Shown one piece after another: positions 1-30,295 of a stretch of 30,295 nt of DNA. The notes below the pieces were generated by a model. The model was not told the DNA's origin, did not search any database, and saw nothing but the letters and a program-made list of their open reading frames with translations. Each line of letters begins with the position of its first letter. The first letter of the stretch is position 1. A program made the position numbers and the translations under genes. Source of the DNA: a virus; the IMG/VR virus record IMGVR_UViG_3300043424_000030, positions 1 to 30,295 of that record; one strand, written 5' to 3'.

Positions 1-113
1 CTCAAAAGCGTGTAAATGTCGCCAACGTTGTTTGTGTCGTCAAATGCAACCAATCCGTCAGTTGAAACGGACCAATCACGCAATCCAGCGATATGGTCGG
101 CCCATCCGCCATC
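1..113. repeat. Terminal near-repeat, left copy (matches 30183-30295)
   Basis: Bases 1-113 align without gaps to 30183-30295 and differ only at 3/30185, 63/30245 and 66/30248. All three differences fall in third codon positions of the tail tube gene and are synonymous (Leu, Val, Ser). The simplest reading is that the window is a circular or terminally redundant genome whose two ends come from slightly different strain variants. A tandem duplication of the tail gene is the alternative. Confidence 0.85.
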
Positions 114-239
114 GTCTTTGCAAGTTGCATCCGCAAGGTCAACGTTTACGGATAATTCTGAAGAGGTTGCGCATCCAATCATAACGTTGTCAAGGTAAAC
201 GTTTAAAAGGGTGCCATTAAATTTGCCAGCAGTTGCCAT
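1..239 (-). CDS. Major tail tube protein, N-terminal part (continues at 30182-29999)
   Basis: This is the first 79 codons of a tail tube subunit, starting at ATG 239 behind an A-rich leader and running off the left edge. Joined to 30182-29999 it gives a 140-residue protein, a normal size for siphovirus tube proteins. The N-terminus (MATAGKFNGTLL, then ELSVNVDLADAT and a GGWADHI..LRDWSVSTDG block) parallels the neighbouring gene at 311-775, which has ELSAEMGQLDKT and GYFADHISKLASWSLSSES. The two are therefore paralogues. The expected role is the hexameric rings of the tail tube around the tape measure. The family call rests on this pattern and on its position between the tail terminator and the assembly chaperones. 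Confidence 0.8.
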   Translation of the reverse strand, partial: MATAGKFNGTLLNVYLDNVMIGCATSSELSVNVDLADATCKDDGGWADHIAGLRDWSVSTDGLVAFDDTNNVGDIYTLL

Positions 240-269
240 ATTTGTGTAAGGTTAAATTCTAATTTTTTT

Positions 270-299
270 TAAAAATAAAAGGACTTTGAATAATTGCAA
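270..299 (-). promoter_or_regulatory. Candidate promoter ahead of second tail tube gene
   Basis: The 71-base gap between the two tail tube genes holds, on the minus strand, TTG (299-297), 19 nt, then TATTTTTA (277-270). It is followed by an A/T-rich stretch and the ATG at 239. This resembles the Bacteroidetes TTG...TAnnTTTG promoter except for the last base. The same TTG-N19-TATTTTTA layout occurs before the protease gene. In a region this AT-rich a chance match is possible. Confidence 0.35.
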
Positions 300-310
300 A
301 ACAATAAATT

Positions 311-775
311 TTAAGTGTAGACCAAAAAGTTGCCGTCTTGATCTATAATTATTTCGAATAATTCGTCAATAATAAAGCGCTCGGCTGGTAAAATTGTTGG
401 GTAAAGTCCGCCAACACCTTTAAAAGTTGCCGAAATGGTTGCAACATTTTCCAAAGGTGCCGACTGGCTTAACGATTCAATCATTGCCAGGCCAATAAAG
501 GTTAAATTGTCGTCTTGCCCAGCTGACAAATAAACGCGCTCACGATTAACGTAAGCGTTAAATAAATCGCCAAAGGAAAAGCCGTCTTGAATGTATAAGG
601 ATTCGCTAGATAGGGACCATGAAGCAAGCTTGGAAATATGGTCCGCAAAATATCCCGACTCGTTGCTTGTCTTATCTAGTTGTCCCATTTCAGCGGACAA
701 CTCGTAAGCAGTTGACTTGGCAACTTGATTAAGTCCAACCGTTACAAATAAAGCGGAGCCGTTTACTTTAGCCAT
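311..775 (-). CDS. Tail tube protein paralogue (TP901-1-like major tail protein)
   Basis: The 154-residue protein starts at ATG 775 and overlaps the upstream tail terminator gene by 8 nt. It shares the order of conserved blocks with the gene crossing the window ends (NG..L.V near residue 5, ELS near 26, ADHI..L..WS near 44, a GDLFNAYV..R.V..S segment near 68, and a C-terminal FKGVGGLYPTI.PAE block matching FTGKGPLLKATVVPA). It has a C-terminal extension of about 20 residues that the other copy lacks. It lies directly after the head-tail joining genes, as tail tube genes do. Which copy is the main tube subunit cannot be decided here. One could be a minor, adaptor or decorated form. Confidence 0.72.
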   Translation of the reverse strand: MAKVNGSALFVTVGLNQVAKSTAYELSAEMGQLDKTSNESGYFADHISKLASWSLSSESLYIQDGFSFGDLFNAYVNRERVYLSAGQDDNLTFIGLAMIESLSQSAPLENVATISATFKGVGGLYPTILPAERFIIDELFEIIIDQDGNFLVYT

Positions 776-1193
776 TTATCCAATTTTCAATTGTCATTAT
801 TTCACGATGCACAATGTTTGTGTCCGTAATGCTTGAAAGGCTAGTTTGTTGCACCAGCTTTGCGGTAACAATTTTGCCAACCTGGAGCGCCAAATAATTC
901 TCGGGATAAAGGCAAACAATTTGCAAAATAGAGTCGGCAATTAGATCGGCGTCAATGCGTCCGTATGGCGCAAGTTTAGCCGTTACAACGTCCAAAGTTA
1001 TTGTGGTAATGTAATTATATTCTTGGTTGTCTTTGTCGTCTTCCTGGGTCTGATTTCCAATTAAAATATAAGGGAATTGCGCGTTATCAGGCGCAAAAGT
1101 ATCGTAACAAGGGACTGGTAAACCATTGTAATTAATCGTATTATTTAAAGCCGTCCAATAAGCCTTTCGAATAAATGGTTTTATATTTCTCAT
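768..1193 (-). CDS. Tail terminator / tail completion protein (DUF3168-like)
   Basis: A 141-residue protein with ATG 1193 in an ATGA overlap with the upstream gene. It lies between the HK97 gp10-like protein and the tail tube gene, the usual position of the tail terminator that caps the growing tube and joins it to the head. Visible features fit DUF3168: an N-terminal helix, a P.P...DTFAPDNAQFPYILIG strand region, an acidic QTQEDDKDNQEYN loop, then a beta-strand (ITTITLDVVT) and a helix. The assignment combines gene order and pattern and has no catalytic signature. Confidence 0.7.
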   Translation of the reverse strand: MRNIKPFIRKAYWTALNNTINYNGLPVPCYDTFAPDNAQFPYILIGNQTQEDDKDNQEYNYITTITLDVVTAKLAPYGRIDADLIADSILQIVCLYPENYLALQVGKIVTAKLVQQTSLSSITDTNIVHREIMTIENWING

Positions 1194-1633
1194 TTCTCAA
1201 ATAATTTTTTTAGGGTGCGCTCAATGTTTTTTGGCAATTCTGTCCGTTGTTTAAATACCTCAGGATAAAAGAACGGTCTTGCTGGTAAATTAACTTCTTT
1301 AATTCCATCGCCTTTGTATTGGGCCGCAAAATCGCTTAACTCGCTTGGCACCTTTACCCTGGTACCTGTTCCAAATTCAACATAAGGCGCGTAAGCTGCA
1401 CCAACCTCAACGCCTCCAGTTATTTGGTTTTTACTTACTTTAATTGGCATTGATTGAATGCTATTTTTTAGCGCGCCAGTATCAACGGCCACCTTATTGG
1501 CCGCTTCGCTTTCAATTGCCAGCATTGAATCCTCCACCTCTGCCCGTACATAGTCGGCAACGTCGTCCTCTAAGTTTTTTAAATACTTATAAAAGGCGTT
1601 TAGGCTTTGCTTGTTAAATTCAATACTTAACAT
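1190..1633 (-). CDS. HK97 gp10-like neck / tail component
   Basis: A 147-residue protein starting at ATG 1633, right after the upstream gene's stop. It has the hallmarks of the HK97-gp10 family: a helical N-terminal half, VDTGALKNSI near residue 50, AYAPYVEFGTGTR near 80, and LPARPFFYPEVF near 118. In HK97-like phages it acts at the head-tail interface or in tail completion. Its stop overlaps the next start as ATGA, suggesting coupled translation with the tail terminator. Confidence 0.85.
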   Translation of the reverse strand: MLSIEFNKQSLNAFYKYLKNLEDDVADYVRAEVEDSMLAIESEAANKVAVDTGALKNSIQSMPIKVSKNQITGGVEVGAAYAPYVEFGTGTRVKVPSELSDFAAQYKGDGIKEVNLPARPFFYPEVFKQRTELPKNIERTLKKLFEK

Positions 1634-1975
1634 TTACAATCGTTCGGTTGCAATAATTTTTAGCATTCTGTCGTATTCCTCGAGATCGTTTATTTCGCTT
1701 ATTACAAATGTCCTTTGGTTGTAAATAATGTGCATGGATTTTGTAACTGGCGCCAGCTCGTTTTTTCTTATTAAAATTTCCCATTGGTTTTTAATAACCA
1801 TTTGGTCCTCGCTATTTTGACGCGCACCGCTAAGGTTTGTAACCTTTGCCCAACAAATATAAGTTACGCTCATTTGTGAATAGAAACCGCCGTAACCGTC
1901 CCCAAATAAATTTGGGTTTAGAAATTGGATGCGCTCGCGTAAATCGCCAGCTTTTATTTGTTTATTAGTCCTCAC
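1634..1975 (-). CDS. Head-tail joining (head closure) protein
   Basis: A 113-residue protein of the Phage_H_T_join / SPP1 gp16 type. It has the N-terminal signature AGDLRERIQFLNPN..GDGYGGFYSQ, then a beta-rich domain with WAKVTNLSGAR and a C-terminal I.EINDLEEYDRMLKIIA. It uses a GTG start at 1975, overlapping the connector's TGA as GTGA, and no ATG lies in a plausible place. It is expected to bind the portal-connector ring and gate the DNA channel. Confidence 0.8.
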   Translation of the reverse strand: MRTNKQIKAGDLRERIQFLNPNLFGDGYGGFYSQMSVTYICWAKVTNLSGARQNSEDQMVIKNQWEILIRKNELAPVTKSMHIIYNQRTFVISEINDLEEYDRMLKIIATERL

Positions 1976-2562
1976 GCGCCAAACCAGTTATAAGTCTTAT
2001 AAGGCATTAAGATTGCCTTTACTCCCAAAGGTGATTCGATTGCTTGTAAATCGCTGAAATCTTCGCGACGTTCGTAAAGCGTGTTTACCATCATTTTAAC
2101 GGCAAGCTTTATGTCCTCCGGGACGGTTGTAAATCCAGCCGTATAAATCATTTTAAATTTAAACGATTGGTCGCCGCTAGTAATGGCAATCTTTGGAAAT
2201 AAACCAATGTTTACTTGGTAATTTAATGCAGTTTCTACGTTGTTTTGGTCAATTGTTGCCACTTTAGTAACGTCGTTTGCAGAGACTAAAGGGCCGTAAG
2301 GAATTTGCCAAACGTATGGAAAAGAAAACGATTCAATTGTAACTGTCTTGCGAATGATTGCCTTGCCCATGTACGACTCGCAATGTAGGCGTGCCACTTT
2401 TATTAGGCTAGTAATAAGGGTGTCCTCGGCAGCTCCGTCGATTCTTGCGTAATCTTTTGCCTCTGCCAATGTAATTGGCTCGGTAACTGGCGCAACGTCT
2501 GCAAATTGTATAGAATATCCTGTAAAGGATGAATTACTTGGCGTGTATAGTAAATTACTCAT
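1972..2562 (-). CDS. Head-tail connector (gp6-like DNA packaging protein)
   Basis: This fits the HK97 gp6 / phage_connect family: PITLAEAKDYARIDGAAEDTLITSLIKVARLHCESYMGKAII near the N-terminus, a beta segment, FKMIYTAGFTTVPEDIKLAVKMMVNTLYERRED, and a C-terminal hydrophobic tail. These proteins form a ring under the portal. I use ATG 2562, which overlaps the upstream glycosyltransferase stop by 8 nt. An in-frame TTG at 2586 would add eight residues (MTKQRNHT) and looks less likely. Confidence 0.8.
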   Translation of the reverse strand: MSNLLYTPSNSSFTGYSIQFADVAPVTEPITLAEAKDYARIDGAAEDTLITSLIKVARLHCESYMGKAIIRKTVTIESFSFPYVWQIPYGPLVSANDVTKVATIDQNNVETALNYQVNIGLFPKIAITSGDQSFKFKMIYTAGFTTVPEDIKLAVKMMVNTLYERREDFSDLQAIESPLGVKAILMPYKTYNWFGA

Positions 2563-3541
2563 TGTATGGTTTCTTTGCTTTGTCAACGATAAAATTAAAG
2601 AATCTTTCCAGTTCTTGGTCTTGGTATTTTAGGCGCTCCTCTGCAAGGTTTCGCATTATGTTTTGGTGGAAATCGTATAAAATTTCGTCGCTCATTAATT
2701 CCTCAATTTTTGCCGCCATGCCGTCTAAATCGTCACGATCAAAGTAAAGACCAGCAGCGCCAAGACATTCCTTTAAACCATCCGTAGGCGTGCAAATAAC
2801 TGGCAGCCGATTAATTGCCGCCTCCAAACCAACGCGCCCGTATGACTCATAAAATGACGGGACAAGCACAATGTTGGTTTTTCCGTAGATCAAATGCACG
2901 TCAGGAGTTTGCGCCACATACTTTAAATTTTTTAGCGTGTCGTCAATGATTTGCTCGCCGTAGCTTCCAAGCACGCCAAGAAATTTGCGCTTAGGCAATC
3001 GCTTTGCCAGTTCAATTAATATGTTTCCGCCTTTGTTCTCGTTGCAATTAATAAGGGTAATATATTGCCCATGCTTGCGGTTATACTTTACATCCTCGGG
3101 AAAAATAGGCGGCTTGCAAACAATCGAGTCGTTTGGGTAAGGCCCGTTTTGTACGTTCTTTTCGTTTGCCTTGTTGTTGTATACAACGTGAATATTTTGC
3201 GCTTTAAACCTTACGTTTCGATAATCCGAATCGTTATGGCTTAAAAAAATCAATTGCTTTTTAAATTGTCTTGCCCAATTAATTGCAACGCCTGTATTGT
3301 CTAAATGGGTAAATATTACGCTTGCATTTTGTAAGGCTAAAAAAAAGTCGTTTGAATAATAACCAGTTATAAACTTTATAAAAGCAAACTTTTCGCCGTC
3401 GGGATAAATTTGGCTTTCGGGTAAAATAACCTCAACGTTGCACCCTTTTTCGTGAAAATATTTGGCATAATGTTGGACCGTCCACTCGGCACCTGAGTTA
3501 TGCGTGCCCGCCCAGGCGTGTACAAAAAAAACGATATTCAT
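2555..3541 (-). CDS. GT4-like glycosyltransferase
   Basis: A 328-residue GT-B fold enzyme. The N-terminal Rossmann half begins MNIVFFVHAW with a glycine-containing loop and HNSGAEW. The C-terminal half has the GT4 signature VPSFYESYGRVGLEAAINRLPVI with the E-x7-E pair at E232 and E240, then CTPTDGLKECLG. It probably transfers a nucleotide-activated sugar. It is embedded between capsid and connector genes but lies downstream of a strong terminator (3592-3621), so it behaves like an inserted accessory gene. Its target, whether capsid, tail or host envelope glycan, is unknown. Confidence 0.85.
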   Translation of the reverse strand: MNIVFFVHAWAGTHNSGAEWTVQHYAKYFHEKGCNVEVILPESQIYPDGEKFAFIKFITGYYSNDFFLALQNASVIFTHLDNTGVAINWARQFKKQLIFLSHNDSDYRNVRFKAQNIHVVYNNKANEKNVQNGPYPNDSIVCKPPIFPEDVKYNRKHGQYITLINCNENKGGNILIELAKRLPKRKFLGVLGSYGEQIIDDTLKNLKYVAQTPDVHLIYGKTNIVLVPSFYESYGRVGLEAAINRLPVICTPTDGLKECLGAAGLYFDRDDLDGMAAKIEELMSDEILYDFHQNIMRNLAEERLKYQDQELERFFNFIVDKAKKPYNE

Positions 3542-3591
3542 GTTTTTTAGTTTTGATTTCGTTTAAAGGTATTGATTTATAGATAAATAAA

Positions 3592-3621
3592 AAAAGGCCG
3601 CCAATATTTGGCGACCCTTTT
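3592..3621 (-). terminator. Rho-independent terminator after capsid gene
   Basis: The minus strand reads AAAAGGGTCGCCAA, a short loop, TTGGCGGCCTTTT and a run of T. This gives a GC-rich stem (CGCCAA/TTGGCG extended by AAAAGG/CCTTTT across a small internal mismatch) followed by a U-tract. It sits 22 bases after the capsid stop. No clear TAnnTTTG promoter is visible between it and the next ATG (3541), so the connector genes may depend on read-through. Confidence 0.85.
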
Positions 3622-3642
3622 CTAAACAAACACCTATTTTAC

Positions 3643-4845
3643 TTATACCGCGGAACCGTTAGCCAAAGCGGCTGCAAATGTTCCGTAAACGATTGATTGA
3701 GTGGTGTAAACCGCAAGCGCAATTCTTTCCTCAACTCGTACAGTTACAAAGTTCTTGGTTACGTTGTCTGCATCTTGCTCAAAGAACTCCAAAGTAACGC
3801 CCTGACGAACGAACAATTGGGAACCAAGTGCAAAGTCACCAACAAAGAAATCGCCAGCAACAACGCCATTGATTGCGTAAACAGGAACGCCCATGATAAA
3901 CATTTGACCAGCTGACATAGAAACGTAAGACGGCAAAATGTAAGCTCCGCTAGTTTCTTTAACAGAAACCAGTTGCAAATAATCAGATGGGTTAATCATG
4001 ATTGCATTTGGCGCGTATTCGTTCTTAGTTGTTTGAACAACCGCAGCAGCCAAAACGTCAAATCTATTGATTAGAGTACCGAATTTAACAGTAGTCCAAG
4101 CGGAGCCGTCAGTTGCAAAACCATGCAAGTTTTGACCTGTTCCGCTTCCGTACAAAAGTTGCGTATCTTCTACGTTCAACAATTTGCTAGGCGCACGGCT
4201 AGAAAGGTAAGCAATCAAGCCTGGAGTATCGTCCAACATCTCTTTTGTCAATCTCATGAAAGTAGGGATTGTACGGATGCTACGATCTACCGCAGTCAAA
4301 TCAAAATCAGATTGAGGTTTTAGGGAACCTTGAGCAGTTGGAGCCGCAGCGTTGTCGTAAGCAGACTCGCGCACGAAACGGATAAGGTTGCTAGAGGTTT
4401 GACCAACAGGCAACAACTGACGAACGTTAACTTTTCTGTTTGGGGTAAACTTTAGATCAGGAACTCTTTCCGCTGGGATAACTTCGCCAGTATAAGAGTT
4501 TCCAACAGTCATGTCGCCACCTTTCAATTCAAGGTCCAACTTTACTTTGTTAGCGTTTCCGCTTTTGTAGTTTCCGAATGCGTCAGAGTTAAAAGCTTTC
4601 TCTAGTTCGCTAGAAAAAGAATAACCTTTGCCAGCCTTGGAAAAGCTTGCCTGGGTGCGTGCATCTACGCCGTCAAGTTGAGCCTGGAGGGCGTCAGCTT
4701 TTTCGTTTAACTTAGCGGTCTCAGCAGAAAGGTTTTTTCTGAACTCTTCGCCCGCTTCTTTCATAGCCTTTACGTCGGAAATCAACGCCTCGTTGCCTTC
4801 CAATTTCGCAAGTACTGAATCCAATTGTGATTTAATTGCGTCCAT
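3643..4845 (-). CDS. Major capsid protein, HK97 fold with N-terminal scaffold domain
   Basis: The 400-residue protein starts at ATG 4845, 6 nt after the protease gene. Residues 1-60 are a helical coiled-coil segment (MDAIKSQLDSVLAKLEGNEALI..., ending ADALQAQLDGVDAR) of the HK97 delta-domain kind, expected to be cleaved by the adjacent protease. The rest matches the Phage_capsid family pattern: VIPAERVPDLKF..., NLIRFVRESAYDN, a TFMRLTKEMLDDTPGLIAYL helix, LLYGSGTGQNLHGF, INPSDYLQL, GVPVYAINGVVAGDFFVGDF and a C-terminal VRVEERIALAVY strand. It forms the capsid shell. A terminator follows. Confidence 0.93.
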   Translation of the reverse strand: MDAIKSQLDSVLAKLEGNEALISDVKAMKEAGEEFRKNLSAETAKLNEKADALQAQLDGVDARTQASFSKAGKGYSFSSELEKAFNSDAFGNYKSGNANKVKLDLELKGGDMTVGNSYTGEVIPAERVPDLKFTPNRKVNVRQLLPVGQTSSNLIRFVRESAYDNAAAPTAQGSLKPQSDFDLTAVDRSIRTIPTFMRLTKEMLDDTPGLIAYLSSRAPSKLLNVEDTQLLYGSGTGQNLHGFATDGSAWTTVKFGTLINRFDVLAAAVVQTTKNEYAPNAIMINPSDYLQLVSVKETSGAYILPSYVSMSAGQMFIMGVPVYAINGVVAGDFFVGDFALGSQLFVRQGVTLEFFEQDADNVTKNFVTVRVEERIALAVYTTQSIVYGTFAAALANGSAV

Positions 4846-4851
4846 TTTGTT

Positions 4852-5565
4852 TTAGATAAATTTTTTGAGTTTAGGTATATATTCGAACTCCAAAGCCATT
4901 GACAAAGTCGGGTCTTGTACGGTGGTGAATTGACTTGCGTCGGATTCTACGGCCAAAACTGATTTAGTGTTCAATGCCTTTAAATGTTCTTGAATTTGCT
5001 TTAATCCGATTTCAAGTTGAATCATTGATTCGTCGGTAAGGTTGCCGTTTCTAAGAATGCCACAAAACTTGGCAATCATGTCCTCGGTCTTTGGCTTATC
5101 CCATGATTTCATTGATTCAATAGGCGTGTTTGCGTTGGCTCCCCAGGTAACAGTTGAACCCTCCCAAAGTTTTATCTCTCTAATCTCTCGGTAACCAGCC
5201 TTGTTGTCGCTCTTTACAATTTCAAACCCTACGGAATGCTCGTTAAAAACTCCTTCTTTGTAAAGTTTTATTACGTCTTTTCCATAACTGGTTTCGGTAA
5301 TCTTTGAGGTAAAACGCAATCCTTTAGCGTCCTCCATTAACTCCATAGGCTTTGCCAATGGCATCAAAGGATTGTGCTGGAGCAAGTGCATGATTCGATT
5401 ACGGCCTTGCGGTCCATTCTCTGCAACTGTCTTTTTGTAAGCGCCTGAAACAATAACGTCGCCATCGGAATCAATATTGTTAAACGCGGAAAAATATCCC
5501 GTTACAATTCCTTTAACGTCGTCGACGTCCTCAATAATACCCTCGCTTAAATTCTTGTAAATCAT
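4852..5565 (-). CDS. Prohead maturation protease (HK97 family, U35)
   Basis: A 237-residue protein with the family's core: GYFSAFNNIDSDGDVI near residue 23, the catalytic-His region MHLLQHNPLMPLAKP (H64), FNEHSVGFEIV (H110-S111) near 108, and LWEGSTVTWGANANTPI near 133. It removes the capsid scaffold domain during head maturation. A C-terminal segment of about 80 residues (from NLTDESMIQLEIGLKQI on) is helical and may be self-cleaved. The gene is preceded by a 19-bp element shared with the portal gene. Confidence 0.9.
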   Translation of the reverse strand: MIYKNLSEGIIEDVDDVKGIVTGYFSAFNNIDSDGDVIVSGAYKKTVAENGPQGRNRIMHLLQHNPLMPLAKPMELMEDAKGLRFTSKITETSYGKDVIKLYKEGVFNEHSVGFEIVKSDNKAGYREIREIKLWEGSTVTWGANANTPIESMKSWDKPKTEDMIAKFCGILRNGNLTDESMIQLEIGLKQIQEHLKALNTKSVLAVESDASQFTTVQDPTLSMALEFEYIPKLKKFI

Positions 5566-5568
5566 TGC

Positions 5569-5609
5569 GTCTTTTTTTGTAAAAATAAAAAGGTTGAAAA
5601 AAAATGCAA
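5569..5609 (-). promoter_or_regulatory. Candidate late promoter / leader before the protease gene
   Basis: On the minus strand TTG (5609-5607), 19 nt, then TATTTTTA (5587-5580) precede the ATG at 5565. The 19 bases 5587-5569, TATTTTTACAAAAAAAGAC, are identical to 8370-8352 ahead of the portal gene. This points to a shared promoter -7 region plus leader rather than chance. The last base of the -7 box departs from TAnnTTTG. Confidence 0.5.
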
Positions 5610-5613
5610 ACCT
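5591..5613 (-). terminator. Possible weak terminator after the GT25-like gene
   Basis: On the minus strand AGGTTTG, an A/T loop and CAACCT form a 6-bp stem with one bulge, followed by TTTTTATTTTT. It lies just after the glycosyltransferase stop (5619). The stem is short and shares bases with the candidate promoter for the protease, so it may be leaky or fortuitous. Confidence 0.4.
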
Positions 5614-5618
5614 ATAAA

Positions 5619-6197
5619 TTATTGGTTAATGAAATGCATTGCTTTCGCCTCGCTATCCTCAAAGATACTTGTATAATTTTTATAAACTCCCTCAATGTCG
5701 CTTTCGCTTGGTCGCTGATAAGACAGAAAAGGTACGCAAATATATGAGTTGCCTTTAGGGTGGACCTTTGTCCTGAAATATTCGTCAATTGGAATGTCCA
5801 AATCCAATTGGGCCATTTCCTTTGCAAAGCGATAAGAGTACAAAACTCCATGCGTGGTCCACGATCCATAGGTGCGAACCAATCCCTTGCTTACGCGGTC
5901 AAGTCGTGAATCTTTTATATTGGCTCCCAACATTAACATATCCCAGTCAGCTGGCAAGTCATTGATTGCATCCTGTAAATTAGTTGCCCAACCTCGAAAA
6001 GTTGCATCGTCTTCAAAAATCAAAACATTGCCGTCGCATTCTTGAAAAATCTTTTTAAATGTTTGCCACAATCCAAACCAACCCCATTTATGTTTAATTG
6101 CGCTTACCCTTTCCAAATTAAAGTGCGGCGCCAACTCATTCATTGACTGGCGCCATTTGTCTTTGCGGTGATCTAAGTTGATAACGTAAGCAATCAT
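5619..6197 (-). CDS. Family 25-like glycosyltransferase
   Basis: A 192-residue protein with the GT25 / LPS-galactosyltransferase-type start IAYVINLDHRKDKWRQ, VSAIKH near residue 32, the metal-binding-like FEDDA (E62-D63-D64), and MLMLGANI and YGSWTTHGVLYS segments, ending SIFEDSEAKAMHF. Its ATG overlaps the MuF gene as ATGA, so it is translated with head genes. Such enzymes move sugars onto LPS or hydroxylysine-type acceptors. Here modification of the virion or of a host glycan is an inference from context. Confidence 0.8.
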   Translation of the reverse strand: MIAYVINLDHRKDKWRQSMNELAPHFNLERVSAIKHKWGWFGLWQTFKKIFQECDGNVLIFEDDATFRGWATNLQDAINDLPADWDMLMLGANIKDSRLDRVSKGLVRTYGSWTTHGVLYSYRFAKEMAQLDLDIPIDEYFRTKVHPKGNSYICVPFLSYQRPSESDIEGVYKNYTSIFEDSEAKAMHFINQ

Positions 6198-6985
6198 TTT
6201 CTCAATGGCAATCCGTCGGCGTCTCGCATAATTCTAAAAACAACTTTGCATCGGCAATTACATATTTGGTCCGCGCCAGCACCTTGGGAGCCGTCACCTG
6301 GTTGTCGCATATCGTTACCGCCAACAATAAAATTTTGGTCGAATGGAATCCAATCCTTTGCCCTCATTTCTGCATGATCGGGACGCGTTCGCGTGTCCGT
6401 TGCTGGAATCCATTTTTTTTCGTACATAAAATCGGAGGTTGCCGCCGATTGCATAGCCGCGTTGTTGGTAGCTATGACCATCTCAGTCCTGGCAATTAAT
6501 TTGGCACGATTTCTAAATATTAAAGAAATGCTTTGTTGAATGTTGGTAGCTATTTCTAGCGCGCCAAGGCCCTCATTTAATCCAGCAAGTACAATGGCTC
6601 GGATTATTTTTTGGCTGGTCTCGTTAATGCTTATTAACGTTTGCGGCAAGTTTCTAACTGCAAACAAACGCATAAAGTCACGCCAGCCAGCGCGTAAAGC
6701 TTCTTTTGTTGCTTTTGTTGGTGGTTGGATTGCGTTATACATAGCCTCGGCATAAGCCGTGCCAGCCACAACGTAAAGGCTTTCCAAGGTGTCAGCCAAA
6801 GGCGCTGGAGTTATTAGATCAAAGCGGTTAATATTTCCGTCAGCTTGTTTAATTGCATCCAAATACGGTTGCATTTGCTTTTTAAGAGCGGTAAATATTT
6901 GCTTTTCATATCGCCTTTCGTAACGCCTTTGCAATGCGTCCAATTGCTTTGCAAGTGCTAAATCCTTTTTAGTTGGTTGGGCCAT
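6194..6985 (-). CDS. MuF-like / SPP1 gp7-like minor head protein
   Basis: A 263-residue protein with a long helical N-terminal half and the Phage_Mu_F signature in the second half: AKLIARTEMVIATNNAAMQS near 163, KKWIPATDTRTRPDHAEM near 190, then PGDGSQGAGADQICNCRCKVVF near 228. These proteins attach to the portal and are packaged in the head, sometimes ejected with the DNA. It overlaps the portal gene by 17 nt. No C-terminal toxin domain is present. Confidence 0.9.
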   Translation of the reverse strand: MAQPTKKDLALAKQLDALQRRYERRYEKQIFTALKKQMQPYLDAIKQADGNINRFDLITPAPLADTLESLYVVAGTAYAEAMYNAIQPPTKATKEALRAGWRDFMRLFAVRNLPQTLISINETSQKIIRAIVLAGLNEGLGALEIATNIQQSISLIFRNRAKLIARTEMVIATNNAAMQSAATSDFMYEKKWIPATDTRTRPDHAEMRAKDWIPFDQNFIVGGNDMRQPGDGSQGAGADQICNCRCKVVFRIMRDADGLPLRK

Positions 6986-8345
6986 AGTCTCCCATATTGT
7001 CTATATTGTCAACATCTGAGGCTTGAAACTCGGCCAAAGTCATTAAGCCTTGTGGGATAAATGGTTGCTCCATTAATGTGTTCTCGTACTCGCCGTAATT
7101 CATGGCCGCGCGCTTTTCGTTTGGAGTTAACCACCAAGCAGCCGACAATTGGTTTACAAGCTTATCCATGTCGTCTTGCATTTCAGGGTAAGCCATGTAA
7201 TCGAAATCCAAAAATAGATTTTTATTGCCGTACGATTCCAAAAGCCAGTTGTTTAACACGTCTCGGATTTCAATATGCAAAGGACGGACAACGTTATTAA
7301 TTAGCGCCTTATAAGCCGTTTCAGTATTGTTAAACGTGCTTGCCTCTGTGTCGCCTAGTAACTTAGCATCGACTCCGTAAACGCGGCACAACGAGCGTAA
7401 AATTACTTTTTGCGTGTCAATGATTGACATATCAACGGCATTCATTCCCATTTGCACCCAAGACAATTTTGCTGGCGTTATAATCACGTCGCCAGCGCGG
7501 TTGGCGCCTTGGTAATTGGATTTGTAATCCTCTTTAAGACCTTGCGCTTGCTCTCGCGTAATGTTTACCGTTCCATCGCCTGTAAGTATGCCACGCGCAC
7601 CCATGTTTTGCAGCATAGACAAAAGCGCTTGTTTGCCATCGTTTGAGGTGGTTAAATCGCGGACCGCTGACCGCAAAGGTGAGGCGCCATAAAGGTGGTT
7701 AGCCGTGCCAGCCGTGTAACTTAAATTAATGTTTTTTAAGTGTCCAACGTTATTGGCATTTATGCGCTCGTAACCGTTATAAGTCAATCGGTATTCCTTA
7801 ATCGGCTGGTTTAAACCTCCCGAAATGATTTCCATGTATTGCGCTGGCAAAGAATATAACGCAATGATTGGCGCGTTTGGTTGTTCGCCTCGTCTAGCGC
7901 CGTAAATGTAAGCGTTACCAGTAATAAGACGGAATGCGGCAATTTCTTTTAAAAGGTTGTCCCAAGTTTGAAACTCATTTGGCTTTTTAAATAGTCGGTC
8001 TAATTCAGGGATGCTGACCTCTTCCAATGCTCTGGCTTTGTATTGTTGAGCCTGGAACTTGGCGCCTGAATTGTCAAACGACTTGCTCATTGATTTGTAG
8101 TACTTCAAAGCCTTTTGATCCTTTACCTCATAGACTACAATTGGCGCCGTGCTTACCTTGTTAATAATTAGGTTGATAATGGCGTAAAGGTCAGAGTTTA
8201 AATAAAGACCTTTTTCGATAAAATTTTGCGTTGTTGGTGCGGTCCAAATAACATTATTACCCAAGTAAGGGAAAACTGCGTTTAGGTAAGTGGAATCTTT
8301 TTGGTTTAAACCTAGCGCGGTTTTTATTCTATCTAAGTAATTCAT
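6969..8345 (-). CDS. Portal protein (HK97 / SPP1-like)
   Basis: A 458-residue protein between large terminase and MuF, the standard portal position. Typical portal segments are visible: an N-terminal region with SDLYAIINLIINKVSTAPIVVYEV, a stem-forming middle with LLKEIAAFRLITGNAYIYGAR and GTANHLYGASPLRSAVRDLTTSND, then ARGILTGDG and a long C-terminal helical part with DAKLLGDTEASTFNNTETAYKALINNVVRPL and LTPNEKRAAMNYGE. It forms the 12-subunit DNA entry vertex. Confidence 0.92.
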   Translation of the reverse strand: MNYLDRIKTALGLNQKDSTYLNAVFPYLGNNVIWTAPTTQNFIEKGLYLNSDLYAIINLIINKVSTAPIVVYEVKDQKALKYYKSMSKSFDNSGAKFQAQQYKARALEEVSIPELDRLFKKPNEFQTWDNLLKEIAAFRLITGNAYIYGARRGEQPNAPIIALYSLPAQYMEIISGGLNQPIKEYRLTYNGYERINANNVGHLKNINLSYTAGTANHLYGASPLRSAVRDLTTSNDGKQALLSMLQNMGARGILTGDGTVNITREQAQGLKEDYKSNYQGANRAGDVIITPAKLSWVQMGMNAVDMSIIDTQKVILRSLCRVYGVDAKLLGDTEASTFNNTETAYKALINNVVRPLHIEIRDVLNNWLLESYGNKNLFLDFDYMAYPEMQDDMDKLVNQLSAAWWLTPNEKRAAMNYGEYENTLMEQPFIPQGLMTLAEFQASDVDNIDNMGDYGPTN

Positions 8346-8351
8346 TCCGTT

Positions 8352-8370
8352 GTCTTTTTTTGTAAAAATA
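8352..8370 (-). promoter_or_regulatory. Shared 19-bp leader element before the portal gene
   Basis: The minus strand carries TATTTTTACAAAAAAAGAC directly ahead of ATG 8345, identical to the element before the protease gene. Here a TTG lies 24 nt upstream (8397-8395), too far for a standard promoter, so the element may act as a -7 region with a weak -33 or as a translation-enhancing A-rich leader. Confidence 0.45.
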
Positions 8371-8401
8371 GGGTAATAAAATAAAAAAATGATTCAATAT
8401 T

Positions 8402-9619
8402 CTAAACGTGCCAAAATTCTTGGCCACTAACCATTAATTCAGTAAATCCCCAAACCATTGCATCGACGCGGTCAGGCGATTTGCCTTTGTCAGGCTCAAA
8501 GGTAACCATTTGGTTTTCTAGTATTGGGAAACTGCCAACGTGGAAAATTTTGTGCTGCTCATAAAGTGAATAAATTGGCTCGGCCCTAACGTACTTGCCC
8601 TTTGTTGCCGTTACAAGTTTAATTCTTGCGGTCGTATTTTGCGACCTCAAAACGCTTTCGACCATGTCGCCGCCTTGGTTTTTTTCTGCAACTATGCAAT
8701 CAGCGTTCCAATTTTTAAACGCTTGTAAAGATACGCTGGCCCATTCCGTTGGTGAATATTTACCACTAAGGTCTTCAAGTACATATCCCTTGCCATTGGC
8801 ATCCGTACCGCAAACAATTATACCAGTTTCGTCGCTATTCATTGAGGCGGTTGTCGCTGGATCAATGGCAACCACAATGCGCGAAAGGTCAGGCTTTGCG
8901 CTTACCCTTGCGCGTTCAATTATTGGCCGATTCCAAAGCAATCCCTCGGAATCGTCTAGCCATTTGCCTAAAAATAAATGCTCGTAACGATGGAGGTTTT
9001 CTTGCTCAACGCGTTTTGCCTGGTCAATAAATGACTGGCTTAAATTTTGTTCGTTGTCTAAATAGGTTGTATGTATGTAGCTAGTATCGTCGCGAGTTAG
9101 CTTTACAAATCGCCCATAAATCCAATGGCTTTTATACGATGGATTCATTACTAGGATAACGCGGTTGGGTTTGTTTACTGCACGAATAGATAAGTCGATG
9201 CGGTCAAATACATCCTCGTCCATTAACTCCTCCGATTCGTCTAGAATAAAAGTAGTTACGCCAGCGATTGATTTGAGGTTAGCCGTTGCGGTGCCTTGGC
9301 TGGTCTTAATTCCACGAAATAAAATCTTTGATCCAGTTGCCTTGTTTATAATTTCCGACTGTGTTATTTCGAAATCGTCCAACTTATTCATTAACTCGAT
9401 TTTGTCAATGAATTCAGGAATAATTGAAATAAACGCCGAGGTCAAAGTCCAACGCGTGAATAAAATAACGTGTCCCTCCTCATAAGTCAGGTTTAAAAGA
9501 AACATCGACAATGTCCACGATTTCCCCGATCCACGGCCGCCAGTAATAAGAAAATAACGCGTTTTTGGGTCCTCTAAAAATAAAGGTTGGTATTTGTCTA
9601 GTAACTTGATTGATTCCAT
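8402..9619 (-). CDS. Terminase large subunit (Terminase_3 / PBSX-like)
   Basis: A 405-residue packaging motor. The N-terminal ATPase has Walker A GGRGSGKS (residues 27-34), the Walker B with catalytic acid FILDESEE (D127, E128), and an ATPase coupling segment ending ILVMNPS near 160. The C-terminal RNase H-like nuclease has acidic residues at VAIDPATT (D253), IVAEKNQGG (E312) and PDRVDAMVW (D386). It starts at ATG 9619, overlapping the small terminase stop by 1 nt. It cuts and pumps phage DNA through the portal. Confidence 0.95.
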   Translation of the reverse strand: MESIKLLDKYQPLFLEDPKTRYFLITGGRGSGKSWTLSMFLLNLTYEEGHVILFTRWTLTSAFISIIPEFIDKIELMNKLDDFEITQSEIINKATGSKILFRGIKTSQGTATANLKSIAGVTTFILDESEELMDEDVFDRIDLSIRAVNKPNRVILVMNPSYKSHWIYGRFVKLTRDDTSYIHTTYLDNEQNLSQSFIDQAKRVEQENLHRYEHLFLGKWLDDSEGLLWNRPIIERARVSAKPDLSRIVVAIDPATTASMNSDETGIIVCGTDANGKGYVLEDLSGKYSPTEWASVSLQAFKNWNADCIVAEKNQGGDMVESVLRSQNTTARIKLVTATKGKYVRAEPIYSLYEQHKIFHVGSFPILENQMVTFEPDKGKSPDRVDAMVWGFTELMVSGQEFWHV

Positions 9620-9999
9620 TACTCGGTTTTAAGCCATTGAATTGGCGGAGTTACCTTATCGCCAAGACTTGTAACGTCTACCGATTGCTTATCGGTCCAA
9701 TTAAATCTGTTTTTCATATTCATGTACCACCCAGTATAATTAAAATCTTTGTTTTCCAAGTTTTTACGACCTGACTTGGACCACCAAGCTTCAGAAATGA
9801 GCTTACCCATTTTTATGGTTTCCGAAAATTGCTCCTCTTCTTTAATCCAACGGTCCCAAAGGTCATTGGAAAACGAGCCACGCCATTGATAAATTAAAGC
9901 TTTAATTTCAACGTCAGAGGCCCCCTCCTCATAAAGGCTAAGTATTTTATTATACCAATCTTGTGGTAAATCAAAGATTTCTTTTGGTCGTCCGCTCAT
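9619..9999 (-). CDS. Terminase small subunit
   Basis: A 126-residue protein directly before the large terminase. The N-terminus [36 protein letters not shown] resembles a DNA-binding helix-turn-helix of small terminases. The middle and C-terminal parts have [33 protein letters not shown], a pattern common in Bacteroidetes phage small terminases. It would recognise the packaging site. The start is only a few bases after a TAnnTTTG box, so the mRNA may be nearly leaderless. Confidence 0.85.
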
Positions 10000-10003
10000 G
10001 TTA

Positions 10004-10011
10004 CAAATTTA
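10004..10011 (-). promoter_or_regulatory. Possible promoter -7 box for terminase genes
   Basis: The minus strand has TAAATTTG in the 31-base gap before ATG 9999, an exact TAnnTTTG match. No TTG is found at 17-23 nt upstream. If active, transcription would start at or next to the start codon. Confidence 0.35.
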
Positions 10012-10030
10012 TAAAAAAGTCTAAACGAAA

Positions 10031-10591
10031 TTAGACCTTATCAAATACCATTATCGTGTATCCAAACCACGACGCATTTGTTGCGGCCTTTCTTATCTTT
10101 TCACTATCGTTAAAATTAAATTTAAAGCCGCGATCCTCAACTTGGCCAATTATATAGTTGTTATTTCTGCAATTAACGTGTCCGCTCCCACCTTGTCCCT
10201 CAATCGCCCAGCTAATAACCAAATGCTTTTTGGCGTGCTTACAAATGTTGTCAATAAATTGGTCCTCAAATTCAGCTGGTATATGTTCGCCAACTTCCAG
10301 CGACAAAACAACGTCAAATTTTTTACCCAAATAAAAAGGCTTGGACAAGTCCAACACCTTGCCAATTCCACCGCTTAGCGTTTCGGTATTTGGGTTGCCG
10401 TCGTATGCCTCCACCTTATAGCCGTCAGCTTTAAAAGCTTTTGCATAATCACCCATACCACATCCAAAGTCGACAAATGTCTTGGCTTGTTTATCTGCTA
10501 AATAATTGGACAGAGCCGCGGCAATGCTTAGATCGTGAATGTGACCAGTTGCGTCCGTTGTTTCCCAAAATCCTAAATCGTTTATTTTCAT
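10031..10591 (-). CDS. Class I SAM-dependent methyltransferase
   Basis: A 186-residue small methyltransferase with the SAM-binding glycine motif FVDFGCGMGDYAK (residues 39-51), the acidic end of strand 2 at VEAYDGNPN near 61, and a motif IV-like FDVVLSLEVGEHIP near 92. The rest has KHAKKHLVISWAIEGQGG. It is the first gene after the terminator that closes the early operon and directly precedes terminase, so it is probably late. The substrate is unknown. With two glycosyltransferases in the same late block, sugar or virion modification is a possibility. Confidence 0.8.
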   Translation of the reverse strand: MKINDLGFWETTDATGHIHDLSIAAALSNYLADKQAKTFVDFGCGMGDYAKAFKADGYKVEAYDGNPNTETLSGGIGKVLDLSKPFYLGKKFDVVLSLEVGEHIPAEFEDQFIDNICKHAKKHLVISWAIEGQGGSGHVNCRNNNYIIGQVEDRGFKFNFNDSEKIRKAATNASWFGYTIMVFDKV

Positions 10592-10609
10592 ATTTTTCTA
10601 AATTTTAAA

Positions 10610-10638
10610 AAAAAGCTTGAGCATAACCCAAGCCTTTT
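10610..10638 (-). terminator. Rho-independent terminator closing the early operon
   Basis: The minus strand reads AAAAGGCTTG, a nine-base loop, CAAGCTTTTT and then more T. This is a 10-bp stem with one G-U pair followed by a U-tract. It lies 26 bases after the last early gene and before the late methyltransferase. Confidence 0.85.
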
Positions 10639-10663
10639 AAACATCAACAAAAACCCAAAATAA

Positions 10664-10915
10664 CTACATTAATATGATTGTTTGGCCAGTTGGCTCTCCA
10701 GTAAAACTGCAAAGCTTTCCGTTCCATTCAAATCGCACTTCTTTTTCTCGGCCCTGGTAAGACGCGGCCAGCGTTCTAATCTGTCTCTGTACCAATTCGA
10801 TTGTTTCAAATTTACCTTTTCCTTTGTTAGACCAAGGCGACCATTGGCCGTCCCTTAGTCGGTATCTAATTTCAAGCGAATAATCAGGCTTAGAAATCGG
10901 GTAACCTTTAGCCAT
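10664..10915 (-). CDS. Small conserved phage protein, function unknown
   Basis: An 83-residue protein overlapping the XRE regulator's end by 8 nt and the last gene of the early unit. It has a basic, beta-rich pattern: YSLEIRYRLRDGQWSPWSNKGKGKFETIELVQRQIRTLAA, then VRFEWNGKLCSFTGEPTGQTI. No catalytic motif is seen. Its coupling to the regulator gene suggests co-expression. Confidence 0.75.
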   Translation of the reverse strand: MAKGYPISKPDYSLEIRYRLRDGQWSPWSNKGKGKFETIELVQRQIRTLAASYQGREKEVRFEWNGKLCSFTGEPTGQTIILM

Positions 10916-11111
10916 CTTTTCGTCTAATTACAACCTCCAAACCAATTGCCTCGCAAATCTGTCTAAGTCTGTTTAGGCTTATAGATTCCCAACCATTTTC
11001 CACCTGATTAATTGGCGCCAAAGATAATCCGATTTTTTCGGCCAATTGCTCCTGGGTGTAACCAGCGGATTTGCGTGCTTTTCGTATAAATAATCCCTCG
11101 TAAATGCTCAT
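10908..11111 (-). CDS. XRE-family HTH regulator (Cro/CI-like, 67 aa)
   Basis: The start at ATG 11111 gives a 67-residue single-domain XRE protein: IRKARKSAGYTQEQLAEKIGLSLAPINQVENGWESISLNRLRQICEAIGLEVVIRRK. The classical HTH is TQEQLAEKIGLSLAPINQVENG. A longer reading from ATG 11249 would overlap the RusA gene and span the promoter at 11128-11155, so I reject it. Having its own promoter suggests separate control, perhaps repression of early genes or autoregulation. No paired repressor or integrase is present, so lysogeny is not implied. Confidence 0.9.
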   Translation of the reverse strand: MSIYEGLFIRKARKSAGYTQEQLAEKIGLSLAPINQVENGWESISLNRLRQICEAIGLEVVIRRKDG

Positions 11112-11127
11112 TTGCTTATTCTTTAGG

Positions 11128-11155
11128 CAAATATAAGATTCCGATAATAATACAA
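11128..11155 (-). promoter_or_regulatory. Promoter of the XRE regulator
   Basis: On the minus strand TTG (11155-11153), exactly 17 nt, then TATATTTG (11135-11128), 16 bases before the ATG at 11111. This is a perfect match to the Flavobacterium-type TTG-N17-TAnnTTTG consensus and has the same boxes and spacing as the promoter at 14509-14536. Confidence 0.75.
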
Positions 11156-11175
11156 TTAATAAAGGTGATTTTTGT

Positions 11176-11517
11176 TTAAAACGGCACCAATTTATAAATG
11201 CCCATGTGTATAAACTCCTCCCCTTTTTTAACCAGGCATTTGCGAACATTTAACTCAAATACGTTTTTGTCGTTAAAGCCGTATTTCTTTTGCGCAATGT
11301 CAATAAGCAATTTAACTGGATTGTCAAGATCGCTGGCTTTGTTGCTAAAGCCAAAGAAAAACTCAATCCTCAACATTTCTTTTGGGTCAATTTCGGCTTT
11401 TGGCAACATAAATGAAATCGTGCGCTCGTAATCCTTATATGCTTCGGTCTTAAAGCGCTTGCCTTGCCAAGCCTCGTTAACGCTTAGCGGTTTCTCATTT
11501 AACTTAAACTGAATCAT
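11176..11517 (-). CDS. RusA-like Holliday junction resolvase
   Basis: A 113-residue protein with the RusA family core: LSVNEAWQGKRFKTEAYKDYE near the N-terminus, and the acidic catalytic segment NKASDLDNPVKLLIDIAQKKYGFNDKNVFEL with D63, D65, N66, K69, D73 and D83. RusA dimers resolve four-way junctions made during phage recombination and replication, which fits the ERF annealing protein in the same operon. It overlaps the preceding small membrane protein as ATGA. Confidence 0.88.
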   Translation of the reverse strand: MIQFKLNEKPLSVNEAWQGKRFKTEAYKDYERTISFMLPKAEIDPKEMLRIEFFFGFSNKASDLDNPVKLLIDIAQKKYGFNDKNVFELNVRKCLVKKGEEFIHMGIYKLVPF

Positions 11518-11663
11518 TTACATTTTGAATAAACCCAAGACCAGGCCAAGGTCCACAAAGCCAATGCAACGACAAAAAGCAGTAAGCTAGAAACCTTTAG
11601 GAGCGCAAGTAGGGTAATCCCTACCAACGCCACAAAGATTGCGTATAAATCATTTTTTTTCAT
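11514..11663 (-). CDS. Small membrane protein (49 aa)
   Basis: A short ORF from ATG 11663 to TGA 11514. It begins MKKNDLYAIFVALVGITLLALLKV, then SSLLLFVVALALWTLAWSWVY and ends SKCK, two hydrophobic segments with a short basic linker. It is tied into the operon by TAATG with the upstream gene and ATGA with the downstream resolvase, which supports translation. Function unknown. Confidence 0.7.
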   Translation of the reverse strand: MKKNDLYAIFVALVGITLLALLKVSSLLLFVVALALWTLAWSWVYSKCK

Positions 11664-11983
11664 TAGAAAGGTAAGTTATCGTTTTCGACAATGCGTTTCT
11701 CTGTCAAATTAACTTTTGCAGATTTTAGCTTTTCCAAAAGTTCTTGTTGTGTTGGCTGGTTTGCCACTTGTACGGTTTCCTTTTGCCAAACTTGTAAATA
11801 ATGCGTTGGCTTACCTTCCACAATTTGCGGCTTTTCCTTAATGTCAAGGTTTACCCATTCAGCATCGTTGTCGTTTAGGTATTGCAAAAGTCCTTCCAAG
11901 TCTTTTCTTGATTGGCTAACTTTCCAAATTTCTCCAAATTTGGTTTTAACTAGTTTTGCGTTTCCGCCGTAAATCTTGCTCAT
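11663..11983 (-). CDS. Small protein with SSB-like acidic C-terminal tip
   Basis: I start at ATG 11983, giving 106 residues (MSKIYGGNAKLVKTKFGEIWKVS...). An ATG at 12019 would extend into the methyltransferase gene. The N-terminal two thirds alternate short strands (KTKFGEIWKVSQSRKDLEGLLQYLNDNDAEWVNLDIKEKP and THYLQVWQKET), then a linker and the end RIVENDNLPF. The acidic, PF-ending tip resembles that of bacterial and phage SSBs, which recruits partner proteins. It could be a phage ssDNA-binding protein or a mimic of the SSB tail. No OB-fold assignment is certain. Confidence 0.7.
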   Translation of the reverse strand: MSKIYGGNAKLVKTKFGEIWKVSQSRKDLEGLLQYLNDNDAEWVNLDIKEKPQIVEGKPTHYLQVWQKETVQVANQPTQQELLEKLKSAKVNLTEKRIVENDNLPF

Positions 11984-11994
11984 AGTTGTTTTGT

Positions 11995-13083
11995 TTAAAT
12001 ATTTATTTTTAAAATCCATTGGTTGTAAATTTCTGTAGCTATTTGAGCCGTCATTACTGGAGGCACAGACATCCCAATTAAATATCCTGGTTCATTATTA
12101 ATAAAATTATAATCTAAAGGATAAGAACCAATCATTTTTATTTCATTTTCTTCGATTCTATTTGGATAATCTCTTCTAATTGGAATTGAATCTGATCCAG
12201 CCGCCAAAGTTTTTGCAACCATGTCGTCATCAATAAATTTTACCTGAAATCTTTTTGCAACACCTCCAATCCTTTCATGTATAATTCCTAAATCCTGATC
12301 CGTCGGTAATCTTTGTTCCCAAATTAATTTTGTTTCCTGGGTTAATTCTTTTCCTAATATTCCTGTTTTATATTTTTTGTAAGGAATTGGTGGTTCACAA
12401 AAATCTAATTTTAATTTAGGCAATTGAGTAAAAAAATCAACTTGTTGTAAAAAAGGTTTTGCTAAATCCTTTCTTAGACAAACAAAAAAAACTCTTTCTC
12501 TTCTTTGAGGTACTCCCATTTTTGAGGCATCTAAAAGCCAATGTTGGCAATAATATCCCGCCTCATCAAATTCTTTATAAATTTTTTTTACATATTCAAT
12601 TGCGTTACCTAATAACAAACCTTTTACATTTTCAGCGACAACAACTTTTGGCTGTAGTTTTTTTGCCAAATCTATAAAATCAAAAAACAAGGTATCTAAT
12701 ACCTGGTCTGCTTGTCCTTCTCTAAATTTTTTTTCTTTACCCCAATCATCTTCTCTATTACCAGCCATTGAAAAAGAACTGCATGGAGGCGATCCATCTA
12801 AAATATCTAAATCATAAAGTTCTTTTGGTAAATCATTTCTTAATTTAAAAACTTGAATAGGTTCTAAAAATGCATATTTTGGATTATGGTTAGCTTTGTA
12901 TGCCTCAATCATTTTTGGATCAATTTCATTGCAACCTAAAACATCAAATCCAGCTAATTTATAACCCATTGTCGAACCACCACCACAAGCAAAACAAGAA
13001 AAAACCTTTCCTTTATCTTTTGTAAAAACCGCGTTCTTTAAATTCCATTTATATGGAAATCTATGATTTTTATTATTTTTCAT
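11995..13083 (-). CDS. DNA (cytosine-5) methyltransferase
   Basis: A 362-residue C5 MTase with ordered motifs: I at VFSCFACGGGSTMGYKLAGF (residues 27-46), IV with the catalytic Cys in GSPPCSSFSMAG (C101), VI ENVKG (151-155), VIII QRRERVFF (193-200), then a target-recognition region and a C-terminal motif X-like GYLIGMSVPPVMTAQIA. It would methylate phage DNA and protect it from host restriction. No restriction gene is nearby. Its start overlaps the upstream gene as ATGA. The gene is visibly more AT-rich than its neighbours, suggesting recent acquisition. Confidence 0.95.
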   Translation of the reverse strand: MKNNKNHRFPYKWNLKNAVFTKDKGKVFSCFACGGGSTMGYKLAGFDVLGCNEIDPKMIEAYKANHNPKYAFLEPIQVFKLRNDLPKELYDLDILDGSPPCSSFSMAGNREDDWGKEKKFREGQADQVLDTLFFDFIDLAKKLQPKVVVAENVKGLLLGNAIEYVKKIYKEFDEAGYYCQHWLLDASKMGVPQRRERVFFVCLRKDLAKPFLQQVDFFTQLPKLKLDFCEPPIPYKKYKTGILGKELTQETKLIWEQRLPTDQDLGIIHERIGGVAKRFQVKFIDDDMVAKTLAAGSDSIPIRRDYPNRIEENEIKMIGSYPLDYNFINNEPGYLIGMSVPPVMTAQIATEIYNQWILKINI

Positions 13084-13709
13084 ATCAGTTTATCTAAGTT
13101 TTTATTGTCCTTAATTGCCTGTAAAATAAACAATTTCCAAATCTTATTCTTTGTCTTGGCGCCAACTGTCGACTCCTCAACGTACCTAGTTGTTAACCGC
13201 AATTCCTTACGCACGTCGCTTTCTATTTCTTGCACGTTAAACTCCCAAGGTTTCAAAATTCCTTTTTCTTGAAACTTATTAAACCAGTATATCCCCCAGT
13301 CGGCAAGGTGCTTGCAATGTCCCGTTTCTTTGGCCTCCTGGTAATTGTCTCTAAATGTTTGCTTTCCAACCTCAATCCAATAGGCAATCTCTTCGTTTGT
13401 TGGCTCTTTTTCTTTGTTGTTTAAAGCTTGTACCTCCTGTACGATTTGGCTTTGGTGATGGGTGTAATATTGATTGATCCAAACGCTTACCGTCTTTTCG
13501 TTAACGTGGTAAAAATCGCCGTACTGGCCCCTCATTCCAGCGTGTAAAATATAGTTTACTCGGTCCTCAGTCATCCAACCATAAGAGCCAAATAATTTGC
13601 TAAGGCATCCAAGTAATTCGTTTGCCTCTTCTTTTTTGTATTCCTTAAATTGTTTAAGGCCACAAACAAACTCCATTTTTCGGAGGTGCGTTAAAATTAT
13701 CTCATCCAT
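13080..13709 (-). CDS. Replication-associated phage protein, function unknown
   Basis: A 209-residue mostly helical protein that overlaps the DUF6291-like gene by 8 nt. It has MEFVCGLKQFKEYKKEEANELLGCL, then MTEDRVNYILHAGMRGQYGDFYHVNEKTVSVWINQYY, a linker, and ADWGIYWFNKFQEKGILKPW. The pairing with a DUF6291/initiator-like gene recalls the initiator plus helicase-loader arrangement of other phages. The role is inferred from position only. Confidence 0.7.
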   Translation of the reverse strand: MDEIILTHLRKMEFVCGLKQFKEYKKEEANELLGCLSKLFGSYGWMTEDRVNYILHAGMRGQYGDFYHVNEKTVSVWINQYYTHHQSQIVQEVQALNNKEKEPTNEEIAYWIEVGKQTFRDNYQEAKETGHCKHLADWGIYWFNKFQEKGILKPWEFNVQEIESDVRKELRLTTRYVEESTVGAKTKNKIWKLFILQAIKDNKNLDKLI

Positions 13710-14406
13710 TTTTTAATAATTTTTGTTTTTGTAAATCCTCGTAAAGCTCGTCGAAGACGTTGTAAGTTTTTGACTTTTCCACTGGCTTGTAATTGGTTTT
13801 TAAATTATTGCCAATGTAAAGATTAAAACTATTTTCGGCCTTGGCAATTGTCATGCTTTCGCCTTCTTTTAAAACCGCCCATTTTTTAAATAAACCTTCA
13901 ATTGTTCCCGAATCTGTCGAATGTACCTCGGCCATCCTTTCAAAGTACGGACGTTTTAAAGGCTTTTCTTTTTTAAAATCATTAAAGACATCCTCCAAAG
14001 AAAAAAGAGCGCCAGCGCTTATTTGTTTATTTACATTACCATTTACATTAACATTATCATTTACATTAACATTACCATTTACATTAACAGCTAGGTTTGC
14101 TAGAGAATTTGTAGCATTGCTAGGATTTGCTAGGTCATTTCTAGCATTGCTAGCTTTTGCTAGACCTCCCTTTTTACCAGCCTCTGATCTTAAATACTTT
14201 TTTTCGTCCCAAACTTTTAAATCCCTTTTTAGCTGGGTCTTAATTGGTAGAAAAGCCAGGCGTATAAACTTGTCGTCTGTTTCGGGATTGTCGTCGTTAA
14301 CATAGCCGAAAATATGCTTAATTAACTTGCCAGCTTGCTCGTCGGTAAGCTCTTCAAAGATTTCTCTTTGGTCCGTGTACAATACAAATGATTTTTTTCC
14401 TTGCAT
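13702..14406 (-). CDS. DUF6291-like replication protein with internal repeats
   Basis: A 234-residue protein. The N-terminus KSFVLYTDQREIFEELTDEQAGKLIKHIFGYVNDDNPE matches the DUF6291 pattern, with RSEAGKKGGLAKA at about residue 75-87. A low-complexity linker follows: a ten-residue repeat (LA-K/N-A/P-SNA-R/T-N-D/S) and an alternating Asn-Val tract. The C-terminal domain (FNDFKKEKPLKRPYFERMAEVH...TIEGLFKKWAVLKEG) resembles phage replication organiser proteins. The linker DNA holds phased CTAG motifs and hexamer repeats (see 14029-14163), so the gene may contain the replication origin. A structured RNA ending in a terminator lies just upstream. Confidence 0.8.
   Translation of the reverse strand: MQGKKSFVLYTDQREIFEELTDEQAGKLIKHIFGYVNDDNPETDDKFIRLAFLPIKTQLKRDLKVWDEKKYLRSEAGKKGGLAKASNARNDLANPSNATNSLANLAVNVNGNVNVNDNVNVNGNVNKQISAGALFSLEDVFNDFKKEKPLKRPYFERMAEVHSTDSGTIEGLFKKWAVLKEGESMTIAKAENSFNLYIGNNLKTNYKPVEKSKTYNVFDELYEDLQKQKLLKNG
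14029..14163. repeat. Iteron-like CTAG array plus AT-rich hexamer tract (candidate replication origin)
   Basis: Two adjacent repeat blocks lie inside the replication gene. At 14091-14163 CTAG occurs at 14091, 14100, 14120, 14130, 14141, 14150 and 14160, with a near copy (GTAG) at 14111, so sites recur about every 10 bp on one helical face. The unit also repeats at about 30 bp. At 14029-14088 ten tandem ATTNNC hexamers (ATTTAC, ATTACC, ATTAAC, ATTATC) make an easily melted tract. Iterons beside an AT-rich element inside an initiator gene is the layout of the lambda O gene. Origin function is inferred. Confidence 0.5.
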
Positions 14407-14503
14407 AAAATAAAAAAGGCCCTATCGTGTCGGAGTCGATGGGCCTTGGGTGAATTTCACCTATGAAACATTTAAGGCTCCGACCTCTCAAATGTTCCAT
14501 TCA
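14407..14503 (-). ncRNA. Structured RNA with two hairpin loops that can kiss, ending in a terminator
   Basis: The minus-strand transcript has P1 AUGGAACAUUU (14500-14490) paired with AAAUGUUUCAU (14473-14463), 11 bp with one G-U; P2 GGUGA/UCACC (14461-14449); and P3 AAGGCCCAUCG paired with CGAUAGGGCCUU (14447-14416), 11 bp with one bulged A, followed by a U-rich run. The P1 loop contains GUCGGAG (14484-14478) and the P3 loop CUCCGAC (14435-14429), a perfect 7-bp loop-loop complement. A consensus promoter sits just upstream and the replication gene ATG (14406) just downstream. It may be a standalone sRNA or a regulated terminator controlling replication genes. Confidence 0.7.
14416..14447 (-). 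terminator. Terminator hairpin (P3) upstream of replication gene
   Basis: A GC-rich 11-bp stem with one bulge and a nine-base loop, followed on the minus strand by TTTTTTATTTT. It ends only a few bases before the start codon of the gene at 13702-14406, so expression of that gene from upstream requires read-through or antitermination. Confidence 0.8.
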
Positions 14504-14508
14504 ATACA

Positions 14509-14536
14509 CAAATATAAATCTTTTTGATTTATCCAA
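14509..14536 (-). promoter_or_regulatory. Promoter of the structured RNA
   Basis: On the minus strand TTG (14536-14534), 17 nt, TATATTTG (14516-14509). The predicted start is about 14502, at the foot of stem P1. Boxes and spacing are identical to the XRE promoter at 11128-11155. The -33 element overlaps the end of the small HTH gene. Confidence 0.7.
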
Positions 14537-14678
14537 CCAGGCAACGCTTCTTTAGTTGAAAATAAACACAACCGTATGAAAGGCCCATTTCTTGCGCAAT
14601 GACTTTAATTTGCTTTCGGTCTTGCCAAGCTTCAAAGATTAGCTCCTTTTGATATTCAGTTAAATTTCGTCCCCTCAT
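14529..14678 (-). CDS. Small HTH protein (49 aa)
   Basis: An ORF from ATG 14678 to TAA 14529, starting inside the end of the previous gene. It reads MRGRNLTEYQKELIFEAWQD, then RKQIKVIAQEMGLSYGCVYF and QLKKRCLVG. The segment IKVIAQEMGLSYGCVYFQLKK is a convincing helix-turn-helix. It is a possible DNA-binding regulator or remnant of a larger HTH protein. No partner domain is visible. Confidence 0.7.
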   Translation of the reverse strand: MRGRNLTEYQKELIFEAWQDRKQIKVIAQEMGLSYGCVYFQLKKRCLVG

Positions 14679-15021
14679 TGTTATCTAAAATTTGTTCAAC
14701 TGCATTTAAACAATCGTGAAATAAAGCGCCTCCCATATCTATCGAATTGTGCAAGCGTTCGAATAAAGTAACAAACTCATGAAATTGCTTAATTGTTTCC
14801 TGTCCACGGTCGTAATTCTCCAGGAACCTAAACGCCTCTGTCGACTTTCTTTGGAGCGCGTTAATCATGTTTTTATGCTTGGTCTTTAGATCATTGTCAA
14901 AAGATTTCAGCATCGTTACGTCCTCGTAATAATCCAGCATGATTTCTTGGAGCGCCAAATAAACCAGGTACTTTTGAGTTGCCCGATGGTTTAACTCTTC
15001 TATAATTTCGTCCCGTGTCAT
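14656..15021 (-). CDS. Helical hypothetical protein (121 aa)
   Basis: Predicted to be almost entirely helical: MTRDEIIEELNHRATQKYLVYLALQEIMLDYYEDV, then a long amphipathic middle and a C-terminal FERLHNSIDMGGALFHDCLNAVEQILDNNE. It starts at ATG 15021 in an ATGA overlap with the gene above. No family recognised. The tight packing supports a real early gene. Confidence 0.7.
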   Translation of the reverse strand: MTRDEIIEELNHRATQKYLVYLALQEIMLDYYEDVTMLKSFDNDLKTKHKNMINALQRKSTEAFRFLENYDRGQETIKQFHEFVTLFERLHNSIDMGGALFHDCLNAVEQILDNNEGTKFN

Positions 15022-15206
15022 AGCTTTTCAATTTCTTCTTTTACTTGCTTCCAGTCGTCTAAGTCAGCAAATGATTTAAGACACTCTATAATTTCATTAA
15101 CTGCTATTATAGCGCATTGCTTTGCAACAAAATCAGTCCCATAGGAGGTATAAACCTCATTATACATTTTAGTATAAATTTGAATAGCTTTTTCTTTTGG
15201 TGTCAT
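15018..15206 (-). CDS. Small hypothetical protein (62 aa)
   Basis: MTPKEKAIQIYTKMYNEVYT, then a stretch with AKQCAIIAVNEIIECLKSFADLDDWKQVKEEIEKL. Proteins with a KEKA.ELV.KM...AK.CA...V.EII start are frequent small phage proteins of unknown function. It is linked by ATGA overlaps on both sides. Confidence 0.72.
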   Translation of the reverse strand: MTPKEKAIQIYTKMYNEVYTSYGTDFVAKQCAIIAVNEIIECLKSFADLDDWKQVKEEIEKL

Positions 15207-15412
15207 CGTTTTATAAAATATCGTGCAACTCGTTTACCATTTTCTAAAGTAACCATGTCGGTTTGGACGTTTAAACCTTTGTCTCTAAGGTTTGCAATCC
15301 TGGCGGCCAGCCTAAAGCATCCAAACTGGGTAAGTGCCTCCAGCTGCGTTATGGAATAGCCATTTAAAAGCCATCCCTTGATCAGCGCGTTTTGAGAATC
15401 TGTGCTTTCCAT
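15203..15412 (-). CDS. Winged HTH protein (HTH_39-like, 69 aa)
   Basis: I take ATG 15412, which overlaps the upstream TGA as TGATG. A TTG three bases earlier is the alternative. The pattern DSQNALIKGWLLNGYSITQLEALTQFGCFRLAARIANLRDKGLNVQTDMV followed by a short beta-wing (NGKRVARYFI) fits the HTH_39 family of small phage DNA-binding proteins. It is probably a regulator or accessory replication protein in the early operon. Confidence 0.82.
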   Translation of the reverse strand: MESTDSQNALIKGWLLNGYSITQLEALTQFGCFRLAARIANLRDKGLNVQTDMVTLENGKRVARYFIKR

Positions 15413-15711
15413 CAATTCAAATAGTTTAATAGTTCAACACTTGCTTTGGTAAACTCGTCCTTAAATTCTTGTTCGCTAATTGGAATTAATTCCTGTTTAA
15501 TCGTTTCGTCGTACCATCGCCCAGCAGAATAGCTAATTGGATGGATTGAAATTTCAGGATATATAAGTAATGTATTTTCTAAACGAGACTTGACAAACAA
15601 ATAATTTTTGTCGTCCAAAATCATTTGGTAGTGGTGAGCAATTTTAAAATACTTAGGTAAATTAAACTCAGTTTCAACAAAATGCGTGGTTTTAATTTTA
15701 ATCGTTTCCAT
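15412..15711 (-). CDS. Hypothetical early protein (99 aa)
   Basis: It starts METIKIKTTHFVETEFNLPKYFKI, with a beta-rich first half (KNYLFVKSRLENTLLIYPEISIHPISYSAG) and a helical end (SEQEFKDEFTKASVELLNYL). Similar short proteins occur in early operons of Bacteroidetes phages. Function not known. The leader contains AAACACC and AAACTCC stretches like other early genes here. Confidence 0.7.
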   Translation of the reverse strand: METIKIKTTHFVETEFNLPKYFKIAHHYQMILDDKNYLFVKSRLENTLLIYPEISIHPISYSAGRWYDETIKQELIPISEQEFKDEFTKASVELLNYLN

Positions 15712-15731
15712 AGGAGTTTGGTTTTAGGTGT

Positions 15732-15833
15732 TTAAGAAAGTTTCAAGCCAAGCATATAAAACAAGGCAAAGATTGGCGCAAAAGCCAGGATTGTGTAAAT
15801 GATTTTTCCGATTGCTTTAACTGCTTTTTTCAT
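15732..15833 (-). CDS. Tiny membrane protein (33 aa)
   Basis: An ORF from ATG 15833: a basic start MKKAVKAIGK, then one hydrophobic helix IIYTILAFAPIFALFYMLGL and the end KLS. It has the strongest form of the early leader, TTTAAACAAACACC, directly before its ATG, which supports translation. Role unknown. A single-span host-membrane peptide is likely. Confidence 0.6.
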   Translation of the reverse strand: MKKAVKAIGKIIYTILAFAPIFALFYMLGLKLS

Positions 15834-15890
15834 TGGTGTTTGTTTAAATGTTTAACAAATATTAAAAGAATCTTAGGAATAAAAAAGAAT

Positions 15891-16223
15891 TTATACTTTT
15901 TTCTCAATCATGTTTTTCGACTCGGCGACATCTAGCAACTTTTTAACCTTGCGAAAATCTAGGTTTTGATCCTCTGCTATTTCTCGGCAGCAATAGCCAT
16001 AAGTTGCCAAAGTTAAGATTCGACTAATTTGGTGGTCGGTCAGGATTTGAAATATATTTTCGTCCATTAACTTTCGAGGGTAAAGCTCGTGCAACCTCAT
16101 TTTGGTATAGAGCAAATACCCAACTTTTTGCTGATCTAGTCCAACAAGCTTTGCAATTTTCTTGCGCGTTAAACCTTCCAGGTAAAGCTCTTTAATTTTA
16201 ATCATGACTTCATCAAGTTCCAT
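15891..16223 (-). CDS. HTH DNA-binding protein with two HTH segments
   Basis: A 110-residue protein with two likely helix-turn-helix units: EGLTRKKIAKLVGLDQQKVGYLLYTK near 16-41 and YGYCCREIAEDQNLDFRKVKKLLDVAE near 75-101. This resembles sigma-region-4/resolvase type HTH pairs. It is probably a phage transcription regulator. The start at ATG 16223 overlaps the 46-aa gene by 22 nt. Confidence 0.75.
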   Translation of the reverse strand: MELDEVMIKIKELYLEGLTRKKIAKLVGLDQQKVGYLLYTKMRLHELYPRKLMDENIFQILTDHQISRILTLATYGYCCREIAEDQNLDFRKVKKLLDVAESKNMIEKKV

Positions 16224-16342
16224 AATCTTTCGAATGTTTCGTTAAAAGGTAATTTCTCTTCGTTAAATGTGGAGGCGACACCTTTTGGCGCTAGGTCTCC
16301 AGGGCGTTGTATAAACTTGCCTAAGTATGTGTAATGGCTCAT
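16202..16342 (-). CDS. Small protein (46 aa) after Gp157-like gene
   Basis: An ORF from ATG 16342 (ATGA overlap with the Gp157-like gene) to TGA 16202. It begins MSHYTYLGKFIQRPGDLAPK and ends ETFERLWNLMKS. The coupled start and non-random, charged sequence support a real gene. No family assigned. Confidence 0.6.
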   Translation of the reverse strand: MSHYTYLGKFIQRPGDLAPKGVASTFNEEKLPFNETFERLWNLMKS

Positions 16343-16824
16343 TTGATTTGTAGGTTAAAGTTTTCGATTAGTCTTGCTCCAGTAATATTTTGGCCGCGTT
16401 TAATGGCTTCTTTGATTGCTACTTTGTCAGCGGTTACCACGTTTTTAATGTTGACAAATTGACTAGGCAAAGCCTCGACAATGTCAACCTCGACCGATTC
16501 GCTACGGCGTAAACTAAGCTTAAATAAAGGACTTTCTATTTTGTCGATTGTACTTACAAGCATTGCCTCCCTAACTGCGTCTTTAAGCCTTGTAATGGCT
16601 CGGTCCTTGCTTTCTTTCATTGCCTTAAGCCTCCTAATTTCTTGGTCGATTGCGTCGCTATCGCTTTGAATGTTTGCGATGACCTTGGCATAGTTGCCAG
16701 CCTTTGCCTGGAGTTGCTCTTGGTTAATTACAAGCATTTGCTCCAACTCAGGCGTTAATTCTTCGGTTTCAAGTAGAGAGGCTAACTCTAGCGCCTCCCT
16801 TGTTATTTCATATAAGTTTGCCAT
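16339..16824 (-). CDS. Siphovirus Gp157-like protein
   Basis: A 161-residue coiled-coil protein. NLYEITREALELASLLE.EELTPELEQ...LQAKAGNYAKVIANIQSDSDAIDQEIRRLKAMKESKDRAITRLKDAVREAML is the typical Gp157 pattern, followed by a beta segment PLFKLSLRRSESVEV and a C-terminal VNIKNVVTADKVAIKEAIKRGQNITGARLIE. Gp157 genes commonly lie next to recombination and SSB genes. The overlap with ERF is TAATG. Confidence 0.9.
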   Translation of the reverse strand: MANLYEITREALELASLLETEELTPELEQMLVINQEQLQAKAGNYAKVIANIQSDSDAIDQEIRRLKAMKESKDRAITRLKDAVREAMLVSTIDKIESPLFKLSLRRSESVEVDIVEALPSQFVNIKNVVTADKVAIKEAIKRGQNITGARLIENFNLQIK

Positions 16825-17375
16825 TATATTAATCCGTCTAAAGTGTCTTTTTGATCCTGTGTAAATTCGTATTTGGTTATCGCCTCCTTGGCTTGTTTCC
16901 GCTGGGCATCCGTTCCATTTAAAAATCTAACGATATAAGCAAATTGCTCTTCGGTTGGTTTGGTCTTGGTAACCGCTGGAGCCTGGCGTACTGGTCTAGT
17001 TGCCGCCTCTCCATCGTCGTCGCTTATAGCTAGGTTTAAAATGCTTGTAATGGCGTAACGTCTAGCGTAACTAATTGCGGAGCCTTGCGCTTGTGGGTCG
17101 TTTTGTCTTACTACTTGGAGCGTGTAAGTTGCTAAAATGTACTCGCCACTCTCGGCGTGTATTAGCATGGTCGTAAGGCCGTCGCCGTTTGGAAATTGGC
17201 TAAGGATTAAACCAGCCTTTTCTAGCGGCTCGCTGACCTCTGTAATGATGTGAGGCAAGCTGGCATAATTGGACTTAAAAAATGGGTTTTTAGCGTCTTT
17301 GCTAATTTTCCCAACCATCGCATGGAATTTGGCTAAGCCTTGCGTTAGGTTTGTGATACTTGGTGATTTTTCCAT
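16824..17375 (-). CDS. ERF-family single-strand annealing protein
   Basis: A 183-residue recombinase. ERF hallmarks: LAKFHAMVGKISKDAKNPFFKSNYASLPHIITEVSEPLEKAGLILSQFPNG in the N-terminal part and the conserved GSAISYARRYAITSILNLAISDDDGEAA near residue 97-124. The C-terminal third (KPTEEQFAYIVRFLNG...FTQDQKDTLDGLI) is a separate helical domain. It anneals complementary ssDNA during phage recombination. It starts at ATG 17375 behind AAACAACAAACACC. Confidence 0.93.
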   Translation of the reverse strand: MEKSPSITNLTQGLAKFHAMVGKISKDAKNPFFKSNYASLPHIITEVSEPLEKAGLILSQFPNGDGLTTMLIHAESGEYILATYTLQVVRQNDPQAQGSAISYARRYAITSILNLAISDDDGEAATRPVRQAPAVTKTKPTEEQFAYIVRFLNGTDAQRKQAKEAITKYEFTQDQKDTLDGLI

Positions 17376-17388
17376 AGGTGTTTGTTGT

Positions 17389-17655
17389 TTAAAGGTTTCT
17401 CTCTATTTCTATTTCTAATTCTAGCAAAATGCTTGGCGTTGGAATCACGTCAATTACATCGTCGGTCGCCTCGTCGTAATAAGACAAGCTATTCGTGTGC
17501 AATATTTGAATTTCTGTTTCGCCATATCCTGGCGCCCATTCGCTTTCGTCATCGCCGCAGCTAGTAACAATGTAATCGCCTTGCCAAACGTAATCGTGGC
17601 CCTCGTAAACAAAATTTACTTCTTTGTCGTAATGTGTTTCTGAATCGTAATTCAT
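17389..17655 (-). CDS. Acidic hypothetical protein, first gene of the early operon
   Basis: An 88-residue strongly acidic, Tyr-rich protein: NYDSETHYDKEVNFVYEGHDYVWQGDYIVTSCGDDESEWAPGYGETEIQILHT, then a Pro/Ile/Glu-rich end. It is probably a small beta-sheet protein. Similar early proteins occur beside ERF genes in Bacteroidetes phages. As first gene after the divergent intergenic region it is likely among the earliest expressed. An anti-host role is possible but not shown. Confidence 0.7.
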   Translation of the reverse strand: MNYDSETHYDKEVNFVYEGHDYVWQGDYIVTSCGDDESEWAPGYGETEIQILHTNSLSYYDEATDDVIDVIPTPSILLELEIEIERNL

Positions 17656-17686
17656 AAAATTGTTAGGGTTTAGGTGAATGAATAAA

Positions 17687-17716
17687 CGAAATTATCACTT
17701 ATTTCTATGATTCCAA
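17687..17716 (-). promoter_or_regulatory. Candidate early promoter
   Basis: In the 118-base divergent gap the minus strand has TTG (17716-17714), 19 nt, TAATTTCG (17694-17687), one base from TAnnTTTG, 32 bases before ATG 17655. It would drive the early operon. No convincing plus-strand promoter for the opposite gene was found. Confidence 0.5.
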
Positions 17717-17773
17717 ACAATTTCTAAAAATATTTTAATCAAAACGCAATCTTTTGTTTTAGTCTTAATTTTT

Positions 17774-18046
17774 ATGCTTTTATCTTGCGGCATGAATGAG
17801 GACCAAATTTTAAATCCGTTTGGCTACCTGGAGGCAACCAAGGTGTTGGACGAAAACAGAAAACCAGTCGATTGGTGGTTGCAATATTTGGATTTTAACC
17901 AGGCGGTCGCTGAAAATGAGTTTTACGTTTTGTTTGGCGATGGATTGTTGGTAAAAAAAGGACGGTCTAGATTTAGGACCAGCCAATACCTAAAAAGCGA
18001 AAAGTTTAAATCATTTAAAGATTGTCACAATCAATTAAGTAAATAA
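17774..18046 (+). CDS. Putative lipoprotein (plus strand)
   Basis: A 90-residue reading from ATG 17774 begins MLLSCGMNEDQ, with LLSC|G resembling a lipobox. The frame stays open upstream to 17711 and encodes ILIKTQSFVLVLIF just before it, so a full lipoprotein signal peptide exists if translation starts at a non-ATG codon such as ATT at 17720 or 17732. The mature part has GYLEATKVLDENRKPVDWWLQYLDF and a basic C-terminus (KKGRSRFRTSQYLKSEKFKSFKD). A phage lipoprotein transcribed against its neighbours could serve superinfection exclusion. That is inference. Confidence 0.6.
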   Translation: MLLSCGMNEDQILNPFGYLEATKVLDENRKPVDWWLQYLDFNQAVAENEFYVLFGDGLLVKKGRSRFRTSQYLKSEKFKSFKDCHNQLSK

Positions 18047-18240
18047 TGCCTGACATAACCATGTGCCCAGGGACAAATTGTCCTCACAAAGAAAAGTGTT
18101 ATCGCTTTACGGCTAAACCTAGCGATTATCAAGCTTATTTTATTGAGCCACCAATAAAGTTTGGCAAATGCTATGCTTATTGGGGAGTTGACGCGCAAAA
18201 CGTTTGGAATCAGCTTCAGGACATTGTCAAATCTAAATAG
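18046..18240 (+). CDS. Cys-rich small protein (64 aa, plus strand)
   Basis: It starts in a TAATG overlap with the lipoprotein gene. The N-terminus CPGTNCPHKEKCYRFTAKPSDYQAYF has three closely spaced cysteines, followed by IKFGKCYAYWG with a fourth, suggesting a small metal-binding (zinc or Fe-S) fold. Proteins with this C...NCP...CYRFTAKPS pattern recur in Bacteroidetes phages. Function unknown. Confidence 0.75.
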   Translation: MPDITMCPGTNCPHKEKCYRFTAKPSDYQAYFIEPPIKFGKCYAYWGVDAQNVWNQLQDIVKSK

Positions 18241-18241
18241 G

Positions 18242-18264
18242 TAACTCGGATAATTTCCGAATTA
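18242..18264. terminator. Hairpin between convergent genes
   Basis: TAACTCGGA, the loop TAATT, then TCCGAATTA form a 5-bp core stem (TCGGA/TCCGA) extended by TAA/TTA across one mismatch. It lies exactly between the two convergent stops and may act in both directions. The stem is short and the T-tracts are weak. Confidence 0.4.
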
Positions 18265-18810
18265 AAACAACTTTTTAGCCACTCCGATTTGGTGTATTTT
18301 TTGCAAAGGCTGGAATTGATATTGAAAAATATACTTGTTATCCAAATAGCTTACTGACGCGATCGGCTGGATCAATGAATTAACACCAGCGCCCAAGTAA
18401 ATTCCTTTAGGCTTTTGCACGATTGTTTTGGTTTCGGTATTGGTTATTGTATTTGTAACGACTGGTATTTTATAATCGTTCGTAGCGGTCATTTTAAGCA
18501 CTTCTCCGAGGACTTCTCCGCTTACATATGTGTTACCATATTCAAAAGGTAAAGTGGTCTTAAAATGGCTAATTTGTGGCTTAAAATCGATTAGTACTGT
18601 ATCCCTAATAATCTGTGATTTTATCCACTTTTTCGGCACATAAACTGTGTCTTTGACTTCTACCATCAAAGTGTCCGTTTTTGTCACGGTTTCATATTTG
18701 TAGACAGTCTCTTGCTCAGGCTTTGGGTAAATGACAAAAGTCAAAAGGACACCAATTAAAAAGGCAATTATTGCGATTCGTTTGCGCTCGTCATCTAGTA
18801 AATCTTTCAT
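18262..18810 (-). CDS. Membrane-anchored periplasmic protein, spanin-like
   Basis: A 182-residue protein with a short cytoplasmic basic start, one membrane helix (RIAIIAFLIGVLLTFVIYP, about 11-29), and a long Thr/Val/Lys-rich periplasmic part (YETVTKTDTLMVEVKDTVYVPK). The C-terminal region GIYLGAGVNSLIQPIASVSY...YIFQYQF ends in KKLF and looks like outer-membrane beta-strands. Such a protein could bridge inner and outer membrane like a unimolecular spanin. It is the last gene of the lysis block, coupled by ATGA. The spanin role is a hypothesis from topology and position. Confidence 0.6.
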   Translation of the reverse strand: MKDLLDDERKRIAIIAFLIGVLLTFVIYPKPEQETVYKYETVTKTDTLMVEVKDTVYVPKKWIKSQIIRDTVLIDFKPQISHFKTTLPFEYGNTYVSGEVLGEVLKMTATNDYKIPVVTNTITNTETKTIVQKPKGIYLGAGVNSLIQPIASVSYLDNKYIFQYQFQPLQKIHQIGVAKKLF

Positions 18811-19028
18811 TGCTCTATAAATAAATTATCCTCTTCAAGTATTTTTCTAAATTCTTTACGGCACCACTCATAGGCTTTATAAGTATCGCTAGAAAGTTCT
18901 TTGTACTTCATTTCGGAACGCAAAAGCTGGTCAAAATCCCAAATGGCGCTTTTATAGTTATGGCCATTTATTGCGGATTGGAAATCGTCGTTTTCCTCGG
19001 GTAAATAAAATTCAAGTATTGCTTTCAT
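18807..19028 (-). CDS. Small conserved phage protein in lysis block (73 aa)
   Basis: I choose ATG 19028, which overlaps the endolysin stop as ATGA. A TTG nine bases upstream is the alternative. Sequence: MKAILEFYLPEENDDFQSAI, then a Trp/Asp patch (SAIWDFDQLLRSEMKY) and a helical end (TYKAYEWCRKEFRKILEED). The MKAILEF.LPE..ddF..A..G..y..a.wd.dq.LR pattern is a recurrent small phage protein of unknown role. Confidence 0.75.
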   Translation of the reverse strand: MKAILEFYLPEENDDFQSAINGHNYKSAIWDFDQLLRSEMKYKELSSDTYKAYEWCRKEFRKILEEDNLFIEQ

Positions 19029-19402
19029 ATTTTCCAACGTGCTTTAGTTCCTCTAATATCGTAATGAATCCAAGTCTTATAAATTCCCAATCCACCCTCT
19101 TTCATTTTACCATCTTTTATTAGCAACTCTATTGCCTTTGCAACGTCTTCAGGTTTAATCTTTGCAACTTGAATGTCGGCAGCCATCCCTAGGACGTGGT
19201 AACTATTTAAAGCTCCACCAATTTTTGCGTTATGTTCCTTACTCCTAAATCCTGAAGTTATACGTATTGGCTGACCTAAATTCTTACGTAGAGCCTCCAA
19301 GTTTTTGGCTAACTCTGTCAAGTTTTTAAGAACGTCATTTGTTGGTGCCGTACCATCAGCGCTGGCAAATTCGTTGAGACTAAAGTTTGTCGAAAGTTTC
19401 AT
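19025..19402 (-). CDS. M15 family peptidase (endolysin, DD/LD-carboxypeptidase-like)
   Basis: A 125-residue zinc peptidase with the Hedgehog/DD-peptidase fold motifs: ITSGFRS near 48, the metal-binding S-x-H-x-x-G-x-A-x-D in SYHVLGMAADIQ (H69, D76), and the last ligand in WIHYD (H113). It is single-domain with no signal peptide or cell-wall-binding domain. It would cut peptidoglycan peptide links and probably needs a holin or other membrane protein to reach the wall. It is coupled to the phosphoesterase gene by ATGA. Confidence 0.9.
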   Translation of the reverse strand: MKLSTNFSLNEFASADGTAPTNDVLKNLTELAKNLEALRKNLGQPIRITSGFRSKEHNAKIGGALNSYHVLGMAADIQVAKIKPEDVAKAIELLIKDGKMKEGGLGIYKTWIHYDIRGTKARWKI

Positions 19403-20280
19403 AACGGAAATTTACAACTGTCTACCAATAATTCCCAATTGTCATTATCCTTGGTTCTAATTCGAAGACCTTCCAAGGTTAAAATGCGGCCTCCAGTAGG
19501 TTTTACAGGCGCTCCGCGTTCAACATGCCATCCTCCAAAGCCATCCTCATGCTCTTCTTTATAAGCGCCAGTTATTGCAAGGTGAATTTGCTTTTGTATT
19601 ATTTGATGAGCGTGTCTACCTGGATTGTATTGGACAGTATCTCTAGCATCGTTACGGCTGGAATTTTCGTGAATATGGCCCATAATAAAGATGTCCATAT
19701 TTTCGTAAAGCTCTAGCGCTCTAGTCAAGTTAATGGCTCCCTTGGTAACTACCCCACCCCCCCCTGAGCCGTGGAAATACTTCATCATTTTAGAAATGTA
19801 AGTATTGGTTTCTAGTTGCTTTTTAATGACTAGCCAACCACCATAACCGCCAGTATATACGCTAGTCTTGTTTGTGTAATTGAGCAAATCGACAAACCTT
19901 TGCAAAGGGTCGGTTTCTAAGTTTTTAATAATTGCAGTCTCGTGGTTTCCGTATCCAATAACGGTTAACAAGTTAGCATAAGGACTCCACCAGTCTACGG
20001 CATCCTCAATTACCGCGTCAATATAGTTTGCCTTATTATGTTCGGGCAATACGTCCTTTTTGCTTCTCCTTGGGTCGTATTTACCCTGCATTAAGCAAAA
20101 GAAATCGCCGTTTATAAAGATGGGAATTTCTTGGTCTTTGCAGTAATCTAAATGTCGCTTTAATTTCTCGCGATCACATTTAGGATTATCCCAATGTATG
20201 TCAGATAATAAAGCAATTTTGGACTCTTTTTGGTCGAGGTTGATTTGATGCAAATTCCTCGAGATTTTTTTTATTTCCAT
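19399..20280 (-). CDS. Calcineurin-like metallophosphoesterase
   Basis: A 293-residue protein with all metal-binding motifs: SDIHWD (D27, H29), NGDFF (D59), GYGNHE (N112, H113), YFHG (H170) and GHIH (H202, H204). It hydrolyses a phosphodiester or phosphomonoester. The substrate is unknown. It sits inside the lysis block between a membrane protein and the endolysin, so it could act on host envelope, nucleotide or DNA targets. The codons after H170 contain a run of eight G (complement at 19757-19764), rare in this AT-rich genome. The reading frame is intact. Confidence 0.9.
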   Translation of the reverse strand: MEIKKISRNLHQINLDQKESKIALLSDIHWDNPKCDREKLKRHLDYCKDQEIPIFINGDFFCLMQGKYDPRRSKKDVLPEHNKANYIDAVIEDAVDWWSPYANLLTVIGYGNHETAIIKNLETDPLQRFVDLLNYTNKTSVYTGGYGGWLVIKKQLETNTYISKMMKYFHGSGGGGVVTKGAINLTRALELYENMDIFIMGHIHENSSRNDARDTVQYNPGRHAHQIIQKQIHLAITGAYKEEHEDGFGGWHVERGAPVKPTGGRILTLEGLRIRTKDNDNWELLVDSCKFPL

Positions 20281-20462
20281 TATAGGATTAAAGAGGTTAC
20301 AATTGTTTTGAGTAGGTCAAAGAAAGACCCAACGGAATGCTCCGGTAAAAAGTAGGCAGCAACTCCGCCGACTACAATTAAAAAAACCGCCCAAATTCCT
20401 AGGCGGATGTATTTTGATCTTTCAGCGTCCTTGTCCACGATATCTTTTTGGCTTTTGCTCAT
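20280..20462 (-). CDS. Small membrane protein (60 aa), possible holin
   Basis: A charged start MSKSQKDIVDKDAERSKYIR, then a membrane helix LGIWAVFLIVVGGVAAYFL and a second hydrophobic C-terminal segment (SFFDLLKTIVTSLIL). Its start overlaps the end of the 40-aa basic protein by 41 nt in another frame. Next to the endolysin block it is a holin candidate, without homology proof. Confidence 0.65.
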   Translation of the reverse strand: MSKSQKDIVDKDAERSKYIRLGIWAVFLIVVGGVAAYFLPEHSVGSFFDLLKTIVTSLIL

Positions 20463-20544
20463 TTTTAGAATAGGCTTTTTTAGCTTTTCCGTTCCTTCGC
20501 TTGCCGAATGAATTTGGCTTACTTGCTTGTACTGCTTTTGCCAT
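20422..20544 (-). CDS. Tiny basic protein (40 aa)
   Basis: An ORF from ATG 20544 to TGA 20422: MAKAVQASKPNSFGKRRNGK, then AKKAYSKNEQKPKRYRGQGR. About one third of the residues are Lys or Arg, and the SFGKR..GKAKK....KPK.YRGQGR pattern recurs as a small protein in Bacteroidetes phages. It overlaps the upstream membrane protein's stop as TAATG. The charge and lack of hydrophobic core suggest nucleic-acid or ribosome contact, or a virion-internal peptide. Confidence 0.7.
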   Translation of the reverse strand: MAKAVQASKPNSFGKRRNGKAKKAYSKNEQKPKRYRGQGR

Positions 20545-20753
20545 TACTTTTTAAATATTTTGCGCCAAATCCCTTTTACATCCTCTAAGAAAAACTCGCT
20601 TTTCTTTACTTGCTCCCATACTTTAATAATCAAACCGACAAACGTCAGTAAAAGAATAAGAAATTTAAGGCTTTCGTTCATATCAATAATCGAGGCAAGC
20701 GTTCCAATAATTCCTAGGCCTAAAACTTGTTCAAATGGAGGGACGTGGTGCAT
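20544..20753 (-). CDS. Small membrane protein (69 aa), possible holin
   Basis: First gene after the 20.8-kb terminator and its promoter. Two hydrophobic stretches (FEQVLGLGIIGTLASIID and FLILLLTFVGLIIKVW) are followed by a strongly basic helical tail (EQVKKSEFFLEDVKGIWRKIFKK). Size, topology and location match class II holins. The assignment is by context. Confidence 0.68.
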   Translation of the reverse strand: MHHVPPFEQVLGLGIIGTLASIIDMNESLKFLILLLTFVGLIIKVWEQVKKSEFFLEDVKGIWRKIFKK

Positions 20754-20775
20754 TACTTTTTATTAATTCGTTTAT

Positions 20776-20783
20776 CAAAAATA
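20776..20783 (-). promoter_or_regulatory. Promoter -7 box for the lysis block
   Basis: The minus strand carries TATTTTTG, an exact TAnnTTTG match, between the terminator (20807-20824) and ATG 20753. TTA rather than TTG lies 17 nt upstream. Placement after a terminator makes an independent promoter for the lysis genes likely. Confidence 0.5.
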
Positions 20784-20806
20784 AGGCATTTAATATGAAA
20801 TAAAAA

Positions 20807-20824
20807 AGGGCTATTTCTAGCCCT
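20807..20824 (-). terminator. Rho-independent terminator at end of tail block
   Basis: The minus strand has AGGGCTA, loop GAAA, TAGCCCT, then TTTTTT: a perfect 7-bp stem with a GNRA-type loop and U-tract, 26 bases after the previous stop. Confidence 0.9.
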
Positions 20825-20849
20825 CTAAATTGTCGGTGGTGGTTTACTA

Positions 20850-21137
20850 TTACTTTTCCTTTAAAGCCTCGTAAAGCGGCCCTAAAACAAGCACAGTGAA
20901 GCCTTTGGCCTTGACCTTTTCCTTTACTAAATCAGCGTCCGATTTGCTTAGTTCAATGTCTGCCTCAGAGTAGTAAATTTTCTTGGCAAGCTCGTAAAGT
21001 CTAATCGGGTCGTCTTTCTCTTCGGCTGAAAACAAAGCGTTTCCGACCATCTTAGACAAGTACATAAACTCGCCGTTTTCGCTTGTAATTTTGTTGCCTT
21101 CGATGTCTTGCAAGGCAATTGCTAGGTTTACAATCAT
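20850..21137 (-). CDS. Small phage protein downstream of fibre (95 aa)
   Basis: It begins MIVNLAIALQDIEGNKITSE, then SKMVGNALFSAEEKDDPIRLYELAKKIYYSEADIELSKSDADLVKEKVK. The pattern of a small regulatory-like fold (IYY...ELS..D..L.k..V......vlg.lyEaLk) recurs after tail genes in many phages, with no settled function. ATGA-coupled to the preceding gene. Confidence 0.75.
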   Translation of the reverse strand: MIVNLAIALQDIEGNKITSENGEFMYLSKMVGNALFSAEEKDDPIRLYELAKKIYYSEADIELSKSDADLVKEKVKAKGFTVLVLGPLYEALKEK

Positions 21138-21415
21138 ATAAGTGTTAGGTTTAATTTTTCGGCAATATACTCATAGGCTTGCTCGTTTGAATTATCCCAA
21201 GCCAAATAAACTTTTTCACTCATTGTTAAGTTGCCCTCTGCAAGTGTTTGACCAATTACCAAAGGCATTGCCTCTGTTCCTTCGCCGCTAGCACAAAGCG
21301 AATAGTAAAACGAGCAAGACGATTGCAAGTTGTCGTTGATAATGTAGGCGTTTAATAAGTTAGCCTCTTGGCTTTCGCCGTTTTTCCAAATTGTTACAGG
21401 TTCGATTGTTTTCAT
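21134..21415 (-). CDS. Small phage protein after the tail fibre (93 aa)
   Basis: It has MKTIEPVTIWKNGESQEANLLNAYIINDNLQSSCSFYYSLC at the N-terminus and LAEGNLTMSEKVYLAWDNSNEQAYEYIAEKLNLTLI at the end. This W..G....A..L.....DNL..SA.F.Y.L pattern is seen in small proteins next to Bacteroidetes tail fibres. Role unknown, perhaps tail- or fibre-associated. The leader AAACAACAAACAAATG resembles early-gene leaders. Confidence 0.75.
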   Translation of the reverse strand: MKTIEPVTIWKNGESQEANLLNAYIINDNLQSSCSFYYSLCASGEGTEAMPLVIGQTLAEGNLTMSEKVYLAWDNSNEQAYEYIAEKLNLTLI

Positions 21416-21484
21416 TTGTTTGTTGTTTATAATTATTTAATAATTTCCGATGTCCCTGTATTCTTGCTGATTAGTTCTTACTTT

Positions 21485-24244
21485 TTATTGAATAATTGCA
21501 GTTGCCGATAAACCTACATAAGAACCTGAATTAGTATTAATTGTAATTGTTGTACCTGAACCTGTTATACTTTGTAATAAAGATGCGGTACTAGTTACAG
21601 CAGTTAATCCATAAGCAGACCAGCTACCTTGAGCATTTCTAGAAATTGTTGCGATTGCAGAATAAACAGACCCCCCAGAACCAAATATAGTTAAATACAT
21701 TCTTACTCCTAAAACATTTCCAGAAATTGACAAAGAAGGAAATTGTGATGCAACATTAAAAGAGTGAACAGAATTAGGTCCACCTAACGGTATAAACCTT
21801 TCTCCGTGGTTAGTTAAAGCGTTAGATGTAAACCCACTTATAAAAGTGTTTCCACTCACCTGCAACTTTGCTCCATTATCCGTTGTCGTTCCAATCAGCA
21901 CGTTGCCATTGGTATTAACAATTAATTGTTGATTAGTTGCATCGGCACTAAATGCAATTGGGTTTCCATTACTAGATTTAAAAAGCCAAGTTGAATTATT
22001 TGTATTTTCATTACTCCAGCCAATATATGCCATTTCTACAAGGCCAGCACGATAAAATCTAAAGGCATTACCATTATTTAAAGTTGAACCTAATGCGTTT
22101 AATCCATTAGCCGTCACACTACTTGAAAAGGTAGCTGCGCCTGTGGAGGATATGGTTAGTCTATTTTCACCTGCATTACCATCAAATAATTGAAATTGAT
22201 TAACATCTGCACCAATTCCTGTACCTATATAAAAATCACCAACAGTAGTTTTTAGTCTTACTGCTGCGTTTCTAGCCCTATTGTTTTCAACTCTTAAATA
22301 TGCAGATGAATTTGTTGCAGATTGATAAAACCTACCCTCACCATCTACTTGAAGCTTAAAGCCAGCGTCTGTGGTTGTGCCGACAAGTAGGTTGCCGCCA
22401 GCAGTAAGTTGCATTCTTGTAGACCAAGATGTTCCGTTAAAACTCCACCAATCTAATCCAAAAGACGCGTTTAATTGTTGTAACATCCATCTAGTTTGTG
22501 CTAGATTTGTTAAGGCTAAAAAAGACCCACTTCCAACAGTATCACTTGAACTTGTAGATATTGCAAATCCATCTCCAGAATTTTGAGTTAGTCTTGTACC
22601 TGAATCTTGTAAAATGCTATTCCCAATCGTGCTTGTTCCTGTAAACTTTGGCAAATAATTAGTTGTTCCTGTTCCCGTTACTGGGTTAGTCAAAGCGTTT
22701 TGCTTATTGTTAAAGGTTGTCCAATCGGTACTAGATAGGAATCCACTTTGCGAACCGCTAGCTTGTTGAATAGTAATGTTAGGCGTTGTGCCTCCGCTAG
22801 AGAACAAAGGACTTGACGCAGTAACGGCAGTCACATAAGTTCCAGCTGCTTGGTATTGCGGAATATTTAAGGTGCTACCTACCAATGTAGCTGCACCACT
22901 TGTTCCAGTTGTGGTAAGCGTTAAAGCGTTTTGTTTGCCGTTAAATGTAGACCAATCCGCCGAGCTTAAGGCACCTCTAATGGTAGAGGTAGCCGTTGGT
23001 AAATTAAAAGTATGGGTATCGCTTGCACTAGAAATTGCAAAGTCTGTTCCGCTAGTCCCAACCGCAAAGAATTGCACTTGGTTAGTCAATCCGTTTAAAG
23101 CAGTTAAACCAGTTGTAAACGTGGTAATAACTTGGCAAAGGTGTCCGTTTTCAGTATGTAAAGTAATTGTACGGCCTGAATGAGTAACGTAAAATCTAAC
23201 CGCCAATCTATCCGTTAAAGCCAGGACTGTTTCGGGAACTGCTAAGGTTGAGAAATAAGGGTTTAGGTTAGTTCCAAACGCAATCAATTCAGGAGCCGAG
23301 CTACTTGTTGCAAGTAAAGTAAAGGTTGTGCCATCGTACTTGTAAAGCTCGATATAAAAGGATGGATTTCCTCCACTTGAAGATGCCGAGAAATACGTTT
23401 CAAAGTTCCAATTACCTCCAGGAATAAGTAGTTTATTTGGGTCTAAAGCGTCCGTAATAAACGAGGCAATATATCCATCCGCATTAATGCTTATATCCGT
23501 TCCAGTGCCAAAAACTGGCGTTCTGTTAAGTTCCTTATAAGCAACTCCGCCGATTGTGCCTTGCGAAACCGAACCATTCAAATAGTAGCTTACAGATGAG
23601 CCGCCGCCAGTAGTTGCTGGAAAGTCAGCCAAAGAGCCATCGCCTCGAATGTATTGCCCAACCGTGCCAGCGCCAGTAACGGCCAAAGTTCCAGCCGTTG
23701 TTATTGGACTTCCACCAACGCTAAAGGCCGACGGCATAGTTAACGCAACCGATGTTACTGTTCCCGTTCCATAGGTACTAGAATCAACTGATCCATCCGC
23801 CTTTAAAAATTGCGCGGACGTTCCGCCAGCCTTGACAAAAGAGCCAGCTTGTATGGTTTGCGCGCCCAGGTTAACCGTAGTTACTGCGCCAGTATAAGGG
23901 ACATATCCGCCGCTAGAGTTTTCCCATTTGCCAGTTGAGGAATTGTAAACTAAAACTTGGCCATTGGCTGGCGCCACAATTGTTACATCGCCCAACTCTG
24001 ACAAATTTATGTCCGTTCTATCGACGTTCTCCCATTTGCTTGTGGTCGAATTGTATTGCAAAATCTGACCATTATTAAGCGCTGAAATGTCAACGTCAGT
24101 CAATCCCGCCAGGCTTTGCGGTGATCCTTGCAAAAGCGTTTCCTTTGTAGTCTGTTTATTTAGACCGTCTTGCCAAATTAATACAATGTCATTGTTTCCA
24201 ACACTTGCCGCAATTGGGAAATCTATATATCGTCTATTTGCCAT
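21485..24244 (-). CDS. Large tail fibre / receptor-binding protein
   Basis: A 919-residue Gly/Ser/Thr/Asn-rich fibrous protein. The N-terminal part (RRYIDFPIAAS..NDIVLIWQDG) probably anchors to the tail tip. It is followed by repeats: NGQ-hydrophobic-L.YNS.T.KWEN twice (near 58-70 and 93-107), STDWTTFN.KQNAL-type repeats twice, and GN-hydrophobic-L(I/V)GTTTD-hydrophobic-KLQV twice. The last ~120 residues (from NHGERFIPLGGPNSVHSF) form a distinct beta domain, the likely receptor-binding head. It would decide host range. Confidence 0.85.
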   Translation of the reverse strand: MANRRYIDFPIAASVGNNDIVLIWQDGLNKQTTKETLLQGSPQSLAGLTDVDISALNNGQILQYNSTTSKWENVDRTDINLSELGDVTIVAPANGQVLVYNSSTGKWENSSGGYVPYTGAVTTVNLGAQTIQAGSFVKAGGTSAQFLKADGSVDSSTYGTGTVTSVALTMPSAFSVGGSPITTAGTLAVTGAGTVGQYIRGDGSLADFPATTGGGSSVSYYLNGSVSQGTIGGVAYKELNRTPVFGTGTDISINADGYIASFITDALDPNKLLIPGGNWNFETYFSASSSGGNPSFYIELYKYDGTTFTLLATSSSAPELIAFGTNLNPYFSTLAVPETVLALTDRLAVRFYVTHSGRTITLHTENGHLCQVITTFTTGLTALNGLTNQVQFFAVGTSGTDFAISSASDTHTFNLPTATSTIRGALSSADWSTFNGKQNALTLTTTGTSGAATLVGSTLNIPQYQAAGTYVTAVTASSPLFSSGGTTPNITIQQASGSQSGFLSSTDWTTFNNKQNALTNPVTGTGTTNYLPKFTGTSTIGNSILQDSGTRLTQNSGDGFAISTSSSDTVGSGSFLALTNLAQTRWMLQQLNASFGLDWWSFNGTSWSTRMQLTAGGNLLVGTTTDAGFKLQVDGEGRFYQSATNSSAYLRVENNRARNAAVRLKTTVGDFYIGTGIGADVNQFQLFDGNAGENRLTISSTGAATFSSSVTANGLNALGSTLNNGNAFRFYRAGLVEMAYIGWSNENTNNSTWLFKSSNGNPIAFSADATNQQLIVNTNGNVLIGTTTDNGAKLQVSGNTFISGFTSNALTNHGERFIPLGGPNSVHSFNVASQFPSLSISGNVLGVRMYLTIFGSGGSVYSAIATISRNAQGSWSAYGLTAVTSTASLLQSITGSGTTITINTNSGSYVGLSATAIIQ

Positions 24245-24245
24245 A

Positions 24246-27200
24246 TTAATTTATTGGGTAAACGTACGCCGTCGGTACTTGTCCAAAGGTAATTCTTGCC
24301 ACGCGACTTGCCAAGTCATACTCCCAGCCAATTACTTGCAAACGTACGGTTGAGAATCCAGTATATACTAATTGTGTACCTATATAACCATTTCCAAACG
24401 TGTCGCCCTTGCGTCTAAATGACCCCTCCAAGCGATAGCTTAAAGCGTTGTATATAGTCAAGACATTTCGAGCGTAACAATCGCGCAAACGTGGCGAATA
24501 TCCGCCCAAAAGCGCTTGGTTTTCAAACGTTATATTGGTTTGCGTGTATGTAATGGTCCCGTTGGCGTTTACTTGCAAAAGGAAAGTTGACGTTTGGTAA
24601 TTGTTGCCGTTACCATCTTTTAAAAAGACTTGAATTTGAACGTTTGCCTCGCCTGTATAATCGTAATCGTCAAAAGTTACCGTTAAATTTCTTTGTTGGC
24701 TTGATATTGTTGTAACAATTGGCAAAACCGCCGTTCCTGTTGGAATTGTTCCCGACAAACTATTTACCAAAACAAAGGTTGAATCAATCGTAAAACCGCT
24801 GGCCGCCACAAATTGGCGCTGATACTGACCATTAACAACGCCGCCAGTAAAGTCTAACGTATTTAAACCCAATGTGTCAGTCAATCTGTTTACCTGGGTA
24901 ACCGCACCACTTGGCACCTGAATAATTCCAGCAGTACCAGCCAAAGACTTTTCCACAAATACAATTGCTGGCAAATCGCCTATTTTTAGCCAATTTTTAG
25001 AGGCGGTAATTGCTAGATCGCTGAATCTTAAAGTATCGTCTCGCAAGCTTGTATAATCCCTTGCCGTTTCGTAAATCTTTGTTACCTCTGTTGGGTTTTT
25101 ACGACCTTCAAACGTTGGAATTATCTTTGCCGCAGTTACTACCGCGCTGCCAGTAAGTCCAAAATATTTAAGCTCAATGGACAAAAATCCAGCGGTTGGC
25201 AAAACAAAAGAGGACAGTTTAAACTTTCTTGTATCGTCATCTTTAGTTGAATAATAAACAAAGGTATTATAAGCCACGTCCCATGCCAAAAGATTTAAAG
25301 ACCCGACAATACTTGTTCCCAAATACCTAGTTGTCCCTCCACTATCAACGTGCTTTAAAGCAATAGCCAAACCGCTTGCTGAGGTTGAATAATTAATGTC
25401 AACCTCTAAATCCAAACTTAAGCCAGCAAAGTCCAAGAAAATTGGCTTTGAGGTAATTGGCTGGTCTGTCTCTTCGCCGTTTGGCATAAATCGGATGTCC
25501 CAAGAAACACCTTGCTCGTCATCGTAACCGCTTTGCGCTGGAATATTATTGGGAAAAATTTGAATTACTGGCGTGTCGGGATCAGGCGTTATGGTCCAAT
25601 CGTAAGGCTTATATGGTCCCTCAAGAAACCAGCTGGATTCGTTAAAGCTTTCGCCATTTGTAATTATTGACTGGCCCAAATCGCCTTGTTTAACGGTTAG
25701 CTTTTTAATTGGCCTTTGGTATTGCAAAAGCTGGTCGCCGCCAACAGGAATCCAAGTGGTATTTGCCGTGTCTTGGTCGCCGATAATTTCGCTTTGCAAA
25801 CTTTCAAAATAGTTAAACATTATCGCATTGGCTCCAGTATCTGCAACACCTACAAAGGTATTTTCTCCAAACGTAATGGCTCGATAAGTATTTAAACTAG
25901 GTGACGCCGTGGCGGTCCAAGTAATGGCGTCAGTTGAATAATAAATTCGATTAGCACCTGAGTCAACTAGGCCGACAAAATAGCCGTTTCCGTAAGTTAT
26001 CCCAACCGCGTTAAAATTTATATTGGCCAAGTTCCAAGTAATTCCGTCAGTCGAATAACGATAGCCTGTCGTAAATTTTCCGTTGGCAAAAAATACGGTT
26101 AATGCGTTCCAGGTTAAATTTCTTTGCGTCCAAGTAATGCCGTCGGTTGAGGTCATAACGTTTCCGCCAGTTACTCCAGAGCCTCCAGTACTAACCGCAA
26201 CAAAAACGCCATTTCCGTATGCCACGCTAGTAAAGTCGGCATCCATTGGCGTTGTTCTACTTGTCCAAGTTACGCCGTTTGGTGAGGTCATAACGCGGTT
26301 GCCTGTCCCAGTTCTTGCGACCGCAACAAATAAACCATTTCCATAAGTTACATCTTGCCACCACAACGCAGCCGCTGGCGTTCTGCTAGTCCAATTTATG
26401 CCGTCAGTTGACGTAAATACATAAGCCGTAGGCACGCCTGGGGAGCCAACACTTGCAAAGCCAACGCCTACAAATAAACCATTTCCATAAGTAATTGAGT
26501 CAATTTGCCAACCTCCGCCAGGTATTGATTCCTCCCAAGTTATACCATCATAAGAATAGGCCCTAAATGCTGAAAAGCTGGCAACAAAAATGCCGTTTCC
26601 ATAAGCTACGGTTTTATAGCTATAATCAACGGTTAAATTTGTCCATTGAGTTATGGCCGTGCTTGTATTGTTTGGAAAACTTTCAATTACTGATCCATCA
26701 ACGTAGCTATGTACGTAAATCATGGTCCCCTCAATGTTTCTAGCAATTGGCCGCTGGAAAAGCCAACGCCCGTTTTTTTGTAGCAAAATCCAACCAAAAG
26801 TGCGACAAATTTCTAGCAAGAAATCGTAAGCGTTTATTTCTAATTCGTCAAAAGTAAAGTCTTGGACAAGCAATTGTTCGCCCTCGACCTGGTCAAATAT
26901 CGACCTTGTGTTATCCATTACTAGGCCCTCATATAGATCATTACAAACCTCAATGTCTAACTCTAAATCCAAGCGGTTTAGCGTCTCAAAAATAAGGCTT
27001 CCAAGTTCGGTGTCTACGCTAGGTCCAACCAAGTCCACTTCTTTAAGCTGCGCCAATCCATCCGTTGCAGTTACTACAACTGGGTAAGGAGGGTCTTGAA
27101 ATGGCTCGCCAGTAATGTCGTTGAGTAGGTAGCCTTTAAAAACAATGTTTCCCTCAAATTTATGCACAACCAAAAACTCGCGGTCTGAATAGCTAAAGAA

Positions 27201-27431
27201 ATTCCTAAAATCTGTCGTGTCAATTGAGTAAAAAGAAATCGTAAACGTCGTGGACATTATTGGCGTTGTAATGTCCTCGTTGTCTTCGCGCTCGTATTTA
27301 TGCGTCGCTGGTTGCTCGGTTGCTATTAATTCCGTGGAGGTACCAACAAAACCGTCCTGGTAAATTTCGACTAGGTTGGAATAGTTGTCAACGTCTTTAA
27401 ATGGTATTGTATACTTTAGACCGTATGCCAT
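24246..27431 (-). CDS. Tail tip / baseplate hub protein with inserted beta-propeller
   Basis: A 1061-residue protein after the tape measure. Residues 1-255 look like a tail hub (MAYGLKYTIPFKDVDNYSNLVEIYQDG, ..., LEINAYDFLLEICRTFGWILLQKNGRW). Residues about 258-545 are seven repeats with YGNG-x-FV and STDGITW motifs, a predicted seven-bladed propeller. From about 546 the hub continues (TTWIPVGGDQLLQYQRPIKKLTVKQGDLGQS) into long beta domains ending with FGNGYIGTQLVYTGFSTVRLQV. It probably forms the tail tip and contacts the cell surface. The neighbouring gene is the fibre. Confidence 0.85.
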   Translation of the reverse strand: MAYGLKYTIPFKDVDNYSNLVEIYQDGFVGTSTELIATEQPATHKYEREDNEDITTPIMSTTFTISFYSIDTTDFRNFFSYSDREFLVVHKFEGNIVFKGYLLNDITGEPFQDPPYPVVVTATDGLAQLKEVDLVGPSVDTELGSLIFETLNRLDLELDIEVCNDLYEGLVMDNTRSIFDQVEGEQLLVQDFTFDELEINAYDFLLEICRTFGWILLQKNGRWLFQRPIARNIEGTMIYVHSYVDGSVIESFPNNTSTAITQWTNLTVDYSYKTVAYGNGIFVASFSAFRAYSYDGITWEESIPGGGWQIDSITYGNGLFVGVGFASVGSPGVPTAYVFTSTDGINWTSRTPAAALWWQDVTYGNGLFVAVARTGTGNRVMTSPNGVTWTSRTTPMDADFTSVAYGNGVFVAVSTGGSGVTGGNVMTSTDGITWTQRNLTWNALTVFFANGKFTTGYRYSTDGITWNLANINFNAVGITYGNGYFVGLVDSGANRIYYSTDAITWTATASPSLNTYRAITFGENTFVGVADTGANAIMFNYFESLQSEIIGDQDTANTTWIPVGGDQLLQYQRPIKKLTVKQGDLGQSIITNGESFNESSWFLEGPYKPYDWTITPDPDTPVIQIFPNNIPAQSGYDDEQGVSWDIRFMPNGEETDQPITSKPIFLDFAGLSLDLEVDINYSTSASGLAIALKHVDSGGTTRYLGTSIVGSLNLLAWDVAYNTFVYYSTKDDDTRKFKLSSFVLPTAGFLSIELKYFGLTGSAVVTAAKIIPTFEGRKNPTEVTKIYETARDYTSLRDDTLRFSDLAITASKNWLKIGDLPAIVFVEKSLAGTAGIIQVPSGAVTQVNRLTDTLGLNTLDFTGGVVNGQYQRQFVAASGFTIDSTFVLVNSLSGTIPTGTAVLPIVTTISSQQRNLTVTFDDYDYTGEANVQIQVFLKDGNGNNYQTSTFLLQVNANGTITYTQTNITFENQALLGGYSPRLRDCYARNVLTIYNALSYRLEGSFRRKGDTFGNGYIGTQLVYTGFSTVRLQVIGWEYDLASRVARITFGQVPTAYVYPIN

Positions 27432-27434
27432 TGG

Positions 27435-29255
27435 TTAGAATTTTCTTGCTCGTGTTTTATTTGCTCTGTTCAACGTGCCAACTAGGTTGTCGCCACTAAT
27501 TGTAAAGGTAACATTTCCGCCCATCATGTTTTGTAATTTGCTTAAAGGTGCGATAACCTCGGGATTTGTTTTTGCGCCTGAATACTCGCCAACAAGCGCA
27601 GCAGTTGGACCGCTTACAATACCTCCAGCAGCAAACGGCGTAAGGCCGCCAATGCCCATTGATTTACCGCCTTTTAACAAAGCACCAAAACCGCTTTTGG
27701 CTCCAGCAGCTTTACCAGCTGACATGACCGCGCCACCTGTTAAAATGTTTAAAGTTATGGCCGCAGCAATTGCCGCCGCAAATCTTAAAACCATTTGTTT
27801 TAACGCATCAAAAATGCCTTGGAAAGATATTTTACCAGTCTCTGCCAGTTGTCCAAGTGCTTGGCCAAACAAATCCCCAACCATTAAAGCTGCGTTCATG
27901 TTTTGAGCGACCAAAGAGGTTTCGTAAGCCAATTGCGCTTGTGCCGTATTGTATGCTTGTAACCTTGCAACTGCGTCCTCGGGTATTGTAATGCCTGGCA
28001 TTGTTAAAGCAATTTGTTTATTCATTGCCAAAATGCTTGCCGATGCGTTTTGGATCATGTTTAAACGCTCGGGAGTCATTTGTTGCGTTTGGTCGGTTGG
28101 TTTTCCGCCAAATGCATCCCTTGTGCCAACTTTTCCAAGTGTTGCGTCTTGTGTTTTTATAAACTCCTCGGCCTCTTTTCTAAGTTGCTTAATTTTTTGG
28201 TCGTGGTCTTTTTTAAGTTGCTTAGCTAATTGGTCGCTGATTTGTTTAGAGGCTTCTTTAGTCTCATTTTCTTTTTTAATTGCTTGCTCTGCCTCAACCG
28301 CTGCCTTTTTTGTTGCGTTAATACCAATTGCAACCCCTTCCAATGTTGCCGCGTAAGCTGGACTAATAAAAGAAAGTAATTGACGGCCAAAAGCTTCCAA
28401 ACCACTATCGCCAGCTTCTTGGGCAACTGTATTAACAGAATTTAAAGAGGTTATTAAATCGCCAAGTATTGTGTTTGATAATTGTAAAACGCTAGATATT
28501 AAACCACTAGACGACGATCCAATTGCCAATTGTAATTGGGAAAAATTGTCTTGTAAATTAGAAATTTGACCGCCAACAGTTTCCGATATTGCAGCCATTG
28601 AGCCGCTTACACCTTCAGCGTTTCCAAGGCTAATTAAATAGTCTTTAATTGCTTCATCTGTCTTTTGTACCTCGGTTGTAACTCCTTTAAACGTAAACGC
28701 AACCTTATCGCCCTCAGATTTTGCACGAATACCAAACTCTTTCAATCGCTCGAATTCGCCAGTCATTGCGTCCAAAGCCGCTTCGGTCAATTGGTCAAAA
28801 GATTTACCAGTTGAGGATGCAAGGTCTCCTAGCGCGTTCATTTGCTCCAATGTTGGCCTAAAACCGCGATTGGCCAATTTTACAAATGAATCCGTTAATT
28901 CGTTAACCTGAAAAGGTGTTTTTGATGCAAACTCAACAATTTGAGTCATTGCAACCTGAGCCGCTGACTTACTGCCAAGCGTTGTTGTTAAAACGGCTTC
29001 CATTTTTTGGAACTCGGCAGTTGTTGAAATAACCGCTTTGCCAAAACTTAAAAGCATATCGGCGGCAAATAAACCGCCCATGGTTTTACCTAAATTTCCA
29101 AAGGCGCTGGATAATGCATTTGTTGATTTTGTGCTTTCGCTATTTCCTTTCCCAACCTTTTGGTTTAAATCGTCAACCTCCGATTTTATGTCGGCCATTG
29201 CTTTGTTAAACTCTTTTAGTTGGGCGACAATGTCAACGTTTAATTTTGCGCTCAT
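27435..29255 (-). CDS. Tape measure protein
   Basis: A 606-residue helical protein of the tape-measure type: N-terminal NVDIVAQLKEFNKAMADIKSEVDDLNQKVGKGNSES, then the TMP region KMEAVLTTTLGSKSAAQVAMTQIVEFASKTPFQVNELTDSFVKLANRG, a coiled, charged middle (KKENETKEASKQISDQLAKQLKKDHD) and a hydrophobic segment (FAAAIAAAITLNILTGGAVM, about 488-507) with a Gly-rich end GGIVSGPTAALVGEYSGA. It sets tail length. 606 residues predict a tail near 90 nm by the usual length ratio. ATGA-coupled to the frameshift ORF. Confidence 0.93.
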   Translation of the reverse strand: MSAKLNVDIVAQLKEFNKAMADIKSEVDDLNQKVGKGNSESTKSTNALSSAFGNLGKTMGGLFAADMLLSFGKAVISTTAEFQKMEAVLTTTLGSKSAAQVAMTQIVEFASKTPFQVNELTDSFVKLANRGFRPTLEQMNALGDLASSTGKSFDQLTEAALDAMTGEFERLKEFGIRAKSEGDKVAFTFKGVTTEVQKTDEAIKDYLISLGNAEGVSGSMAAISETVGGQISNLQDNFSQLQLAIGSSSSGLISSVLQLSNTILGDLITSLNSVNTVAQEAGDSGLEAFGRQLLSFISPAYAATLEGVAIGINATKKAAVEAEQAIKKENETKEASKQISDQLAKQLKKDHDQKIKQLRKEAEEFIKTQDATLGKVGTRDAFGGKPTDQTQQMTPERLNMIQNASASILAMNKQIALTMPGITIPEDAVARLQAYNTAQAQLAYETSLVAQNMNAALMVGDLFGQALGQLAETGKISFQGIFDALKQMVLRFAAAIAAAITLNILTGGAVMSAGKAAGAKSGFGALLKGGKSMGIGGLTPFAAGGIVSGPTAALVGEYSGAKTNPEVIAPLSKLQNMMGGNVTFTISGDNLVGTLNRANKTRARKF

Positions 29256-29545
29256 TGTATTTTATTTGTTATCGTGTCGAAACTGGCTTGTTCTTCAAAT
29301 TTAAGGTTTTGCCAAGTAAGTCCAATTTCATAGGCTTTTGCCTTTTCTTCAGCGGTTGGAATTACAATTGGTTTGGCGTCTAGTAAAGGAATGCGCCAAT
29401 ACTTATCAGGCTTTCGAATTAAATCCCCTTTTTTAGTAACATTAACGTTGTTTAACTGCACCCAAATAGTCCTAAATAAATTTTCTTCTTTGCTTTGCCT
29501 AATTTGGTAACCGTATGCAATGGATTGATACTCCGCAAAAGACAT
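29252..29545 (-). CDS. Tail assembly chaperone, downstream (gpT-like) part
   Basis: A 97-residue reading from ATG 29545 in the -1 frame relative to the upstream gene. The frame stays open upstream to the A-run at 29623-29614 and encodes ITFKDVCHYAIGELGIAPDS before the ATG. This matches gpGT-type chaperones, whose extension starts by frameshifting and carries an 'LG..P..F...s..EY..I..GY' pattern (here LGIAPDSFYFMSFAEYQSIAYGY). It probably binds tape measure and tube subunits, and may exist mainly as the fused form. Confidence 0.8.
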   Translation of the reverse strand: MSFAEYQSIAYGYQIRQSKEENLFRTIWVQLNNVNVTKKGDLIRKPDKYWRIPLLDAKPIVIPTAEEKAKAYEIGLTWQNLKFEEQASFDTITNKIQ

Positions 29546-29610
29546 AAAATAAAAGGAGTCAGGTGCAATACCTAACTCCCCAATGGCGTAATGGCAAACG
29601 TCTTTAAATG

Positions 29611-29979
29611 TTATTTTTTTTTTGACTCGCCAGCTTCAGCGCTTGGGTAATCAATTTTCGTAATTGAGCTTATGCCTTGCATAATTACTTGGACAACTTT
29701 GCCAACCTCGTCCGCTGGATTAGAATCCACCCAGTCAATAATATCTATTTGATCTAAGGTAAATTCTCTGTCGTTGTATAACGCATCTACATAAATAGCC
29801 GCATAAATAAACTTTGCGATTGATTTAATTTGACCAACGCCTGGCTTGGTTAACGCCTCGATTGTTTCTTGGACGTCGTATCCAAGGCCCTCGCTAAAAT
29901 GCAACAAGGCACCCATTCCAAATTTTACGGAATAGGTGCCGCCATTAATTGTAATAATTGTTCTGCCTGTGTGATTCAT
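29611..29979 (-). CDS. Tail assembly chaperone, upstream (gpG-like) part
   Basis: A 122-residue protein between the tail tube and tape measure genes. The N-terminal beta segment ITINGGTYSVKFGMGALLHFSEG leads to helices (VQETIEALTKPGVGQIKSIAKFIYAAIYVDAL, then DQIDIIDWVDSNPADEVGKVVQVI) and a KKK end encoded by a run of ten A just before the stop. This is the standard place and shape for the gpG-like chaperone that is extended by a -1 frameshift into a gpGT-like protein of about 242 residues. Confidence 0.85.
   Translation of the reverse strand: MNHTGRTIITINGGTYSVKFGMGALLHFSEGLGYDVQETIEALTKPGVGQIKSIAKFIYAAIYVDALYNDREFTLDQIDIIDWVDSNPADEVGKVVQVIMQGISSITKIDYPSAEAGESKKK
29614..29623 (-). promoter_or_regulatory. 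Programmed -1 frameshift slippery site (A10)
   Basis: On the minus strand TCA is followed by ten A and then TAA, read in frame 0 as TCA AAA AAA AAA TAA. Slipping back one base reads ATA ACA TTT AAA... and stays open into the 97-aa tail chaperone frame. A poly-A slippery run right at a stop is a strong frameshift site. Confidence 0.8.
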
Positions 29980-29998
29980 AGGCGAAAGATAATACTAA

Positions 29999-30295
29999 TT
30001 AAGTAGATGCTGGTACTACGGTTGCCTTAAGTAATGGACCTTTTCCTGTAAATTCTACGGAATAAGTAACCGCGGCCTCCATTTCAGCTGATACGCTGAT
30101 TGATGCAACGCTAGCGTTTCCGTAAAATACAAGGTCTCCAGTTACGTTGGTAGTGAATTTCAACGCAACAACAGTACGGCCACTTAAAAGCGTGTAAATG
30201 TCGCCAACGTTGTTTGTGTCGTCAAATGCAACCAATCCGTCAGTAGATACGGACCAATCACGCAATCCAGCGATATGGTCGGCCCATCCGCCATC
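29999..30295 (-). CDS. Major tail tube protein, C-terminal part (joins 1-239)
   Basis: This is the 3' part of the tail tube gene, entering from the right edge in frame. The visible portion includes the GGWADHIAGLRDWSVSTDG block and ends KGPLLKATVVPAST at TAA 29999. The TTG at 30265 is internal, not a true start. Joined with 239-1 it gives a 140-residue protein without any frame break. Confidence 0.82.
   Translation of the reverse strand, partial: DGGWADHIAGLRDWSVSTDGLVAFDDTNNVGDIYTLLSGRTVVALKFTTNVTGDLVFYGNASVASISVSAEMEAAVTYSVEFTGKGPLLKATVVPAST
30183..30295. repeat. Terminal near-repeat, right copy (matches 1-113)
   Basis: A 113-base match to the left end with three synonymous differences. 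See the left copy for alignment and interpretation. Confidence 0.85.

Follow-up and report, generated by a model that had tools for sequence, protein, structure and literature searches.

Why does a phage keep a promoter, three hairpins and a terminator directly ahead of its replication gene, with minimal intergenic space on either side of them? The question is raised by the uncultured virus record IMGVR_UViG_3300043424_000030, whose 30,295 bases were analyzed as a whole (the window) and whose phage gene set lies on the minus strand. From the sequence, we predict that the stretch is transcribed into an RNA of ~90 letters that has no earlier catalogue entry and is carried by a family of freshwater bacterial viruses; it would represent a new family of small phage RNAs, with a second role as the replication gene's leader. 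In plasmids and in phage P4, replication genes are well known to be under RNA control, via an antisense or a processed partner. What would be new here is a single sense RNA bearing both halves of a recognition code. The code occurs naturally in at least seven nearly orthogonal versions; it accompanies interchangeable replication genes, and the uncultured phages that carry it form a widespread family whose promoters are of the Bacteroidota type.

Read 5' to 3' on the minus strand (14412-14536), the element consists of a Bacteroidota-type promoter, the hairpins P1 and P2, and the hairpin P3 with a U-run, and it occupies the intergenic stretch that separates a 49-aa ORF (14529-14678) from a DUF6291-domain gene (13702-14406). 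The -33 element TTG (14534-14536), which overlaps the final codons of the ORF upstream, and the -7 box TATATTTG (14509-14516), which is kept in relatives, are separated by N17; the promoter consensus of Flavobacterium is TTTG/TANNTTTG (PMC6847099). According to the spacing rule of that study, transcription is predicted to start at 14502-14504. Hairpin P1 (14465-14498), seen in the fold and in covariation, has a 10-nt loop on a stem of 12 pairs (14498-14487 with 14476-14465), two of which are G-U, and its loop presents the 7-mer GUCGGAG (14478-14484). Hairpin P2 (14449-14461; GGUGA/UCACC) is seen in the fold and is the least conserved helix. Hairpin P3 (14416-14447), again seen in both fold and covariation, is predicted to be the stem-loop of an intrinsic terminator; it has 11 pairs (14447-14437 with 14427-14416) and one bulged A, its loop presents the 7-mer CUCCGAC (14429-14435), the second half of a kissing pair whose two halves are both marked by covariation, and it runs into UUUUUU (14412-14417), the predicted 3' end. 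The predicted RNA is thus ~92 nt long and ends 6 nt ahead of the ATG of the replication gene (14406). A preliminary description of this DNA had claimed a promoter, three hairpins and a perfect 7-bp match between two loops, all of which is confirmed by the sequence and by a fold with a z-score of -5.6, equaled in stability by 0/200 shuffles; the stem lengths that it gave for P2 and P3 stand, but P1, put at 11 bp, has 12. The opposite strand folds less well (z -3.7). Both the minimum-energy and the centroid fold contain P1, P2 and P3 only, and neither shows a competing antiterminator fold.

The loop-loop match is conserved in relatives irrespective of how these are found. The first set of relatives was gathered by replication protein alone and hence was not selected on the RNA; the element, with perfect 7-nt complementarity of the P1 and P3 loops, is present in 45/45 of the upstream regions with enough DNA, in six loop types. 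A second, independent set was obtained with a DNA pattern that describes P3 but leaves the middle triplet of its loop unconstrained, and for all 58 distinct P3 hairpins retrieved (58/58) the matching 7-mer is found in the P1 loop. Furthermore, where loci were selected by the terminase, which is encoded ~5 kb off, the RNA is present in 27/27 of those whose contig extends to the upstream ORF. Pattern scans that required complementarity served only to add members, which brought the collection to 122 distinct contexts, with 86 distinct RNAs. Overall, there are seven loop types, and each loop change is compensated. A covariance model trained only on relatives whose loop types and P1 arms are different retrieved the window RNA as its sole match in the window (E 1.2e-11).

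Since a MAFFT alignment of all 60 RNAs placed the P1 loop off by two columns, with an RNAalifold consensus that consisted of P1 only, the analysis relied on an alignment made by hand and on a subset of 18 rows. In 57/57 distinct hand-aligned RNAs, each of the seven kissing pairs is Watson-Crick, and at three positions both partners vary (GC/CG/AU, GC/AU and GC/UA/CG/AU). Both-side changes are also found at several positions of P1, and the P3 stem is maintained despite changes in both of its arms. Over the 18 rows, pairing is complete (100%) in the kissing helix, where three positions change on both sides, and then declines from P3 (99%) over P1 (94%) to P2, the weakest helix (69%). The whole structure scores above all shuffles and slides, and sliding of the partner cuts pairing from 93% to 36-54% (18 rows). 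Conserved stems with compensatory changes in P1, in P3 and in the loop-loop helix, which the preliminary description had predicted, are therefore present in full in related phages. The signals at either end are kept as well: the -7 box TATATTTG or a near variant (TATATTCG, TATCTTTG/A) lies 15-25 nt ahead of the P1 loop in 87/89 relatives, and a U-run of 5-7 is present in all 89 regions. Conservation lies mostly in pairing, with few invariant unpaired bases, and the conserved unpaired ligand-binding core that is a feature of riboswitches is absent.

Is the conserved entity an RNA or a piece of DNA? On the minus-strand transcript, the P1 of relatives has 40 G-U cells versus 11 A-C cells, an excess that would be expected of RNA from the minus strand. 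A function at the DNA level, as a replication origin, as dyads that bind a protein or as a recombination boundary between modules, would be in keeping with the repeat array in the neighboring replication gene (14020-14110) and with a site that borders exchanged modules. Such a function is nevertheless highly improbable, because G-U is tolerated on the transcribed strand, because promoter and U-run lie on that same strand, and because a recombination anchor would keep its DNA identical rather than maintain covarying alleles.

Two complementary loops on one phage RNA are also known from the packaging RNA of phi29. Loop complementarity is common to both; function, position and fold differ. By analogy, the loops might pair between molecules, hand in hand, to assemble dimers or rings, an arrangement that two mutually complementary loops on one RNA permit and that would be favored if the 7-bp loop-loop helix is strained within a single molecule, as it may be. 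We consider self-assembly of this kind very unlikely, since the site belongs to the replication module and not to the terminase region, the fold includes an intrinsic terminator, and no link to packaging was seen.

The position of the RNA is as constant as its fold. In the window, the downstream gene (13702-14406, minus strand) encodes a protein with an N-terminal DUF6291 domain (PF19808, E 1.3e-24), relatives of which are labelled "replication protein" in Flavobacterium phages. Across the collection, the downstream gene is of the DUF6291 type (42), a Lin1244-type replication initiator (24) or a DnaD-like helicase loader (20) and, in one phage (L196), a BT4734-like/PriCT primase; in all of these four unrelated families, the ATG lies 10-17 nt past the start of the U-run. 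The idea of a phage RNA set before the replication gene, also put forward in the preliminary description, is therefore supported and holds across unrelated replication genes. Loop type does not go with any one family of downstream gene. Two phages (L059 and L101) have a nuclease-like ORF between the RNA and the replication gene; in L059 it is a 147-aa PDDEXK-like ORF (2120-2563) exactly between the RNA and the DnaD-like gene, and in L101 it has the same place. The replication proteins themselves appear chimera-like (L065, L087, L059 and window 13702-14406), with unrelated N-termini (DUF6291, Lin1244, DnaD-like) joined to common C-terminal stretches, e.g., ..FDELYEDLQKQKLLKNG.

Is the RNA, then, bound to the replication gene by function or only by synteny? 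The preliminary description offered a standalone small RNA and an RNA switch for read-through as alternatives. It has its own promoter and terminator, is present as one copy per record in 13/13 virus records of 20-36 kb, and is kept where the downstream gene has been replaced, all of which would fit a standalone small RNA that acts in trans on messages of the host or of other phages. We regard this as unlikely, because the two conserved loops, being mutually complementary, mask each other, because a fixed host target would demand conservation of a loop sequence that instead varies between phages, and because the loop 7-mer has no further occurrence within the window. All genes upstream of the RNA are co-directional and no promoter fits into the few bases that remain, so any transcript into the replication gene would have to cross P3. 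The RNA could be a gate in cis only, in which the kissing pair stabilizes the terminator hairpin or the RNA 3' end and P3 shields the replication gene against transcription from upstream, with no activity in trans and with alleles that swap neutrally. That P3 is at once the kissing partner and the final element ahead of the gene, that the co-directional upstream genes would run into it, and that there is so little room on both sides agree with this. A bare GC-rich stem of 9-11 bp followed by U6 should, however, be a good terminator by itself, with no need for a conserved 7-bp tertiary helix, and local divergence among near-identical phages peaks at the RNA (see below); we rate a gate in cis only as rather unlikely.

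The reading that we prefer combines the gate with recognition in trans, and we assign it a probability of roughly 0.43: replication would be gated by a terminator, and the loop code would enable the RNA to recognize its own leader, with feedback on replication. In this model, RNA polymerase would start at the promoter and make P1 and P2, after which the P3 terminator would stop most transcripts to give the ~90-nt RNA, and a minority would read through into the replication gene. The match of the P1 and P3 loops would be the code for self-recognition: the loops could kiss in cis, and in trans a released RNA could pair with a newly made leader at its P1 or P3 loop, thereby shifting the balance of stop and read-through or gating the read-through message. 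Replication would then be limited by the amount of RNA of the same loop type already in the cell, which would amount to copy control or would pit a phage against a co-infecting one of its own type. Points against the gate are the lack of an antiterminator fold in the folds computed, the strain that a 7-bp loop-loop helix may be under within one molecule, loop types within one sample that are no more different than expected by chance, the retention of loop type in most pairs of the swap test described below, and the two phages with an ORF between the RNA and the replication gene. If the RNA does act in trans, phage incompatibility could be tested with one short RNA, and the loop types would provide natural orthogonal attenuator parts.

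How does such a gate compare with known systems? The CI (immunity) RNA of phage P4 uses seqA/seqC, and its pairing with its own leader leads to termination before the replication genes (PMC4825925). Complementary segments in one leader, a terminator and a position ahead of replication genes are also present here. In contrast, P4 CI RNA is processed from a leader and acts in lysogeny, whereas the RNA described here has its own promoter and terminator, uses two hairpin loops and occurs in a genome with no integrase among the window genes examined, a subset of the ORFs; nor is it related to P4 CI RNA in sequence, as judged by the Rfam search. IsrK of the Salmonella prophage Gifsy-1 is a small RNA with promoter and terminator, and the short form has its own read-through leader as its target (PMC4825925). 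In the element described here, promoter and terminator are conserved, and the U-run begins 10-17 nt ahead of a gene into which transcripts may read through. IsrK turns on translation of an antirepressor operon, whereas the next gene here is for replication, the loops are self-complementary and exist in many alleles, and action in trans is hypothetical. Upstream of plasmid rep genes, the attenuators of pT181 and pMU720 depend on hairpin-loop kissing that sets the specificity of control (PMC3753616), and in RNAI of IncK plasmids one nucleotide decides compatibility (PMC10724649). In the pT181/pMU720 type, the antisense RNA comes from the opposite strand, whereas both partners are on one sense RNA here; a motif scan gave no evident opposite-strand promoter near the element, which is weak evidence of absence. 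The competing antiterminator fold of the pT181 type was not found in the minimum-energy and centroid folds. RNAII of pMV158, another small replication-control RNA, has an intrinsic-terminator hairpin whose loop is complementary to a loop of its partner, in a kissing step that is dispensable (PMC4485353), but it is antisense to the message, unlike the sense RNA here. P4 CI RNA and IsrK would thus be the nearest working parallels, in a hypothetical likeness of working for which no family membership is claimed. Unlike in P4 CI, IsrK and the plasmid systems compared, both partners are hairpin loops of one sense RNA. The statement in the preliminary description that nothing it recognized matches this layout holds at the level of sequence only, as P4 CI RNA, IsrK and the plasmid attenuators work similarly.

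If the loops are a code, how are their types distributed? On a tree of the gene ~0.8 kb downstream, loop type changed at least 46 times in 96 phages, with 58 changes expected if types were shuffled. A control revealed that the region is mosaic generally, the replication gene most of all, and the 46-change count by itself therefore proves little; a claim of runaway loop switching built on this tree was reduced to that of a local dip in identity. The dip was seen in a swap test, in which 90-nt windows across 1.8 kb were compared where both flanks were >=93% identical. Identity at the RNA window fell below 85% in 12/46 pairs (minimum 60%); at nearly all other windows this occurred in 0-9%. A second, weaker dip (8/51 pairs) lies ~190 nt upstream of the P1 loop and coincides with the junction of a 121-aa gene and the 49-aa ORF. 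Among pairs with near-identical flanks, loop type differs in 9/48 and is unchanged in 39/48. The nine differing pairs form four groups, i.e., at least four groups of clean swaps, in which the entire transcribed RNA is replaced and the promoter side and the start-codon side are 93-100% identical. The dip suggests diversifying selection or local recombination acting at the RNA, in pairs that are few and partly dependent; given the mosaicism everywhere in these phages, the swapping may also be neutral.

Full pairing between distinct loop types is impossible in 41/42 combinations. The loop pair might, then, be an allelic code for self and non-self, with phages of the same type repressing each other's replication via the trans-acting RNA and with an advantage for rare types, an extension of the gate that we consider doubtful. 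The advantage of rare types would explain long-lived alleles that are swapped whole among near-identical phages, and the code would amount to an RNA-only, sense-encoded incompatibility in phages with no sign of lysogeny. Loop diversity within samples is not in excess, the type being the same in 9/53 pairs versus 9.6 expected; strong local repulsion between phages of the same type is thereby made less likely.

Outside the family, the element was not found. Rfam 15 gave 0 matches over the whole window, the best weak one being to an irrelevant eukaryotic family (E 0.82). A pattern search of cellular genome contigs gave 7 matches, all of them chance, and the covariance model, run on 46 and on 395 genomes surrounding that of a member of the Flavobacteriales, picked up 7 weak matches, all terminator-like and with loops that do not match. 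As far as searched, the element is thus restricted to viruses, with cellular searches that sample part of the diversity. Two alleles had no DNA match in cultured phages. Relatives of the replication protein do exist in Flavobacterium phages; in phage elemoA, the one example examined, the replication gene lies 13 nt from the preceding gene, so that the RNA is absent. No description of such an element was found in the literature covered, i.e., open-licence papers. Two other roles were considered and rejected: a Shine-Dalgarno function of the loop GGAG, as not every loop type has GGAG and Bacteroidota lack SD, and a small peptide encoded in the RNA, as the reading frame is broken by indels between alleles.

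The 49-aa ORF (14529-14678, minus strand), which looks HTH-like by eye and has its stop inside the promoter, precedes nearly every copy of the RNA. Such ORFs end in LVG/LIG/YLI in 82/83 of the RNA copies for which one was called. The ORF has no match in Pfam or PHROG; its product could bind the promoter. On the other side of the RNA, at a distance of ~300 bp, tandem CATTTACATTAACATTA-type repeats (14020-14110) lie within the replication gene, where they encode a protein linker (NVNVNGNVN...), and are a candidate origin of replication. Elsewhere on the minus strand of the window, an ORF for an XRE-type HTH protein overlaps one for a RusA-like resolvase (10908-11249 and 11176-11517), and two ORFs that are glycosyltransferase-like by eye (2555-3541 and 5619-6197) lie within the cluster of structural genes.
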